Source: Methanolobus sp. (GTDB taxonomy: Archaea; Halobacteriota; Methanosarcinia; Methanosarcinales; Methanosarcinaceae). From it: a stretch of 60,090 bases of DNA. Positions 1-60,090 of this stretch are shown piece after piece (positions within the stretch are counted from its first letter, which is position 1; each line of letters begins with the position of its first letter). The notes under the pieces are model-generated. The model was not told where the DNA came from. It did not search any database and saw only the letters and a program-made list of their open reading frames with translations. Made by a program: the position numbers and the translations under genes. The stretch is from assembly GCA_030154025.1 (NCBI GenBank), contig JASKKT010000007.1:1-60090 (forward strand), written 5' to 3'.

Positions 1-2
1 GG

Positions 3-1472
3 TCAGAGGTCGTCCTCTTCCACACCCACGGCCGTGAGGAAGCGCTTGACCACAGCTTCGTTCACAAGTCTCAGAAGGGTTTGCCTGTCCTTTGCTGCGC
101 TGAATACTCCCAGGTCTATGCGTGCAGCTGCTGCATTGGCGTGTCCTCCGCCAGCTTCCTCCCCGAAGGCGCGTTTCATGATATCTCCCAGATTGATGCG
201 GATATCGTTGCTCCTTCCTGAGATGAAGATCTTGTCCTCGCTGACACCGAAGACGACGGTAGTTGAGATACCCTCCAGGTTGAGCAAGTAGTCTGCAGCC
301 TGGGGAAGTGTGTCCCTGTCACGGATGCTTCCTACGTTAGATAGCAGGTAGCTTCCAATTACCTGGCGGTTGTTGATGGCCTCGCCCAGCACGTCCAGCG
401 TTTCTATCGACATGGAAGGGCGTTCAAGCTGGTCAAGGATATCATGGTCCGAGAGCGGATAGAGGTACGAGGCTGCCGAGAGGTCGGCAGAGTCAGTGTT
501 CCTCTTAAAGTCCATGGTATCGGTCCTTATCCCGTACAGCAGTGCTGTGGCAAGCTTGCTGTCAATGTCGATGTTGAGCTCCTGCAGATACTTAGTCACG
601 ATGGTCGAGGAGGCCCCTACGTTAGGACGTATGTCGATGAACTCTGCATCTATCTCGGAATCCGTGATGGGATGATGATCGATAATGATGCCTATGTGAG
701 TGTTGGTGGGTAAGGGATTGTTGGCCCCTGGGCCGGAACAGTCCACCATGGCGATCTTATCATAGGATGTTATCTCTATATCATCATACCTGTAAAGGTC
801 GATACCCAGCAGGTTCACAAAAGCCTTGTTCTCCTGGTGGCCTATCTCCCCGTGATAGATGATGTCGGAGCGGATGTCATGGGAATTTGCGATCGCTTTC
901 AATGCAAGGGCACTCGCAATGGCGTCAGGGTCCGGGTTGTTATGCACCATGATGGCCATTTTTTTGTTCCTTATACTTTCAAACCACTGAGCCATCTTAT
1001 TTCCGCGCCTGAGCCCCTCAGCACGTTCAAGGGATCTTGAAAGGGATTTGGCGACCATCCTTGGAGGCATGATGACAAGGTCGGCACCCATAGACTCCAT
1101 TTCCTGCATGTTGATAACATCAGTGGCCCTCGCGACACAGTATACGTCCCTTGATACTTTCTTCCTGACGTTCTCAAGGGCGGCTTTGTTTGCCTGGGTA
1201 TCTGAGCTGAGAATAAGTATGCCTGACAGGTTCTTCGTGTTGATCCTGTCAAGGAGTGCAGGATCGCCCACATCGCCGACAATAGCCTCGTATGCCTCAT
1301 CGCGCAGGGTCTCGACCTTCTGTGCGTCCTTATCCACAATAATAAGGTCCTTGTCAAGCTCCCTGAGTTCCTTGGCCAATGCAAAACCGAAACTCCCACT
1401 TCCAAGTATGAGATAGGTGGGTCTTATCTTGATCCTGTCGGTTGTGGTGGTCTCCTTAGCAACGGCGTTAAT
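3..1472 (-). CDS. TrkA-N / DHH-DHHA1 phosphoesterase family protein
   Basis: An NAD-binding TrkA-N Rossmann domain is fused to a DHH/DHHA1 phosphoesterase domain, an architecture known in archaea; such proteins are suspected nucleotide or oligonucleotide phosphodiesterases. Counting from my start, the Rossmann motif GSGSFG is at residues 24-29, the NNPDPDAIAS metal-binding motif has Asp181 and Asp183, DHH is at 265-267, and a GGGHANAAA motif lies near the C-terminus. The first conventional start (TTG at 1379) would cut off the GxGxxG motif. The frame is open upstream to a TGA, and an ATT codon at 1472 follows AAAGGAGGT by six bases, so I place the start there (489 aa). It diverges from the nnr gene. 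The substrate is unknown. Confidence 0.88.
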   Translation of the reverse strand: MNAVAKETTTTDRIKIRPTYLILGSGSFGFALAKELRELDKDLIIVDKDAQKVETLRDEAYEAIVGDVGDPALLDRINTKNLSGILILSSDTQANKAALENVRKKVSRDVYCVARATDVINMQEMESMGADLVIMPPRMVAKSLSRSLERAEGLRRGNKMAQWFESIRNKKMAIMVHNNPDPDAIASALALKAIANSHDIRSDIIYHGEIGHQENKAFVNLLGIDLYRYDDIEITSYDKIAMVDCSGPGANNPLPTNTHIGIIIDHHPITDSEIDAEFIDIRPNVGASSTIVTKYLQELNIDIDSKLATALLYGIRTDTMDFKRNTDSADLSAASYLYPLSDHDILDQLERPSMSIETLDVLGEAINNRQVIGSYLLSNVGSIRDRDTLPQAADYLLNLEGISTTVVFGVSEDKIFISGRSNDIRINLGDIMKRAFGEEAGGGHANAAAARIDLGVFSAAKDRQTLLRLVNEAVVKRFLTAVGVEEDDL

Positions 1473-1579
1473 ATGATTACCTCCTTTTCATATAAAGGAT
1501 GTCAGGTATATTAAAGAATTCCTAAAAGAAAAGACATTAACTGCTAAATAGAATGCAAACCAAGGATAAATAGGTAATC

Positions 1580-3067
1580 ATGGAAGCTATCACACCATCA
1601 CGAATGAGAGCAGTGGACATCAATTGTGCTTATCTGGGCATGAGTCCCCTGCAGCTGATGGAGAATGCAGGTGCTGGTATTGCCCGGGAGATCAGCTCGC
1701 AGACCCGTAACGCAACAGTGCTGTTCGTTGCAGGCAGGGGCAATAACGGAGGAGATGCTTTTGTGGCTGCCAGGCACCTTTCCCTGACTCCCGGATTCCG
1801 GGTAAGGGTGCTCCTGCTGGGCAGCGCATCCGGGATAAGGACCGAGGAAGCAAGGGCCAATTTCGGCCTGCTCAGGTACAGCGCGGTTGATGAGGTGAAG
1901 GAAATACGCGATTCTGCAGACCTTCGCTCGTACCCGGGATGGAAGGATGCTGACATAATCGTTGATGGCGTGCTTGGATCGGGAATGAGGGGCCTCCTGA
2001 GGGAGCCTGAGTCAACCGCAATAGACCTTATCAATGCGGCGGATGCTTTTGTTATTTCCATAGACTCTCCCTCCGGTCTTGATGCAGGGACGGGCGATGT
2101 GGAAAAAAGTGTGAGGGCGGACCTGACACTCACATTCCATAAAATGAAGACCGGTCTTACCTTGCCCGCCTCAAAGGCCCTTACAGGCGAGGTCCGTGTG
2201 CTGGAAATTGGTGTCTGCAGGGATGCCGAGGAATTTGTGGGACCGGGAGATCTAAGTAATCTTGCTGTGAGAAGCACTTCCGCGCATAAGGGCAATTCAG
2301 GCAGCGTGCTGGTGATTGGCGGCGGCCCATATTCCGGAGCGCCTGCTTTTGCGGCCCTTGCAGCCTTAAGGACAGGTGCAGACCTGGTGACACTTGCGGT
2401 CCCTGAGAGCATATCCGGGACAATAGCCGGCTTTTCCCCTGATCTGATCGTGGCAGGTGGCATGCAAGGTGACAGGTTATGCCCGGAGCACGTCCCGCTT
2501 ATCAGGCGACTCATTGATTCAAGTGATGTTGTTATCATAGGCCCGGGTCTCGGGAGGGATGAAGGAACCCTTGAAGCTATTAGGCAGATACTGCCATTGT
2601 GCAGGAAGGCCGTCATTGATGCTGATGCACTTTATCAGTTGCCCTTGCCTGTGCCGGACGGTGGTGAGTACATACTGACCCCTCACGGGGGGGAATTCTT
2701 CCGTCTCCAGGGTAGCAGGCCGGGAATCGCCCCTTCCCTTCAGGAGAGAAAGGATTTTGTGCGCAGATTCTCCCGGGAGAGCCATGCTGTGACAGTACTG
2801 AAGGGAAGCACTGATGTAATATCCGATGGGGAGGATACAAGACTTAACAGGACGGGGAATGCAGGCATGACCGTGGGGGGCACAGGTGACGTGCTTGCAG
2901 GTATTATCGGTGCATTGTTTGCTACCAACAGTGCCTTCGATGCAGCGTGCTGTGGCTGCTTTATCAATGGTGCAGCAGGTGATCTGGCCTTTGGTGAGAA
3001 GGGGTACGGGTTGCTTGCAAGCGATGTGATTCAGAACATCCCTTATGTTATGAAACAGGAGTGGTAA
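1580..3067 (+). CDS. nnr: Bifunctional NAD(P)H-hydrate epimerase / ADP-dependent dehydratase
   Basis: This enzyme repairs hydrated NAD(P)H: the N-terminal half epimerises (R)-NAD(P)HX and the C-terminal half dehydrates (S)-NAD(P)HX using ADP. The N-terminal YjeF_N domain covers about residues 1-215 and has AGRGNNGGDAF near 51-61. The C-terminal ribokinase-like domain (about 225-490) has a glycine-rich VIGGGPYSGAPAF segment, LTPHGGEF and a GGTGDVLAG anion-binding motif. At 495 aa it is the usual length for the fused form. The ATG at 1580 follows AGGTAATC. It precedes a small gene and moaC on the same strand, with a three-base gap to the first. Confidence 0.95.
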   Translation: MEAITPSRMRAVDINCAYLGMSPLQLMENAGAGIAREISSQTRNATVLFVAGRGNNGGDAFVAARHLSLTPGFRVRVLLLGSASGIRTEEARANFGLLRYSAVDEVKEIRDSADLRSYPGWKDADIIVDGVLGSGMRGLLREPESTAIDLINAADAFVISIDSPSGLDAGTGDVEKSVRADLTLTFHKMKTGLTLPASKALTGEVRVLEIGVCRDAEEFVGPGDLSNLAVRSTSAHKGNSGSVLVIGGGPYSGAPAFAALAALRTGADLVTLAVPESISGTIAGFSPDLIVAGGMQGDRLCPEHVPLIRRLIDSSDVVIIGPGLGRDEGTLEAIRQILPLCRKAVIDADALYQLPLPVPDGGEYILTPHGGEFFRLQGSRPGIAPSLQERKDFVRRFSRESHAVTVLKGSTDVISDGEDTRLNRTGNAGMTVGGTGDVLAGIIGALFATNSAFDAACCGCFINGAAGDLAFGEKGYGLLASDVIQNIPYVMKQEW

Positions 3068-3070
3068 TAT

Positions 3071-3253
3071 ATGGAAAATGAAAGCAGGAAAATTAGACTT
3101 GACATTGAAAGGAAGCGTATCAGGATTATCATCAGCCATGGCGAGGATGAGGAAATACTCAAGCTAACCCTCGATGAAGCAAGGGATCTGAAAGAAACAT
3201 TAAATATAACTATTGAGGATTACATGCAGAGACAGAACCTGCGCATAGACTGA
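3071..3253 (+). CDS. Small conserved-looking protein, function unknown
   Basis: A 60-residue, highly charged protein with alternating basic and acidic segments, ending in a predicted helix rich in Glu, Asp and Lys. I do not recognise a family. The ATG at 3071 lies three bases after the nnr stop and is preceded by GGAGTGG, and moaC starts within 20 bases downstream, so it is probably the middle gene of an nnr-moaC operon. The short N-terminal beta-like stretch (IRLDIERKRIRIII) followed by a helix could support a small dimer, which is inference. Confidence 0.75.
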   Translation: MENESRKIRLDIERKRIRIIISHGEDEEILKLTLDEARDLKETLNITIEDYMQRQNLRID

Positions 3254-3271
3254 GATCTCCCGGTGATCCCT

Positions 3272-3754
3272 TTGACAAAGAACTTCACTCATATAGAAGA
3301 TGACCGCGCCGTCATGGTGGATATAAGCAACAAGGATACAGTTGCAAGAAAGGCAGTGGCTTCGGGTGAGATCGTCCTGGGCAGGGACACCATCGGGAAT
3401 ATCAGGAATGGGACAGTTGAAAAAGGCAATGTTCTCTCTACTGCAAGGATAGCTGCCATTCTGGCAGTAAAAAGAACCCCGGAACTGATTCCCATGTGCC
3501 ATCAGATACCCATTACCAGGGTGGATGTGGAATTCTCAGTAGAGGATGACCATGTCTATGCAGTGGTGGAAGTAGGTTCTGTTGGCAGGACGGGTGTTGA
3601 AATGGAAGCCCTCACAGGCGTTTCTACGGCGCTTCTGACCATATGGGATATGGTCAAGTCTGCCGAAAAGGACGATACCGGTAATTATCCCCTCACGTGT
3701 ATACGCAATATCAAGGTCCTTTCAAAGGTCAAAGGGACCAAAACTAATGTATGA
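3272..3754 (+). CDS. moaC: Cyclic pyranopterin monophosphate synthase MoaC
   Basis: MoaC converts the MoaA product (3',8-cyclo-GTP) to cyclic pyranopterin monophosphate in molybdopterin/tungstopterin biosynthesis. It is recognised by the N-terminal FTHIEDDRAVMVDIS motif, the MCHQIPI active-site motif and the C-terminal GVEMEALTGVSTALLTIWDM block. The length of about 160 aa matches the family. There are two in-frame starts: GTG at 3263 and TTG at 3272. I prefer TTG because GGTGAT, matching the 16S anti-SD, lies at 3262-3267. The tungstopterin it helps make would serve enzymes such as the aldehyde:ferredoxin oxidoreductase at 28.7 kb. Confidence 0.95.
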   Translation: MTKNFTHIEDDRAVMVDISNKDTVARKAVASGEIVLGRDTIGNIRNGTVEKGNVLSTARIAAILAVKRTPELIPMCHQIPITRVDVEFSVEDDHVYAVVEVGSVGRTGVEMEALTGVSTALLTIWDMVKSAEKDDTGNYPLTCIRNIKVLSKVKGTKTNV

Positions 3755-3807
3755 GAATCGTTACATTAGCAATACTATAAAAAATGGAACTAAAAGAGGT
3801 ACATCAT

Positions 3808-4671
3808 TTGAAGATCATAGGAGGACCCGCATCTCAGGCTCTCTCATCACGAGTTGCAAGGGAATTGAATCTTGAACCGACAGTGTGCGATTTCACCAGG
3901 TTCCCTGACGGTGAGCTCTATACACGCATCCTGGACGTGGACGTGGACGAGGTCACTATAATACAGAGCATAATCACGGATTCCGATTTTGTAGCATTGC
4001 TACAGCTCATAGACGCATGCGAGGACTCCCCGGTCATCAATGTTGTTATCCCGTACATGGGATATGCAAGGCAGGACCGGAAATTCAAGGCCGGTGAACC
4101 TATCAGTGCAAGGGCCATTGCCAGGACCATCAATGCTGACAGGGTGTTCACAGTAAACGTCCACAAGACAAGCGTACTGGACTATTTCAATGCTGATGCG
4201 TTTGACCTGGATGCCTCCCAGCTCATAGGCCAGCATATAAGGTCCATGGGCCTGAAGGACGCCCTGCTGGTCTCTCCTGATGCAGGGGCCATGGAGTTCG
4301 TGGAAAGGACCGCAAAGGAAATAGGCTACGACTGCGACTATCTTGAGAAGACACGCATCTCCGGCGACACAGTGACCATCAAGACAAAGAGCATTGATGT
4401 GCAGGGCAGGGATATAGTGCTGCTCGACGACATGATAGCTACCGGCGGGACTATGGTGGAGTCCATAAAACTACTTAAAGGCCAGGGTGCAAAAGACGTA
4501 TATCTTGCCTGCGTACATCCCGTGCTCGCAAGAAATGCTGTCATGAGATTGTACAATGCAGGTGTGAAGGACATAATCTCCACGGATACCATTGAGAAGA
4601 TCCAGAGCTCTGTCAGTGTCGCGCCACTGATAGCATCTACGATCAAGGGGATATATAATCATAAGCACTAA
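3808..4671 (+). CDS. prs: Ribose-phosphate pyrophosphokinase (PRPP synthetase)
   Basis: It makes phosphoribosyl pyrophosphate from ribose 5-phosphate and ATP for purine, pyrimidine, histidine and NAD synthesis. Visible motifs are FPDGELYTRI, the YMGYARQDRKFKAGEPIS ATP-binding/flexible-loop segment, and the PRPP-binding VLLDDMIATGGTM. An in-frame ATG at 3784 would add eight residues but has no SD. TTG at 3808 has AGAGGT at 3795-3800 and gives MKIIGGPASQ, the typical archaeal N-terminus, so I chose TTG (287 aa). It appears monocistronic, with an A/T-rich TATA-like stretch (ACTATAAAAA) just upstream of 3784. Confidence 0.95.
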   Translation: MKIIGGPASQALSSRVARELNLEPTVCDFTRFPDGELYTRILDVDVDEVTIIQSIITDSDFVALLQLIDACEDSPVINVVIPYMGYARQDRKFKAGEPISARAIARTINADRVFTVNVHKTSVLDYFNADAFDLDASQLIGQHIRSMGLKDALLVSPDAGAMEFVERTAKEIGYDCDYLEKTRISGDTVTIKTKSIDVQGRDIVLLDDMIATGGTMVESIKLLKGQGAKDVYLACVHPVLARNAVMRLYNAGVKDIISTDTIEKIQSSVSVAPLIASTIKGIYNHKH

Positions 4672-4716
4672 TTATATAGAATAAATGCCAATATTTATCA
4701 AAATGAGGCATTTCAC

Positions 4717-5382
4717 ATGACGCTACCTGATAACTGCCCCCGTGACGGGGCATCCCATTGTAAGAAAAATGCCTGCCATCTGTACGTTGTGGACTGGCGT
4801 TCAGGGGACGAACAATGTATCATAGGCTACCGATCAACTCATAAGAACCTGTCAAAGTCATCTCCTGTTGTGGATAGTTATGCACAGGACACACGCCGGA
4901 GATTTGGTGACAGGCATGGCCAGGAGCCTCTGGGATCCTATCCACGGGAAAAACAGGTGGCTGAAGTTAGCCAGGTAGCTGCCGTTCAGAAAAACCCTGG
5001 TGGCGTGGAAGTATCTGTCGAAAAGAGGCAGGCCCCAGATGTCCTGCATACGCCGGAGGTTCACGAAAGCGCGGAAGCTGTTCCTGCTCCGGCCGAAGAG
5101 GCAAAATCCAGGCACTGGGCAGATATCGCTCCTGTGAGAACTCTCAGGGAACCAGGTGCCACTCCACGTGATGAGCTTAAGTCGTGGCAGCGTCCTGATA
5201 TCCGTTCAGGAAGTGCCCAGAAAGAGATATCTGAGCTGCATGAAGAAGTTACTGTGATCAATACTAAGAACACAACAGTGATCGAATCCAGAGAGACGCC
5301 ACCTTCCAAAAAGAGAAAATCACTGGATGACGTAATGAACCTTGGTCTTCCTGATAACTATGAGGAGGAATTCTGGAAATAA
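4717..5382 (+). CDS. Cys-containing N-domain plus long disordered region, unknown function
   Basis: A 221-residue protein of unknown function. The first 40 residues contain four cysteines (CPRDG, HCKKN, ACHLY, EQCII), spaced like a small metal- or cluster-binding knob. The remaining 180 residues are rich in Pro, Glu, Lys and Ser with little hydrophobic content and look intrinsically disordered. The last residues (LGLPDNYEEEFWK) are acidic-aromatic and could be a short interaction motif. The start ATG at 4717 follows GAGGCATTTCAC. The gene lies 19 bases before the glycosylase gene. I cannot assign a family. Confidence 0.75.
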   Translation: MTLPDNCPRDGASHCKKNACHLYVVDWRSGDEQCIIGYRSTHKNLSKSSPVVDSYAQDTRRRFGDRHGQEPLGSYPREKQVAEVSQVAAVQKNPGGVEVSVEKRQAPDVLHTPEVHESAEAVPAPAEEAKSRHWADIAPVRTLREPGATPRDELKSWQRPDIRSGSAQKEISELHEEVTVINTKNTTVIESRETPPSKKRKSLDDVMNLGLPDNYEEEFWK

Positions 5383-5401
5383 CCCCTCTTTTTATTTTCA
5401 T

Positions 5402-6034
5402 ATGATCGTGAGAAACAGGGACCTGCTTCAGGTCTATCATATACTCCGGGAAGAACTGGGCCCTCAATACTGGTGGCCTGCTGAAACGGCTTTTGAAGTT
5501 GTGGTGGGCGCGGTGCTTACCCAGCAGACAAAGTGGTCCAACGTTGAAAAAGCAGTATGTGCTCTCAGGCAGCACGGTCTGCTCGAACCCGTGGCTCTTG
5601 CGCAAGCGGATATGGCCCTGCTTGAGGAACTCGTCCGATGCTGCGGTTTCTATCGCCAGAAGGCTTCCAGGCTAAAGGATATTGCATCATACTTCACTGA
5701 ACATCCCATGGACGCTGTATTCTCATTGCCAGCCGATACTTTGAGGCAAAGGATGCTATCCCTTAAAGGTGTGGGGAATGAGACTGCGGACAGTATAGTT
5801 CTCTATGCCGCCCACAAGCCAAGTTTTGTAATAGATGCGTACACGACCCGTATGATGAAATGCATGGGGGTGGAAGGCGATTACATGCGGCTTAAGAGCC
5901 TTTTTGAGAGCAGCCTGCCAGTGGATGTTGGTATATACCAGGAGTATCATGCATTGATTGTGGAGTATTCGAAGAGATTCTGCGGAAAGAAAAGATGTGA
6001 TGAGTGTCTGCTGCGGCAAGACCTCGATGAGTAA
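5402..6034 (+). CDS. Endonuclease III-related HhH-GPD DNA glycosylase
   Basis: A 210-residue helix-hairpin-helix/GPD glycosylase, closest by motif to the COG2231 (MagIII-type, 3-methyladenine) branch of the endonuclease III superfamily. The HhH motif LKGVGNETADSIVLY is at 121-135 and the catalytic Asp is Asp145 in FVIDAYTTR. The lyase Lys found in bifunctional Nth (GRKTA) is Glu126 here (GNETA), which predicts a monofunctional glycosylase. The C-terminus has only three clustered cysteines (C194, C199, C202), so a canonical four-Cys 4Fe-4S loop is incomplete. An upstream in-frame ATG (5342) overlaps the previous gene and was not used. The nuclease gene starts 12 bases downstream. Confidence 0.88.
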   Translation: MIVRNRDLLQVYHILREELGPQYWWPAETAFEVVVGAVLTQQTKWSNVEKAVCALRQHGLLEPVALAQADMALLEELVRCCGFYRQKASRLKDIASYFTEHPMDAVFSLPADTLRQRMLSLKGVGNETADSIVLYAAHKPSFVIDAYTTRMMKCMGVEGDYMRLKSLFESSLPVDVGIYQEYHALIVEYSKRFCGKKRCDECLLRQDLDE

Positions 6035-6046
6035 GGAGATATTCGG

Positions 6047-6826
6047 ATGGACATCAATACCTACGAAGAGATTTACAGTTCCCTGCAGGGGGTTGATGAT
6101 ATTGACAGGGTGTCAGAGAAGTTCTCACAGCCAGTGGGTGTCATATACTCCATATTGAACCAGAAGACGGTCACGAATGTAAAGAAGAACTTTTCCCGCG
6201 TGCAGGAAAGAAGCAGCAGGCACATTAACATGTGGCAGAAGGGCACCACCATTGTCCAGATCGCCCGGAAGAACAAGATCCCTGCAACCCTCATGGCCAC
6301 CATGATCCTGGCCGAGCTGGGCATTCCAAAGAAATCCTTCATGAAGAACATTGACGAGCTCCCTGACATGCGGCTTAAGAAAGAAGTTAAGGAGGCCATG
6401 CTTTCGGACCATTTCTTCTCCCCGCAAGCCCATGAAGTCCATATGGTCAAAGGTAAAATGGGTGAGTCCATACTGGAGCAGTGGCTTCAGAGTAAGGGGA
6501 TATCTTTCAGGACAGAGAATGACCTCCGGGAAATGGGAGTTGCAAAAACACCGGACTTCCTGCTGGAAGAGCCCCTGGAGATAAATGGTAAAAAAATAAA
6601 CTGGATAGAGAGCAAGGCTCTTTTTGGTGATGAAAAGGAACACCATTATTATATGAAAAAACAATTCACCGATTACGAAGGGAATTTTGGTGCCGGCATG
6701 GTGGTTTACTGGTACGGTTTCCTTGATGACATTAAGATGGACGGACACCTGGTCAAAGACTACACTTTCTTTGTGGGGGAGTCCGTCACGATCGATGAAT
6801 TGCTAAACCACGGCCTTCAGTGGTAG
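6047..6826 (+). CDS. TPD-motif PD-(D/E)xK nuclease-like protein (CDIN1/C15orf41 homologue)
   Basis: This 259-residue protein matches the TPD family, the archaeal relatives of human CDIN1 (C15orf41). An N-terminal helical HTH-like region (about 1-110) is followed by a nuclease-like domain with Glu140, Thr168-Pro169-Asp170 and Glu188-Ser189-Lys190, i.e. a PD...ExK active-site arrangement. The start follows AAGGAG at 6035-6040. It sits 12 bases after the HhH glycosylase gene, so a joint role in DNA repair is likely but inferred. The biochemical substrate is not shown by the sequence. Confidence 0.85.
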   Translation: MDINTYEEIYSSLQGVDDIDRVSEKFSQPVGVIYSILNQKTVTNVKKNFSRVQERSSRHINMWQKGTTIVQIARKNKIPATLMATMILAELGIPKKSFMKNIDELPDMRLKKEVKEAMLSDHFFSPQAHEVHMVKGKMGESILEQWLQSKGISFRTENDLREMGVAKTPDFLLEEPLEINGKKINWIESKALFGDEKEHHYYMKKQFTDYEGNFGAGMVVYWYGFLDDIKMDGHLVKDYTFFVGESVTIDELLNHGLQW

Positions 6827-7101
6827 ATGCCCAGATCGGGTTCTACTTCGTTCTTCTGCTCGATGGTTTTTTCAGGAGTTGGCTTTTCAATGTGTATAAA
6901 GACATTCTTGGTGTATACCTGGTATACTTCTTCCTCTTCGTAGAGTACTGCTTCGTTGTTGATGGTCGCGTGGTTGCCGTGAACTGCAATGAAAGGAAGG
7001 GCTTCCTGCTCTGCGGGTTCACGCTTGTTCCTCATATAGAGTATGTCCATAGACGTGCACATAGGCATGTCTACTTTGGTGGTGGTTATGCGGGTCATCA
7101 T
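6817..7101 (-). CDS. Small hypothetical protein
   Basis: A 94-residue protein of unknown function whose 3' end overlaps the convergent TPD gene by ten bases. The sequence is mixed, with an acidic EEEEVYQVY stretch and a beta-rich middle. Two tandem ATG codons (7101, 7098) are available, with no clear SD. A competing plus-strand frame over the same span exists, but its composition (long hydrophobic aromatic runs without a ribosome binding site) is less protein-like. I favour the minus-strand reading. Confidence 0.55.
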   Translation of the reverse strand: MMTRITTTKVDMPMCTSMDILYMRNKREPAEQEALPFIAVHGNHATINNEAVLYEEEEVYQVYTKNVFIHIEKPTPEKTIEQKNEVEPDLGIYH

Positions 7102-7243
7102 AGGGTACTATATTGAGTACTTATTAAAACCTTCCGGTTCGTCAAGTTACGAACAATCTCTATTATTTAAGAGAGAAGGGACTCCTGCTATCATTTTTTA
7201 AAAGTTGGGGGATTAGTTTTCAACTGCCTGGATGGATACTGCC

Positions 7244-7669
7244 TTACTGGGAGAATTTACAACATCTTGATCCTGTGGAATGTTCACATTTAGGGCAGAA
7301 TTCTCTATGTTGCATGTACTGGCATATATGTTCAAGCACTGTCTCAGAAGTGTTATGCTGAAGTATGTCCGCTTCCTTTCTTGCAGTCTCTGGTTCTATC
7401 CCGAGCACTGTTGTCAGAAAGCGCCTAAGCACGCGGTTGATGTGTCTTATTCTCTTTGCCTGTGCCTCCCCTGGCTCTGTCAGTTCCACTCCATAATATG
7501 GTCTGTAGTCCACAAGTCCTGCTTCAGAGAGCCGCTGTATCATCTCTGTGACACTCGGGGGTGACACTCTCATCTCAGCAGCGATCTGAGTGGTTCTTGC
7601 AGGAGTATTATTCCTTCTTGTCAGGAGAAAGATCGTTTCAAGGTATTGATCTGTGCGTTCAGGATGCAT
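7244..7669 (-). CDS. DtxR/MntR-family metal-dependent transcriptional repressor
   Basis: A winged-HTH metalloregulator of the DtxR/MntR family (about 141 aa). It has an N-terminal HTH with TTQIAAEMRVSPPSVTEMIQRL, a wing (GLVDYRPYYGVELTEPG) and a dimerisation region. His and Glu residues lie in the family's metal-site area, and three or four Cys (EFCPKCEH, RCCKF) form the tail. I chose ATG 7669 over GTG 7681 because the palindrome at 7682-7698 and the TATA box at 7711-7718 place transcription start at about 7687, leaving a short leader. The family normally represses metal-uptake or regulates efflux genes; the CDF exporter at 17 kb is a possible target, which is speculative. Confidence 0.9.
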   Translation of the reverse strand: MHPERTDQYLETIFLLTRRNNTPARTTQIAAEMRVSPPSVTEMIQRLSEAGLVDYRPYYGVELTEPGEAQAKRIRHINRVLRRFLTTVLGIEPETARKEADILQHNTSETVLEHICQYMQHREFCPKCEHSTGSRCCKFSQ

Positions 7670-7681
7670 GAGCTTACCCAC

Positions 7682-7698
7682 CGCCTATCCTATAGGCG
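7682..7698. promoter_or_regulatory. Palindromic operator candidate at dtxR-like promoter
   Basis: A perfect inverted repeat, CGCCTAT-CCT-ATAGGCG, lies 13 bases upstream of the repressor ATG and about 25 bases downstream of its TATA box (7711-7718, ATATATAT). That is where a repressor site would block start-site selection, so autoregulation is a reasonable inference. A second imperfect palindrome (TATCCC...GGGATA, 7731-7749) lies on the far side of the TATA box. Confidence 0.55.
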
Positions 7699-7922
7699 TA
7701 AGTAGTTAAGATATATATGATTTTGGAAATTATCCCCCACTGTGGGATAAAAATGCAGGTGTAGGGTGTACATCGTCGATAAAATCTCTCTGTCCCTCTT
7801 AAGCAAAGCTTATAATAGTAGCAATAATTTAAGGTTACAGTCTCTTAATCTCTCTGAGACCGATCATGAAGAAAGATCATTGATAATTAAAAATTATCCA
7901 CTCTCTGGTACTGGTGAAAAGA

Positions 7923-9515
7923 ATGGCAGATATTACACACTGGGCGGATGTAGTTGCAGAAGAGGTCCTTGCCAGGGGCAAGAAGCACCTTGTTGCGACA
8001 GGAATAACGCCATCAGGTCATATTCATATAGGCAATATGCGCGAGGTCGTAACAGCGGATGCAGCATACAGGGCTCTTCTCGACAAAGGTGCACAGGCCG
8101 AATTCGTCTACATCGCTGATACTTACGATCCCCTCAGGAAGGTCTATCCTTTCCTTGACGAAAGCTATGCAGAGCATGTGGGCAAACCCCTGTCCAACGT
8201 GCCATGCCCCTGTGGAAAGCATGCGAGCTACTCCGAGCACTACCTTGAGCCTTTCCTTGCTGCCCTTAAAAGGCTGGGGATACGCCCCACTGTCTACAGG
8301 GCGGATGAACTCTATAAGCAGGGGGTCTACACGGATGCCATCAAGAAGGCTCTCGTGAGAAGGGATGAGATCGCAGCCATCCTCAAGAACGTCTCAGGCA
8401 AAACCCCTGCAGAAACATGGAATCCTTTCAATCCCATATGCGGCACCTGCGGTAAGATCAACACGACCAATGTCACAGGCTTTGACCTGGATGCAGAGAC
8501 CGTGGATTACAACTGCTCCTGCGGCCACTCAGGCACTGTTCCCATGAAGGGCGGAGGCAAGCTCACATGGCGTGTGGACTGGCCTGCAAGATGGAAGGCT
8601 CTCGGGGTCACTGTGGAACCCTACGGCAAGGACCATGCCTCAAAGGGCGGCTCCTACGATACCGGAGTGCTGATAGCAAAGGAAGTGTTCGGATACGATG
8701 CGCCGTTCCCCATAGTCTATGAGTGGATCATGCTGGGTAACGAGGGTGCCATGTCCTCCTCATCAGGTGTCGTTGTTTCCATAGCCGATATGTTAAAGGT
8801 CGTGCCTCCCGAAGTGCTCAGGTACCTGATCATCCGTACCAAGCCAGAGAAGCATATCAAGTTCGATCCGGGACAGCCTCTGCTGACCCTGGTGGACGAA
8901 TTCGAGCGACTGCACTCAGTTGACAATCCCGGCTCTTATGAGAAGAGGATACTGGAACTGTCCCATGCAGTGGGCATATGCCACACGGATATCCCCTTCA
9001 AGCACATGATCACGATCTACCAGGCTGCAGGCGGGGATTTCGATAAGATCATGCACATCGTCAAGAGGGCAGGATATGACACTAAGAACGAGAAGTGCAT
9101 AAAGGAGCTGGCTGACAATGTAGGCAACTGGCTTGAGATGTATGCGCCTGCATTTGCAAAGTTCAGCGTGAAAGATGAGCTCCCTGTACAGGCAGCCAGC
9201 CTTTCCGAGCTCCAGAGGGCTTTCCTGGCATCCTTCTCAAAAATAATCTCCCGACAGGCTGAAATGAGCGGAGAGGACTACCATAATCTCGTCTATTCCG
9301 CAAAGGACCAGGATTCAGAACTGACACAGGAGATGGCAAAGTTACTGGATGTCAGTCCTGACCAGGTGCAGGCTGATCCGAAGGATCTTTTCAAGGCAGT
9401 CTATACCGCCGTGCTCGGTCAGCAGTCAGGCCCCAAGGCAGGATGGTTCCTCTCCTCCCTGGAAAAGGACTTCCTGGTGGAGCGCTTCAGCGAGGCCGCA
9501 AACTATAAGCCCTGA
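7923..9515 (+). CDS. lysS: Lysyl-tRNA synthetase, class I
   Basis: The archaeal class I LysRS charges tRNA-Lys. The HIGH-like motif GHIHIGN is at about residues 32-38 and the KMSKS-equivalent MSSSSG at about 276-281, both typical of LysRS1. A Cys-rich zinc-like segment ([16 protein letters not shown]) lies in the middle, and the alpha-helical anticodon-binding part follows. ATG 7923 is preferred to GTG 7914 because GGTGA (7913-7917) is then a correctly spaced SD (530 aa). A methyltransferase gene starts two bases after the stop. The long leader (7750-7922) shows no obvious T-box or other RNA. Confidence 0.96.
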
Positions 9516-9516
9516 T

Positions 9517-10161
9517 ATGGATACGAGATCGCACATCCTTGTCTGGGATGAGGAATACAGGCATGTGAGATGGGGAGGCCCAAGGCCTGTCTCTGATGTG
9601 GAGAAGGAAGTCCTCCCCGGCTCCCTCGTGCTGGATGCCGGATGCGGTAACGGGAGATATATGCTCCCCCTTTCCAGAATATATAATGTCGTGGGCGTTG
9701 ATGTTGCGAGGAATGCATTATCGGAGGCACGGTCCTACCTTGCCAGGAGTGACAGACATGCCGAGTGCATTGCTTCTACACTCACTGCTCTCCCTTTTTC
9801 TGACAACTCCTTTGAAGCGGTGGTGTGTTATGGGGTCATGCAGCACCTTTTTGAAAGTGAAAGGAGGCTTGCCGTTGAGGAGATCAAAAGAGTGCTCAAG
9901 CCCTCTGGAATCCTGTTCATAGAGGTGTTCGGCACCGATGATATGAGGTTTGGGGGACGTGAGGCAGAGCACAACACCTTCGTAAGGAAAGGAGGCATAA
10001 TCTATCATTATTTTACGGAACAGGAATTGGCCTCATTGCTCGGTGGATTTGTACAGGTGGACCTTCAAAGCATAAAGACGGAAAAAACGTTCAATGGCGA
10101 GCTTCACATCCGCCACCTGATAAAAGGAAGGGCCAGCCTTCAGAAGGCAATGCCAAGGTAA
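9517..10161 (+). CDS. Class I SAM-dependent methyltransferase
   Basis: A 214-residue Methyltransf_11-type protein. Motif I is DAGCGNGRY at about residues 38-46, followed by an acidic end of beta2 (VVGVDVARN) and a FSDNSFEAVVCYGVMQH motif. The substrate is unknown; the C-terminal part resembles small-molecule or tRNA-modifying methyltransferases only generically. It begins one base after the lysS stop, so it is probably co-transcribed. Its 3' end overlaps the convergent BofA-like gene by 22 bases. An upstream in-frame start at 9349 lies inside lysS and was discarded. Confidence 0.87.
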   Translation: MDTRSHILVWDEEYRHVRWGGPRPVSDVEKEVLPGSLVLDAGCGNGRYMLPLSRIYNVVGVDVARNALSEARSYLARSDRHAECIASTLTALPFSDNSFEAVVCYGVMQHLFESERRLAVEEIKRVLKPSGILFIEVFGTDDMRFGGREAEHNTFVRKGGIIYHYFTEQELASLLGGFVQVDLQSIKTEKTFNGELHIRHLIKGRASLQKAMPR

Positions 10162-10385
10162 CTCAATACTATTATCAGCAGGGCGCCGAAGATCCCGGCT
10201 ATGGCGCATACAAGGATGACTATCCAGGTATAGGCTATACCAAGCCCCAATACAACGTTTGCGATAAAGAGCACGAGGAGCCCCAGAACCGCATTTATTG
10301 CCATCTTTGTAGCAGTTTTCAGTACCTTGTACAGGATAACTGCAGCTATAATCGCTATTAATAATATGAATATCTCACTCATCAT
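10140..10385 (-). CDS. BofA-family small membrane protein
   Basis: An 81-84 residue protein made of three hydrophobic segments, matching the pro-sigmaK-processing inhibitor BofA family (PF07441), which also occurs in archaea where no sigmaK exists. The family name therefore says nothing about function here. GTG 10394, ATG 10385 and ATG 10382 are possible starts; GTGGT immediately upstream favours 10385. A small lysine-rich gene lies upstream on the same strand, separated by a terminator. Confidence 0.8.
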   Translation of the reverse strand: MMSEIFILLIAIIAAVILYKVLKTATKMAINAVLGLLVLFIANVVLGLGIAYTWIVILVCAIAGIFGALLIIVLSYLGIAF

Positions 10386-10445
10386 GGTTACCACTATTAA
10401 ATGGTCTTGATTAGTATTTAATCATTGCTAAAAAACTATGCTGCG

Positions 10446-10470
10446 AAAAAAAGAGGAGTTTTACCTCCTC
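10446..10470 (-). terminator. Stem-loop plus T-run terminator
   Basis: Read on the minus strand, GAGGAG-GTAAAA-CTCCTC is followed directly by seven T residues. It lies 28 bases past the stop of the 25-codon lysine-rich gene and closes that transcript before the BofA-like gene. Confidence 0.75.
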
Positions 10471-10498
10471 AAAAGAACGAAAGTTAAGAAATGTAAGA

Positions 10499-10576
10499 TT
10501 ATTTCTTCTTCTGATCCTTTGCAGGGGCCTTTACTGCTCCCTTCTTGTCATCCTTCTTCTGATCCTTTGGTGCCAT
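10499..10576 (-). CDS. 25-residue lysine-rich microprotein
   Basis: A short reading frame with an exceptionally strong ribosome binding site: GGGAGGTGAG lies at 10582-10591, five bases before the ATG at 10576. The product is 25 residues, starting MAPKDQKKDDKKG and ending APAKDQKKK, with two copies of a (A)PKDQKK-like element, about eleven Lys and no hydrophobic core. It should be disordered and strongly basic, so nucleic-acid or ribosome association is plausible. A hairpin/T-run terminator follows, and a TATA-like element (revcomp of TATATAAAAC, about 10758-10769) lies upstream. I know of no named family. Confidence 0.7.
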   Translation of the reverse strand: MAPKDQKKDDKKGAVKAPAKDQKKK

Positions 10577-10591
10577 TATATCTCACCTCCC

Positions 10592-10894
10592 ATGGAGAGA
10601 TACCCTCGTTTGTTTTAAAGAATTCAAACAAGCCATACCGGTTTTTCGTAGCAATCAATACTGCGCTAACCATATAGAGCTGTTATCAGACTTCAAGGAT
10701 TGATTCAGTGGCTAATTGGGGCCAGTTAACCAATCTAGAGTGTAATACTCACATTATCTATATAAAACTACCTTTTTAAGTCTTTTTCGTGGATTCAGCT
10801 TATGATTATTGCTTAAAACCAGTTTAAAGGTACTACATGAAGTATTATTGCAGGAGGATAAAATAGCTCTTTTCGCGTTTCTCTGCACCAGCAA
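10592..10894. other. Intergenic region, 303 bases
   Basis: The stretch between the microprotein gene and the DNPH1-like stop codon is A/T-rich. It holds a probable minus-strand TATA box near 10758-10769, which would give the microprotein a leader of about 150 bases, and an isolated AGGAGG at 10854-10859 with no following start codon. I see no tRNA-like fold or further ORF. Confidence 0.5.
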
Positions 10895-11317
10895 TCAGGT
10901 ACAAAGGTGAGCCAGGAAGTCCAGGATGCTGTCCTCAAGCTCTCCGGAGGAAGAGTATTGCCTCACTGAGAGCCTTTCATCCCTGTTACCCAGTATCATT
11001 GCAGAAACCCTGGAATAAGGGGGATGGAGACAGAGCACAGGAAGGCCAAGCTGCAGGGCCCGGCATATCTCATAGCCCACACCGATCGAAGGTGTGCTGA
11101 CCTCTGCTATGACGCATTCGCTCATGGTGAGAAAGCCCATGTCACGCTCGTATATCTCCCGCTCGCTCATCAGTGATTCCTTTTCATCGAGCCTGGGGTC
11201 AGCAACATGGAAACTCAGTACCTCGTGTCCGTGGCGCTGCAACAGTTCCAGCATGTGCATATATGTTTCCAGCAGGCCTCTGCCGCCGCGTATCGAGGCT
11301 GAAAGGAATATCCTCAT
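10895..11317 (-). CDS. DNPH1/Rcl-like nucleoside 2-deoxyribosyltransferase-family hydrolase
   Basis: A 140-residue member of the nucleoside 2-deoxyribosyltransferase superfamily, closest by motif to 2'-deoxynucleoside 5'-phosphate N-hydrolase (DNPH1/Rcl). Visible motifs are [26 protein letters not shown] and [18 protein letters not shown], the last containing the catalytic Glu. It would hydrolyse damaged or excess dNMPs. The ATG at 11317 overlaps the U32 peptidase stop (ATGA) and GGGGAG precedes it, so the two genes are translationally coupled. Confidence 0.88.
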
Positions 11318-13770
11318 AATACTCCCCTGTGGTAATGTCCTCTGGTGAAATCCGCCCCGAAGTCCCGGCATTTCCGGGAGCCCGCCTGGCGTTTATAGTA
11401 ATATGAATCAATGGCATCCCTGTATGCTTTCACAAGCTGCCCTGTGGCCTCAACCCCTGTCATTCTTACGTCAACCCTCAATCTGGAAACACCTGCATCA
11501 ATAAGCTTGGGTATATCTTCCAGCAGGCATAGCTCCTTTGAGTTGAAGACACTTGTTCTTCCTTTAATGTTGGTGGTGACAGGGAAAGAAAATCCCCTCT
11601 CGTCCCTGAGTGAGAACACGTCCCCCCGGGTATCTGCAGCAGGCAGCGCGCCTGGTCCTGTCAGGGCGGCAACCAGGCAGTGCTCGGATTCCATGACTTT
11701 CAGCCTGCCATGAACTATACACTCAGTTGCTATGCCGCTACTCACCTCCTTTATCTGCTCGAAGTTCATCTCCGGGGAAAGTACAAGCATTTCAGCTCCC
11801 CTCTCACTGAGAAATGAGGCAGCCTGCCTGTTGAATATGTTGAGGGAGCTGTCCGCAATGGTACTGATCCCCCGCGCTAACGCCATCCTCAGGACACCCA
11901 TGTTTGCAGCGATGACCCCTTCAAATCCTGCTTCATTGGCAGCGACCATAGTATGCTCAAGATCGCGAATCCCCTGGTCCTTTACAATTAGTGGCGTGTG
12001 GAGATAAACTGGCACCTCCGCTTCTCTCGCGTGCGCAACAATGTCCTCGAGGCCTGTTTCTATGTTAGTGACAGATAGCTCTGGGTCATAATAGAGAATG
12101 TCTGCTCCCCCTGATATCGCCTGCTGAAGCTTTTCCTTGGTGCCGAAGCTGACCGCAAGGAGTGGTTTTCCTGTGGCTGGCGGAGCTGATGCTTCTATTA
12201 ATGGGGTGTATGCCGGATGGCTTTTTCTTCTGCGGCCTTCCGTCCTGAGTCTTTCCAGCCCGGCAGCGGCTTTGTTCCTGGCTTCGTTCATCTCCCTGAT
12301 AGGTATGAAAAGACCATCGTCTCCCATATCTATATCAATGAGCCTTGCCTCAAACACAGTGTTACCAAGCTTCTCCATTTGTCTTTGTATATTTTCCCTC
12401 TCGGTTGCCTTCTTCAGGGCGGCCTCAATGATATAATCGGATACGGCACTGGCAGTGTTGCCATCCTCGTCCTGGAGTGTCACACTGAAAGGCTTCCCAA
12501 CGAATGCCTCCGCTTTCAGGCGCACAGATACTTTCCTGTATGTGCCGGAAGTCTCAAAGGAACCCTGCAGTTCTTTCATAAGCGAACTGTCAAGTGTCCT
12601 GTATATTCTCGTACCTGCCCTGAGAGGAATGTCAAAGGGCATGGAGACGACAGCACCTTTAGCTGCTTCCCTCACAGGCTTTCCTCCGCTGTACATGGCC
12701 TGTACGACAGTACCGGAATCCTCCTCTCCTTCAAAACCGATGCCATCGCCGGTTCGCAGGATCTCTGTAAGTTCAAGGGTAAGGTTTCTTCCTTTCCGGT
12801 CGTATCCCATGACCCTGCCTGCCGGCACCCCCCTGTTATACGGTCTTTCCCTGCTCATCAGGCTGCCTGCAGGGTTGCCTTTGAAATATCCTGTGGTGAA
12901 CTCCCTGTTGAAGAGCTGGGCAAGCTGTGCGTTCTCCTCATCGGATACGAAGTATCCCTCCGGATCCTCTGAATACCTGTCTATCAGGTGGCGGTATATT
13001 CTTACTACGCCTGCAACATACTCCGGGCGCTTCATGCGGCCCTCTATTTTGAAGGAAGCGATACCTGCCTTCATGAGTTCAGGGAGTATCGCGGATGTGT
13101 TGAGGTCTTTTGGGCTCAGGAGGAAGCATCCCCTGGTACTCAGTCCCATGCTACCTTTCATGAGACTGTACCTTTTCCTGCAGGGCTGGGCACAGTGCCC
13201 CCGGTTACCGCTCCTGCCTCCGATCATGCTGCTCATCAGGCACTGGCCGGAATAACAGATGCACAGGGCACCGTGGATGAAAACCTCTATCTCCATGCCT
13301 GTATCCTGCCTTAGGGTCCTGATTTCATCCAGTGACATCTCCCTTGCGAGCACCACCCGGCTCATTCCCATATCCTGCAGGAAGCGCACCCCTTCAGTAT
13401 TATGGATGGTCATCTGGGTGCTGGCATGTACCGGCAGTTCGGGAACGAACCTTCTTGCAAGTGACAGGAGCCCGATGTCCTGGACGATGATGGCATCCGT
13501 GCCAAGCTCATCCAGCAGCTGCATCAGGTTTACTGCTTTTTCGAATTCTGTGTCCTTTATTAGTGTATTCAGGGTAACATAGACCTTAACGCCCCGCAGG
13601 TGGGCATAGTCGAGAGCCTCTCTGAAGTCCTCCATAGTGAAATTGCCTGCATATGCCCTTGCGCTGAAGTCCCTTACTCCCAGGTAAACAGCATCGGCAC
13701 CATTCTCAACTGCTGCAATGAGGGATGCCATATTCCCGGCAGGGGCAAGAAGTTCGGGCTTGTGTATCAT
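11314..13770 (-). CDS. U32-family peptidase / RlhA-like protein
   Basis: An 818-residue member of the U32 collagenase-like family with the DUF3656 extension, related to bacterial RlhA (23S rRNA C2501 hydroxylation) and YegQ/TrhP (tRNA hydroxylation). The N-terminal [27 protein letters not shown]-type barrel and the cysteine-rich [11 protein letters not shown]...[10 protein letters not shown] segment (about 190-225), which binds an Fe-S cluster in relatives, are clear. A second barrel-like unit begins near residue 560. The role is more likely RNA modification than proteolysis, based on characterised relatives. Confidence 0.9.
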
Positions 13771-13845
13771 CGTGAACTTTGCAGTATACTCATGAAAGCT
13801 ATATAAAAATGAAGATGGAGAAGAACAGGAAAAAGATAACAGGCC

Positions 13846-14181
13846 TTAAGCCTGTTTCCTGAAAATATAGAGCCTTATGATGTAGATGCAGAGGGCTATT
13901 ATCACAAGATTGTACGCCGATTTGAACAGGGAGACGTATTGCCATTCGAACCAGGTACGTATAACTTCCTGCATGGAGAAGTACAACTGGAAAGCTGCTA
14001 TTATCAGGAGCAGCATTGTTGTGCCAAACACTCCCCACCTGAAGTATTCCTCAGGTGTGGTTTTCTTCTTCTCTTCGTTCTGGGTTCTTGCAGTATATCC
14101 GCTATTCGTGTTCTTCCCCCGGACTGCAGGCGTGTCGGAGGCCTCGCTTTCCTCTACAATTGTTTTGTTCTCTTCATTCAT
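13846..14181 (-). CDS. Two-helix membrane protein, unknown
   Basis: A 111-residue protein with a hydrophilic, Glu/Lys-rich N-terminal 45 residues and two membrane segments (about 50-70 and 88-106), ending in a short basic tail. No family is recognised. Its ATG overlaps the stop region of the upstream surface lipoprotein gene by eight bases, so the two are probably coupled and may act together at the membrane. Confidence 0.75.
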   Translation of the reverse strand: MNEENKTIVEESEASDTPAVRGKNTNSGYTARTQNEEKKKTTPEEYFRWGVFGTTMLLLIIAAFQLYFSMQEVIRTWFEWQYVSLFKSAYNLVIIALCIYIIRLYIFRKQA

Positions 14182-15142
14182 GTTTTCCTCTCCTTGTAAC
14201 TAATAACGCAGTTAATATGGAAATAACTGCCAGCACTGACCCGAAACCGGGGCTCTCTTCTTCCATTGTGCCATACTCCAGGGGCTCCTCACCGAAGCTT
14301 TCCTCAATGATAAAATCGCTTGTCTGGATGTTTTTCGTCTGAACCGTCTGCTGCTTGCTGATCACTTTCTGGGGGTTCAGCTGCACATAGTCCTCTCCTG
14401 TTTTGACCAGGGTGTCCCCGTTCCAGACGCTGACCTCCACCACGTAGTTGTAACCGTCAGGAACTGTAAGGCTGACTGCCCTGATGGCCGTCGCTTCAGG
14501 CTCTATAATGCCCGTGGAGGTCCACTCCTTATCTGCAATGAGCCGGGCATCGATCTCCCTTGCCTTGACAAGTACCCTGTAATCGCTGGTGGTCCTTGTT
14601 CCCTCATTTTTGAGGTAGATATCATTCTCTATGATGACCTTCCCGGCTGTGACGTTCTTAACCATGAAGTCCATGCCGCTGATCTGGATACCTACATCCT
14701 GGAGGTCGGTGGGCATGCCGGAGAGATTACGGATGGTAATCCTTGAGTCAGCTTTCTTCTGTTCGCCCTCATACAGGATCAGCACCAGCCTGTAACTTCC
14801 ATCCTTCGGGAGCACAAGGGACTGGCCCACAGCTTTTGTGCTGCCTTTTTCGATAATGCCGACCTGTGTTTCCTGGTTCAGTTCAAGCAATCCTGTCTGC
14901 TCGCTGAACGCTTTAAGGAGCAGGGTGGTGTTCTCTTTGCTGTCCCCTCCCCTGTTCTCGATGTAAGCCGTTACGTTCAGTTCGGCATAGGAGCTTTTGA
15001 TACTGTCGGCAGATATCTCTATATCCGTTATCCCGTAATTGCTGCTCTCTTCAAAGTCCTTGAGGCATCCGCTGGAAGAAGCAACGGATGCAGTGATAAG
15101 TAAAATAAGAATAAGACGTATTTCTCTATCCCTTTTTTTCAT
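14174..15142 (-). CDS. Surface lipoprotein with PGF-CTERM anchor
   Basis: A 322-residue secreted protein. The N-terminus is basic, then hydrophobic, ending in a lipobox-like SSSGC, with Cys at about residue 26. The C-terminus has SPGFGS followed by a hydrophobic helix and RRGKHE, the PGF-CTERM signal that archaeosortase A processes in Methanosarcinales. Between them are two beta-sandwich-like repeats, each with an ISxDxI...N...ENRG/LKNEGT pattern, resembling DUF7490-type domains. Carrying both a lipobox and a PGF-CTERM predicts anchoring at both ends. The downstream membrane gene overlaps it. Confidence 0.85.
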   Translation of the reverse strand: MKKRDREIRLILILLITASVASSSGCLKDFEESSNYGITDIEISADSIKSSYAELNVTAYIENRGGDSKENTTLLLKAFSEQTGLLELNQETQVGIIEKGSTKAVGQSLVLPKDGSYRLVLILYEGEQKKADSRITIRNLSGMPTDLQDVGIQISGMDFMVKNVTAGKVIIENDIYLKNEGTRTTSDYRVLVKAREIDARLIADKEWTSTGIIEPEATAIRAVSLTVPDGYNYVVEVSVWNGDTLVKTGEDYVQLNPQKVISKQQTVQTKNIQTSDFIIEESFGEEPLEYGTMEEESPGFGSVLAVISILTALLVTRRGKHE

Positions 15143-15243
15143 GGATGTTCCTCCACTTTACAGAAGAAGGGATACTATTTAAACATTATTAATTATTTAT
15201 GTAGCGTATCTAATTAAGTTAATGTATATGTGATAAATTTACC

Positions 15244-15702
15244 TCAGTCCTTAAAGGCATCAAATATCTCTTCAATATCCGGCAGTGAGCGGGTCTCATA
15301 GACCTTCACGAACCTTATCTTCATGTTCTCATCAACCACAATGCTGGCCCGCTCGGACACTCCCATGTCCTCATCGAACATGCCGTACATCCTGGCCACC
15401 TGCCCGTGAGGCCAGAAATCCGCAAGGAAAAGTGTGTTCTCTACCCCCAGGTCCCTGGCCCAGGCCTTCTTCGAGTGTACCGAATCAATACTGATGCCAA
15501 GGGCCACTGCGTTTGTGGCCTGGAATCTTTCGAAATTATCCTCCAGCAACTGCATGTGCTTTGCGCATCCCCTGGTCCAGGCCAGTGGATGAAAGGCGAG
15601 CAGTATCTTCTTACCCTTAAGGTTGTGCAGATGCACTTCGTTTAGGTTCTGGTCATACAGTGTAAAATCATTGATCACTTCTCCCGGTTTCAACTCGTTC
15701 AT
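15244..15702 (-). CDS. 1-Cys-type peroxiredoxin (AhpC/TSA family)
   Basis: A 152-residue thioredoxin-fold peroxiredoxin that reduces H2O2 or organic peroxides. The active site is HPLAWTRGC with Thr43 and peroxidatic Cys46, in the PxxxTxxC pattern. There is no second cysteine, so a resolving thiol must come from a partner. The Phe usually found before the catalytic Pro and Thr is replaced (HPLAW). The ATG at 15702 follows GGGGGT, and a TATA-like CTTTTATAGG lies near 15745-15754. Confidence 0.92.
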   Translation of the reverse strand: MNELKPGEVINDFTLYDQNLNEVHLHNLKGKKILLAFHPLAWTRGCAKHMQLLEDNFERFQATNAVALGISIDSVHSKKAWARDLGVENTLFLADFWPHGQVARMYGMFDEDMGVSERASIVVDENMKIRFVKVYETRSLPDIEEIFDAFKD

Positions 15703-15921
15703 AAATAACCCCCATGAGATATGATTACGAATATGTAAGGCGGTCCTATAAAAGATAAACCGGTAACCAGTTTGAGACGTTTTTCATGTGAGCCAAGTGT
15801 ATTAGGAAAACTGCAAAATAGCCCAGAATATGGGCAAAAAAATAAAGAGATGTAAAAACATAACAAAAATCGTTAAGGAAGAAAATGCCAAAGGTATAAT
15901 TAGAAGATAAGGTGTGTGACA

Positions 15922-16689
15922 ATGGAAGAAATAACAATCAGCGAATTCGATTTTGCCCTTATCAATGAATTTTTCACAGATCTTGAACGGCAGGGACCCG
16001 GCAGTCCAGAAGAAACCATCAGGGCATTAGGTTTTATCGGAAATCTTTCAAACAAAACAAAAATTGCCGATTTAGGCTGCGGCACAGGTTTTCAAACAAT
16101 GGTCCTGGCACAAAACACAGAAGCAACCATTACCGCCCTCGACCTTTACGAGGGTTCGATCGATAAACTTAACGCAACAGTCGGAAAACTTGGTTTGCAG
16201 AACAGGGTAAAAGGTATTGTCGGTTCAATGGATAATTTGCCGTTTCAGAATGAAGAATTTGATCTTATATGGTCTGAGGGGGCTATTGCCAATATAGGTT
16301 TTGAAAAAGGCTTGAATTACTGGAAAGGCTTCCTCAAAAAAGATGGTTATATCGCCGTAACATATGAGTCATGGTTTACCGATGAACGCCCCGCTGAAAT
16401 TGAGAAGTGGTGGTTGGACGCAGTTCCCGAAATTGGCACAATAGGGTATAATATTTCCATCATGCAAAAAGCAGGTTACATTCCTGTTGCCACATTTATA
16501 TTGCCTGAAAATTGTTGGATCGACAATTATTTTATTCCGCAAAAAGCAAGGCAAGAGGAATTCTTGAAAAAACATGCGGGAAATAAAACCGTTGAAGATA
16601 TGATTGCATTTATGAGGCGTGAGGCAGAATTGTATTCAAAATACAAACAGTATTATGGATATGTATTTTACATTGGGAAAAAGATGTAA
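15922..16689 (+). CDS. Class I SAM-dependent methyltransferase, possibly acquired
   Basis: A 255-residue methyltransferase with motif I IADLGCGTGFQT (about residues 49-60), an acidic motif II (ALDLYEG) and NLPFQNEEFDLIWSEGA. The C-terminal EKWW and YGYVFYIGKKM segments resemble small-molecule methyltransferases I associate with Bacteroidetes and Firmicutes. Codons are distinctly A/T-rich (AAA, GAA, ATT, TTA) compared with the flanking genes, which points to horizontal transfer. ATG 15922 follows AAGGTGTGTGAC. The substrate is unknown. Confidence 0.88.
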   Translation: MEEITISEFDFALINEFFTDLERQGPGSPEETIRALGFIGNLSNKTKIADLGCGTGFQTMVLAQNTEATITALDLYEGSIDKLNATVGKLGLQNRVKGIVGSMDNLPFQNEEFDLIWSEGAIANIGFEKGLNYWKGFLKKDGYIAVTYESWFTDERPAEIEKWWLDAVPEIGTIGYNISIMQKAGYIPVATFILPENCWIDNYFIPQKARQEEFLKKHAGNKTVEDMIAFMRREAELYSKYKQYYGYVFYIGKKM

Positions 16690-16998
16690 AATAATAAAGG
16701 TCTACGCCGCTACTTCGCATGCTCGACCCGAAACTGCTTTGCCGCCATTTCCGTTGGAACGCATTAAGTAAACTTACATTTGCAGACTGTATAAGGCCAC
16801 TATGTCAACAGTTTGTTTTTTCCTTTTATAATATATGACAGTCACATGTTAGGATAACAAAAAATATGTTTGAACATATATCAATTAAAGGTAAAAGGAA
16901 TTATTTAAGGCACTTTTAAGACATTATGGGGTCTATAATACGTAGAAAAGCTTAAATATGGTCTTATCGCCTACTATTTACTAGACGGAGCGTTCAAT
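16690..16998. other. Intergenic region, 309 bases, with CDF promoter
   Basis: The first 90 bases are G/C-richer with no ORF and look like leftover sequence travelling with the A/T-rich methyltransferase. The rest is very A/T-rich and holds a 16-base palindrome (16864-16879) and the probable TATA box of the CDF gene (CTTAAATAT, 16951-16959). No RNA gene was recognised. Confidence 0.5.
16864..16879. promoter_or_regulatory. Palindrome upstream of CDF transporter
   Basis: ATATGTT-TG-AACATAT is a perfect inverted repeat with seven-base arms, about 75 bases upstream of the TATA box of the metal exporter gene. It could be an activator or repressor site; no regulator can be named from sequence alone. 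Confidence 0.35.
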
Positions 16999-17895
16999 AT
17001 GACCCATGAAACTGACAGAAGCGATACTGCAGTAAAGGTGACCTTTAACGGGCTGATATTGGACGTTGTCCTGACCATATTCAAATTTATCGCCGGTATC
17101 TTTGGTAACAGTTCGGCGATGATCGCAGATGCTGTCCATTCCCTCTCTGATTTTGTTACCGATATAGTGGTAATCGTGGGACTCAGGGCTGCAGGGAAGC
17201 CTGCAGACGACAACCACCAGTATGGCCACGGCAAAATAGAAACCCTATGTGCGGCTTTTGTTGGCATTGCTCTTGTTTTCATAGGACTGGAGATCCTTGT
17301 CAACGGCCTTTCCAAGATTCTTCTTGTGTTACATGGCGAAAACCTGGAGCAGCCTGGAATGATAGCTTTGGCTGCAGCAGTTGCTTCGATCTTAGCAAAG
17401 GAAGGACTATACAGATATACTTTGAAGGCAGCCAATGCGATTAAAAGCGACGCTATGATCGCAAATGCGTGGCACCACCGATCAGATGCATTATCATCAG
17501 TGGGAACAATGATAGGCATTGGAGGTGCGATAATCCTGGGGGGTAGATGGGTTATACTCGATCCTCTTGCAGCGGTCGTACTGAGTTTTGTCATCTTCAA
17601 GGTGGCATTTAATATCTCTTATAAGAACATTAATGAACTTGCGGAAGCTGCTCTTGATGCAGAGGTTGTTGAAGACATAGTGAACACTATTATCTCAACG
17701 GAAGGTGTCAGGGACTTCCACAAGCTCAAGACAAGAAAGATAGGCAGCAACATTGCTACCGATGTACATATACAGGTAGATAAGAACCTCAGTCTTATTG
17801 AAGCCCACAACATATGCAGCGAAGTGGAGAACCGCTTACGGTCAAAGTACGGAAAGGAGAGTATTCTGTATATTCACTGTGAGCCTTATATGTAA
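16999..17895 (+). CDS. Cation diffusion facilitator (CDF) metal exporter
   Basis: A 298-residue CDF/FieF-type antiporter that exports divalent metals (Zn, Fe or Mn) in exchange for protons. It has six membrane segments. Site-A motifs are visible: SSAMIADAVHSLSDFVTD in TM2 and AWHHRSDALSS in TM5, with the NHQYGHGKIE loop between. A cytosolic ZT-dimer domain (about 205-298) has EGVRDFHKLKTRKIG and DVHIQVD. GGAG lies at 16987-16990 before the ATG. The metal cannot be fixed from sequence. Confidence 0.93.
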   Translation: MTHETDRSDTAVKVTFNGLILDVVLTIFKFIAGIFGNSSAMIADAVHSLSDFVTDIVVIVGLRAAGKPADDNHQYGHGKIETLCAAFVGIALVFIGLEILVNGLSKILLVLHGENLEQPGMIALAAAVASILAKEGLYRYTLKAANAIKSDAMIANAWHHRSDALSSVGTMIGIGGAIILGGRWVILDPLAAVVLSFVIFKVAFNISYKNINELAEAALDAEVVEDIVNTIISTEGVRDFHKLKTRKIGSNIATDVHIQVDKNLSLIEAHNICSEVENRLRSKYGKESILYIHCEPYM

Positions 17896-17955
17896 TCTCA
17901 GTATGAAAAACGTCCCCTGAAAATGTAAGAATGACTTCAATCACATACAGTGACC

Positions 17956-18669
17956 TTATCTTTCTTTTATGCACAGGTAGGTTGCAAGGAACCCGTTCTC
18001 ATAAAATGACTCTTCTATCCTGAAACCGGCCTTTTTTATGAGCCCTTCGATCACCCAGTCAAAGGTTGAGAACTCCTCCTTGATGTGCAGCATATATTCT
18101 CTGGTCATTTCATCCTTTACTTCTTCCGGGATGCTCTGCAGCAATTTTGGGATAAAGGAGTCAAAATCACTGATCTCCGACGAAAAAACTACATCCTTCA
18201 GGAAGAACCTGCCACCTGTCCTTAGCATTGAACCGACATGCTGCAGCGCAATGAGCTTCCAGAAGTCCGGCAGGTGGTGCAGTGCCAGCTGGGTTACCAC
18301 CGCATCGAACGGCCCGTCATCGGGTTCGAATGTGAGAAAACTTCCTTTGGTGAACTGGATATTGTCCCTGTTTCTTGACTTTGCCTTTTCCCTGGCGAAT
18401 TCAAGCATCCCCCCGGAGACATCCAAAGCAACAACCTGTTTGCAATGCCTTGAGAGCTCAATGGAGAACTCCCCGGTCCCGCATCCTATCTCCAGTACCC
18501 TTTCCTCCTGCTGGAGACCGATGAGCTGGAGCATTGTTTCGGCTTCACTGCCAATGTCCCGGATCTTCTGCATCTTCCGGTCGTAGTGCAGGATCTCCTC
18601 CTTATCCGTGTAATCAGTACCAACCTGGATGAATTCGTCATAATACCATTCAGGCAGTTCTCTCATCAT
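17956..18669 (-). CDS. Class I SAM-dependent methyltransferase
   Basis: A 237-residue methyltransferase with VLEIGCGTGEFSIEL (motif I, about 59-73), VVALDVSGGMLEFAREKA and FDAVVTQLALHHLPD. The composition is typical of the window. The substrate is unknown. It is the last gene of a minus-strand group hisF-mazG-methyltransferase, starting 35 bases after the mazG stop, so it may be co-transcribed with them. Confidence 0.88.
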   Translation of the reverse strand: MMRELPEWYYDEFIQVGTDYTDKEEILHYDRKMQKIRDIGSEAETMLQLIGLQQEERVLEIGCGTGEFSIELSRHCKQVVALDVSGGMLEFAREKAKSRNRDNIQFTKGSFLTFEPDDGPFDAVVTQLALHHLPDFWKLIALQHVGSMLRTGGRFFLKDVVFSSEISDFDSFIPKLLQSIPEEVKDEMTREYMLHIKEEFSTFDWVIEGLIKKAGFRIEESFYENGFLATYLCIKER

Positions 18670-18703
18670 GCTTCCACCTCAGCTCCCAAATATCAGAACC
18701 GGA

Positions 18704-18991
18704 TCAGTCCGTGCAGATGCAGGGTCTTTGCCGGCAGGTTGGGCACTTGCCCGGGTACTTCTCAAGGAATACTTCCTCAAGGTCGATACCATAGAGATTC
18801 GCCAGTGCGCCCACCCAGGCAAAACAGTCCGCAAGCTCCTCCCGCAGATTCTCCCTGTCATCCCTGCGCACGGCCTCTGCAAGTTCGCCGACCTCCTCTA
18901 CCAGCCAGAGCATGGTTGCCGTGGGACCGCGCTTCCTGTCGTTGTGTGCGTAGAGGTCAGACATCAGTTGCTGGAAATCTTTTATTTCCAC
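18704..18991 (-). CDS. MazG-like nucleotide pyrophosphohydrolase with Cys-rich tail
   Basis: A 95-residue MazG-family all-alpha NTP pyrophosphohydrolase. The EExGELAEAV...EELADCFAWV pattern provides the acidic Mg-binding residues. The tail CPTCRQRPCIC carries four cysteines suitable for binding zinc, an addition to the minimal fold. GTG 18991 is the start: GGTGATC lies just upstream. It starts 12 bases after hisF. It may clean up noncanonical NTPs or act as a HisE-like phosphoribosyl-ATP pyrophosphohydrolase relative; the first is more likely because the motif pattern is MazG. Confidence 0.88.
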   Translation of the reverse strand: MEIKDFQQLMSDLYAHNDRKRGPTATMLWLVEEVGELAEAVRRDDRENLREELADCFAWVGALANLYGIDLEEVFLEKYPGKCPTCRQRPCICTD

Positions 18992-19003
18992 AGGATCACC
19001 GCA

Positions 19004-19825
19004 TCAGAGCCTTACGGGGATGTTCTTCTTCCTGAGGTATTCCTTGACATCGTTCACTGTATACTCCCCGAAGTGGAATATGCTCGCTGCCAGTGCAGCA
19101 TCCGCTTTTCCATCAACGAAGCCCCTGTACATGTGCTCGGGATTACCCACGCCGCCGGATGCGATGATGGGTATCTCCAGTTCTTCCGAGAGCTTTCTGG
19201 TGATGGGTATGTCAAAGCCGTCATAGGTACCGTCCCTGTCCATGCTGGTGAGAAGTATCTCCCCGGAACCCAGTTCCTCCACCTTCTTTGCCCACTGCAC
19301 GGCATCAAGACCTGTTGGCTTGCGTCCGCCGTAGATGACAACCTCGTACCAGGCTTTGGTGCCGTCCTCCAGCTCCAGTATGGTCTTGTCGGGATTGTCC
19401 TCTATGTTGGTGTTTCTCTTGCAGTCGATGGCTGTGACTATGCACTGCGCTCCGAAGATCTCAGAGGCTTCCTTTATGAGCTGTGGGTTCTTGACCGCAG
19501 CCGTGTTGATGGATACTTTGTCGGCACCCGCACGGAGTATCTGCCTGATGTCCTCGATGGAGTTTATCCCGCCACCTACGGTCAGGGGAATGAAAACCTC
19601 GTTAGCTGTCCTCTCGATGACGTCTATCATGGTGGAGCGCCCTTCATGGGAGGCCGTGATGTCCAGGAAGACAAGTTCGTCAGCGCCCTGTTCATTGTAT
19701 CTCTTTGCAAGCTCCACGGGGTCGCCTGCTTTTCTGAGTCCTACGAACTCGATACCCTTAACAACAGTCCCCCCGGCCTCGTCAAGCGTTACGTCAAGAC
19801 ATGGTATTATCCTTTTAGTGAGCAT
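19004..19825 (-). CDS. hisF: Imidazole glycerol phosphate synthase, cyclase subunit HisF
   Basis: HisF uses ammonia from HisH to convert PRFAR to imidazole glycerol phosphate and AICAR in histidine biosynthesis. It is a (beta/alpha)8 barrel of 273 aa. Catalytic Asp11 is in RIIPCLDV and Asp134 in VTAIDCKR; phosphate-binding LTVGGGI and IIASGGVG segments are clear. No hisH lies nearby. An A/T-rich upstream region of 256 bases separates it from the divergent DUF6064 gene. Confidence 0.97.
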
Positions 19826-20081
19826 AATGATCGTTCCTTTTCACCGCTTATGGTAACTTCACCTGCCTTGCTTACTGGCAGGCTGCATATCTAGATAGGA
19901 AGACATTGATTTTTTATTTAATGCTTGTTATATGAATGCAATGTTCTCCTAGAAACAGACAGTCATGAATATATATAGGAGTATCTTACATGTTAACTAG
20001 CTGATTTCCCAAGTCTCCCGTAAGAACACTACAGAAAATAACCGGGATTCATAATCAAATGTCAACAAACCGGGTGATTGC

Positions 20082-20723
20082 ATGAACTTTCCCTTCACTG
20101 AAGAGCAATTCCTGAACAACTTTGCAAACTACAATTCTGATGTATTTCCTGCACAAATTTTCCTTTACCTGCTCGCGGGAATAGCGCTATATCTTGTTTC
20201 CAGTAAAAGGACATATTCAGGCCGGCTTATTTCCGGTATACTGGGTTTTTTCTGGTTATGGATGGGTATTATTTATTATATCCTCTATTTCTCCTCTATT
20301 AATAAACCGGCCTACCTGTTCGGCTTTTTATTTATCTTTCAGGCTTCATTGTTCTTTAAATACGGAGTGCTTGAAAGAAAGCTTTCCTTCAGGTTCAGCA
20401 AGGATATATTCGGATTAGCCGGCTTGGCAATGATCCTGTACGGCCTTATCATTTATCCAGTGTTTGGATATTCCATAGGCCACGTCTACCCATATCAGCC
20501 AACATTCGGTCTCCCGTGCCCCACAACCATATTCACTTTCGGACTCCTGCTATGGATTCCTGAGAAGGTGCCAAAACAGCTTCTCGCAGTTCCCCTGCTG
20601 TGGTCTTTTGTGGGGTTCACGGCTGCGTTTGCCTTTGGTATCCTGGAGGATATACTGTTACTGGTATCAGGACTGACAGCTGTCTTTTTGATATGGCATA
20701 AGAACAGAGATGTCGTAGACTGA
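20082..20723 (+). CDS. DUF6064-family membrane protein
   Basis: A 213-residue polytopic membrane protein with six or seven hydrophobic segments. The N-terminal FPFTEEQFLNNFANYNSDVFPAQ stretch and the PTFGLPCPTTIFTFGLLL motif match the DUF6064 family, whose function is not known. GGTGATT (20073-20079) lies just before the ATG. Confidence 0.85.
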   Translation: MNFPFTEEQFLNNFANYNSDVFPAQIFLYLLAGIALYLVSSKRTYSGRLISGILGFFWLWMGIIYYILYFSSINKPAYLFGFLFIFQASLFFKYGVLERKLSFRFSKDIFGLAGLAMILYGLIIYPVFGYSIGHVYPYQPTFGLPCPTTIFTFGLLLWIPEKVPKQLLAVPLLWSFVGFTAAFAFGILEDILLLVSGLTAVFLIWHKNRDVVD

Positions 20724-20764
20724 GATTACTGTAATATTCTTATCTAAATAGAGGGAGAATTCTT

Positions 20765-21217
20765 ATGGACCCGGTACTGGACAGCAGAACTGAAATACTG
20801 GTAGTCGGAACTTACCCCGGCCGAAAATCACGGGAACTGAATCAATACTATGGTAATCCCCGAAATCACTTCTGGAAACTGATGGATTGTGTGCTTGGTA
20901 CTAATTTGCAAGCACTAGGCTATGAAGCAAGAAAAGAGACTTTACTGCAGCATAAGATCGGACTATGGGATGTTATAGAATCCTGCGATATCACCGGAAG
21001 CTCGGACAGCAGTATCCGTAATGAAGCGTGTAATGACTTTTCTCAGCTGGGCCATGTCAGCAAGATCATATGTAATGGAAAGAAGGCATATGAATGCATT
21101 GAGAGATGCAATGTGCCGGCCAACATTGAGCTTGTGAGAGTTCCTTCTTCAAGTCCGGCGAGAGCCATGAAATTTGAAGATAAGGTCAGGGAATGGAAGA
21201 AGGCCTGTTCTTCATAA
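20765..21217 (+). CDS. Family 6 UDG-superfamily hypoxanthine-DNA glycosylase
   Basis: A 150-residue protein of the uracil-DNA glycosylase superfamily. The VGTYPG motif (14-19) and NPRNHFW (31-37) match family 6, first characterised from Methanosarcina as a hypoxanthine-DNA glycosylase that removes deaminated adenine. The C-terminal PSSSPAR corresponds to the intercalation motif region. AGGGAGAA precedes the ATG. It follows the DUF6064 gene by 41 bases on the same strand. Confidence 0.9.
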   Translation: MDPVLDSRTEILVVGTYPGRKSRELNQYYGNPRNHFWKLMDCVLGTNLQALGYEARKETLLQHKIGLWDVIESCDITGSSDSSIRNEACNDFSQLGHVSKIICNGKKAYECIERCNVPANIELVRVPSSSPARAMKFEDKVREWKKACSS

Positions 21218-21261
21218 ATGCGTAGACATCTCATCACTGCCCATTGGTCCGATATTCCGCT

Positions 21262-21966
21262 TCACACCAGCAGCACTGCAATGACCCCCGCCAGGAAAAC
21301 CCCGTCGAAAGTCCCCGCACCGCCAATACTTGCCACAGGAGCTCCGATCTTGCTTATTGCTCCCAGGTTCAGCAGGTCGGCGCCGATAAGGGTGCCCATG
21401 GTGCCGCTGACATAGGCGGTGATGAAAATTAGGTCGTGGGTGGCTTGCGTCATGGAGATGACAAGGGTGGAGCCAAGCGCCGCCGTAAGGGGAGGTATCA
21501 ATGCGGGGGAGACTATGCCGACTCCCCGGACCGGGCGCGCGACTATTTTAGTGACAAGGGCGACGATGGTGGTTGCATAAAGGACATATGGGAAGGCTTC
21601 GGGGAAAAGGCTCAGCAGGTATAACGATACAAGGGTGGGTATGATGGCACCTCCCACATTGATGGCAAGCGTGGTCTTCCTCATGAAAGTCTCCCTGAAG
21701 GGCATCCTGTAGTTGATGCCGAACATCCTTGCATGGCGCTGCTCCTCAATGGGTATCTCCGCCTCGAGAGTCCGAAGAGGAATATTGATGTTGCTTCCGA
21801 TAAGGGAAAAGAAGAGCAGGATGAAAGCATCCCCCCACGAGAAGCCTATCCTGGCAAAGGCAGTGCTTGCAAGCCCAAAGAACAGCACGGAGACGACAAC
21901 AGCAACGAACAGGGTCAGGACTATGGTAAAAGCGATTTTGAACGGGCTGTAAAAAAGTGGTTGCAT
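21262..21966 (-). CDS. DUF1614-family membrane protein
   Basis: A 234-residue polytopic membrane protein with six or seven hydrophobic segments. The SLIGSNINIPLRTLE motif and the GGAGTFDGVFLAGVIAVLL C-terminus are characteristic of DUF1614, a family common in methanogens and without known function. It is convergent with the glycosylase gene (45-base gap). Confidence 0.85.
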   Translation of the reverse strand: MQPLFYSPFKIAFTIVLTLFVAVVVSVLFFGLASTAFARIGFSWGDAFILLFFSLIGSNINIPLRTLEAEIPIEEQRHARMFGINYRMPFRETFMRKTTLAINVGGAIIPTLVSLYLLSLFPEAFPYVLYATTIVALVTKIVARPVRGVGIVSPALIPPLTAALGSTLVISMTQATHDLIFITAYVSGTMGTLIGADLLNLGAISKIGAPVASIGGAGTFDGVFLAGVIAVLLV

Positions 21967-22048
21967 GGTATTAATATTTCTATAGTCTGGTGGTATTTAT
22001 GTCTATCACAAATACCCACCTCTCCCAGGAATATGTCGTGAGCAGGAC

Positions 22049-22540
22049 TCAGCCTATACTGTTGCCGTTACCGGCCCCGGAGCCCAGGAAGTTGTCCTTG
22101 TTGATCGAATCGCTCATGAACAGCTCCTTGTTTATGTATATAGGTGCATTCTGCCTGAGGGCCATTGCAATACAATCGCTCGGCCTGGCATCGAACTCCA
22201 TGTCTGCACCGTCCCTGCTCAGCCTGAGCCTGGCATAGTAGATATTGTCTATCTTCTCGTCAATGAGCACGCTCTCGATCTTTGAGCCCAGCCTTTCCAG
22301 CATGGCTATCATCAGGTCATGGGTCATAGGCCTTGGCATCGTCTCATTCCTCAGCACCGAATTTATGGAAATTGCTTCGGAATTGCCTACATGTATCGGC
22401 ATAAGGTGACCCTCGTCATCCTCAAGCATAACAGCAGGGACGGAGCTACCCAGAATACTTATCATGAAGACTCCCTTGATGCTGACTTCCTTTAAGCTTG
22501 TATCAGGTTTCATATAATTGGGTGATTTTGCTTTATTCAC
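22049..22540 (-). CDS. Bifunctional nuclease (DUF151) family protein
   Basis: A 163-residue DUF151/BFN-type protein. The VFMISILGSSVPAVMLEDDEG segment, the LPIxVGxxEA-like IHVGNSEAISI and the FDARPSDCIAMALRQNAPIYI motif are diagnostic. A plant member has RNase/DNase activity, and bacterial ones are of unknown role. The N-terminal 15 residues are extra and disordered. The C-terminal SGAGNGNSIG tail is Gly/Asn-rich. Confidence 0.88.
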   Translation of the reverse strand: MNKAKSPNYMKPDTSLKEVSIKGVFMISILGSSVPAVMLEDDEGHLMPIHVGNSEAISINSVLRNETMPRPMTHDLMIAMLERLGSKIESVLIDEKIDNIYYARLRLSRDGADMEFDARPSDCIAMALRQNAPIYINKELFMSDSINKDNFLGSGAGNGNSIG

Positions 22541-22597
22541 TATTCACACAGCAGGTTGATAAGCAGTGATACTTAGCATTTTGTTCCAGTGTTTATT

Positions 22598-25500
22598 TTA
22601 AGGTTTCTTCCCGGATATCTTTATCTCCCCGAACCCCCCACCTCCAGGGGTCTCAATGACAAAAACATCTCCGGGGTTTACCTCACATACGGCCTTTCCC
22701 CCCAGTTCAAGAAGTACTCCATCCTTTTTAACGATATAGTTACGTCCAGCTTTTCCATCCTGTCCGCCCTGAAGTCCTGAAGGTGGTATCCTTCTGTGGC
22801 CTGAAAGGATGGCAGCCTTCATCGGCTCAAGGAAACGTACTCTCCTGATGACGCCACACCCGCCGGTGTATTTCCCTTTGCCGCCGCTTCCCTCCCTGAT
22901 GGAGAACCCCTCCAGGAGCACCGGGAAGCGCCATTCCAACACTTCGGGGTCGGTGATCCTTGAGTTTGTCATGTGGGTGTGCACCGCATCCGTTCCATTA
23001 AAACCGTCCCCTGCACCCGAACCGCCGCAGATGGTCTCGTAGTACTGGAACTCCGAGTTGCCGAAAGTAAAATTGTTCATGGTGCCCTGGGAGCCTGCCA
23101 TCACACCCAGCGCCAGGAGAAGCGCATCCACTATGGCCTGGGAGGTTTCCACATTCCCAGCGACCACTGCCGCAGGATATGAGGGGTTGAGCATGCATCC
23201 TTCAGGTATGGTGATCTCCAGCGGCCGGAGGCAGCCCTCGTTAAGAGGTATATCCTCCTGTACCAGTGTCCTGAACACATAGAGCACAGCCGCCTTGCAC
23301 ACAGCCACAGGTGCGTTGAGATTTCCCGGATGCTGCAGCGAGCTTCCTGTAAAATCAACGTGTGCCTCTCTTCTTTCCCGGTCAATGCTCACCTTCGCCC
23401 TTATCTCGCTGCTGTCGTCAAAGGCCTGCACAGCTTCCCCATCCCTGAGCAGTGTGATAACTCTCCTCACAGCCTCCTCGGCATTATCCTGTACATGGCC
23501 CATATAAGCCTCCACAGTTTCAAGGGAAAAGTGCTCTGCAAGCTTTTTCAGTTCAGCAGCGCCCTTCTCATTGGCAGCTACCTGTGCCCGCAGGTCGGCG
23601 ATGTTCTGTGAAGGGTTACGTGCGGAATATCGTCCGCAGAGGAGCCATTGTTTCACCTCTTCCTCAAGGAAGTATCCCTGCTCGACTATCCGGCTTCCTT
23701 CTGTGATGGCGCCTTCCTCTTCGATGTGCCTGCTTTCAGGTGGCATGGAAGCCGGGCTGATCCCTCCAATGTCGGCATGATGTCCTCTTGAGGCCACATA
23801 GAACGCTATCCTGTCTTCGATAAAAACGGGTGTTATCACGGTAATATCCGGAAGATGAGTGCCTCCGCTGTAAGGGGAATTGACCATGAACACATCTCCT
23901 GGCCGCATATATTCAAAGCGCCTTATGATTGACCGCACGCTCTCGCCCATGGAGCCCAGATGGACAGGGATGTGAGGCGCATTGGCCACAAGATTGCCCT
24001 TCCCGTCAAAGACCGCGCATGAGAAGTCCAGTCTTTCCTTTATATTCACTGAATAGGCGGTGTTCTGGAGAGTATATCCCATCTGCTCTGCAATGGACAT
24101 GAAACGATTGTTGAATATCTCCAGCATAACCGGGTCTGCTTGCGTACCTATCTCCTGCTTTTGCGGCGAATGCTGCACTTTTGTGAGTATCAGGCAGTTA
24201 TTCCGGGTAAGCTCTGCCTTCCAGCCGGGTTCGATGACAATTGTTGTGTTCTCCTCGGTTATGATGGCCGGCCCGTAGATTCCGTCTTCAGTTCTCAGGC
24301 TGCTTCGCCTGATGACAGGGGTTTTGTGGAACTGGCCGGAGGTATACATCAGGGTATGGCCAATAGTTTCATCCTGACCGCCTGTCAATGGGAGAATATC
24401 CTTTTCCTGCATATCTTCCCCGGAACCTATGATCTCCACCGATATTGCTTCCACAACAAGCTCCCTGTCCTGCATGATGAATCCGAAACGTTTCCTGTGC
24501 TCGCGGTCAAAGGCGGCCCTGATGCTGTCCATGTCGGCCGGATCCATTATCAGCGGAGTGTTAGTTCCTATATATTTTGCATGCACTTTATGCTGCGCAG
24601 TGATCTTTTCCTCCGCTACTCCCTGATCCAGCATCTCTTCCCTTCCCTCTGTCTCCATCCTGGAAAATTCCATGTTCAGCTGCATGAGAAGTTCTTCATC
24701 CAGTACACGCTCGACTGCATGCTCTTTCAGTATCCTCCTGTCTGCAAGCCCCATGCCGTATGCAGAAAGCACGCCTGCAAGGGGATGGATGAAGATCGTT
24801 CTCAGTCCCAGTGAATCTGCCACCCGGCATGCATGCTGTGCTCCGGCTCCCCCGAAACAGCAGAGTGTGTAATTCTTGATATCGTAGCCCCGCTGGATGG
24901 ATATCTTCTTGATGGCATTTGCCATATTCTCCACAGCGACCTTGAGGAAGCCTTCTGCAACCCTTTCCGGCGAATAATTCTCGCCGGTGAATGAGCCGAT
25001 CTCTTCAGCGAGTTCCCTGAATTTATGAATGACGATCTCCCTGTCAAGGGGCAGGTCCGCATCCGGACCGAACAGGCAGGGAAAATGTTCCGGCTGTATC
25101 CTGGCGAGCATCAGGTTGCAGTCCGTGACAGTAAGCGGTCCTCCCTTGCGATAACAGGCAGGCCCGGGGTCCGAGCCCGCGGAGTCAGGACCCACACGGA
25201 ACCTGCCCGAATCAAAGTGAAGTATGGAACCTCCCCCGGCTGCAACTGTATGTATATGGAGCATGGGGGACCGCAGGTGCACTCCTGCCACTTCGGTCTC
25301 AAAACTTCTTTCATATTCACCGCTGTAGTGCGCGACATCCGTGGATGTACCCCCCATGTCGAAGGTGATGATGTCCCTGAATCCTGCCATTTCCGATGTC
25401 CGCACAGCTCCTACGATGCCTCCTGCAGGACCTGAAAGGATGCAGTCCCTGCCCCTGAAATAGCGGGCATCGGTAAGGCCGCCTCCTGACTGCATGAAGA

Positions 25501-26272
25501 GCAGGCGTGTCCTCCCGCCTGCCTCCTCCAGTGTTGCAGCGATCCTGTCAATGTACCTCTTCAAAACCGGGGACAGGTAGGCATCCACCACGGTGGTCTC
25601 TCCGGTGCTTACGAATTTCATTAAGGGGCTTACCTCATGGGATAGTGAGATGTGGGTAAACCCTATATCCTCCGCTATTCTCTTAAGTTGCAGTTCGTGG
25701 TCAGGATAACGGTAGGCGTGCATCAGCACTATGGCAAGGGACCTGATACCTTCTGCATATATCTTTTCAAGTTCCTCCCGTGCCTTCCTGGTGTCCAGAG
25801 GTACTATTTCTTCCCCTCCGGCGGTGTAGCGCTCCCTCACTTCCGTAACGCTCCTGTAAAGCAATTCAGGCCGCCTGATCTCGAGTGCAAAGATATCGGG
25901 GCGGTTCTGGTAAGCTATACGCAGGGCGTCCCTGAACCCCTCAGTGATGACCAGGGCTGTGGGCTCACCCTTACGCTCCAGCAGGGCGTTGGTTCCCACA
26001 GTGGTTCCCATTTTTACGGAAGAGATATTTTCCCCTGCCAAGGCATCCTCGGTCCCCAGTCCGAGTATCCTGCGGATCCCCTGCACTGCTGCATCCTGGT
26101 AATGCCCGGGGCTCTCTGAGAGCAGTTTATCGGTAAGCAGTCTCCCGTCAGGAGACCTTGCGACAATGTCAGTGAAAGTTCCGCCACGGTCTATCCAGAA
26201 TTCCCAGGAGCTTCTTTTGCCAGCATCTCCCAAGACACTCCTTGACAATTTTTCTGAGGGCATATTATCCAT
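22598..26272 (-). CDS. ATP-dependent 5-oxoprolinase / fused hydantoinase A-B
   Basis: A 1,224-residue fusion of hydantoinase A (HyuA, about 24-700) and B (HyuB, about 715-1215) domains, the layout of 5-oxoprolinase, which hydrolyses 5-oxo-L-proline to glutamate with ATP. Motifs are [12 protein letters not shown] and [11 protein letters not shown] (actin-like ATPase) in the A part and [16 protein letters not shown] plus [16 protein letters not shown] in the B part. Eukaryotic OPLAH is slightly longer. Hydantoin or N-methylhydantoin substrates cannot be excluded. A second candidate start at MPSEKLS lies three codons in. Confidence 0.93.
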
Positions 26273-26497
26273 CGGAATAAAGTGACAGAAATAAATATAA
26301 ATGTGCCTCAGGTATGCCTTACAGTGACTCCTGCTTGATGCAGCATCCTATTTGGAAGTGTTTACAAGATCCTTACTCAGTTGAATGTAAGATCTTGCAG
26401 GAGGCTGTGACAGGAACTTCCAGTATGAAAAGGTGTCCTGGAACCTTTTGAATTGCTCCATATACTTCTTCCCGTATTCCTGTCCTCTTGATGGAAT

Positions 26498-27157
26498 TTA
26501 CCAGCTGCGGCCTTTTCCGCGCATGCTCCATGCGGTTTTGCCGTCAGACCATCCTTTACGTTTAATCTCGTCAGCAAATATCCTTTTAACATGTTTTGCT
26601 TCCACGGTTGCACCCTTGCCTGAAAAAAAAGTGCCATCTCGTTTCTTGATCTTTGTTATCTCAAAGTCAATATTACCAACCCTGTCGGTGTGACCTATCA
26701 CAAACTCATATCCTCCGTGCACCCTCTTCTGCAATGCTTCGGTATGCCTGCCCTGATGCACGGATATCTTAACAATGACCTCGTCAATGGCCCTTCCCCA
26801 GATGGTAGTGATATCTGCGGCGTTTGCGGAATCGACTCTCTTCTGGACCGCGTCGATGGCTGTTACGATTATCGGGTAGACTTCATCGTTCTGCTCGTCA
26901 TCGACTATTATCTCATCGTCCACTGCCACGGTATCCTCTGTTGTCATTCTGTTCGTGCAACTGAGGGAATCCTGGCCCTTGCTTATTATTACCTTTACGA
27001 TTACATCCTTCGCTCTCTCGATGGTTGCGGGGTGCACTGTGCCGCACTCCTGGCAGCGCACTATTATGTTCTGCCCGGTCTTCAGTACGTCATGCGGCAC
27101 CTCTTCCCTGGGTGAGCATGAAGGGCATACGACTTCTACTTCAACTTCTTCGCTCAT
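26498..27157 (-). CDS. HVO_0476-family zinc-ribbon protein
   Basis: A 219-residue archaeal protein with an N-terminal zinc ribbon (CPSC...CQEC, about residues 11-37), then a region with two OB-like beta segments and a C-terminal basic GKGRSW tail. It matches the archaeal HVO_0476 family, whose function is not established; the ribbon suggests nucleic acid or protein binding. It is followed on its own strand by 225 bases without a recognisable gene. Confidence 0.85.
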   Translation of the reverse strand: MSEEVEVEVVCPSCSPREEVPHDVLKTGQNIIVRCQECGTVHPATIERAKDVIVKVIISKGQDSLSCTNRMTTEDTVAVDDEIIVDDEQNDEVYPIIVTAIDAVQKRVDSANAADITTIWGRAIDEVIVKISVHQGRHTEALQKRVHGGYEFVIGHTDRVGNIDFEITKIKKRDGTFFSGKGATVEAKHVKRIFADEIKRKGWSDGKTAWSMRGKGRSW

Positions 27158-27302
27158 GATCTCAATTATCCATTGTCCGGAGTGTGTAAATAATTAACTC
27201 TGTCTTTAATCCAAGTCTCTCAAAAAAGGCTGTGTCAGGGCCCGTTTTCTTTTTTGTGGTGCGGTGCCCTAAAGGTCCATGTGTCGAGATGGATTGCCTG
27301 TA

Positions 27303-28172
27303 CTATCTCTCACTTGCGGCATGGGCCGCGATGAATTCCCTCAGCAGTTTCGTGCCAAGCAGTGCGCTCTGGCCGTTGTCATACTCCGGGGCTATTTCCA
27401 CTATATCGAAACCCACGCACATAGGTGCGAGCCTGTGGATCACTTCACGGACCTCTATGTCACTGAGACCGAAAGGTTCAGGTGTACCGAGGCCGGGTGC
27501 ATATGCAGGGTCAAGGGCGTCCATGTCCAGGGAGAGGTATATCTTCGAGCAGCCTAGATAATCAATGATCTCCTCAAGGACCTTCCTGGTGCCCTTCTCG
27601 CGGACATCGTCGGGAGTATAGTGCCTGATATCGTTCTCCTTTGCGAACACCCATTCTTCCTTTGGCCCGCTGCGCACCCCGATGGTCACATACCTGTCAG
27701 TGACCTCGTTGAGGACATGCCTTGAGACGCATGCGTGGTTATACTTGACCCCGCCGTACTCCTCCCGCAGGTCGAAGTGTGCATCCAGTACCACAAAGCC
27801 GATCTTCTCATCCGAGTATTTGGCACAGGCCTTTACGCAGGGCAGGGTGAGCGAGTGCTCTCCTCCCAGCATGATAGGGATCTTCCCGTCTGCGACAATA
27901 GGCTCCACTGCAAGGGTCAGTTCCTCAAGTGTCTGCTCCACTGTGGAGTAATGCTCGAGGTTGCCTGCATCATGTATCATCAGGTCCTCGTAGTCCACGT
28001 CAAAATAGGCATTATATGTTTCAAAATTCGCAGATGCCTTTCTCATGGCATCCGGCGCCCACCGGCTTCCTGACCTGTACGATGATGTCCCGTCAAAAGG
28101 CACACCGAATATTACATACCTGGCAGATGCATAATCCGACAGGGCATCCATCATTTCAGGTTTATGGAACAT
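27303..28172 (-). CDS. speB: Agmatinase / ureohydrolase
   Basis: A 289-residue arginase-superfamily enzyme that hydrolyses agmatine, or an agmatine-linked substrate, to release urea. The binuclear Mn ligands are visible: His106 (GGEHS), Asp130, His132 and Asp134 (DAHFD), Asp216 and Asp218 (DMDALDP). It starts 21 bases after the aIF5A stop on the same strand, with no clear SD. In Haloferax an agmatinase-like protein works with deoxyhypusine synthase on agmatinylated aIF5A, so the same role is plausible here. Confidence 0.94.
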   Translation of the reverse strand: MFHKPEMMDALSDYASARYVIFGVPFDGTSSYRSGSRWAPDAMRKASANFETYNAYFDVDYEDLMIHDAGNLEHYSTVEQTLEELTLAVEPIVADGKIPIMLGGEHSLTLPCVKACAKYSDEKIGFVVLDAHFDLREEYGGVKYNHACVSRHVLNEVTDRYVTIGVRSGPKEEWVFAKENDIRHYTPDDVREKGTRKVLEEIIDYLGCSKIYLSLDMDALDPAYAPGLGTPEPFGLSDIEVREVIHRLAPMCVGFDIVEIAPEYDNGQSALLGTKLLREFIAAHAASER

Positions 28173-28193
28173 ACGTGACTAGTTTAAGTGAGA

Positions 28194-28577
28194 TTATCTA
28201 AGGTCGATCCTCATCTTGCCCATGGCTGTGATGTAGGTTATCTCTTCTCCTTCCTTTATCCTGTCCTTGTATTCCTCGGGAACCGGCAGCTCGAAGGTTG
28301 AGAAGTCTCCCATGTCCATGAGCTGTACGATATCCCCGCCAAAGGAGAGCACCTGTGCTGTCTTCCTCTCGACTATGGGGACGTATGCCTTGTCAGAAAC
28401 AGGGCCTACAATTGACCTCTTCTGGTTGTCGAAGAGTCCTATGACATCTATCCTTGCTTTTGCAGAACCGTGTTTCCCCGGCTTGGACTTGGATATGCTC
28501 TTGATAACACATGGCTCGTCATCGACAATTACGTATTTACCTTCTTTGAGTTCCTTAACTTCAACTTGTACTTTCAT
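28194..28577 (-). CDS. eif5A: Translation factor aIF5A (hypusine-containing)
   Basis: A 127-residue translation factor that helps ribosomes through poly-proline stretches and assists termination. The hypusination loop is SKPGKHGSAKA with Lys35 as the modified residue. An N-terminal SH3-like and a C-terminal OB-fold domain follow the family pattern. GGAGGATC lies just upstream of the ATG, and two TATATA elements occur at about 28638-28662. It is followed by the agmatinase gene. Confidence 0.97.
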   Translation of the reverse strand: MKVQVEVKELKEGKYVIVDDEPCVIKSISKSKPGKHGSAKARIDVIGLFDNQKRSIVGPVSDKAYVPIVERKTAQVLSFGGDIVQLMDMGDFSTFELPVPEEYKDRIKEGEEITYITAMGKMRIDLR

Positions 28578-28708
28578 TTATGATCCTCCATTGGAAAGTT
28601 AAACTATGATTGTAATTCGTGGGGTATAATTCCCTGTTCTATATATCAATTTAACCTATATATCCCACAAGAACCGGAAATACTTTATAGCAGGCATAAC
28701 TAACGCAT

Positions 28709-30436
28709 TCAACTATATAAATCAATTTGTTCGCCCAGACCCAGTTCCTGCAATTTTTCCCTTGTTGGCCTTCCTTTTTCATCCCATCCCCTGAAATGAT
28801 AATAGTCATCAAGGGCGTTCATGAATGCTTCCCTGTCAAGGCCGTCCTTCCCGAAAAATCTCTCAGGTAGGGTGTCACCCTCCCGTGAGAATCCCTCCCT
28901 TACATTGAGCATTCTCTCCAGATCGTAGATGCGCTCCCCGCAACGCAGCAGCTCTTCGGCAGTGTAGTTCTTTCCTGTTGCGGCGCTGAGAAGGGATGCA
29001 AGCTCTGCTTCCCCTATAGCAAGAACAGCCAAAGGACAAACAACAAGCGAATCAATCACTGCCGCAAGGTTCTGGAAGTATTGTACAAGGGCGGCCTTGC
29101 CATCAAAAGTAAGCCTGTTGAGAGCCATGGGCTTTCCCATCACTTCCGGTGCTGCCATGAAAGCGCTCAGGTGGCATCCTCCCCTGTTAGACGTGGCATA
29201 GGAAAGAGCCATCCCTGCCATGCTTCGTGGATCGTATCCAGGGATGTCAAGCCCCTTGACGCTCATGCTGCCCTGCTTTGCTCCCCTGGAGCACAGATAT
29301 GTGTATGAGCCTGCAGAAAGTTCGCTCTTACCCTCTCCTATGTCCCTGACAAGCGCCATAAGCTCCTCGTCACCAAGTCCGGCGCCCTGCAGCTCCATAT
29401 ATGCCGCAATGGCAGACCCACAGGATAGGGGGTCCATCCCGTAATCCGTACACATGCTATTGAGCCTGGTAATTGTGTCCGGACCATGCCTGCCGATATT
29501 CGGGCCAAGCGCCCAGAGGGAATCATAATCCGGTACCGGGAAACCGTCGTCAAATGCTCTCCTGCAACCCACAGGGCAGGCAAAGCACGGTGTCTTTTCG
29601 GTCCGGTAGTTATCTCTAATGAACTCGCCGGAGATATTATGCCCTGCAGATAATTCCCTGTTCCTGAAATTATCTGCAGGCAGAATTCCCATATAGCTTA
29701 ACATGTCCGCAAAGACAGGTGTTCCGTAATTTGCAAGCCCCTTCGATACAGGGGGATTTGCAATGAGGAGCCTGTTCACTCTCTCCACAGCCTTTGCAAA
29801 AGTCTCCGGTTCAGCTATCTCCGGCTTATTGCTTCCTTTGACCACGACTGCCTTGATATTCTTTGAGCCTGCCACCGCCCCATGCCCTCCGCGCCCGGCA
29901 ACATAGCCATCACTCACCATACCTGCCATGGGCACCAGCATCTCTCCTGCTCTTCCGATACATGCCACCTTTCCCCTGGCGCCAAGTACTGACGCTGTTT
30001 CGCCTGTGTTCTTTCCCCAGAGGTGGCCCGCAGGCAGTATTTCCACTTCCTCATCCTCTACGCGGATATATACCGGCTCAGCGGCCTTTCCTGTCACTAT
30101 CAGGCAATCCACTCCTGCAAATTTCATCTCGGCCCCGAACAGGCCGCCGGCATTGGAGTCAAATATGGTCCCCGTGAGGGGTGATCTTGCAGTTATCGTG
30201 AAGTGTCCTGACATCGGCGCCGCAGTGCCTGTAAGCGGCCCGGTGCAAAGAATAAGCGGATTTTCCGGGCTCAGCGGTTCTGTATGAGGCCCGGTGAGGT
30301 CGGCCACGAGCCTGCAGGCAAGTCCGCGCCCGCCGATGAACTGTTCAGCATGTTTTTTCTTTGTCCTCGACTCCATGACCGAGTTGCTCCCGAGGTCCAC
30401 TGTTATTGTCCTTCCGGTCCATCCGAACATGTTCAT
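28709..30436 (-). CDS. Aldehyde:ferredoxin oxidoreductase (tungsten, AOR family)
   Basis: A 575-residue AOR-family tungstopterin enzyme that oxidises aldehydes to acids with ferredoxin. The 4Fe-4S ligands are visible as CFACPVGC (about 290) and a later Cys in VVCPLAVL. The N-terminal GWTGRTITVDL and GGRGLACRL and a GRGGHGAVAGSKNIKAVVV cofactor segment are typical. The aldehyde substrate cannot be predicted. Its start overlaps the ogt stop (ATGA at 30433-30436), so it is translated with the DNA repair gene upstream. Confidence 0.93.
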   Translation of the reverse strand: MNMFGWTGRTITVDLGSNSVMESRTKKKHAEQFIGGRGLACRLVADLTGPHTEPLSPENPLILCTGPLTGTAAPMSGHFTITARSPLTGTIFDSNAGGLFGAEMKFAGVDCLIVTGKAAEPVYIRVEDEEVEILPAGHLWGKNTGETASVLGARGKVACIGRAGEMLVPMAGMVSDGYVAGRGGHGAVAGSKNIKAVVVKGSNKPEIAEPETFAKAVERVNRLLIANPPVSKGLANYGTPVFADMLSYMGILPADNFRNRELSAGHNISGEFIRDNYRTEKTPCFACPVGCRRAFDDGFPVPDYDSLWALGPNIGRHGPDTITRLNSMCTDYGMDPLSCGSAIAAYMELQGAGLGDEELMALVRDIGEGKSELSAGSYTYLCSRGAKQGSMSVKGLDIPGYDPRSMAGMALSYATSNRGGCHLSAFMAAPEVMGKPMALNRLTFDGKAALVQYFQNLAAVIDSLVVCPLAVLAIGEAELASLLSAATGKNYTAEELLRCGERIYDLERMLNVREGFSREGDTLPERFFGKDGLDREAFMNALDDYYHFRGWDEKGRPTREKLQELGLGEQIDLYS

Positions 30437-30804
30437 TCCCTGCCTGAAGACATCCCTGATTCCATCTCAAGCATTCTCTTCTTAAGTTCCACCTTATCCC
30501 CGCAGGTCTCACCGCAAAAGCCGCCGATACCCGATGATGAGACAACCCTGTGACAGGGTATGATTATCGGGTACGGGTTCTTTGCAAGTGCACTTCCCAC
30601 TGCCCGCGCTGCTCCATCCTTTCCTATGCGGCAGGCAAGCTCAGCGTAGGTTACGGTCTGCCCGTAGGGAATCTTCCTTACTTCGGTGAGCACTTCCTGC
30701 TGGAACTCCGTAAGGCCGCTCAGATCGGGTTCGTAGCCTGAGAAGTCCACCTCTTCTCCGCTGAAATATAGGAGTATGTCCTGGAAAACTGTGTTCCGTT
30801 TCAT
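30433..30804 (-). CDS. ogt: Methylated-DNA-protein-cysteine methyltransferase
   Basis: A 123-residue, single-domain O6-alkylguanine-DNA alkyltransferase. The acceptor Cys84 is in IIPCHRVV, with the helix-turn-helix YGQTVTYAELA and the RAVGSALAKNP Arg finger region. The N-terminal domain found in longer Ada/Ogt proteins is nearly absent. Overlaps of four bases on each side join it to the matrixin upstream and the AOR downstream. Confidence 0.95.
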   Translation of the reverse strand: MKRNTVFQDILLYFSGEEVDFSGYEPDLSGLTEFQQEVLTEVRKIPYGQTVTYAELACRIGKDGAARAVGSALAKNPYPIIIPCHRVVSSSGIGGFCGETCGDKVELKKRMLEMESGMSSGRE

Positions 30805-31505
30805 TTTTCCTTTTCGCCGAATATCTCTTTTTCAAGTCTCTCCCTTTTCTTCCTGGAGTGCAGCCATCCTCCTCCATGGTAGAACACGATCCCGGCACCA
30901 AGCAGGGTTCCCAGGATTATCAGGGGCAGTGTCTTCTGGACCAGCAGGGGATCGATGTCATCCTTCTGGTCGTAGGTCGGATACATGATATCCTTCCTGT
31001 CGTTACTGTGCCCCAATCCCAGTGCGTGTCCGATCTCATGCTTTGCTATCTCATGCATATTGGCATCCCCATACTGTCTCCATGAGTATCCCTGGTAGTT
31101 ACCTACCTCCAATACGATGTCCACATGCTCGTACCTGCCATTCACTTCATAGGGCCTGGCAAAGCCTGCGACGCCGTTCTCAACTCCCGCATCCGCTTCG
31201 AGGTTTTCCACCCACATGATAAGGATATCCGCATCACTCCCGTCCACTATCCTGAACTCAGGAGTGTATCCAAGTTTGCCGTTCCCTCCCTTGCTCCAGT
31301 AGTCAAGGGCCTTCTCCACCTGCACCCTGTAGCTTGGGCTGTAATGGGCCGGTACGTTCCTGTCATCTATGTGAACAGTGATGGTCTCGTTACCCCATGG
31401 ATCGGGATTAAGTGCAGGATATATCTTCTCTGACGGGGAAAGGAGTACTGCAAGGAAAAGCAGTGCCAGGACCGCAATCATTGCTGTTCTTCTGTTGTTT
31501 TGCAT
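30801..31505 (-). CDS. Matrixin-type (M10-like) membrane-anchored metalloprotease
   Basis: A 234-residue secreted zinc protease. A signal-anchor covers about 8-24. The zinc site HEIGHALGLGHS starts at His156 (ligands His156, His160, His166), and a Met-turn IMYP follows at Met174, defining the metzincin fold. A second membrane segment (about 190-210) and a basic tail suggest C-terminal anchoring with the catalytic domain outside. Its stop overlaps the ogt start. It diverges from the HAD gene. Matrixins are uncommon in methanogens, although related genes occur in archaea. Confidence 0.9.
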   Translation of the reverse strand: MQNNRRTAMIAVLALLFLAVLLSPSEKIYPALNPDPWGNETITVHIDDRNVPAHYSPSYRVQVEKALDYWSKGGNGKLGYTPEFRIVDGSDADILIMWVENLEADAGVENGVAGFARPYEVNGRYEHVDIVLEVGNYQGYSWRQYGDANMHEIAKHEIGHALGLGHSNDRKDIMYPTYDQKDDIDPLLVQKTLPLIILGTLLGAGIVFYHGGGWLHSRKKRERLEKEIFGEKEK

Positions 31506-31622
31506 CTGTCTCTCTACAAAGTATCAAGGTCCTATATAATATACCTGATGACATTCTCTGTCAGCAGTATCCATCCTTCCTGCGGCGTAAAGGTAATCAC
31601 CCATCAGTACAAAGCACCCTAC

Positions 31623-32447
31623 ATGCAAAAACGCGTGGCTGTAGTGTTTGACAGTGCAGGTACCCTCCTGCGGATGTATCGTGTGGCAAGGGAGGCTGCC
31701 ACAGGTCTGATCCTTGATGATATCCAGACCACTCTTCTGGTGGCCCTTAAACCCCGCAGGGCTCTTGTGGTTATGAACGGTGATCTTGAGAGTACCATCT
31801 TCTCGTGTCCGCCCATGACATTCCATCAGTTTCTCGAACTGTACGGGGTCTCTATCGAGATAAGCTGCTCTAGCGGCCCCATAGGACTGGACGAAGCATA
31901 CGGGATAATACAAAAGAGCAGTGTGGGCGTTGACGATCTCAGGGGCGTGATATCTGTTGTAAGGGGCCGCTGCCCGGATGTATTCTATCTTGCTGCAGGT
32001 ATCATTGTTGATGTCCAGGAGGGCACGGTGCCCTATGTGCTTAGTACAGGTGGAAGGATGTATTCAGGTACGCCTCTGACAATAAAACAGCTCAGGGAAA
32101 TGGGTGCGGACGTGTTCATTGCTTCGGGGGACGGCTATCATAACCTGAACAGACTTGCAGCGACAGTGGGCATCCCCGGCAAGGATGTGTACGGGGTTGC
32201 CTCTCCCCGGGATAAGGAAAAGATCATCCTTGAACTGAAGGAAAGATACGATTCGGTTATCATGGTGGGGGATGGGATGAACGATATACTTGCACTCCGG
32301 GCAGCGGATATCGGTATAATGACCACTCAGCAGGGAGATGAGAGGCCCCAGGCATTAAGGGATGCGGCAGACAGGGTCATTGACAACATTACTGAAGTAA
32401 CGGAGATTGTGAGGCAGGTCATGTCGCAAACTTGCAGGAGCCTCTGA
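31623..32447 (+). CDS. HAD-superfamily, soluble P-type-ATPase-like protein
   Basis: A 274-residue HAD-fold protein. Motif I is VFDSAGTLL: the nucleophile Asp is present, but the second Asp of phosphatases (DxD) is Ala, which recalls P-type ATPase catalytic domains (DKTGT). Motif II is FIASGDG, and motif III/IV is VIMVGDGMNDILAL. A cap-like insertion is present between. The start is MQKRVAVVF; the longer in-frame start at 31500 adds an unrelated segment into the divergent promoter. Methanogens encode soluble P-type-ATPase-like proteins of unknown role, and this is probably one. Confidence 0.85.
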   Translation: MQKRVAVVFDSAGTLLRMYRVAREAATGLILDDIQTTLLVALKPRRALVVMNGDLESTIFSCPPMTFHQFLELYGVSIEISCSSGPIGLDEAYGIIQKSSVGVDDLRGVISVVRGRCPDVFYLAAGIIVDVQEGTVPYVLSTGGRMYSGTPLTIKQLREMGADVFIASGDGYHNLNRLAATVGIPGKDVYGVASPRDKEKIILELKERYDSVIMVGDGMNDILALRAADIGIMTTQQGDERPQALRDAADRVIDNITEVTEIVRQVMSQTCRSL

Positions 32448-32665
32448 GCGGATGTGGGCCAATAATCTCCCTTTTATTTAGGAAGTTAACGGCGCAAAGC
32501 CGGTGCGTTATGTTTATGTAGTGAGTTTGATAATCCAAGTATAACTTATTTGTAAAAAACTCATTAAAATGTTGTCAGATGGTTTGTATGGGATATCGGA
32601 TACTTTGGTATTAGTTTTGTGCAGACTATGCAAAACCGTTAAGTAATTTGCAGAGGTATGCATAG

Positions 32666-32716
32666 AAAATATAATGGACAATAACACCCATGCATCCAGT
32701 AGGCGGAGGAAACGGT
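32666..32716 (+). promoter_or_regulatory. atwA promoter and RBS
   Basis: A TATA-like AAAATATAATGG lies at 32668-32679, and the expected transcription start is about 25 bases downstream. That leaves a leader of roughly 15-20 bases containing GGAGG (32705-32709) before ATG 32717. Upstream, 32487-32510 can fold as a small hairpin (TAACGGC, loop, GCC...CGTTA). Confidence 0.45.
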
Positions 32717-34330
32717 ATGGCAGTATTTATCGAAGTCAAAGACCTTTCACTGGAATTTGACGGTATCAAAGTTCTAAAGAACATAAACCTGACTATCAAT
32801 GAAGGAGAAGTCCTGGGCATCCTTGGAAGGAGCGGTTCGGGCAAGACTGTATTGATGCATGTTTTGCGTGGTGTGGAAGAGTATGAAGGCATAAGCGGAC
32901 AGGTTATCTACCACCTTGCACGCTGCGAGAAATGTGGGCACATAGAGCCTCCCAGCAAGGTCGGAATGAAATGCCCGGCATGTGAGGGTGTTCTAAAAGC
33001 ATTCGAAGCTGATTTTGTAAAACTCTCCATACATGACTCCCACAGGAGAGATGTCACTAAAAGGATCGCTATCATGCTCCAGCGTACATTCGCACTGTAT
33101 GGTGACGACATGGTCATTGCCAACGTGGTAAATTCCCTTACTGAGATCGGAGTCTCCACTGAGGATGCAATGGGCAAGGCGGTGGACCTGCTTGAAAAAG
33201 TACAGCTTTCCCACCGCATGATGCACGTGGCCCGTGACCTGAGCGGCGGTGAGAAGCAGAGGGTTGTCCTCGCACGCCAGCTTGTGAGGGACCCCATGCT
33301 TCTTATAGCTGATGAGCCCACGGGTACCCTGGATCCCAGGACTGCCCAGGTGGTCCACGATGTCATCGACAAGGCTGTCAGGGACTACAATATGACAATG
33401 GTGATCACGTCCCACTGGTGCGATGTCATAGAACAGCTGGCTGACAAGGCCATTGTCCTTGAGGACGGGGCAATTGTAAGTGAAGGTTCCCCGGAAAAGA
33501 TAGCAAGGGAATTCATGAACCTCGTCTGCGCCGTGGAGAAAAAATCCGATGTCGAGGTCGGTGACACTCTGATCAAGGTCGAGCACCTGGTCAAGAAGTA
33601 TATATCTGTCAACAGGGGTGTTGTCTATGCTGTCAATGATATCTCTTTCGACGTAAAGGAAGGTGAGATATTCGGTCTCGCAGGGACCAGCGGAGCAGGC
33701 AAGACCACAACCTCTGAGATACTGATGGGAATAGTGCAGCCAACCAGCGGTGAGGTGAAGGTAAGGGTCGGTGACGAATGGGTCGATATGAAGAAGCCCG
33801 GCCCGGAATGCAGGGGGCGTGCTGTGAAATATATGGGTATCCTCCACCAGGAGTATGGGCTGTACAACCACAGGACCATCATCGACAATCTTACTGAATC
33901 AATAGGTATCGACCTGCCCTACGAGCTTGCTGTAAGGAAGGCAATTAACACACTGATATCTACCGGTTTTACTGAAGAAAAGGCAAAATCTATATTATCG
34001 AAGATGTCAGATGAGATTAGTGAAGGAGAGAGGCACAGGGTTGCGCTTGCCCAGATCCTCATGAAGGAACCTGTCATTGTCGTAATGGACGAGCCGACAG
34101 GTACCATGGACCCGATAACAAAGATGGAGGTCACAAAGTCCATCCTCAAGGCACGCGAGAAGATGGGTGACACTTTCGTTATTGTTTCACATGATATGGA
34201 TTTCCTTGAGGAGATATGCGACCGGGTTGCTCTAATGAGGAACGGGAAGATCGTTGATATCGGTGCTCCCGCAGCAGTCCTTTCAAAGCTCACGGATAAG
34301 GAGCGCCTGGAAGCGGCTGCAGGCTCCTGA
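32717..34330 (+). CDS. atwA: Methyl-CoM reductase activation component A2 (AtwA)
   Basis: A 537-residue soluble double ABC ATPase that supplies ATP-driven reductive activation of methyl-coenzyme M reductase. Two NBDs are present, with Walker A GRSGSGKT and GTSGAGKTTT, signature LSGGEKQR in NBD1 and the diverged ISEGERHR in NBD2, and Walker B ADEPTGTLD and MDEPTGTMD. A four-Cys ribbon (CEKC...CPAC) is inserted in NBD1, characteristic of AtwA. ATG 32717 is chosen over ATG 32690 because GGAGG precedes it. It heads the cluster of marker genes. Confidence 0.96.
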   Translation: MAVFIEVKDLSLEFDGIKVLKNINLTINEGEVLGILGRSGSGKTVLMHVLRGVEEYEGISGQVIYHLARCEKCGHIEPPSKVGMKCPACEGVLKAFEADFVKLSIHDSHRRDVTKRIAIMLQRTFALYGDDMVIANVVNSLTEIGVSTEDAMGKAVDLLEKVQLSHRMMHVARDLSGGEKQRVVLARQLVRDPMLLIADEPTGTLDPRTAQVVHDVIDKAVRDYNMTMVITSHWCDVIEQLADKAIVLEDGAIVSEGSPEKIAREFMNLVCAVEKKSDVEVGDTLIKVEHLVKKYISVNRGVVYAVNDISFDVKEGEIFGLAGTSGAGKTTTSEILMGIVQPTSGEVKVRVGDEWVDMKKPGPECRGRAVKYMGILHQEYGLYNHRTIIDNLTESIGIDLPYELAVRKAINTLISTGFTEEKAKSILSKMSDEISEGERHRVALAQILMKEPVIVVMDEPTGTMDPITKMEVTKSILKAREKMGDTFVIVSHDMDFLEEICDRVALMRNGKIVDIGAPAAVLSKLTDKERLEAAAGS

Positions 34331-34341
34331 GCGTGTCCTGA

Positions 34342-34358
34342 TGCCGGGTGAGCCGGCA
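34342..34358 (+). terminator. Stem-loop between atwA and mmp3
   Basis: TGCCGG-GTGAG-CCGGCA is a perfect six-base-pair stem with a five-base loop, starting 12 bases after the atwA stop and followed by ATTTTG. It sits inside a cluster where most other junctions are tight or overlapping, so it may be an attenuating terminator or a processing hairpin that lowers downstream expression. Confidence 0.5.
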
Positions 34359-34375
34359 ATTTTGTCATAACAGAG

Positions 34376-35938
34376 GTGTTTGACACGAGCGATAAAATAA
34401 AGGTAGAGGTCAATGGAAACGAGATAGAACTGCATGAGGGTTCTGTCCTCGAGGATGCTATCAGGGTGTCAAACGCCCCTTACAGGAAAGGCACAGCCGT
34501 GGGTATCCTTATCGAGCGGGCTGGCCAGGAAACGAAGGATGTTTCCAGGTATACCATCAGAACATCCAAGGGTGAGTTCCGCATAGAGCTTCATGACGAA
34601 GCATCTCCCTCGAGAAAAAGCTGGGTTTCCCATTATGCTGAGTACAGGGACATGCCTCTTCGCTGGATAAGCAGGGATGCAGTTGCTTTCGGGCCTTTCT
34701 CTTCCGACATGGTTCCCTTCAGGGGCAGCGCTGACCACAAGAGATTCGAGATCATGTTTGCGGGTGGCTCCGATCCCGCAAACACTCACCTGATACTTAC
34801 CAAGGCGAGGCATTCAGCCGAGTATGGAGCTCCCGAGGAGGGCACTTTTGCAAAAGTGATCAGCGGAAAGCATGTCCTGTCTGACCTGGCTAAGAGTGAC
34901 AGGATACTGGATATCGAGCCTGTCATCGAGTCTGAGGAAGCCGGGGAACACATATGCACCACAGACCTTTCAACAAGACTGGAGAACGGCTCCAGGATAT
35001 TCACTTATGTGGAGATCGAGATCGACCCCGAAGCTCCTGAGGGTGCGGAGCATCTCTTTGCCGTGACCCGTGACGGCACTTTCCACGTTGACTCCATTTC
35101 TTCTTCTTACATTTCCGATCACGGGTTCCAGGGAGAGCTTGTGACCTACGAGAATTTCGAATCCCGCTCTGCCGGTTCTGTATTTGTGAGGACCGTTGGA
35201 TACGGGGCAGGTAAGCTGTTCATCGCAACCGATGACAGGACATCCACCATAATGCATTCGGTGGTCGGTCACGTAGTTAAAGGCCTCGAGCTTGCCAAGA
35301 TGGTACGTGAAGGCCAGAAGATCATGATAGAGAGTGCCCCTCACCCGATAATGCTGCTTGGGATGAACTATGCTGAAGCCGAAGCAGAAATGGGGCCCCT
35401 AGGTGTGGAAGTTATCAGGGAAGGTTACATAGGAGATGATGGTTTCATTGTCACACAAACCCCTGCTACAACAATAGGCATACTGAGCGAGGCTAAGGTG
35501 ACACTCAGGGGAGTTGACCCAGAGCATCTAATCAGGGTTGAGCTGTACAAGGACCTTGCTCCAAAGACGCTAGACTTCTTCAGGCACGCCACCGGGATGC
35601 AGTACAAGCCTGTGGGTGCCCTGGCTGTGCTTATGACTTATGACAACACATATATCTTCAAGGCCATGGAGAAAGAGGCTGATAAGTATAAGGAGATCCT
35701 GCCGGAGAACACTCCTCAGGGAAAGGTGACAGCCGGTGAGATAGGTGTCACCAACCAGGCTGCCAAGAGGGCCGGTATGATAGGTGTCAAGCTGGAGGAC
35801 AATGATCTCTTCGGACCGACCGGTGAGAGATTCGGGAGCACTAACATCATCGGAAAGATCGTTGACACTGGCAAGCTAAAGAACCTTAAGGAAGACGATG
35901 TCGTGTATATCATAGACAGCAGCAAGGAGGAATCATGA
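34376..35938 (+). CDS. mmp3: Methanogenesis marker protein 3
   Basis: A 520-residue UPF0288 protein conserved in methanogens. The N-terminal 60 residues form a ubiquitin-like beta-grasp (KIKVEVNGNEIELHEGSVLEDAI), and the C-terminal third has a cyclophilin-like barrel with LIRVELYKDLAPKTLDFF and GxTxxAGxIGVKLEDNDLFGPTGE. Mmp3 copurifies with the MCR activation complex in other methanogens. The GTG at 34376 is the only conventional start in frame before the conserved region; no well-spaced SD is seen. Its stop overlaps the mmp6 start. Confidence 0.93.
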   Translation: MFDTSDKIKVEVNGNEIELHEGSVLEDAIRVSNAPYRKGTAVGILIERAGQETKDVSRYTIRTSKGEFRIELHDEASPSRKSWVSHYAEYRDMPLRWISRDAVAFGPFSSDMVPFRGSADHKRFEIMFAGGSDPANTHLILTKARHSAEYGAPEEGTFAKVISGKHVLSDLAKSDRILDIEPVIESEEAGEHICTTDLSTRLENGSRIFTYVEIEIDPEAPEGAEHLFAVTRDGTFHVDSISSSYISDHGFQGELVTYENFESRSAGSVFVRTVGYGAGKLFIATDDRTSTIMHSVVGHVVKGLELAKMVREGQKIMIESAPHPIMLLGMNYAEAEAEMGPLGVEVIREGYIGDDGFIVTQTPATTIGILSEAKVTLRGVDPEHLIRVELYKDLAPKTLDFFRHATGMQYKPVGALAVLMTYDNTYIFKAMEKEADKYKEILPENTPQGKVTAGEIGVTNQAAKRAGMIGVKLEDNDLFGPTGERFGSTNIIGKIVDTGKLKNLKEDDVVYIIDSSKEES

Positions 35939-36372
35939 TGGCAGAAGGCGATAATGATACATTGACCAAGATCGTTGTGATAAGCTCTGACAGTGTCCTG
36001 CCAGTAGATGCTGCCATGAAGATATACCAGTCTCACACCGATATAGTTATCAAGGAAACCTGCTTCGGGACAATGGTCACAGGTCCCCGGGATGCGGTGA
36101 ACAGGGTCGTGAAGGAAGTTGTGGACCTTGACCGGAATCATATTTTCGTGAAAGAGAGAGGTTTCCTGCCGGGAGACGAGAGGAGATGCCGTTCCTCCCG
36201 CGGAGGCGGCCCAAGGCCCGGCTTCCATTATCTCAGGCATGAGGTGCAGATGCTGCCCACTATCGGGAAGGCGCTCGATGCCTATGACAGGAAAGCGCCT
36301 CTCAAAGAGGTAAAGCAAAAGAAGAAGCTTGATGTCGATAAACTGGAAGACCTAATAGAATCCCACTTATGA
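35935..36372 (+). CDS. mmp6: Methanogenesis marker protein 6
   Basis: A 145-residue methanogen-specific protein: beta-alpha core, then a basic Arg/Gly-rich loop (RRCRSSRGGGPRPG) and a Lys-rich C-terminal helix. It belongs to the marker set implicated in MCR activation. The ATG overlaps the mmp3 stop (ATGA), with AGGAGG about nine bases upstream. Only two cysteines (FGTM-proximal Cys and RRC) are present. Confidence 0.92.
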   Translation: MMAEGDNDTLTKIVVISSDSVLPVDAAMKIYQSHTDIVIKETCFGTMVTGPRDAVNRVVKEVVDLDRNHIFVKERGFLPGDERRCRSSRGGGPRPGFHYLRHEVQMLPTIGKALDAYDRKAPLKEVKQKKKLDVDKLEDLIESHL

Positions 36373-36381
36373 GGCAATATC

Positions 36382-36849
36382 ATGGTAAAAGTCATCATAT
36401 ACCCGACAAACAGCCTTATCCTTTCCGATCTGGTTGAACGGTTCGGCCATCAACCCATTGCTATGATGGAAAAGATCAAGGAGAAGATCTCAACGGTAAG
36501 CGTGGACTCACCACCACTGAACATTACAGCCGAGGATCCCAAGATGGGTTTGAAGTACGCGGCTGTGGAAGTGCCTGCAGGTGTCAGAGGAAGGATGGCA
36601 ATAGTGGGCCCTATGATAGACGATGCACAGGCGGGTATCATTGTTAACGAGTCTCCTATGGCCTTTGGCTGCATGGGCTGTGCGCGTACCAACGAGTTGA
36701 CAAAGTACCTGATAAGGCAGCGTGATATGCCTGTCCTGGAAGTTGATTATCCGCGCGGGGATAATGAGGAAGAGGCCAAGGAGTTTGTATACAAGATCGC
36801 AGAGTTCTTAAAGTCCCTGCCCAAGGATGAAGAGGAAGGTAAGGCATGA
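36382..36849 (+). CDS. mmp5: Methanogenesis marker protein 5
   Basis: A 155-residue methanogen-specific protein. The [16 protein letters not shown] segment places two cysteines three residues apart, suitable for binding a metal cluster. An acidic tail (KDEEEG) ends the protein. GAGGC precedes the start, and its stop overlaps the mmp15 start by four bases (ATGA). It belongs to the marker set found with the MCR activation complex. Confidence 0.92.
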
Positions 36850-38087
36850 GTGAGAAATCCGTTGTAAAGGTAGCCCTTGTATCCTGCGGCTCTGAGTATG
36901 CAGGTGTTCACAAGGAGCTTGAGTCCGTGGCAAAATCCGTTGATGCCAAACTGGTCTTCCCGGAGATAGATGTTTCTTCCCTGGACAATATCGGCAGGGA
37001 TTTTGGTATCGAGGCAGCCAGCCCCGATCTCCGGCTCATGATGGCAAGGGCCAGGGCCGTGGTCGAGGGAATGGCGGATGTGGACGGAGTGTTCATCACT
37101 TCCTGCTTCAGGTGTGCAGAGGCTGCGATCGTCAGGAACGAACTCCGGCGATATATCCATAAATATTCTGACATCCCTGTTATCAGTTACTCATTCACCG
37201 AGCGCACAACGGCGGCAACCCTGATGACCCGTATGGAAGCCCTTACAACAATAGCAAGGCGGAAGCACCTCCTTGCCAGGGAGCACCAGACAGGGCTCAC
37301 TGCAGGCATAGACTCGGGTTCCACTACAACCAAGGCTGTCGTGATGAAGGATGACAGGATCATAGGCTCCGGATGGGTGCCAACTATCAAGGTCATAGAA
37401 AGTGCTACCGAGGCTTTTAGCCGTGCACTTGAGGAGGCGGGTGTAAAACAGGAGGATATCCAGGCAATAGGCACCACGGGATACGGCCGTTTCCTTGTGG
37501 GTGAACATTTCAAGGCCAAGCTGGTGCAGGAGGAGATCACCGTGAACTCCAAAGGCGCTGTCTATCTTGCCAATAAGCAGAAGGGCCCTGCTACTGTGAT
37601 CGATATCGGCGGTATGGACAACAAGGCTATCTCAGTTGAGGACGGCATACCGGGCATGTTCACCATGGGTGGCATCTGTGCCGGTGCCTCGGGCCGTTTC
37701 CTTGATATGACTGCCAAGAGGCTTGGTGTGGATATCACCGAACTTGGGGCCCTGGCAGTGAAGGGCATGCAGGAGAATGTGGAAATGAACAGCTATTGTA
37801 TCGTTTTCGGCATTCAGTCACTGGTCAATTCCCTTGCAAAAGGCTCCACTCCTGAGGACGTTGCAGCAGCAGCCTGTTACAGTGTAGTGGAGCAGATATT
37901 CGAGCAGCAATTGCAGGAAGTCGATGTCAGGGAACCTCTTATCCTCGTGGGCGGTTCATCCCTTATCGAGGGAGTGCCCAAGGCACTCAGCAAGCTGCTC
38001 AAGATAGAGGTGCTGGTTCCTCCCAACTCCCATCTGATAGGTGCTGTGGGAAGCGCTCTGCTTGCATCAGGGTTCGTGGAGGGGTAA
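36846..38087 (+). CDS. mmp15: Methanogenesis marker protein 15 (BadF/HgdC-like ATPase)
   Basis: A 413-residue protein with an N-terminal domain of about 135 residues (several Cys) and a C-terminal ASKHA ATPase domain of the BadF/BadG/HgdC family. ATP-binding [26 protein letters not shown] and [10 protein letters not shown] are visible; the two Cys in the last two motifs match the HgdC positions that bridge a 4Fe-4S cluster at the dimer interface. It likely couples ATP hydrolysis to low-potential electron transfer for MCR activation, by family analogy. Confidence 0.94.
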
Positions 38088-38091
38088 CACC

Positions 38092-38691
38092 ATGGACGCT
38101 CTTGAGACCTTCGTCGTTGAGTCTGCTGTCCCGCAGGAAGCGGAAGCTTACAGGAGTATTGTGGCCGATGTTATCTCGGAGCTTGTGCTGGGCGGGGCCA
38201 TAGGGAGGATAAAAATAGTACTCAGGCCGGAAGATTCCCTGTTCCAGATGGCTATCCTGTTGAGAGGCAGCCAGCCTCCCGTCAGGCTCGGGGATTTTGC
38301 AGATCTTGGCTATGGGGTGATGGAGCGCAAGGAGGTCAAAATATCCCTGAGGGAGGAGAAATATCTTCCTCTGCTCCTGGAAAAGCTCTGGGCCAGATAC
38401 GGGCGCGGCCAGGTGCTGCAGCCCGAAAGGAAAACTATTATAGTGCGCCAGGATGAGGATCCCGGGGAGGAGATAGAGTACCTGAAAAGCATGCTGATAG
38501 CTGACCCCAAGCAGAGTCTGCAGTCAAGGCTCATCGAGATGGCTATCAGATCGACCCCGGAGGGTTTCAGGGTGCGCTATCACTCCATGAAGGAGAACAG
38601 CTTTATTTTCGTAGCAAGCGAGGATACCCTGAAGCCTGAGTGGATACAGGAGGCACATAATATGCTTGCCGAACTCAAGGAGGCCCGGTAA
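38092..38691 (+). CDS. mmp17: Methanogenesis marker protein 17
   Basis: A 199-residue methanogen-specific protein found with the MCR activation complex in Methanothermobacter and Methanococcus. It shows a mixed alpha/beta pattern with RPEDSLFQMAILLRG and RLIEMAIRSTPEGFRVRYH segments and no cysteines. The ATG follows GGAGGGGTAACACC after mmp15. A longer in-frame start at 38041 lies inside mmp15. Its stop and the mmp7 start overlap as TAATG. Confidence 0.93.
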   Translation: MDALETFVVESAVPQEAEAYRSIVADVISELVLGGAIGRIKIVLRPEDSLFQMAILLRGSQPPVRLGDFADLGYGVMERKEVKISLREEKYLPLLLEKLWARYGRGQVLQPERKTIIVRQDEDPGEEIEYLKSMLIADPKQSLQSRLIEMAIRSTPEGFRVRYHSMKENSFIFVASEDTLKPEWIQEAHNMLAELKEAR

Positions 38692-39626
38692 TGGCTGCAG
38701 TGCTTGAACCTTATATCTATGAGGGTGGGATTCACAAACACACCCTTATCACCGAACTTCTCGAAGACCTGGGAGGGTACCTGATCCAGAAGATCCCGGC
38801 AGCAACCGAAGTCACATTAATCATGCTTATTCCCAAAAAGGATGTCCATCTCATCGAGGAACTGGGTAAGAAACTCCTTGGGAAGCTGACACCGGCTCCC
38901 CTCACAGGTACTGAGATCGCTGTTGTCTCTCCCACGCTTGCAGTTCACCATCTGCCGCACTCGGCCTGCGACGTTGCCGAGCACCTGCGCAGGGACGGGG
39001 CAAACACAAACATGATAGGTCTTGCACGGGGGATGGGAAGAAGGGTTGCACTTTCTGCGGATTACGAAAGACGGCTCATAAACGAGCATGATATTGCCCT
39101 GTTCTCCTTCGGGACCTTTGCCGATTGTATCAAGAACAAGAAGCCCAAGCTCTTTGAAGGCATCGAGATCCCCATCGTGGTGACAGGGGGCCCTGATCTT
39201 CGTACTGAGGACATCCCTAATGCTGATGTCTACATTGGGAATATAGGCAGGGTGGCTCACCGCCTGCGAAAGTCGGAGGAACTGAGTTCCCTGGACATAA
39301 TGAACAAAAAAGTAGCCGAAGTAGTCGGGATCATGAGGGAGGACATCTCAAAGGACCCTCTTGCGGTGCTTCCTCCAAGGGTGATGAAAGAGATATATGA
39401 ACAGATCCCGGAGATTGAACAGGTGCTCACGCCTGCTCCGATGACCCTGCAGCTGGACGGGTTGCGGGTAAAGCTCCCATACGATGAGTTCCGTGAGAAA
39501 GTAGAGAACCTTGAATTCGATGAAGGGACCCGTCTTATGGAACTTGCAAGAGTGCTTCCTTCCAGGATGAAGAACTATATACTAATAAAAATCAAACGTG
39601 AGTCAGAAGTAGGTTTTGCCTTATAG
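38691..39626 (+). CDS. mmp7: Methanogenesis marker protein 7
   Basis: A 311-residue methanogen-specific protein and a known partner of AtwA and McrC in MCR activation preparations. It has alpha/beta repeats and few cysteines (HSACDVAEHL, FADCIKNKK), and ends in a hydrophobic-basic IKIKRESEVGFAL tail. GGAGG lies before the TAATG overlap with mmp17. It ends the tight block; the AhpD-like gene follows after 32 bases. Confidence 0.94.
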   Translation: MAAVLEPYIYEGGIHKHTLITELLEDLGGYLIQKIPAATEVTLIMLIPKKDVHLIEELGKKLLGKLTPAPLTGTEIAVVSPTLAVHHLPHSACDVAEHLRRDGANTNMIGLARGMGRRVALSADYERRLINEHDIALFSFGTFADCIKNKKPKLFEGIEIPIVVTGGPDLRTEDIPNADVYIGNIGRVAHRLRKSEELSSLDIMNKKVAEVVGIMREDISKDPLAVLPPRVMKEIYEQIPEIEQVLTPAPMTLQLDGLRVKLPYDEFREKVENLEFDEGTRLMELARVLPSRMKNYILIKIKRESEVGFAL

Positions 39627-39658
39627 GCAGATTAACAGGACATCGGATTTACGGGGTT

Positions 39659-40135
39659 ATGAGTATGGATATCGAAAAGATAAAAAAGATACTGGACCAG
39701 GAGCCGGAAGATGCTGTCGCTGACATGCTTGAGGATGTCGAAGAGCGTTATGGTGAGATCCCCTATATCATAAATTTCATGAAGGACATGCCTGGCCTGT
39801 TCATCTCAAGGATGATATACGAGAACAGCGTCATGAGGCAGATGGATCTCATAGATCCCAAAACAGTTGAGCTTATAAGTATTGCTGTAGCCTCTGCACT
39901 CAGATGCGAGTACTGCCTAAAGACCCACCTAAGGGTTGCAAAGCGCCTGGGGATCACAAAGGAGGAGATGTTCAGTGCTATTCTTATAGCAGCCACTATC
40001 TCCAGCGCTGCTGTACTTGCAGAAGGCACTCGTTCCCTGGATTCCCAGGTCACCAGCCCAAAGAACGAAACCTCTGGAAAGGGAAGTAACTGTTCTATCT
40101 GCAGTATTGTTTCCCAGCTTCCTGAAGAAGAATAA
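39659..40135 (+). CDS. AhpD-like carboxymuconolactone decarboxylase-family protein
   Basis: A 158-residue CMD/AhpD-family protein. The catalytic pair Cys83-xx-Cys86 with His90 (CEYCLKTH) suggests thiol-disulfide redox activity. A second CSIC motif near the C-terminus (SNCSICSIV) is unusual. It follows mmp7 on the same strand and is a plausible reductant or redox sensor for the activation machinery, by context only. It converges with the presenilin gene. Confidence 0.9.
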   Translation: MSMDIEKIKKILDQEPEDAVADMLEDVEERYGEIPYIINFMKDMPGLFISRMIYENSVMRQMDLIDPKTVELISIAVASALRCEYCLKTHLRVAKRLGITKEEMFSAILIAATISSAAVLAEGTRSLDSQVTSPKNETSGKGSNCSICSIVSQLPEEE

Positions 40136-40163
40136 GGAAAAATAGGAATAGTAATAAAAAGGG

Positions 40164-41087
40164 TCAATAGAGGGGTGTTCCGGCTATCAGGACACCTGCA
40201 AGGTATCCAAGGATAACTCCGCCGTTGAGGAAAGGCAGTCCCGCCTGTGGTTTCCCTTTCATCACCAGTATGCTCAGTGCAATGAATCCTATTATGGTCC
40301 CGGCCATTGCTGTAATTGCAGGGATCGTTATGAACCCGGCTATGAGCTCTGCCCCATATTTCTGCACCAGGAAGACATTTGCGGACACTACCAATATGGT
40401 CGGCATTATGGCATCCCCCAGGCCCATGAAGAAAGCTTCCCTCTTCTGCCCTTCTTCTTTCTTGAAAGAGTCCTCAATGAAGGAATACTTCATATGCCTG
40501 GGAATCACGAATAATATCGGGAGGCGCAGGTCCATGACGCCTTCTGCAAGGTCTATCATGTGCTTTGTCTTATAGACTGCAATCGCATCGTATATTGCAA
40601 GAAGTGCCAGCAGTATTGCCACAGGCAGGATGGAGAGTGATATCCCGAAGATGGCACTGGCCCCCGCACCTATTATAAGGCCGATGATGTTGATCACATA
40701 CCATTCAGGGAACTTATATAGCAGGATTGTGAGCCCTGCTGCGGCAATAATGGAAATCACGTTATTGGTGAGGGGAGATATGTCCGCAATGGATAGCAGG
40801 GCATAGAACACATAATACATCGTGGAACCCACGGCCAGTAATATTGTCAGCTGGATGACCCATTTCATGTTCTTTCTGATAGCCATCAACAGGACGAAGG
40901 TGAATGCAAGTATGAGTATGATATAGTATATGCTGTTAGCGGCAGAGTCCGGATCCTCGAAAGCCCTCATGTCGTTGGCTGCCATTGGTGCTGCAAGCAG
41001 CAAGGCGATCATCTGCACTACTATTATAATGCCTGCCATTGCAAGCATGGGTGCGTATTCCTTAACGCTATTTTTTTCTGAGCTCAA
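40164..41087 (-). CDS. Presenilin/SPP-type intramembrane aspartyl protease
   Basis: A 307-residue polytopic membrane protease of the archaeal presenilin/signal-peptide-peptidase homologue family (DUF1119). Catalytic Asp residues are Asp167 in AIYDAI and Asp225 in GLGDAIMP (numbered from TTG 41087), and GLPFL near the C-terminus is the PAL-equivalent. An upstream ATG at 41147 adds 20 poorly membrane-like residues with no SD. TTG 41087 has GGGAG at 41096-41100, eight bases away, and is preferred. Confidence 0.9.
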   Translation of the reverse strand: MSSEKNSVKEYAPMLAMAGIIIVVQMIALLLAAPMAANDMRAFEDPDSAANSIYYIILILAFTFVLLMAIRKNMKWVIQLTILLAVGSTMYYVFYALLSIADISPLTNNVISIIAAAGLTILLYKFPEWYVINIIGLIIGAGASAIFGISLSILPVAILLALLAIYDAIAVYKTKHMIDLAEGVMDLRLPILFVIPRHMKYSFIEDSFKKEEGQKREAFFMGLGDAIMPTILVVSANVFLVQKYGAELIAGFITIPAITAMAGTIIGFIALSILVMKGKPQAGLPFLNGGVILGYLAGVLIAGTPLY

Positions 41088-41268
41088 TATCGCAACTCCC
41101 TTTGTCAAATATCCCGTAATTGAACAATAGCTGCAAATGTTTTGCAAATGTTTATATTTGTGACAAATATGTTAGATGTAGATGCACTATTTAATTCTAT
41201 GCCAACCTTTATTAAAAAGAAAATAATATAAATAACAAGGACGCTCATATAACTCAAGAGGGAACGTA
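41088..41268. promoter_or_regulatory. Divergent promoter with palindrome and tandem repeat
   Basis: This A/T-rich spacer separates two divergent genes. It contains TTTGTCAAAT (41101-41110), a tandem 11-base repeat TGCAAATGTTT (41132-41142 and 41143-41153), and a perfect 17-base palindrome ATATTTGT-G-ACAAATAT (41154-41170). TATA-like stretches for the plus-strand gene lie near 41221-41235. The repeated TTTG/CAAA half-sites suggest a cooperative regulator. Confidence 0.5.
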
Positions 41269-41592
41269 ATGGAAAGCCGTGACATAATATTCTCTATTGT
41301 AATGGTAGTATCTGCATTTGTTCTTACCTATGAATGGCTTGGAAGGTTCAAGTACAGCCCTGCAAACGCTTTAATAGTACTTTCTGCTATGGTAATGGTG
41401 GGAGCCCTGGCCGCGATGATCCTTTCAGTGGACATGCGCCTGAGAAAGATCGATCATATGCTGGAGGCAAAGGAACGCTCCCTGAGGATCAATGTACAGA
41501 GTGTTGAAGGCAATCTGGATAAAAGAGTGAATGAAGTACTTGTGAAAATGGACGAGATGATGAACTCTCTTGACAGAACCCGTTACAGATAA
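41269..41592 (+). CDS. Two-helix membrane protein with coiled coil, unknown
   Basis: A 107-residue protein with two membrane segments (about 5-22 and 33-53) and a C-terminal amphipathic, charged helix (about 58-105) that could form a coiled coil. I do not recognise a family. GAGGGAACGTA precedes the ATG. It is divergent from the presenilin homologue and shares its promoter region. Confidence 0.8.
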   Translation: MESRDIIFSIVMVVSAFVLTYEWLGRFKYSPANALIVLSAMVMVGALAAMILSVDMRLRKIDHMLEAKERSLRINVQSVEGNLDKRVNEVLVKMDEMMNSLDRTRYR

Positions 41593-41649
41593 TTTTTCCT
41601 GCTTTCAATTGTTTGTAAGAAGTACCAACTATAAATCCGAAAACCATAT

Positions 41650-41665
41650 ATACGTCGAATGACGT
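41650..41665. promoter_or_regulatory. Palindrome at TrmO-like gene promoter
   Basis: TACGTC-GAAT-GACGTA is a perfect inverted repeat overlapping the end of the TATA box (ATATATA, 41645-41651) of the next gene. A protein bound here would block the preinitiation complex, so it is an operator candidate. The start ATG (41708) follows AGAGGTG (41695-41702). Confidence 0.5.
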
Positions 41666-41707
41666 AGTATGATTCGATAGTTTTCATTATATTACAGAGG
41701 TGCGTAC

Positions 41708-41995
41708 ATGCGCATTAACTTAGAGCCGGTAGGTATTATCAAGAAAGCTGGGAAATGTTCCGAGGTTCTGATATACTCTGAGTTTGAGCAACTGATCAAG
41801 AACATTGTCTCAAAAATGAGTAAGAACGAGGAAGCAGGACGCAATCTGCTTATAATACACAAGAATAAAGTCAACAATGATATCCATCAGGTACAGATTA
41901 CAAAAACAAATCTTATCGATTGGGCGGGAAACATCCTTAGAGTGGGGAAAATAGATGCCAATGATGATTCCGTCATCGATGTCAGGTTGGAATAA
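41708..41995 (+). CDS. Short TrmO/UPF0066-like beta-barrel protein
   Basis: A 95-residue protein. The N-terminus ([26 protein letters not shown]) and the C-terminus ([22 protein letters not shown]) resemble the two ends of TrmO/YaeB, the SAM-dependent tRNA t6A methyltransferase. The central region that carries the RSPxRPNPI SAM-binding motif is missing. It is probably a reduced, non-methylating relative; alternatively the similarity is only to the small barrel. It lies 41 bases before fen. Confidence 0.8.
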
Positions 41996-42036
41996 ATAGT
42001 TTCAACCATAAAATAAGTGGATTGGGCGGCAATACT

Positions 42037-43053
42037 ATGGGTGTTGATCTAGGGGACCTCCTGAAAAAGAAGCCCGTAGAGCTATCGGACCTTTCGTCGA
42101 AGGTTATCGCCATAGATGCCTACAACACGCTTTATCAGTTTCTCAGTATTATACGCCAGAGGGATGGTACTCCTTTAAAGGATTCAAAGGGGAATGTCAC
42201 CTCCCATCTCTCAGGCCTGCTTTACAGGATGTCGAGCCTCACGGAGGCAGGCATAAAACCGGTTTTTGTGTTTGACGGAAAGCCCCCTGAGATGAAATCC
42301 TCCACTATAGAAAAGCGTGTGGAGGCCCGTGAGAATGCAAAGATCAAATGGACCCGGGCACAGGAGGCCGGACTTGCAGAGGAGGCCTACAAATATGCTC
42401 AGGCCTCTTCCCGTGTGGATGCGACAATCGTCGAAGACTCCAGGAAGCTGCTGGGTGCCATGGGCATACCCTTTGTGGAAGCGCCATCTGAAGGTGAGGC
42501 TCAGGCTGCCTACATGGTAAGCAGGGGTGATGCGGATTACACCGGCTCCCAGGATTATGATTCCCTGCTATTCGGTGCTCCCCGTGTGGTCAGGAACCTT
42601 ACGGTATCAGGAAAAAGGAAAGTACCCAGAAAGAATCTCTATGTGGATGTGAAACCGGAGGTAATGCAGCTGGAGGAAACCCTTAACGAGCTGGGCATAA
42701 ACCGCGGGCAGCTGATAGATATTGCCCTCTGCGTGGGTACGGATTATAATCCGGGCCTTGCAAATATAGGTCCCAAGAAAGCCCTCAAGCTTGTTAAGGA
42801 GCATGGCAGCATAGAGAAAGTCCTTGACAGGACCGGCAATGAGATCCCCGGGCTAGATGACATAAAGGAGTTCTTTTTGAACCCTCCGGTCACAAAGGAT
42901 TACAAGCTAAACTGGAAGAAGCCAAAAACAGAATCCATTCTGGAGATGCTTTGTGAAGAGCACGACTTTTCCCGTGAAAGGGTCACCAAGGCCTTAGAGA
43001 AGATGGAAGCATCTTCCGGCGGAGGCCAGAGGACACTTGACAGCTGGTTCTGA
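42037..43053 (+). CDS. fen: Flap endonuclease 1 (FEN-1)
   Basis: A 338-residue structure-specific nuclease that removes 5' flaps during Okazaki fragment maturation and base-excision repair. N-terminal MGVDLG, the metal-site [20 protein letters not shown] and [10 protein letters not shown], the H3TH motif and the C-terminal PIP box QRTLDSWF for PCNA binding are all present. ATG 42022 gives five extra residues; MGVDLG at 42037 is the conserved N-terminus needed for the active site. Confidence 0.97.
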
Positions 43054-43082
43054 GCTCATCCTTGAAACATTTCCCCTTCTTC

Positions 43083-44630
43083 TCAGCCTTTCCTGACCAG
43101 CAGGGAAGTGCCTGTCATTTCCTCCGGCTTATCGATGCCAAGGATTTCCAGCATGGCAGGTGCAATGTCTGCGAGCTTTCCGGGTTTGAGTGTAATGCCC
43201 TCTCCACCGTTTACAAGTATGCACCTAACAGGATTAGACGTATGTGCAGTATGAGGCTCTCCTGTGACATAATCTATCATCTTTTCAGCATTGCCGTGGT
43301 CCGCTGTAATGAAGGCCGCTCCTCCCACGCTTACCAGTGTGTCTATGATCCTGCCCACGCACTCATCAACAGCCTCAACAGCCTTTACAGTGACATCCAT
43401 GGTACCGGAATGTCCCACCATATCCATATTGGCGTAATTGAGGATAATGACATCATACTTCCCGGACCTTATCCTCTTTATCAGTTCGTCGGTGACCTCA
43501 TAGGCACTCATCTCCGGTTTGAGGTCGTAGGTCGCGATCCTGGGAGAGGGCACGAGGCATCTCTCCTCACCTTCGTTCTGTTTCTCCACTCCTCCGTTGA
43601 AGAAGAAGGTCACATGGGCGTATTTCTCCGTCTCGGCAATACGGAGCTGCTTGAGCCCCTTCCTGCTCAGCACTTCCCCCAGGGTGTTCTCAATATTCTC
43701 AGGCGGGAAGGCAATGGGCACTTCAAGTGTCTCGTCGTACTCTGTCATACATACAAAGAACACATCAGGGGAAGCCCTTCTCTCAAAACCTTCAAAATCC
43801 CTGTTCACGAATGAATATGTCAGCTGGCGGGCCCTGTCCGGCCTGAAGTTGTAGAACACAAGTGAGTCCCCGTCCCTGATGGTTGTCACCGGCATCCCCT
43901 GTTCATCAGTTATCACAGTAGGCTTCACGAACTCATCGTTCTCCCCCCTCTCATAGGCCAGCTCGATGGCGGATACCGGATCCCTTGCGAGAAGTCCTTC
44001 ACCAAGGGTGAGGGCGTCGTATGCAAGCTGCGTGCGCTGCCAGCGCCTGTCGCGGTCCATTGAGTAATACCTGCCCATGACCGTGGCAACCTTTCCAAAT
44101 CCTATTGAGCGGCAGAACTTCTCATGTCCCTTCATGTCCTCAAGGGCAGCCCTCGGAGGAACGTCCCTGCCATCCAGGAAAGCATGTATGTAAATGTTCT
44201 CAAGCCCTTCTTTTTTTGCCATCTCTATAAGGGCTCTGAGATGCTCCATGTGACTATGTACTCCTCCGTATGAGAAAAGCCCCATGACATGGAGGGAGGA
44301 ACTGTTCCTTTTCACATTATCCATGGCCTGAAGCAGCACAGGATTCCTGAAAAATTCACTATCCTCGATGGACTTATTGATCCTGGTAAAATCCTGGTAG
44401 ATTATCCGTCCTGCACCGATGTTAAGGTGTCCGACCTCTGAGTTTCCCATCTGTCCTTGTGGAAGGCCGACAGACTCCCCCGCAGCCTCCAGTAGGCACC
44501 ATGGGTACTTGTCTATAAGGCCGTCAAGCACCGGTGTCCTGGCGGCAAGCACTGCGTTTCCTATTGTTTCCTGTGTGTAACCCCATCCGTCAAGTATCAT
44601 GAGCATGAGGGGTTTTCTGATATTGGACAT
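43083..44630 (-). CDS. gpmI: 2,3-bisphosphoglycerate-independent phosphoglycerate mutase
   Basis: A 515-residue alkaline-phosphatase-superfamily enzyme interconverting 3- and 2-phosphoglycerate with two Mn ions. The nucleophile Ser64 is in [11 protein letters not shown], preceded by [19 protein letters not shown] and HTSNPVRCI supply metal ligands. It is the bacterial/plant-type iPGM rather than the shorter archaeal ApgM. ATG 44657 adds nine residues; ATG 44630 gives the typical N-terminus, but no clear SD distinguishes them. Confidence 0.95.
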
Positions 44631-44787
44631 GCAAGTGAAATAGTCCTGAAGGTTCATAAATGCGTTGTTTTCAGGATATACAGAACGTGGGCGTCTTTGA
44701 CGTCTCTTGATAGGGATAACCTGGCAGTGCCTGAATGACAGGAAAAATCATAGGGGAAGATGCAGAGAACATCCTCCTCACTTACTC

Positions 44788-45132
44788 TCAGGATGCTTTG
44801 ATGTGTGACAGCAGCAGATTGAACTGCAGCAAAAGGTTGCTTTCCAGAAGGAAAATGTCTCCTCGGGTCCTGTCTTTTCCTATTGCGTTGAGCACAGTGA
44901 ATTCAAGGTCCTTCTCAGCTTCTGTGCGGATCAGGGCGAACGGGTCTGCAGAATCCTTCTTTCTTGCCGCCAGTGTCCTGTTAAGGGCAAAGGGATCAAG
45001 ATAGTTGTTTATCCACAGGTCGAGCTCTCTCCTGTATCGTGCGGAAAGCGGCATGTTTCCTATTAGGTCCAGTACATGCTTCCTGTTCTCTTCATAGTAC
45101 GCAATCCATTCGGTGTTAATACCCCCTGGCAT
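44788..45132 (-). CDS. Hypothetical helical protein
   Basis: A 114-residue, predominantly alpha-helical soluble protein with a tandem-like pair of DPFAL(N/I)RT segments (about 46-53 and 63-70). No family is recognised. It lies upstream of the phosphoglycerate mutase on the same strand with a gap of about 130 bases. Confidence 0.65.
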   Translation of the reverse strand: MPGGINTEWIAYYEENRKHVLDLIGNMPLSARYRRELDLWINNYLDPFALNRTLAARKKDSADPFALIRTEAEKDLEFTVLNAIGKDRTRGDIFLLESNLLLQFNLLLSHIKAS

Positions 45133-45306
45133 CTTATCCTGGCTGGAGTCCGAAACTATTCAAATAAGAGATTGTTTTCTCAATATTTATTGCTTTGTAC
45201 TAATATTTATATTTATCTCAATATGAAAATATAGGTATCGTCATTTATTTATCACTGCACCGGGGAGTTCTATCAGGGAACCATTGTTTTTCTCAGGGGT
45301 TATAAG

Positions 45307-45705
45307 ATGGCAGAGAAGATCGAAAAGTCTGAAGAGGAATGGAAAAAGGTATTATCTAGGGACCAGTATCTCGTATTGAGGCAAAAAGGCACTGAGCCGG
45401 CCTTCACAGGCAAGTACTACAATCTCAAGGAGAAGGGCACTTACCTGTGCGCTGCATGCAAGCAGGAGCTTTTCAGCTCTGATGATAAGTATGACTCAGG
45501 CACAGGCTGGCCAAGTTTCACCAGGCCCATTGCTGAGGACAGGGTAATCAGGCAGGAAGACAACAGCCATTTCATGAAAAGGGTTGAGGTCCTGTGCAGC
45601 AGGTGCGGCAGCCATCTGGGCCACGTATTCGATGACGGTCCCGCGCCCACCGGAGAGAGGTTCTGTATGAATTCCATATCCATTGACTTCAGGAAAGCGG
45701 AATGA
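45307..45705 (+). CDS. msrB: Peptide-methionine (R)-S-oxide reductase
   Basis: A 132-residue MsrB that reduces methionine-R-sulfoxide in proteins. Catalytic Cys120 lies in RFCMNSISIDF, and zinc ligands are Cys48, Cys51, Cys97 and Cys100 (CAAC...CSRC). The GTGWPSF and HLGHVFDDGP motifs are intact. A resolving Cys equivalent to the usual position (GWPSF region) is absent, so recycling is probably through an external thiol. CAGGGGTTATAAG precedes the ATG. Confidence 0.96.
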   Translation: MAEKIEKSEEEWKKVLSRDQYLVLRQKGTEPAFTGKYYNLKEKGTYLCAACKQELFSSDDKYDSGTGWPSFTRPIAEDRVIRQEDNSHFMKRVEVLCSRCGSHLGHVFDDGPAPTGERFCMNSISIDFRKAE

Positions 45706-45789
45706 GCAGGTTCCAGGTTAAGTGTCATATATAATAAGGTAAGGCCGTAGCAGAGGTCACTATGAAATGACCTCCGAACCTGTCTCACT

Positions 45790-46203
45790 TTACCTTACAT
45801 TCACGGTCATGTTCATTTCAGGAGCATTCTCGATACTGAAAGTGTACGTCCCGCGATTCTCAAAGGTATGGTAGTACAGGTTTCCGTACTTGATCTCCTG
45901 TTTCTCGAAAAGGTCATCATCACTTAGGAGGGTATAGACCTTTTGTTGATTGTAGTTTCTCCAGGTGACCGTATCTTCCCTGTTAATATCCAGCTCTGCA
46001 GGTTTGAATCCGAAGAACTCCATTCTTACAGGATATTGTACAGCACCTACAGCAGATGCAGCTTCTTCATCTGTCTCTTCTTCATTTGCCGGTACCTGAA
46101 CCTGTCCTGCTGTCGTGTCTTCTGAATCTGCCTGTTCTTCCGCACACCCGGAAACTATTACGAGTGCTATTACAAGAATAAACAACAACCACTTCGATCT
46201 CAT
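45790..46203 (-). CDS. Cupredoxin-like lipoprotein
   Basis: A 137-residue lipoprotein with a signal ending in VSGC (Cys20), an acidic linker (about 21-50) and a beta-sandwich resembling a cupredoxin (EFFGFKPAELDINREDTVTWRN...YTFSIENAPEMNMTVNV). The usual His-Cys-His-Met copper set is incomplete: no Cys or terminal His cluster remains, so copper binding is doubtful. It is convergent with msrB. Confidence 0.85.
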   Translation of the reverse strand: MRSKWLLFILVIALVIVSGCAEEQADSEDTTAGQVQVPANEEETDEEAASAVGAVQYPVRMEFFGFKPAELDINREDTVTWRNYNQQKVYTLLSDDDLFEKQEIKYGNLYYHTFENRGTYTFSIENAPEMNMTVNVR

Positions 46204-46352
46204 GAATATCGCCTGCCATCATTTCTTAATTACAACAAGAATTGCGTTTAGTATCATATATCATGGTGCATTTTCTTCTTAATAAAACTTCTCAGTTCAA
46301 GACAGGATGCTTAACCGGAAATATTTAAAAACAATGTGATAAATCAACGATC

Positions 46353-46634
46353 ATGGATATCTCCACGATAGTTCTTCTTTACCTTGTGGCTGTGAACCTG
46401 ATTGCCTTTCATCTGATGGGCAAGGATAAGAAAAAAGCTAAAACCCGCGGCAGCAGGATACCCGAGAAGACCCTTTTCCTCTGGGCCATCATTGGCGGAA
46501 GTATAGGCTCGATTGCAGGAATGCAGCACTTCCGCCACAAGACCCGGCATACGTCCTTTAAGATAGGAATGCCTCTCATCCTTATATTGCAGGTCTACTT
46601 CTTCGGAAGATATGTTATGGGCCTGATTTTCTGA
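46353..46634 (+). CDS. DUF1294 membrane protein
   Basis: A 93-residue small membrane protein with three hydrophobic stretches and the diagnostic DUF1294 sequence RIPEKTLFLWAIIGGSIGS followed by RHKT. Function unknown. TATA-like ATATTTAAAA lies about 40 bases upstream; the leader is short. Confidence 0.88.
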   Translation: MDISTIVLLYLVAVNLIAFHLMGKDKKKAKTRGSRIPEKTLFLWAIIGGSIGSIAGMQHFRHKTRHTSFKIGMPLILILQVYFFGRYVMGLIF

Positions 46635-46655
46635 CCAGCTTCAAAAGTGGCTGGC

Positions 46656-47012
46656 TCAGAAGCCCAGCCTTTCCATTTCCTTGAGCACCTGGGGTGAGAC
46701 ATCCGTGAAGTTCTGGATGCCGCCGGTCCATGCTGCTATCATCATCGCGTCCCTGACCTCTTCGGCAGTCGCCCCGAACTTCTTGAGTCTCTGGAGTATC
46801 TTGACAGCGCTCTCAGTCTTAAGGCTGGAGCAGGCGATTGCAAACACCAGCAGATGCTTATCCTTCTTTGAAAGCCCTCCCTCCCGGTCTGCCCAGACCG
46901 CACTGTAGAAACCTGCAAGTCCTTCCCCAAAGGTTTCATCCATCTGTTTTGCGTAGCGGACCGACCTTGGCTGGAAGCCCTTTACTTCATTTACCTCTAT
47001 CTCTTCTGCCAT
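46656..47012 (-). CDS. Carboxymuconolactone decarboxylase-family protein without CxxC
   Basis: A 118-residue CMD-family protein with the usual helical fold (LSKKDKHLLVFAIACSSLKTESAVKILQRLKKFGATAEEVRDAMMIAAW). The CxxC active-site pair seen in AhpD is reduced to a single Cys (ACSSLKTE), so disulfide chemistry as in AhpD is unlikely. ATG 47012 (MAEEIEV) is preferred over ATG 47021. It is convergent with the DUF1294 gene. Confidence 0.88.
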   Translation of the reverse strand: MAEEIEVNEVKGFQPRSVRYAKQMDETFGEGLAGFYSAVWADREGGLSKKDKHLLVFAIACSSLKTESAVKILQRLKKFGATAEEVRDAMMIAAWTGGIQNFTDVSPQVLKEMERLGF

Positions 47013-47071
47013 ATTGATCATATCGGATTTGAGCAGGAAACAATTTAATGTTTTCTTTACATTAATCCTGC

Positions 47072-47656
47072 ATGAAAGAAACCATTGAATGGGACATCGA
47101 TGTCGGCATCCTCACAAACCGCTTCATCATGCTGGAAGTTGGAAGAGCCCTGTTCATTGCCTTCCTGTTCACTGCCATGGTCATCTCCATAATCATGCTT
47201 CCTTCACTGGTGGATGGTTCTCTCATCTCTGCAGGTGTCAATACTTCAGGATTCGGATATCTCCTTCTCATGATCGGTCTGTTATTCCTCTTCACGGCTG
47301 TCTTTATTGTGATCTATTATGGTAACAGTTACATGCTGTCCTATACTGTAGATGAGAAAGGTGTCAGGACTCTTACCCGGAAAGAACAGAGGTCCAGAAA
47401 TCGCGTAGCTAACACCCTGCTTATTATCGCGGGTATGCTGAGCCGAAGCCCTTCTGTTGCAGGTGCCGGTATGATTGCTGCAGGCAGGCAGGACCAGTTC
47501 CTCAGATGGAAGGATGTCAGGAAGGTGGTATTCCATCCTAAATACCATACTATTGTGCTCAGGGGTGGATATGGGATTAAAAGTATCATCTTCTGTACTC
47601 AGGAGAGGTACGACCCTGTATCCTTGTTCGTTAAGTCTCAGTGCAGGACTCAATGA
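47072..47656 (+). CDS. Membrane protein with PH-like C-terminal domain, unknown
   Basis: A 194-residue protein with two N-terminal membrane segments (about 25-45 and 62-85) and a cytosolic beta-rich region (YTVDEKGVRTLTRKEQRS...FLRWKDVRKVVFHPKYHTIVLRGG) that recalls a YcxB/bacterial PH-type domain. No family is assigned with certainty. It lies 58 bases before the DUF2115 gene. Confidence 0.8.
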   Translation: MKETIEWDIDVGILTNRFIMLEVGRALFIAFLFTAMVISIIMLPSLVDGSLISAGVNTSGFGYLLLMIGLLFLFTAVFIVIYYGNSYMLSYTVDEKGVRTLTRKEQRSRNRVANTLLIIAGMLSRSPSVAGAGMIAAGRQDQFLRWKDVRKVVFHPKYHTIVLRGGYGIKSIIFCTQERYDPVSLFVKSQCRTQ

Positions 47657-47714
47657 TGCATTTAGCCAGCTCCAGGTAATATCTATAATAAGCATAAACA
47701 AGATATTTCCTTGA

Positions 47715-48224
47715 ATGGATTCCACGGAGCTGCTGCATATCTTGAGAGAGGAGGCCCGGAAAATATCCAATGAGGACATATGCCTGGCAAGGGCTGCAAT
47801 TTTGGATAGTGTTCAGAATTTGCCTGAGAAATACAGGAAAGCCTACTCATCGGACTATTTTGCCTATCTGTACAGGGCCTTCCAGGAATTGAGGACATGT
47901 GCGCCATCAGATGAAACTGAGCCTGTAGACATGAATGAGTATACGGACCTGCTTGCGAGAATGAACCTGCAGAACAATGGATGTAACGTCAAGAAAAGGG
48001 CTTTTCATCGATTTGCAGTCGTGGTCATTCCCTATATTGCCTTCATTGCAAAAAAAACTATACATCCGGCGGGCATGATCTTTCCCGGAGGGCTTGCGGT
48101 AGCTTTCCATGAAGGTGAATATTACTGCCCCGTCAAGAATAAGCAGTCGGATGTCGAGATGGCGTTATGTGATTTCTGCAAGTGCAGGGATAGCCGGGAG
48201 CTGGAGGAAGATGTACGGGAGTAA
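47715..48224 (+). CDS. DUF2115 (UPF0305) family protein
   Basis: A 169-residue methanogen-type protein of the DUF2115 family. The helical N-terminal half has LRTCAPSDETEPVD; the C-terminal half has FPGGLAVAFHEGEYYCPVKNKQSDVEMALCDFCKC, with four cysteines that could bind metal. Function unknown. Confidence 0.85.
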   Translation: MDSTELLHILREEARKISNEDICLARAAILDSVQNLPEKYRKAYSSDYFAYLYRAFQELRTCAPSDETEPVDMNEYTDLLARMNLQNNGCNVKKRAFHRFAVVVIPYIAFIAKKTIHPAGMIFPGGLAVAFHEGEYYCPVKNKQSDVEMALCDFCKCRDSRELEEDVRE

Positions 48225-48231
48225 GGAGGCT

Positions 48232-48273
48232 ATGGTTTTCAAGAAGCAAAAGGGTGAAAATCCGCTAAGTTAG
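48232..48273 (+). CDS. 13-codon micro-ORF with strong RBS
   Basis: ATG 48232 is preceded by AAGGAGG (48223-48229), seven bases after the DUF2115 stop, and encodes MVFKKQKGENPLS before TAG. The SD is good, but the peptide is very short; it may be a coupled leader or the remains of a deleted gene. The following 250 bases (48274-48523) hold no other ORF that I can support. Confidence 0.3.
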   Translation: MVFKKQKGENPLS

Positions 48274-48523
48274 AAATACTCATACTAACAACGTTCAATG
48301 ATATATGGCACTTACTGAGTATGCAGAGCTCCTACAATAGCGATTCCTTTCGCTTTCTGTGTTCGTTGTCAAATCGGTGTTCTTCTTAGTGCACAGATTT
48401 TCTTCAGCACTTCAGATACTTTACCGGTTTGCCATTCACCAAAAGATATAAATTGAATCTTCTACCCACAATGCCTCATTTTAATGTATACTGCCCCTTT
48501 CGTTTGAAATAGGAAATCTTCAA

Positions 48524-48820
48524 ATGAAATACTCAAACACCATTTCAAAAGATAGTTTTACCTCAAAGGCAGCCTTGCTTATCAGCTTGGCTGTAGTTGT
48601 ATTCTACTTACTGACAGAGCACAGGGCGCACCTTGTGGAATATTCAAACTATATCATTCTCTTCGCTTTCATACTGATGCATGTCTTCATGCATAAAGGG
48701 CATGGAGGACATAAAGGATGTGGGGGACACTATCACGGAACGCAGAAGCATAAGGGTGCAGAGAAAGGAAATAAGGAGTGCACAGAGGGACTGGCTGGGA
48801 AGCCGCTATCCAGGCATTGA
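48524..48820 (+). CDS. DUF2933-type small membrane protein
   Basis: A 98-residue protein with two membrane segments (about 16-32 and 39-55) followed by a His/Gly-rich KGHGGHKGCGGHYHG tail, as in DUF2933 proteins, which are often found with copper-related or isoprenylcysteine-methyltransferase-like genes. The last 30 residues depart from the family and overlap the next reading frame, so its 3' end is probably chimaeric (see the pseudogene entry). Confidence 0.7.
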   Translation: MKYSNTISKDSFTSKAALLISLAVVVFYLLTEHRAHLVEYSNYIILFAFILMHVFMHKGHGGHKGCGGHYHGTQKHKGAEKGNKECTEGLAGKPLSRH

Positions 48821-49220
48821 CATTCTATCCCATAATGCAGGCCACTTATGGTACACACTTCTTGGCTTTGAGGGGGAACCTCATCTCAGTCTCTTTCATA
48901 TAGTCAGTAGTGTTTTCATCCTCGGAGGTCTCTACCTACTGGCGAGTGCGTGGGGTGTGCTGTACAAAGCCCAACAAAACAAGACTTTAGCTACCAAGGG
49001 TCTTTATGCTTACGTACGTCATCCTCAGTATGATGCATTTATTCTGGTCATGATAGGGTTTTTGATCCAATGGTCCACTATCCTCACGTTATTGATGTTC
49101 CCTGTACTGGTATGGAGCTACTTCCTTCTGGCAAAACGTGAGGAAAAAATGTTTTGGCAGACTTTGGCGAAGAATATTCCAGTTATATGGCAAAAACCCC
49201 TGCATTCATACCGCATCTGA
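48681..49220 (+). pseudogene. Truncated isoprenylcysteine-methyltransferase-like membrane protein
   Basis: The reading frame matches the C-terminal two thirds of an ICMT/NnrU-like membrane methyltransferase: SRYPGIDILSHNAGHLWYTL, a membrane segment, LYAYVRHPQYDAFILVMIGFLIQW and WSYFLLAKREEKMF. From 48681 to about 48790 it is only the out-of-frame shadow of the DUF2933 gene, and the expected N-terminal membrane segments are missing. This suggests a deletion that joined the 3' end of the DUF2933 gene to the middle of the methyltransferase gene. An internal start near the first real methyltransferase residues cannot be excluded. Confidence 0.65.
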
Positions 49221-49337
49221 GATGACAGGGTGGTTTGAGAGCGTCTTTTTGAACAAAGTAAATTAATACCAGAACTGTGAATGGGACCGACGACAAAGCA
49301 AGGTCCCATATACTATTGAGTCATACCTTAATTTCAA

Positions 49338-50363
49338 GTGTTATTCCTGAAGAATTACCTTAAGATCTCAGCTAATGAACTGCCTTCAAGAGCCGGGCTC
49401 TTGAAAAGGATTCCTGCAGTCTTTAGTGATAATTCTTGTGAAGAAGAGCTCTGGAAGATTCATGAAGAATACATGGGGAAATACAGGGAATATAAAACAC
49501 GGATCTACTGCTTCAATGAGGACATCAGCCAGGCAAAAGCAGAGAAGAGTCTTCTTGACCTGAAGATAAGGATTGCGGAAAGAGTCATCGGGAATTGCCA
49601 TCTGTGCCAGCGCCGGTGTGGTGTGGACAGGAACAGAGGCGAGAAGGGGTTTTGCAGGCTTACGGATACTTCCAGGTACGCTGCCGAGTTCCTGCACATG
49701 GGTGAGGAACCGGAACTTGTGCCATCACATACGATATTCTTTACCGGGTGTGTGTTTTCATGTGCCTACTGCCAGAACTGGGACATATCCATGCACCCTG
49801 AGAGCGGGAGAGAGGTAAGTCCTGCGGAACTTGCCCGCAGGATCGATCAAATACGGCTTAAAGGAGCCAGGAACCTGAACCTGGTGACACCCACTCCACA
49901 CCTTCACAATATACTGAAGATCATAAGGGAAATATCCGTAAATACGCCTGTAGTATGGAATTCCAATACGTATCACTCTCCTGAGGCCGGAAAGCTGCTT
50001 GAGGGCGTGGTGGACGTGTTCCTTGCGGATCTCAAGTACGGGAACAATGAGTGCGCGCTGAGATACTCCAACGCGAAGGAGTATGTGGAAACCGTGACGT
50101 CCAACCTGGTATTTGCAAGCCGTGATGCGGAAATACTGATGCGCCACCTCGTGCTCCCCGGACATCTTGATTGTTGTACCCGAAAGGTCGTTGACTGGAC
50201 TGCCAGTAACATCCCTGAGATTCGCTTTAACCTTATGTTCCAGTACAGGCCGGAGTATCTTGCATGCAGGTATCCTGAGATAAACAGGTGCCTGAGCCGT
50301 CAGGAGATGGAAAGGGCCATAGGAATGGTAAAAGAAGCAGGACTGAAGGATGTGTTACTTTGA
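49338..50363 (+). CDS. PflX-like radical SAM protein
   Basis: A 341-residue radical SAM protein of the PflX/COG1313 type. The SAM-binding cluster motif is Cys138-xxx-Cys142-xx-Cys145 (GCVFSCAYCQNW). An N-terminal set of cysteines (Cys87, Cys90, Cys94, Cys106) likely binds a second cluster or zinc. TPTPHLHNILKII and HLVLPGHLDCC follow. The target is unknown. The start is uncertain (GTG 49338, no obvious SD); the conserved region starts near residue 80. Confidence 0.88.
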   Translation: MLFLKNYLKISANELPSRAGLLKRIPAVFSDNSCEEELWKIHEEYMGKYREYKTRIYCFNEDISQAKAEKSLLDLKIRIAERVIGNCHLCQRRCGVDRNRGEKGFCRLTDTSRYAAEFLHMGEEPELVPSHTIFFTGCVFSCAYCQNWDISMHPESGREVSPAELARRIDQIRLKGARNLNLVTPTPHLHNILKIIREISVNTPVVWNSNTYHSPEAGKLLEGVVDVFLADLKYGNNECALRYSNAKEYVETVTSNLVFASRDAEILMRHLVLPGHLDCCTRKVVDWTASNIPEIRFNLMFQYRPEYLACRYPEINRCLSRQEMERAIGMVKEAGLKDVLL

Positions 50364-50428
50364 GAACCCGGGCTTTCTTTAGCCGGATATTCCTGCAAGT
50401 GCTTTAAAAATAATCACACATGCTGATT

Positions 50429-50626
50429 TCAATGATATGCCGGGTAGGCAAATATCCATGTCAAACCCCCAAGAATCCCGGCAATCAAGCTACAGCTCCC
50501 CTCTTCCAGATTGGTGAAATACATTAGTATGACAAAGAGCAAAACTGAAAAAATGCCTGTGACAGATGCTTTCTTTGTATCCTGGAATTTTAGATAGTGG
50601 ACAATAAAAGCTGTCATGAATGGCAT
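50429..50626 (-). CDS. Possible small two-helix membrane protein
   Basis: A 65-residue frame with two membrane segments (about 24-38 and 47-62) separated by a short acidic loop. No clear SD precedes the ATG, and a partly overlapping plus-strand frame competes for the first 30 bases. It is plausible as a small membrane protein but unsupported by family recognition. Confidence 0.35.
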   Translation of the reverse strand: MPFMTAFIVHYLKFQDTKKASVTGIFSVLLFVILMYFTNLEEGSCSLIAGILGGLTWIFAYPAYH

Positions 50627-50845
50627 AAAGGACAGTCTCTAGAAGCAAAAGAAGCAAGAAATGAATGCTCAGGTATCTCAAGCATCAATATCGTTCCTCT
50701 AGCAGATGAGTTAAGAGAATGCCTTGAGCGCATGGTAGCTGGAAATATGGATGAAGACCTTATCGAGTATGTCAGGGAAGAACTCGCTTTTCGTGAAGAA
50801 CAAGATAGAGAGTACCAAAATAGATTAAATTTTATTAGAACGTAG
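50597..50845 (+). CDS. Possible small acidic helical protein
   Basis: An 82-residue frame starting at GTG 50597. From about residue 33 the sequence (LADELRECLERMVAGNMDEDLIEYVREELAFREEQDREYQNRL) has the charge pattern of a real helical protein; the first 30 residues do not. The true start may be internal. No family recognised. Confidence 0.4.
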   Translation: MDNKSCHEWHKGQSLEAKEARNECSGISSINIVPLADELRECLERMVAGNMDEDLIEYVREELAFREEQDREYQNRLNFIRT

Positions 50846-50886
50846 AGTCCATAGGGAATAGGTTTTACAGAGCCGCTCTGGAATTG

Positions 50887-50937
50887 TTATATTATCGAAA
50901 TGGTGCCTATAATACTCTCAATCCCATCGCTTGCCAT
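50887..50937 (-). CDS. 16-codon ORF directly after hsdM
   Basis: ATG 50937 lies four bases past the hsdM stop and has GGAGAATG as SD. It encodes MASDGIESIIGTISII and then stops at TAA. It may be a truncated remnant of a further RM-operon gene cut off by the rearrangement that placed 50.4-50.9 kb here, or a coupled peptide. Confidence 0.3.
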   Translation of the reverse strand: MASDGIESIIGTISII

Positions 50938-50941
50938 TGTT

Positions 50942-52432
50942 TCATTCTCCGTTCCCGTTGAGCGTTATCACAATCTCTCTGAAGCTCTCTAAACCCGCTT
51001 CAATATTCTCGATTATCTCATTTGCAAGTACATCGGGATCAGGAAGGTTATCCAGGTCTGCAAGGCTTTTGTCCTTAAGCCAGAATATATCAAGATTTGT
51101 CTTGTCCCGTGCCACAATTTCCTCATAGCTGAACCTGCGGAAGCGGCCCTCTGGATTCTCTTCACTCCACGTTTCTTTGCGCTTGTGCCGGTCTTCGGGA
51201 TTATAACACCTTATGAAATCCTCAAGGTCAGCGTATTTCATGGGATTCTTTTTCAGTGTGTGATGCACGTTAGTTCTATAATCATATATCCACACTTCCT
51301 TGGTCCAAGGATCTTTGGATGCTTCTTTTGCCTCGAAGAATAGCACGTTTGCCTTTACACCATGGGCATAGAATATGCCTGTAGGCAGGCGCAGTATAGT
51401 GTGCAGTTCAGTGGTCTCCATGAGCTTCTTGCGCACAGTTTCACCTGCCCCTCCTTCGAAGAGAACGTTGTCTGGAAGCACAACTGCTGCCTTACCTCCT
51501 GTTTTTAGAATGGTATGAATATGCTGCACGAAGTTTAGCTGTTTGTTACTGGTAGTGACCCAGAAGTCCTGACGGTTGTACGTCAGGTCTTCTTTCTCCA
51601 GTTCCCCTTCCTCATTGGTAAAGGTCATGCTGCTCTTCTTACCGAAGGGAGGATTGGTCAGAACATAATCGTAGCGATCCCCTGCATCGGTTATGAGTGC
51701 ATCAGACACGGATATCATAGGCTGTCCGCCGATTTCTCCAATGTTATGCAGGAATAGGTTCATCAGAGCAAGCCTGCGAGTACCGGGAACAATCTCATTG
51801 CCTCCAAAAGTCTGTTTCTTCAGAAAACGACTTTGTTCGCGGTCAAGCTGGTAATGTGATGTGAGGAAGTCGTAGGCCGCCAGGAAAAAACCGCCTGTAC
51901 CACAACAAGGATCGCCGATGGTCTTCATTGGCTGTGGGCGCAGGCATTCAACCATGACCCTGATGAGCGGCCTGGGTGTGAAATACTGCCCGGCTCCGCT
52001 CTTTGTGTCCTCTGCGTTCTTCTGCAGCAGTCCCTCGTATATCTCACCCTTGGTGTCAACACCCATCATGACCCAGCTTTCCTTGTCGATCATGTCTATG
52101 ACCTTGTAGAGCATGGCAGGGTCGCTGATCTTGTTCTGGGCCTTGAGGAATATCTGCCCGAGCATCCCCGGCTTTTTACCCAGCTCATCCAGCAGGTTCC
52201 TGTAGTGAGTGTCAAGCTCAGCTCCTCGCTTCTGCTTAAGCACGTCCCACCTGTACTCTTCCGGGATGCCGATGTCCCTGCCATAGGGGGGTTTCCTGTA
52301 CTCATCTGCCATCTTCAGGAATATTAGAAAGGTCAACTGCTCCAGATAATCGCCATAGCTTACGCCCCCGTCACGCAGCACATTACAGAAGCTCCATACT
52401 TTGGATACGATGGATGATGTGTTTTCGGACAT
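50942..52432 (-). CDS. hsdM: Type I restriction-modification N6-adenine methyltransferase HsdM
   Basis: A 496-residue modification subunit. The SAM-binding motif DPCCGTGGF is at 174-182, and catalytic NPPF is at 260-263. An N-terminal HsdM_N helical domain covers about 8-130. Together with HsdS it methylates adenine in a bipartite target. G+C is higher than in the flanking DUF262 gene. It starts one base after the stop of the DUF262/DUF1524 gene. Confidence 0.96.
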   Translation of the reverse strand: MSENTSSIVSKVWSFCNVLRDGGVSYGDYLEQLTFLIFLKMADEYRKPPYGRDIGIPEEYRWDVLKQKRGAELDTHYRNLLDELGKKPGMLGQIFLKAQNKISDPAMLYKVIDMIDKESWVMMGVDTKGEIYEGLLQKNAEDTKSGAGQYFTPRPLIRVMVECLRPQPMKTIGDPCCGTGGFFLAAYDFLTSHYQLDREQSRFLKKQTFGGNEIVPGTRRLALMNLFLHNIGEIGGQPMISVSDALITDAGDRYDYVLTNPPFGKKSSMTFTNEEGELEKEDLTYNRQDFWVTTSNKQLNFVQHIHTILKTGGKAAVVLPDNVLFEGGAGETVRKKLMETTELHTILRLPTGIFYAHGVKANVLFFEAKEASKDPWTKEVWIYDYRTNVHHTLKKNPMKYADLEDFIRCYNPEDRHKRKETWSEENPEGRFRRFSYEEIVARDKTNLDIFWLKDKSLADLDNLPDPDVLANEIIENIEAGLESFREIVITLNGNGE

Positions 52433-52433
52433 A

Positions 52434-54284
52434 TTAATTCCAGACTATTTTTATCATTTTAAAGAGCAATCTTTGTCGACTTTCCAGTTCATCTGGGCCG
52501 AATTTGCTGTTAAATGGAATGAGCTCATTAAGCGCATATTTATTCTTAAAATCCTTCAAATCTAGCTTTGATTTGTAGAAGTCTTCTCTCAGTGTTTCAT
52601 TCCAGTATAAAGTGTTGTCATATGATTTCAGTTTCTGCAGATACGGCTCATTATTGCTTGAAATATTATCTTTTCCTTTCAACAGGAGTATTCCGCCAAG
52701 CCTATTTCTTTCCTGTTCGAATACATCATCGTCATTATTGAAGAGTTTGAGGTTTTCTTCGTTTCGTGATAGGATGTGTTCTATATGAAAACCTGTTTTT
52801 GAACCTGTCTTTGTAACTAAATCCTCAAAGTTATGTTTCATATTCAATTTATTGTTATCTGCAATGAATTTTTCAATGCGGGCAAAAAAATACCTTTTAA
52901 ATCTCATATTGAGATTAATACCGGTATTTCTGAAAAAGGCATATTGTATAGGCTCACTTGCTTCAGAGTTCCTTCTATTTGACAACTGTTCAAGCAAATA
53001 TTTATCGAAAACTGGTCTTATACAATCTAAAGGCTCATCTCTAATTTCACTTGATATTTTGTATAAAGTCTGACTGAATATATTGCTTTCGTAAGCATTT
53101 TGGATCTGTAGTAGTGAGAAAATGCGATCTAACTCATAAGATATCCTTTTTATTTTTTCTTCTTCTTCATCATCATTGAGTTTGCAGGATGATAGTATTA
53201 ACAGGAATTGCCCATCCATTTCATTCAATCGATTAAAGAAAACATGTTCATAAGAACTATCATATTTCGAATAAGCCTTCCACATCCTCAGATACAGGTT
53301 AGTGTAATAAGTGAACGTTTGTTCAAGAAAACGTTTTACCTCAGAAGGGTTATGTTTCAGTTTTAAATAACTGTTAACATCATTGCTGAACATTTCCCTG
53401 TGGTAGTCACCGTCAAAGCGCTTTCCTTCAGCCTGAGTATTTGAGAACTTAGCTTTTAGGAAATATCTGAAAAAGGTGTCAATCTCGTCTTCTTTAAAGT
53501 GATTGATTGCTTGGATTTGTTTTTCCCAGAGTCCATTGTAGTCTTTCGCATCTAACTCTATTTTATCAATCTGTCCTAAAAGTTTTCCTTTTAGTATCTC
53601 GTAGGGCTTAAGTTTAACACCTCTATCATTAATCACTTCAAATATCATTGGAACATTAGTCTGTTCAACTGATAAGTTGATTAGCACTAGGCGGTAAAGG
53701 AAATACATAACAAAGGTTTCAAACTGATGTTTATCAGTTAATTGCTCATCGAGATATTTGCCTATAACTTGATAATTAAGAAGCATATTGATAGCTGTAA
53801 TACCACTTGATGCATCCATTTCTTTGAAGTCTTTCTGGCCTTCAAAAAGGTCTGATAACATTTGTTTATGTTTCTCATGGTTCATCCAGAAGGAGTATTC
53901 CATTCCGGCAAAGCCTGCAATTTTGTTTTCTAGCCACTTTTCTGTTTTTGAATTATATTTCTTAGACAGGTGGAACAATTTAATCAAAATCAAAGTAAGG
54001 GTAGTCAGTCTCTGTTGTCCGTCAACAACATAGACTTTTCCTCCAATTGTATTAGTAACGTACGTGTTCAAATAATACCATGGATAATGGCTAGAAATGA
54101 CTTCAGGGGTTGGATCAAGAGCCTTTTTAACCTGATACTCTTGGCTGAATCGGTAAAAAATATCGTCTAACAAGCGCTCAACAGGTTCTTTAGTCCATTT
54201 GTAGTCACGCTGGTAGAAATCAATATAGTATGTGGTATTTGAGAACAGTTTATCAATGTTTTGTTTATCTGGTGAAATATCCAT
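52434..54284 (-). CDS. DUF262-DUF1524 (GmrSD-like) defence protein inside the RM locus
   Basis: A 616-residue protein with an N-terminal DUF262/ParB-like NTPase region (FYQRDYKW at 23-30, VVDGQQRLTTL at 87-97) and a C-terminal DUF1524 HNH-type nuclease region with HIEHILSRN near residue 500. This is the architecture of GmrSD, a type IV nuclease against modified phage DNA. It sits between hsdS (three-base gap) and hsdM (one-base gap), so it is coupled with a type I system. Codons are A/T-rich, unlike hsdM, which suggests separate acquisition. Confidence 0.9.
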   Translation of the reverse strand: MDISPDKQNIDKLFSNTTYYIDFYQRDYKWTKEPVERLLDDIFYRFSQEYQVKKALDPTPEVISSHYPWYYLNTYVTNTIGGKVYVVDGQQRLTTLTLILIKLFHLSKKYNSKTEKWLENKIAGFAGMEYSFWMNHEKHKQMLSDLFEGQKDFKEMDASSGITAINMLLNYQVIGKYLDEQLTDKHQFETFVMYFLYRLVLINLSVEQTNVPMIFEVINDRGVKLKPYEILKGKLLGQIDKIELDAKDYNGLWEKQIQAINHFKEDEIDTFFRYFLKAKFSNTQAEGKRFDGDYHREMFSNDVNSYLKLKHNPSEVKRFLEQTFTYYTNLYLRMWKAYSKYDSSYEHVFFNRLNEMDGQFLLILSSCKLNDDEEEEKIKRISYELDRIFSLLQIQNAYESNIFSQTLYKISSEIRDEPLDCIRPVFDKYLLEQLSNRRNSEASEPIQYAFFRNTGINLNMRFKRYFFARIEKFIADNNKLNMKHNFEDLVTKTGSKTGFHIEHILSRNEENLKLFNNDDDVFEQERNRLGGILLLKGKDNISSNNEPYLQKLKSYDNTLYWNETLREDFYKSKLDLKDFKNKYALNELIPFNSKFGPDELESRQRLLFKMIKIVWN

Positions 54285-54287
54285 GTT

Positions 54288-55577
54288 TTAAACACCTTCA
54301 CTCTTATTTTTCTTCTGGGCCTTGATTCTCTCCAACAACTTCTCAGCCGATTCCCAGTCCGGCGCCCTTCTTACTTCCTCCAGCTCCCTCTCATTGAGCA
54401 GTTTACCTTCGAACGCCTTTTTGAGAATGCTCTGCCGCAACGCCTCCGCCTTCTCCAGATTCTCCGCAATGTCCTGCTCCAGTTTATCGCAGACAGAGAG
54501 GCGCGTTTCTATTTGCTGGACGATGGCGTGTTGTTCGGGGAGGGAGCAGAGAGGAAAATTGATGGAAGATAAAATGGTTTGATTAAGGAATACCCTTGTA
54601 GAACCTTTACACAATTCTTTTACTTGTTCTCTTACATTTCCACCTTGAAAAAGATAAACAAAGTACTTTGTGGAAATAAGGTTACTATTTAGTCGTATTC
54701 TCATTAAATTTGTTGAAATAATCCCTTCTTTTGTCTTTTCAGGAATAGCACAAATCTCTCCAACAGTTCCTGACCTCGAAATAATAACATCATTTGGTTG
54801 GACTTTAAAAGCTTCCAGTTCATGAAATTTCATTTCAGTGATGAATATCTTATTCGGCATTCTAAATACACCTTCGCCAATGTTTTCTATTCCATAAACC
54901 GGAATCCCACTGGCTTGATGTTCATGTTTTTTTAAAGCTGTTCCAAATGGTCCAGTTTTCATACCCTTCTTTGAATCTTCTAAAATAGAATCAACTTTTA
55001 CCCAGTGCCAATTATCCGGCAGATCGGTCTGATGCTCCCGCCATTTTCTGGTAAGTTCGCCCTCGAATGCTTTCTTCAGCACCGCCTGCCTGTAAACTTT
55101 AAGCTGCTCCTGTGCCAGTTTGAGATTGGCGATGCCGTTGTCGAGGTCGCTGAAGAGCTGCTCGATCCTGGAGACTATGGCGCGCTGTTCGGGGAGGGGT
55201 GGGAGATCTACATTCAAATCATAAGCATCGTTTCTATTTAATCCCGGAATTGCTGTTGATTTATCAAGCCTACTTAGAACAAGAGATTTCAGCAAGAAAT
55301 ACGAGTATTTAAAATCTAAATATTCAGCCACTTTTACATAATAAGTAGTATCAATAGGCCAAAGATTATTTGTTTCGAATTCAACTTCACCCACTGCTCC
55401 CTTTCTTCCAATGATTATAGCCGGACCTTCAACTAAATATTCATCGTGAAAACCTACAATTCCATTTGAACCATAAACAGGATAGCTGCCAGTCTCTTTT
55501 CTTTCTTTTTTTGTGAGACTTTTTCCGTATTCAAAAGCAAACAAGTCTCCTATTTTACAGTTAACTGGTCCTTCCAT
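54288..55577 (-). CDS. hsdS: Type I restriction specificity subunit HsdS
   Basis: A 429-residue specificity subunit with two target-recognition domains (about 5-115 and 190-360). Each is followed by a conserved coiled-coil repeat: PLPEQRAIVSRIEQLFSDLD...LKKAFEGEL and SLPEQHAIVQQIETRLSVCD...LKKAFEGKL. It determines the DNA sequence recognised; the two half-sites cannot be predicted. The ATG at 55577 follows AAAGGTAGACACAT, and TATA-like CTATAAAAAG lies close upstream (about 55597-55606), so the promoter is here and hsdS starts a separate transcript from the hsdR side. Confidence 0.94.
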   Translation of the reverse strand: MEGPVNCKIGDLFAFEYGKSLTKKERKETGSYPVYGSNGIVGFHDEYLVEGPAIIIGRKGAVGEVEFETNNLWPIDTTYYVKVAEYLDFKYSYFLLKSLVLSRLDKSTAIPGLNRNDAYDLNVDLPPLPEQRAIVSRIEQLFSDLDNGIANLKLAQEQLKVYRQAVLKKAFEGELTRKWREHQTDLPDNWHWVKVDSILEDSKKGMKTGPFGTALKKHEHQASGIPVYGIENIGEGVFRMPNKIFITEMKFHELEAFKVQPNDVIISRSGTVGEICAIPEKTKEGIISTNLMRIRLNSNLISTKYFVYLFQGGNVREQVKELCKGSTRVFLNQTILSSINFPLCSLPEQHAIVQQIETRLSVCDKLEQDIAENLEKAEALRQSILKKAFEGKLLNERELEEVRRAPDWESAEKLLERIKAQKKNKSEGV

Positions 55578-55696
55578 ATGTGTCTACCTTTCATCTATCT
55601 TTTTATAGTTACCTCGTTTTAAAGCAATTTAATGGTAAATATGTTTTTTCTTGAAGTCTGCATTGATTTTTACAAGAACATTATATATTAGTATCA

Positions 55697-55806
55697 ATAT
55701 TCTATTATTTGGAATATGCTTTTAGAATAAAGAACTAACCGTGTATTCTTTTAAAAAGGAAATGCTATATAGTAGTAAGTATCTTTCACGCAAAAAGAGG
55801 TAGCAC
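55697..55806 (+). promoter_or_regulatory. Promoter and possible operator of the antitoxin-PIN cassette
   Basis: A TATA box (GCTATATAG, 55763-55771) and an SD (AGAGGTAG, 55796-55803) precede ATG 55807. Upstream lies an inverted repeat ATATTC...GAATAT (55697-55702 and 55712-55717), a candidate site for autoregulation by the first protein. Confidence 0.4.
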
Positions 55807-56382
55807 ATGAGATTTTCATTAAATGATATTGCAGAAGATCTTTCTCCTTTAAGCGTTGCTATACTTGAATTGCTGGAAGTGAACGATGAGAAACCGGTAA
55901 AAGGCAATGTTGCTTTTCAAAAAGAGATGTTTCTCATATCTAATTGCATATATAAAGTCGAAGAAAAGGCTGACTTCATTCCTCATTCATTTGGTCCATA
56001 CAGTGAAGCTTCAGAAATAACTATGGAACATCTGATATCAATTGGTCTTGTCGAGAAGAAAAAGGACAATACCTACAGGATCACTGAAAATGGAACTAAG
56101 GTATTAGGTTTGAAGCAGGATGTGTTCTCATTTGAAGAAATAGAATCCATAGGAGACTTCAAGAGTTTCATTGGTGGCCTTACTAATGATGAAATTCTTC
56201 TTTTTGTCTATGCCTCATATCCTGAGTATACCATCGAGTCCACTGAATATAGCAGGATAATGAAATCAAGGGTAAAGACTTCAATTACTACCTATAAAAA
56301 GGGCTTTGTCAGTTTAGAGAAAGCTGCTTTTCTAGCAGGCGTAAGTATAGAATCTTTTCTCGAATTATTGAAGAGGCTCTAA
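55807..56382 (+). CDS. Two-domain antitoxin-like protein (winged helix plus UPF0175-like)
   Basis: A 191-residue protein. The N-terminal part (about 1-100) resembles Panacea/SocA-like or winged-helix antitoxin domains (FIPHSFGPYSEASEITMEHL, ISIGLVEKK...YRITENGTKVLG). The last 35 residues (TYKKGFVSLEKAAFLAGVSIESFLELLKR) match the UPF0175 antitoxin motif, a DNA-binding segment usually found with PIN toxins. The PIN gene starts two bases downstream, so the pair looks like a toxin-antitoxin module with an enlarged antitoxin. The pairing is inference. Confidence 0.75.
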   Translation: MRFSLNDIAEDLSPLSVAILELLEVNDEKPVKGNVAFQKEMFLISNCIYKVEEKADFIPHSFGPYSEASEITMEHLISIGLVEKKKDNTYRITENGTKVLGLKQDVFSFEEIESIGDFKSFIGGLTNDEILLFVYASYPEYTIESTEYSRIMKSRVKTSITTYKKGFVSLEKAAFLAGVSIESFLELLKRL

Positions 56383-56383
56383 C

Positions 56384-56881
56384 ATGAAAATATTTGATAC
56401 CTCTTCTATAGTCTGCTTGCTGCGTGAAGCCACTTTCCCAAGAGCGTTTGAAATATGTAAAAACCATGGTTACAGTCTCGCCATAACAAAACAAGTACAT
56501 GAAGAGATTGAAAAAAACCCTGAAACATTTAAGGCATTCAAATCACTAACCGGTTTTTCGGTTATCGATGATGTTGATGAACAATGTTTTTCCAGAATGG
56601 CAAATCGTCACCCATGGTTGCATAAAGGAGAAATCAGTGTATTATGTACAGGGATTGCTAAAGAGCAGGAAGGCGGCAATTATCATTGCATAGTCGATGA
56701 AAAAGCACGACAGCTGAAGTCCAAGTACAGTATAAAAGTAAATGGAACTATAGGTTTGCTCCTATGGCAAAAAAGGCAACTCAAAGAGCTTAATGATGCT
56801 GATTGCAATGAACTGCATAAGAAGTTGAAATGTTCTTCTTTCTGGATAAAAGAAGAGATTCTTCAGGAATTGCTAAAATGA
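56384..56881 (+). CDS. PIN-domain protein, likely toxin
   Basis: A 165-residue PIN-fold RNase-like protein of the DUF3368 type. Acidic metal-site residues are Asp5 (FDTSS), Glu40/Glu41, Glu83 (HKGEISVL) and Asp105 (CIVDEKAR). It starts two bases after the antitoxin-like gene, and its stop overlaps the next gene (ATGA), so all three are coupled. It probably cleaves RNA when freed from its partner; targets are unknown. Confidence 0.85.
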   Translation: MKIFDTSSIVCLLREATFPRAFEICKNHGYSLAITKQVHEEIEKNPETFKAFKSLTGFSVIDDVDEQCFSRMANRHPWLHKGEISVLCTGIAKEQEGGNYHCIVDEKARQLKSKYSIKVNGTIGLLLWQKRQLKELNDADCNELHKKLKCSSFWIKEEILQELLK

Positions 56882-58047
56882 CAAAAGAAACTAAAATCCA
56901 TCTGTCTTCAATTGCTGATGATACTGATTTAAGGAGTATGGAGGTTAAGATAGGTAACAATACCCTTAAAACTCCCACGAAAGCAATAACAACAAGCAGT
57001 TTCTACAAAGATACCGCTTTTCCCAAGGAACTTTGTGACTTACAGGAACTTTTCCTGAAATTTAATGAAGAATCCTTGGTAAAGACAGATCAGAATCTCA
57101 AATTCTCCTCTGATAAAAACAAGCAGCTAACAAGAGAAAAAGAAAGAGCTAACAGTTGTCCCAACTTCTGCTTACTGGAATTTAAGAACAATGGAGAAAA
57201 TTGGAGACATCCGACTGAAAAAGAAATTGATATTTTGACAAACCTTGCGTATGCGCATTCAAACATAACTCCAATTCCCTCAGTTCCTAAAGTAGCCAGA
57301 AACCTTAATATTGAAAACTTTGATGATTTCGTTAGATATCTCAATCTATGCTATGATAGCATCGAAATAAGGAACAAGAAAAACATAATGGGATATATCC
57401 CTGTAGTAGCTCCTTTGTTGGGGAAAGCTTTGATAAATTACTATCTTGATAAAGGAATCAATGCCTATTACATTGATTTTGATAGTACCATGATTACAAG
57501 TCATCTTGATACTTTAAACGCAATGAAAAGAGAACTTGCAAAAAGAGGATACGAAGAAAATCATTTCTTCCACTTTGTAAATGTCAGTTATGGCAAATCA
57601 ATAAACGATCAAAAAGTAATGTCAGCAAGAGACATATTAGGATTTGGATATGGATTAGATAGCCTTGGAGGAATCCATGCAGGCCCTAAGAGGAGTCCTG
57701 AATTTTATCAAAAACTAAAAGCTATGAAAGATGTATCAAGAAACGCAAACCGGCTGCTTAATGTGGATGATTACGGATATTACAGGTTTGATACAATTCA
57801 GGATAATTTGGATACCATTTATCCAAATGATGCTTTAATTCCAATAACTGAACTTACTACTAATGTAGGAAGTAGATTAGAAAAATATATCAAAATAGTT
57901 AACTTGCAACAACAATGTCTTGAAGCTGATAAACTTGCACAAGTCACTACAGAGGAACCGGATAAGTCTTTTAACTATTTCAAATCAAAGAAAAACGTGA
58001 ATGAAAAAGACTTAAAATATCTTGCCAAATCTAATAATTTGGAGTAA
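56878..58047 (+). CDS. Unrecognised 389-residue protein, possible TIM-barrel
   Basis: A soluble protein that I cannot place in a family. Notable segments are KIGNNTLKTPTKAITTSSF near the N-terminus, IMGYIPVVAPLLGKALINYY and INAYYIDFDSTMI in the middle, and GFGYGLDSLGGIHAGPKRSP. The pattern of a TPxxxxT N-terminus, a GYIPVV strand and a DS...G motif faintly recalls the tRNA-guanine transglycosylase barrel. That is a weak comparison, not a call. It is the third gene of the plus-strand cassette, overlapping the PIN gene, and is A/T-rich like the cassette. Confidence 0.75.
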   Translation: MTKETKIHLSSIADDTDLRSMEVKIGNNTLKTPTKAITTSSFYKDTAFPKELCDLQELFLKFNEESLVKTDQNLKFSSDKNKQLTREKERANSCPNFCLLEFKNNGENWRHPTEKEIDILTNLAYAHSNITPIPSVPKVARNLNIENFDDFVRYLNLCYDSIEIRNKKNIMGYIPVVAPLLGKALINYYLDKGINAYYIDFDSTMITSHLDTLNAMKRELAKRGYEENHFFHFVNVSYGKSINDQKVMSARDILGFGYGLDSLGGIHAGPKRSPEFYQKLKAMKDVSRNANRLLNVDDYGYYRFDTIQDNLDTIYPNDALIPITELTTNVGSRLEKYIKIVNLQQQCLEADKLAQVTTEEPDKSFNYFKSKKNVNEKDLKYLAKSNNLE

Positions 58048-58127
58048 AGTTTCTCCAAGAACTTAAATTGTGTGTTATTCATCTGTCAACGGCGGGTTAC
58101 TTTTCCCCACTTTCAATTTACGATATT

Positions 58128-58280
58128 TTACTCCACTCCGCGTCTGGAGAGTCCTGTTACCTTACTCAGATATTCATAGGTGAGAGCAGTATTCATCTTA
58201 ATTGCCTCAAGGGTTTTCTCCACAGTTTATAAGACAGTTATCTTAAGATCAAATATCAATGCTTCCATTTCAGGATTCAT
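58128..58280 (-). pseudogene. Nonsense-interrupted small HTH gene
   Basis: A frame opens at ATG 58280, overlapping the stop of the upstream AlbA_2 gene (ATGA). It reads MNPEMEALIFDLKITVL, hits an in-frame TAA at 58227-58229, and continues in the same frame for 32 codons (TVEKTLEAIKMNTALTYEYL, then SKVTGLSRRGVE). The second half looks like a helix-turn-helix (TYEYLSKVTGLSRRGVE), similar in style to the winged helices of the neighbour. It seems to be a 50-residue coupled gene inactivated by an ochre codon. TAA is not the pyrrolysine codon, so readthrough is unlikely. Confidence 0.45.
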
Positions 58281-59881
58281 CTAATTACTTCCCAATGTCC
58301 GCCTTTATCAGGACCGATGCGTTTCAGGAGTTCTTTTTCTTTGAGGTTCGCAATGTGCTTTTCAACAGCTCTTGTGCTGATTCCTGTAATTTCGGCAAGC
58401 TCGTTAATCGAAATGTATTTATTGTGCGATATGAGTCGGAGTATTTTCTCCGAACTTTTCTCCGAACCTTCGGACAATTCACTTTCAGAGATCGGTTTCT
58501 GTTCAATGGTTGTGATAAGCTCTGGGTTTAGTTCCCAATGACCGCCTTTGTCCGGTCCGATACGTATCAGGATGCCCTTTTCTTTGAAATTTGCAATATG
58601 CTTTTCAACTGCTCTTGTACTGATCCCTGTAATTTCGGCAAGCTCGTAAACCGAAATGTATTTATTATGTGATATAAGTCGGAGTATTTTCTCCGAACTT
58701 TTCTCCGAACTTTTCTCCGAACTTTTCTCCGAACTTTTCTCCGAACCTTCGCTTGGCACAATATCCTGACTGGTTTGAAGTTTTCGGAAGATCACTGAAA
58801 AGCCGGAATTGTATTCAAATTCCACTGAGGACTTTTCGTTCTTTTCAACTGCCTGTTTAATTCGGCTTATGCCTGTACCCACTTTTTCAATGTAGTTTAT
58901 GCGATGCAGCAAAGAAGCGATCAGAGGGTTACGTGTGACACTCTTGCGCCCAAACTCCGAGGGTCTAAGACCGCTTGGCAGTCCGCCGGGGTTGGATATC
59001 TGCACCCTGTTGTCAAAGACCTCGATAAGCACATTGGAGCTTCTGTCAAAATAATCACGGTGGCAGACTGCGTTTATTATGGCTTCCCTTAGAGCCACGT
59101 CAGGAATATCCGGGATCTCCTCCCGCTGCACACCCTCGATCCTGTACTGCACGTTGGTGTGCCTTTTCACGAAAAGGATGGCATTATCGATGTTCTCGAC
59201 AATGTTCTCCTTGAAATCCTTCTTATCAAGGATATGAACCTTCTCCGTACCCTTATACAGGACACAGACGACGATCGCATGGTTCAGCAGGAAATCAATA
59301 TCCTTTGCAAAGAACAGCACGCCTGCATTTGTCAATTTTCCCTCATCATTGATGCAATCCAGATTCCTAAGCAACGCCATCCTGTCAATGGACCTGCTGA
59401 TACCTGCCATGTTCAGGAAATTATCAAATGCCTTCTCATCGAAATCATTGTCAAAGTCCGCCTTATCATTCCTCAGTTCCTCAAAGCGAATGCGACCTTC
59501 CTTCTGGAAGAAATCAATGATCTCATTGCGTGTAAGTTTCTGGGAATTTGCCCCGTTGCGGATAAAGAAACCCCTCAAGCATGCATAAGGCTTATCCCTG
59601 CCCTCCGGCACCTCCACGATAATAAGATTATCCTGCACCCGTATCTCAATATCAAGGTGCGGCTGCAACTGCCTGAGGGAATCCTGCACTTTTGACCTGA
59701 AACTATTATCGGTACTCACGCCTTTAACAGTGCCGTTGTCAGCAACGCCAAGGATGAGCCTGCCTCCGCCGGAATTGGCAAAAGCGCAAACCTCCTCCAC
59801 AAAGGACTTGTCAAGCGATTCCTTGAACTCCGTGTGGTATCCTTCGCCAGCCACTATTATATCTTTGATCGGTATTTCCAT
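58277..59881 (-). CDS. AlbA_2 / HATPase_c_4 protein with duplicated winged helix
   Basis: A 534-residue protein of the RecG-related AlbA_2 family. The N-terminal AlbA_2 domain (about 15-125) has YHTEFKESLDKSFVEEVCAF and GGGRLILGV. A GHKL-like ATP-binding region follows (ALREAIINAVCHRDY, VQISNPGGLP). Two nearly identical C-terminal winged helices come next, each with ILRLISHNKYIS, ELAEITGISTRAVEKHIAN and IGPDKGGHWE, separated by SEK-repeat linkers. ATG 59881 or TTG 59887, which overlaps the hsdR stop, are possible starts. Comparable genes lie beside hsdR in some bacterial type I loci. Confidence 0.88.
   Translation of the reverse strand: MEIPIKDIIVAGEGYHTEFKESLDKSFVEEVCAFANSGGGRLILGVADNGTVKGVSTDNSFRSKVQDSLRQLQPHLDIEIRVQDNLIIVEVPEGRDKPYACLRGFFIRNGANSQKLTRNEIIDFFQKEGRIRFEELRNDKADFDNDFDEKAFDNFLNMAGISRSIDRMALLRNLDCINDEGKLTNAGVLFFAKDIDFLLNHAIVVCVLYKGTEKVHILDKKDFKENIVENIDNAILFVKRHTNVQYRIEGVQREEIPDIPDVALREAIINAVCHRDYFDRSSNVLIEVFDNRVQISNPGGLPSGLRPSEFGRKSVTRNPLIASLLHRINYIEKVGTGISRIKQAVEKNEKSSVEFEYNSGFSVIFRKLQTSQDIVPSEGSEKSSEKSSEKSSEKSSEKILRLISHNKYISVYELAEITGISTRAVEKHIANFKEKGILIRIGPDKGGHWELNPELITTIEQKPISESELSEGSEKSSEKILRLISHNKYISINELAEITGISTRAVEKHIANLKEKELLKRIGPDKGGHWEVIR
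58687..58746 (-). repeat. Five tandem 12-bp repeats encoding SEKS units
   Basis: The plus-strand unit TTTTCTCCGAAC occurs five times head to tail, encoding the (S)SEK linker repeats before the first winged helix of the AlbA_2 protein. Two further units lie in the linker between the two winged helices (about 58447-58470). Because the unit is four codons, copy-number change would alter linker length without shifting the frame. Confidence 0.9.
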
Positions 59882-59883
59882 CT

Positions 59884-60090
59884 TCAAGCCGCCAGCGCCT
59901 CATTCAGTTCACTGATAATCCCGTTCATCTCATCCCCGAACAACTGGTACATCCTGCCCCGCCCTCCTAAGATGTCGAATGGCTGGTAATCCAGGTCGTC
60001 TACTTCCAGATGGAAGCTGCCGGTCACGTAATCCTTTATCAGGCGCAGCCAGTTCATCTGCTCCTCATTGAATTTCACAGTTCCGGCCTG
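59884..60090 (-). CDS. hsdR: Type I restriction endonuclease HsdR, C-terminal end (partial)
   Basis: The frame is open to the window edge, so this is the 3' end of a longer gene. The visible 68 residues (from QAGTVKFNEEQMNWL to the end) match the C-terminal domain of HsdR (FTxEQxxWLxxIKxxI...DDLDYxPF...GGxGxxYQLFGxExNxxxxELNEALAA). Its motor and nuclease domains lie outside the window. The stop overlaps the TTG start candidate of the AlbA_2 gene. Confidence 0.88.
   Translation of the reverse strand, partial: QAGTVKFNEEQMNWLRLIKDYVTGSFHLEVDDLDYQPFDILGGRGRMYQLFGDEMNGIISELNEALAA

Follow-up and report, generated by a model that had tools for sequence, protein, structure and literature searches.

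Does a 25-codon, lysine-rich open reading frame (ORF) on the minus strand of a 60,090-nt stretch of Methanolobus DNA (hereafter the window) represent a gene, and if so, what might its product and the RNA that carries it do? The ORF, MAPKDQKKDDKKGAVKAPAKDQKKK, occupies positions 10499..10576 (-) including its TAA stop, with the ATG start codon at 10576-10574 and the 25 codons plus TAA running from 10576 to 10499. A perfect Shine-Dalgarno (SD) sequence, GGAGGTGA (10583..10590, -), which matches the usual archaeal 16S tail over 8 nt, lies within the region GGGAGGTGAG (10591-10582, -) at a spacing of 6 nt from the ATG. Downstream, an intrinsic terminator (10446..10470, -) consists of a GC-rich 6-bp stem, GAGGAG-GTAAAA-CTCCTC (10470-10453), followed by T7 (10452-10446); as an isolated hairpin it has a folding energy of -15.5 kcal/mol (z -2.9). 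The peptide contains 10 Lys, 4 Asp and one hydrophobic residue after Met1, and the two PKDQKK-like repeats announced in an earlier, sequence-only reading of this DNA were located as PKDQKK (residues 3-8) and AKDQKK (residues 19-24). That reading had taken the ribosome-binding site, ATG, 25 codons, stop and terminator to form a complete tiny gene. This was borne out, as the frame, SD and terminator are kept in homologues, but the extent was drawn too short: that reading had overlooked a structured leader and, about 190 nt upstream of the ATG, a promoter, as well as tandem arrays of the gene and its cassette-like insertion. Nine of the ten lysine codons are AAG, against 60% AAG in neighbouring genes, a bias compatible with high expression, the number of codons being small. 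The SD motif alone is only mildly enriched, since GGAGGTGA with an ATG 4-9 nt downstream occurs at 7 sites in the whole 2.26 Mb genome (G000) and the reversed control pattern at 4 sites in the same genome; the ORFs that follow the remaining 6 of the 7 sites are long (92-488 aa). At the sequence level it is conservation, rather than enrichment of the SD motif, that decides in favour of a gene.

The peptide is encoded by 7 of the 27 Methanolobus genomes, one orthologue lying at G006:C1:1583155-1583392. In a second genus, g11 (presumably Methanomethylovorans), a profile matched 5 of 6 genomes, where the matches form tandem arrays of 1-3 ORFs. The array ORFs have 23-24 codons, are spaced by about 132 nt and possess an SD each, with a single terminator after the last ORF. 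Once the members found through the leader (see below) are added, all six g11 genomes hold at least one, and the family ranges from 23 to 38 residues. The relatives' peptides have a net charge of +6 to +9, about 40% lysine and almost no hydrophobic residues; GGAGGTGA is kept before every single or first copy, with GAGGTGA before second and third array copies, and the terminator hairpin is kept with differing stem sequences (GGGGG/CCCCC in g11). The frame was examined in a coding test in which alignment columns were permuted, divergence and relatedness being preserved. Synonymous codon differences amounted to 57% versus 19% expected in Methanolobus and 54% versus 24% expected in g11 (permutation P=0.0002 in each genus), while the sense +1 and +2 frames scored far lower. 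The earlier reading had named synonymous change within a conserved frame as support for coding, and the lack of any frame-keeping homologue as its refutation; the former is present in two genera, and the frame is kept in the 7 Methanolobus and 5 g11 genomes. By this comparative measure the reading frame is under purifying selection, and a protein-coding microprotein gene is well supported. Since the gene is patchily distributed, with 20 of the 27 Methanolobus genomes lacking it, it would have no core function. Profile searches gave no match at E<0.001 in the rest of the order (186 genomes, Methanosarcina included) or among 393 genomes sampled from the phylum, and there was none in the viral contigs searched; weak profile matches in Methanosarcina and other genera were inspected and lacked an SD-led short lysine-rich ORF. 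A search of 112 genomes for the tail pattern (D/E)QK(K/R)K-stop led to six matches in genus g6 (one per genome), which were rejected as 64-aa zinc-ribbon proteins, in our view resembling ribosomal L24e; the other matches outside the family were mostly due to chance.

Transcription can be placed by means of a TATA box, TTTTATATA, at 10759..10767 (-). The string AGTTTTATATA stands about 190 nt before the ATG and is identical in 7/7 Methanolobus copies, including that of G013 at a different genomic place. In the Methanolobus copies the motif AGATTG begins 30 nt downstream of where TTTATATA begins, the distance in g11 being nearly equal; the spacing between the TATA box and the leader's 5' hairpin is fixed. 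Because AGATTG keeps this fixed spacing, the transcription start is predicted at or beside its A, around window position 10736. Two further elements were observed in the vicinity. One is a TTTAAACT-N2-TTTTAA-like element that precedes the TATA box by about 55 nt (10820-10835, -); it is conserved across six Methanolobus copies and, loosely, in G013 and g11, and is a candidate activator site. Between the TATA box and the start (10740-10758, -), a near-palindrome kept in several Methanolobus copies (ATAGTATGCATATTAT in G006 and G018, ATAGTATACATACTAT in G012) is a possible repressor site.

The predicted transcript opens with a 5' untranslated leader of about 160 nt (10577..10737, -), which is covered by two covariance models, R1 and R2. 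Its 5'-terminal hairpin P1 (AGAUUG..CAAUC; 10697..10736, -) begins at the predicted transcription start and has compensatory pairs in g11 (GAUCG/CGAUC, GAUUA/UAAUC). The central stem P2 (AACAGCU..UAU / AUG-GC-UUGUU; 10627..10684, -) encloses hairpin P3 (10649-10663, -), and into it falls the conserved block TGATAACAGCTCTATA (10673..10688, -), whose GATAACAGCT does not differ among the Methanolobus copies (7/7). The SD itself is covered by a hairpin, GUAUCUC-UCC..GGA-GGUGAGAUAU (10578..10603, -), which is invariant in six Methanolobus; the exact string of this region occurs in five Methanolobus genomes only. Control by the leader would not be universal, because G013 has another 7-bp hairpin in place of the SD hairpin and the g11 arrays have a weak one or none; the central stem, too, is missing from most of the g11 array leaders, and the second and third array copies have no evident SD hairpin. 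Standard pairs fill 83.6% of the pair cells across 11 leaders, versus 33-44% when partners are slid by 1-3, and double-sided changes affect 9 of 34 pairs versus 4.9 in shuffles (7 of 500 shuffles being equally high), figures that lean towards structure in that the leader alignment (A6) was fitted to it. The double changes occur in P1, P2 and P3, and those in the 5' hairpin include U-A to C-G and G-C to A-U. Single-sequence folds (z -2.0 for the window, -3.7 for G012 and -1.6 for G068) recover the 5' and SD hairpins, more weakly in G068. With covarying base pairs present and their statistics modest, a structured leader is likely, and gating of the SD by it is plausible. A covariance-model search of the leader against Rfam 15 gave no match near the gathering score.

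The leader can also be used to find the peptide. Model R1, for which only Methanolobus leaders were used and which is blind to the peptide, matched G068:C33 (E 1.5e-8) and G070:C159 (E 5.5e-4), as well as the leader of the known G069 array (E 0.002). The former two leaders open new lysine-rich microproteins, MAKKEEQKKGAKAPEKGAKAPEPAKGAAKAPAKGQKKK and MAKKEEQKKGAKAPEPAKAASKAPAKKKK (ORFs of the form MAKKEEQKKGAK..., 38 and 29 aa), with the same SD and a terminator. Model R2 lifted a fourth match, G069:C121, to 1.7e-13, and the ORF behind it is MAKKDEQKKGAKESAPTKAASKTTGKKKK. Searching by leader only thus added three g11 lysine-rich microproteins of 29-38 aa, and at E<0.01 it recovered lysine-rich microprotein loci exclusively. 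As judged from these matches, the leader of about 160 nt accompanies lysine-rich microproteins even as the peptide changes. In G068 and G070, the longer microprotein gene (loci L121 and L122) is closely followed by a DEAD-box RNA helicase-like gene, which appears to have a promoter and a long leader of its own. A link to the helicase was set aside: the G068 and G070 copies are possibly a single shared locus, and the G069 copy was not seen beside a helicase.

Taken at the level of sequence comparison, the frame is selected, the promoter, SD, terminator and leader are conserved, the gene has been duplicated, and the whole was inserted as a unit. We therefore favour, with reasonable though far from complete confidence, an autonomous single-gene unit for an abundant polycationic peptide that would bind RNA, DNA or ribosomes, its translation plausibly controlled by the leader. 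The canonical TATA box, full SD, strong terminator, AAG bias, arrays and peptide composition are explained most simply by a polyanion-binding peptide that is highly expressed. The leader would fold into the 5' hairpin, central stem and SD hairpin and so limit or time ribosome access, while the 5' hairpin may stabilise the RNA. Produced in quantity, the peptide would make electrostatic contact with polyanions (RNA, ribosomes or DNA) and could condense them or serve as a small RNA chaperone, the array copies providing a higher dose. We infer such binding from composition alone, and the earlier proposal of a basic, disordered product binding nucleic acid or ribosomes fits that composition. A more tentative extension, which we regard as possible but doubtful, is that the leader belongs to a new archaeal regulatory RNA class (a thermometer, a riboswitch or a peptide-bound feedback site) for mobile lysine-rich microproteins, with the peptide binding its own leader and tuning its own translation. 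In view of the cold-induced sRNAs of Methanolobus psychrophilus, cold regulation of the locus is a lead.

The strongest rival is a dual-function or mainly regulatory small RNA, in which the transcript of about 290 nt with its folded leader would act and the peptide would be secondary. Conservation of the leader equals that of the ORF, and the leader is found by its structure and sequence alone; moreover, sRNA154 of M. mazei has been proposed as a dual-function RNA (PMC11456600), and 195 intergenic sRNAs, many of them cold-induced, have been mapped in Methanolobus psychrophilus (PMC5378194). The ORF itself speaks for a different emphasis, as it shows a strong synonymous excess, its copies multiply in arrays without duplication of the leader, and its composition is kept while its length varies in multiples of three. 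We consider this rival rather unlikely.

The favoured polycationic peptide must also be weighed against a type I toxin-antitoxin-like unit, in which a short toxic peptide would be silenced by a leader hiding the ribosome-binding site. The tandem arrays, the SD-covering hairpin and the patchy, cassette-like distribution would all suit such a unit, and bacterial type I toxins (Ldr, Ibs, Fst) likewise combine tiny ORFs, tandem copies and structured leaders. Type I toxins are, however, mostly hydrophobic membrane peptides, whereas the microprotein is polycationic with at most one hydrophobic residue after Met1, and no antisense RNA gene was recognised here in an unsystematic look for antisense promoters, which together make a toxin improbable.

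The genomic surroundings bear on a third rival. The cassette extends over approximately 10437..10880 (-) and is absent from other Methanolobus genomes checked, in which the empty site lies between a nucleoside deoxyribosyltransferase-like gene and the promoter of a BofA-like gene. The gap between these neighbours measures 59-72 nt in inspected gene-less Methanolobus versus about 506-525 nt in inspected carriers, in which the BofA promoter is unchanged beyond the terminator. Cassette-like arrival of the unit follows from the empty site in the other Methanolobus checked, and one clade acquired the unit as a single block of about 440 bp. No flanking repeats marking a mobile element were found at the cassette, and the copies of G013 and g11 sit at other genomic places with other neighbours. 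Ten lysine codons followed by a terminator, with a class I lysyl-tRNA synthetase gene nearby, might suggest a leader peptide or attenuator that senses lysine or lysyl-tRNA supply and acts on a downstream gene. This is very improbable, as the lysS neighbourhood is identical in genomes without the cassette, so that the adjacency was dismissed as coincidence; BofA has its own promoter beyond the terminator, the differing neighbours in G013 and g11 leave no fixed downstream operon, and arrays of complete ORFs would be senseless for attenuation. A chance intergenic ORF, for which the very short length and low complexity might speak, is already refuted, since two genera conserve the frame, SD, promoter and terminator, and do so at several loci; its probability is negligible.

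Pfam, NCBIfam and PDB sequence searches with the microprotein returned no relative, a full-text literature search for the peptide strings returned nothing, and no earlier description of the family with its dedicated leader was found within the literature and databases searched. Unannotated archaeal small proteins as such are already a known kind (PMC11456600). The M. mazei small proteins detected by Ribo-seq and peptidomics are likewise standalone intergenic small ORFs of the same order that annotation had missed, some of them in transcripts initially called sRNAs (PMC11456600), whereas no homologue of the present family occurs in Methanosarcina genomes by profile at the strict threshold, and the main text of that paper does not mention lysine-rich peptides. 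In Methanolobus psychrophilus R15, 24% of mRNAs have a 5'UTR of more than 150 nt, and stem-loop masking of the ribosome-binding site has been proposed for some leaders (PMC5378194); these long structured 5'UTRs come from the same genus, but the leaders described there belong to ordinary genes, and the other cases are non-coding RNAs. Lysine-rich disordered tails, such as those of histone H1 and snoRNP regions (PMC11528048), are similarly rich in Lys, Ala, Pro and Glu, disordered and net positive, but they are domains of larger proteins and not a whole protein of 23-38 residues, and the likeness is one of composition. The locus adds a protein family, absent from current libraries, with a dedicated conserved RNA leader, in archaea about whose microproteins and regulatory RNA leaders little is known. 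With promoter, leader, ORF and terminator within about 320 bp, and being cassette-mobile and tandem-amplified, it offers a clean test object. With a lysine every two to three residues, the peptide would be shredded in routine tryptic proteomics, which may explain the oversight.

The arrays themselves yielded two minor observations, both in G068. Four N bases within its second array ORF (L098:5270-5338) mask part of the peptide. Behind the array (L098:5074-5175, -) stands a third, variant lysine-rich ORF of 33 aa, MVAKEQKKAGSKKPAQEEASYHTYPSGGSQKRK, which has a GGAGGTGA of its own as well as a terminator-like hairpin; its peptide has no Pfam or NCBIfam match.
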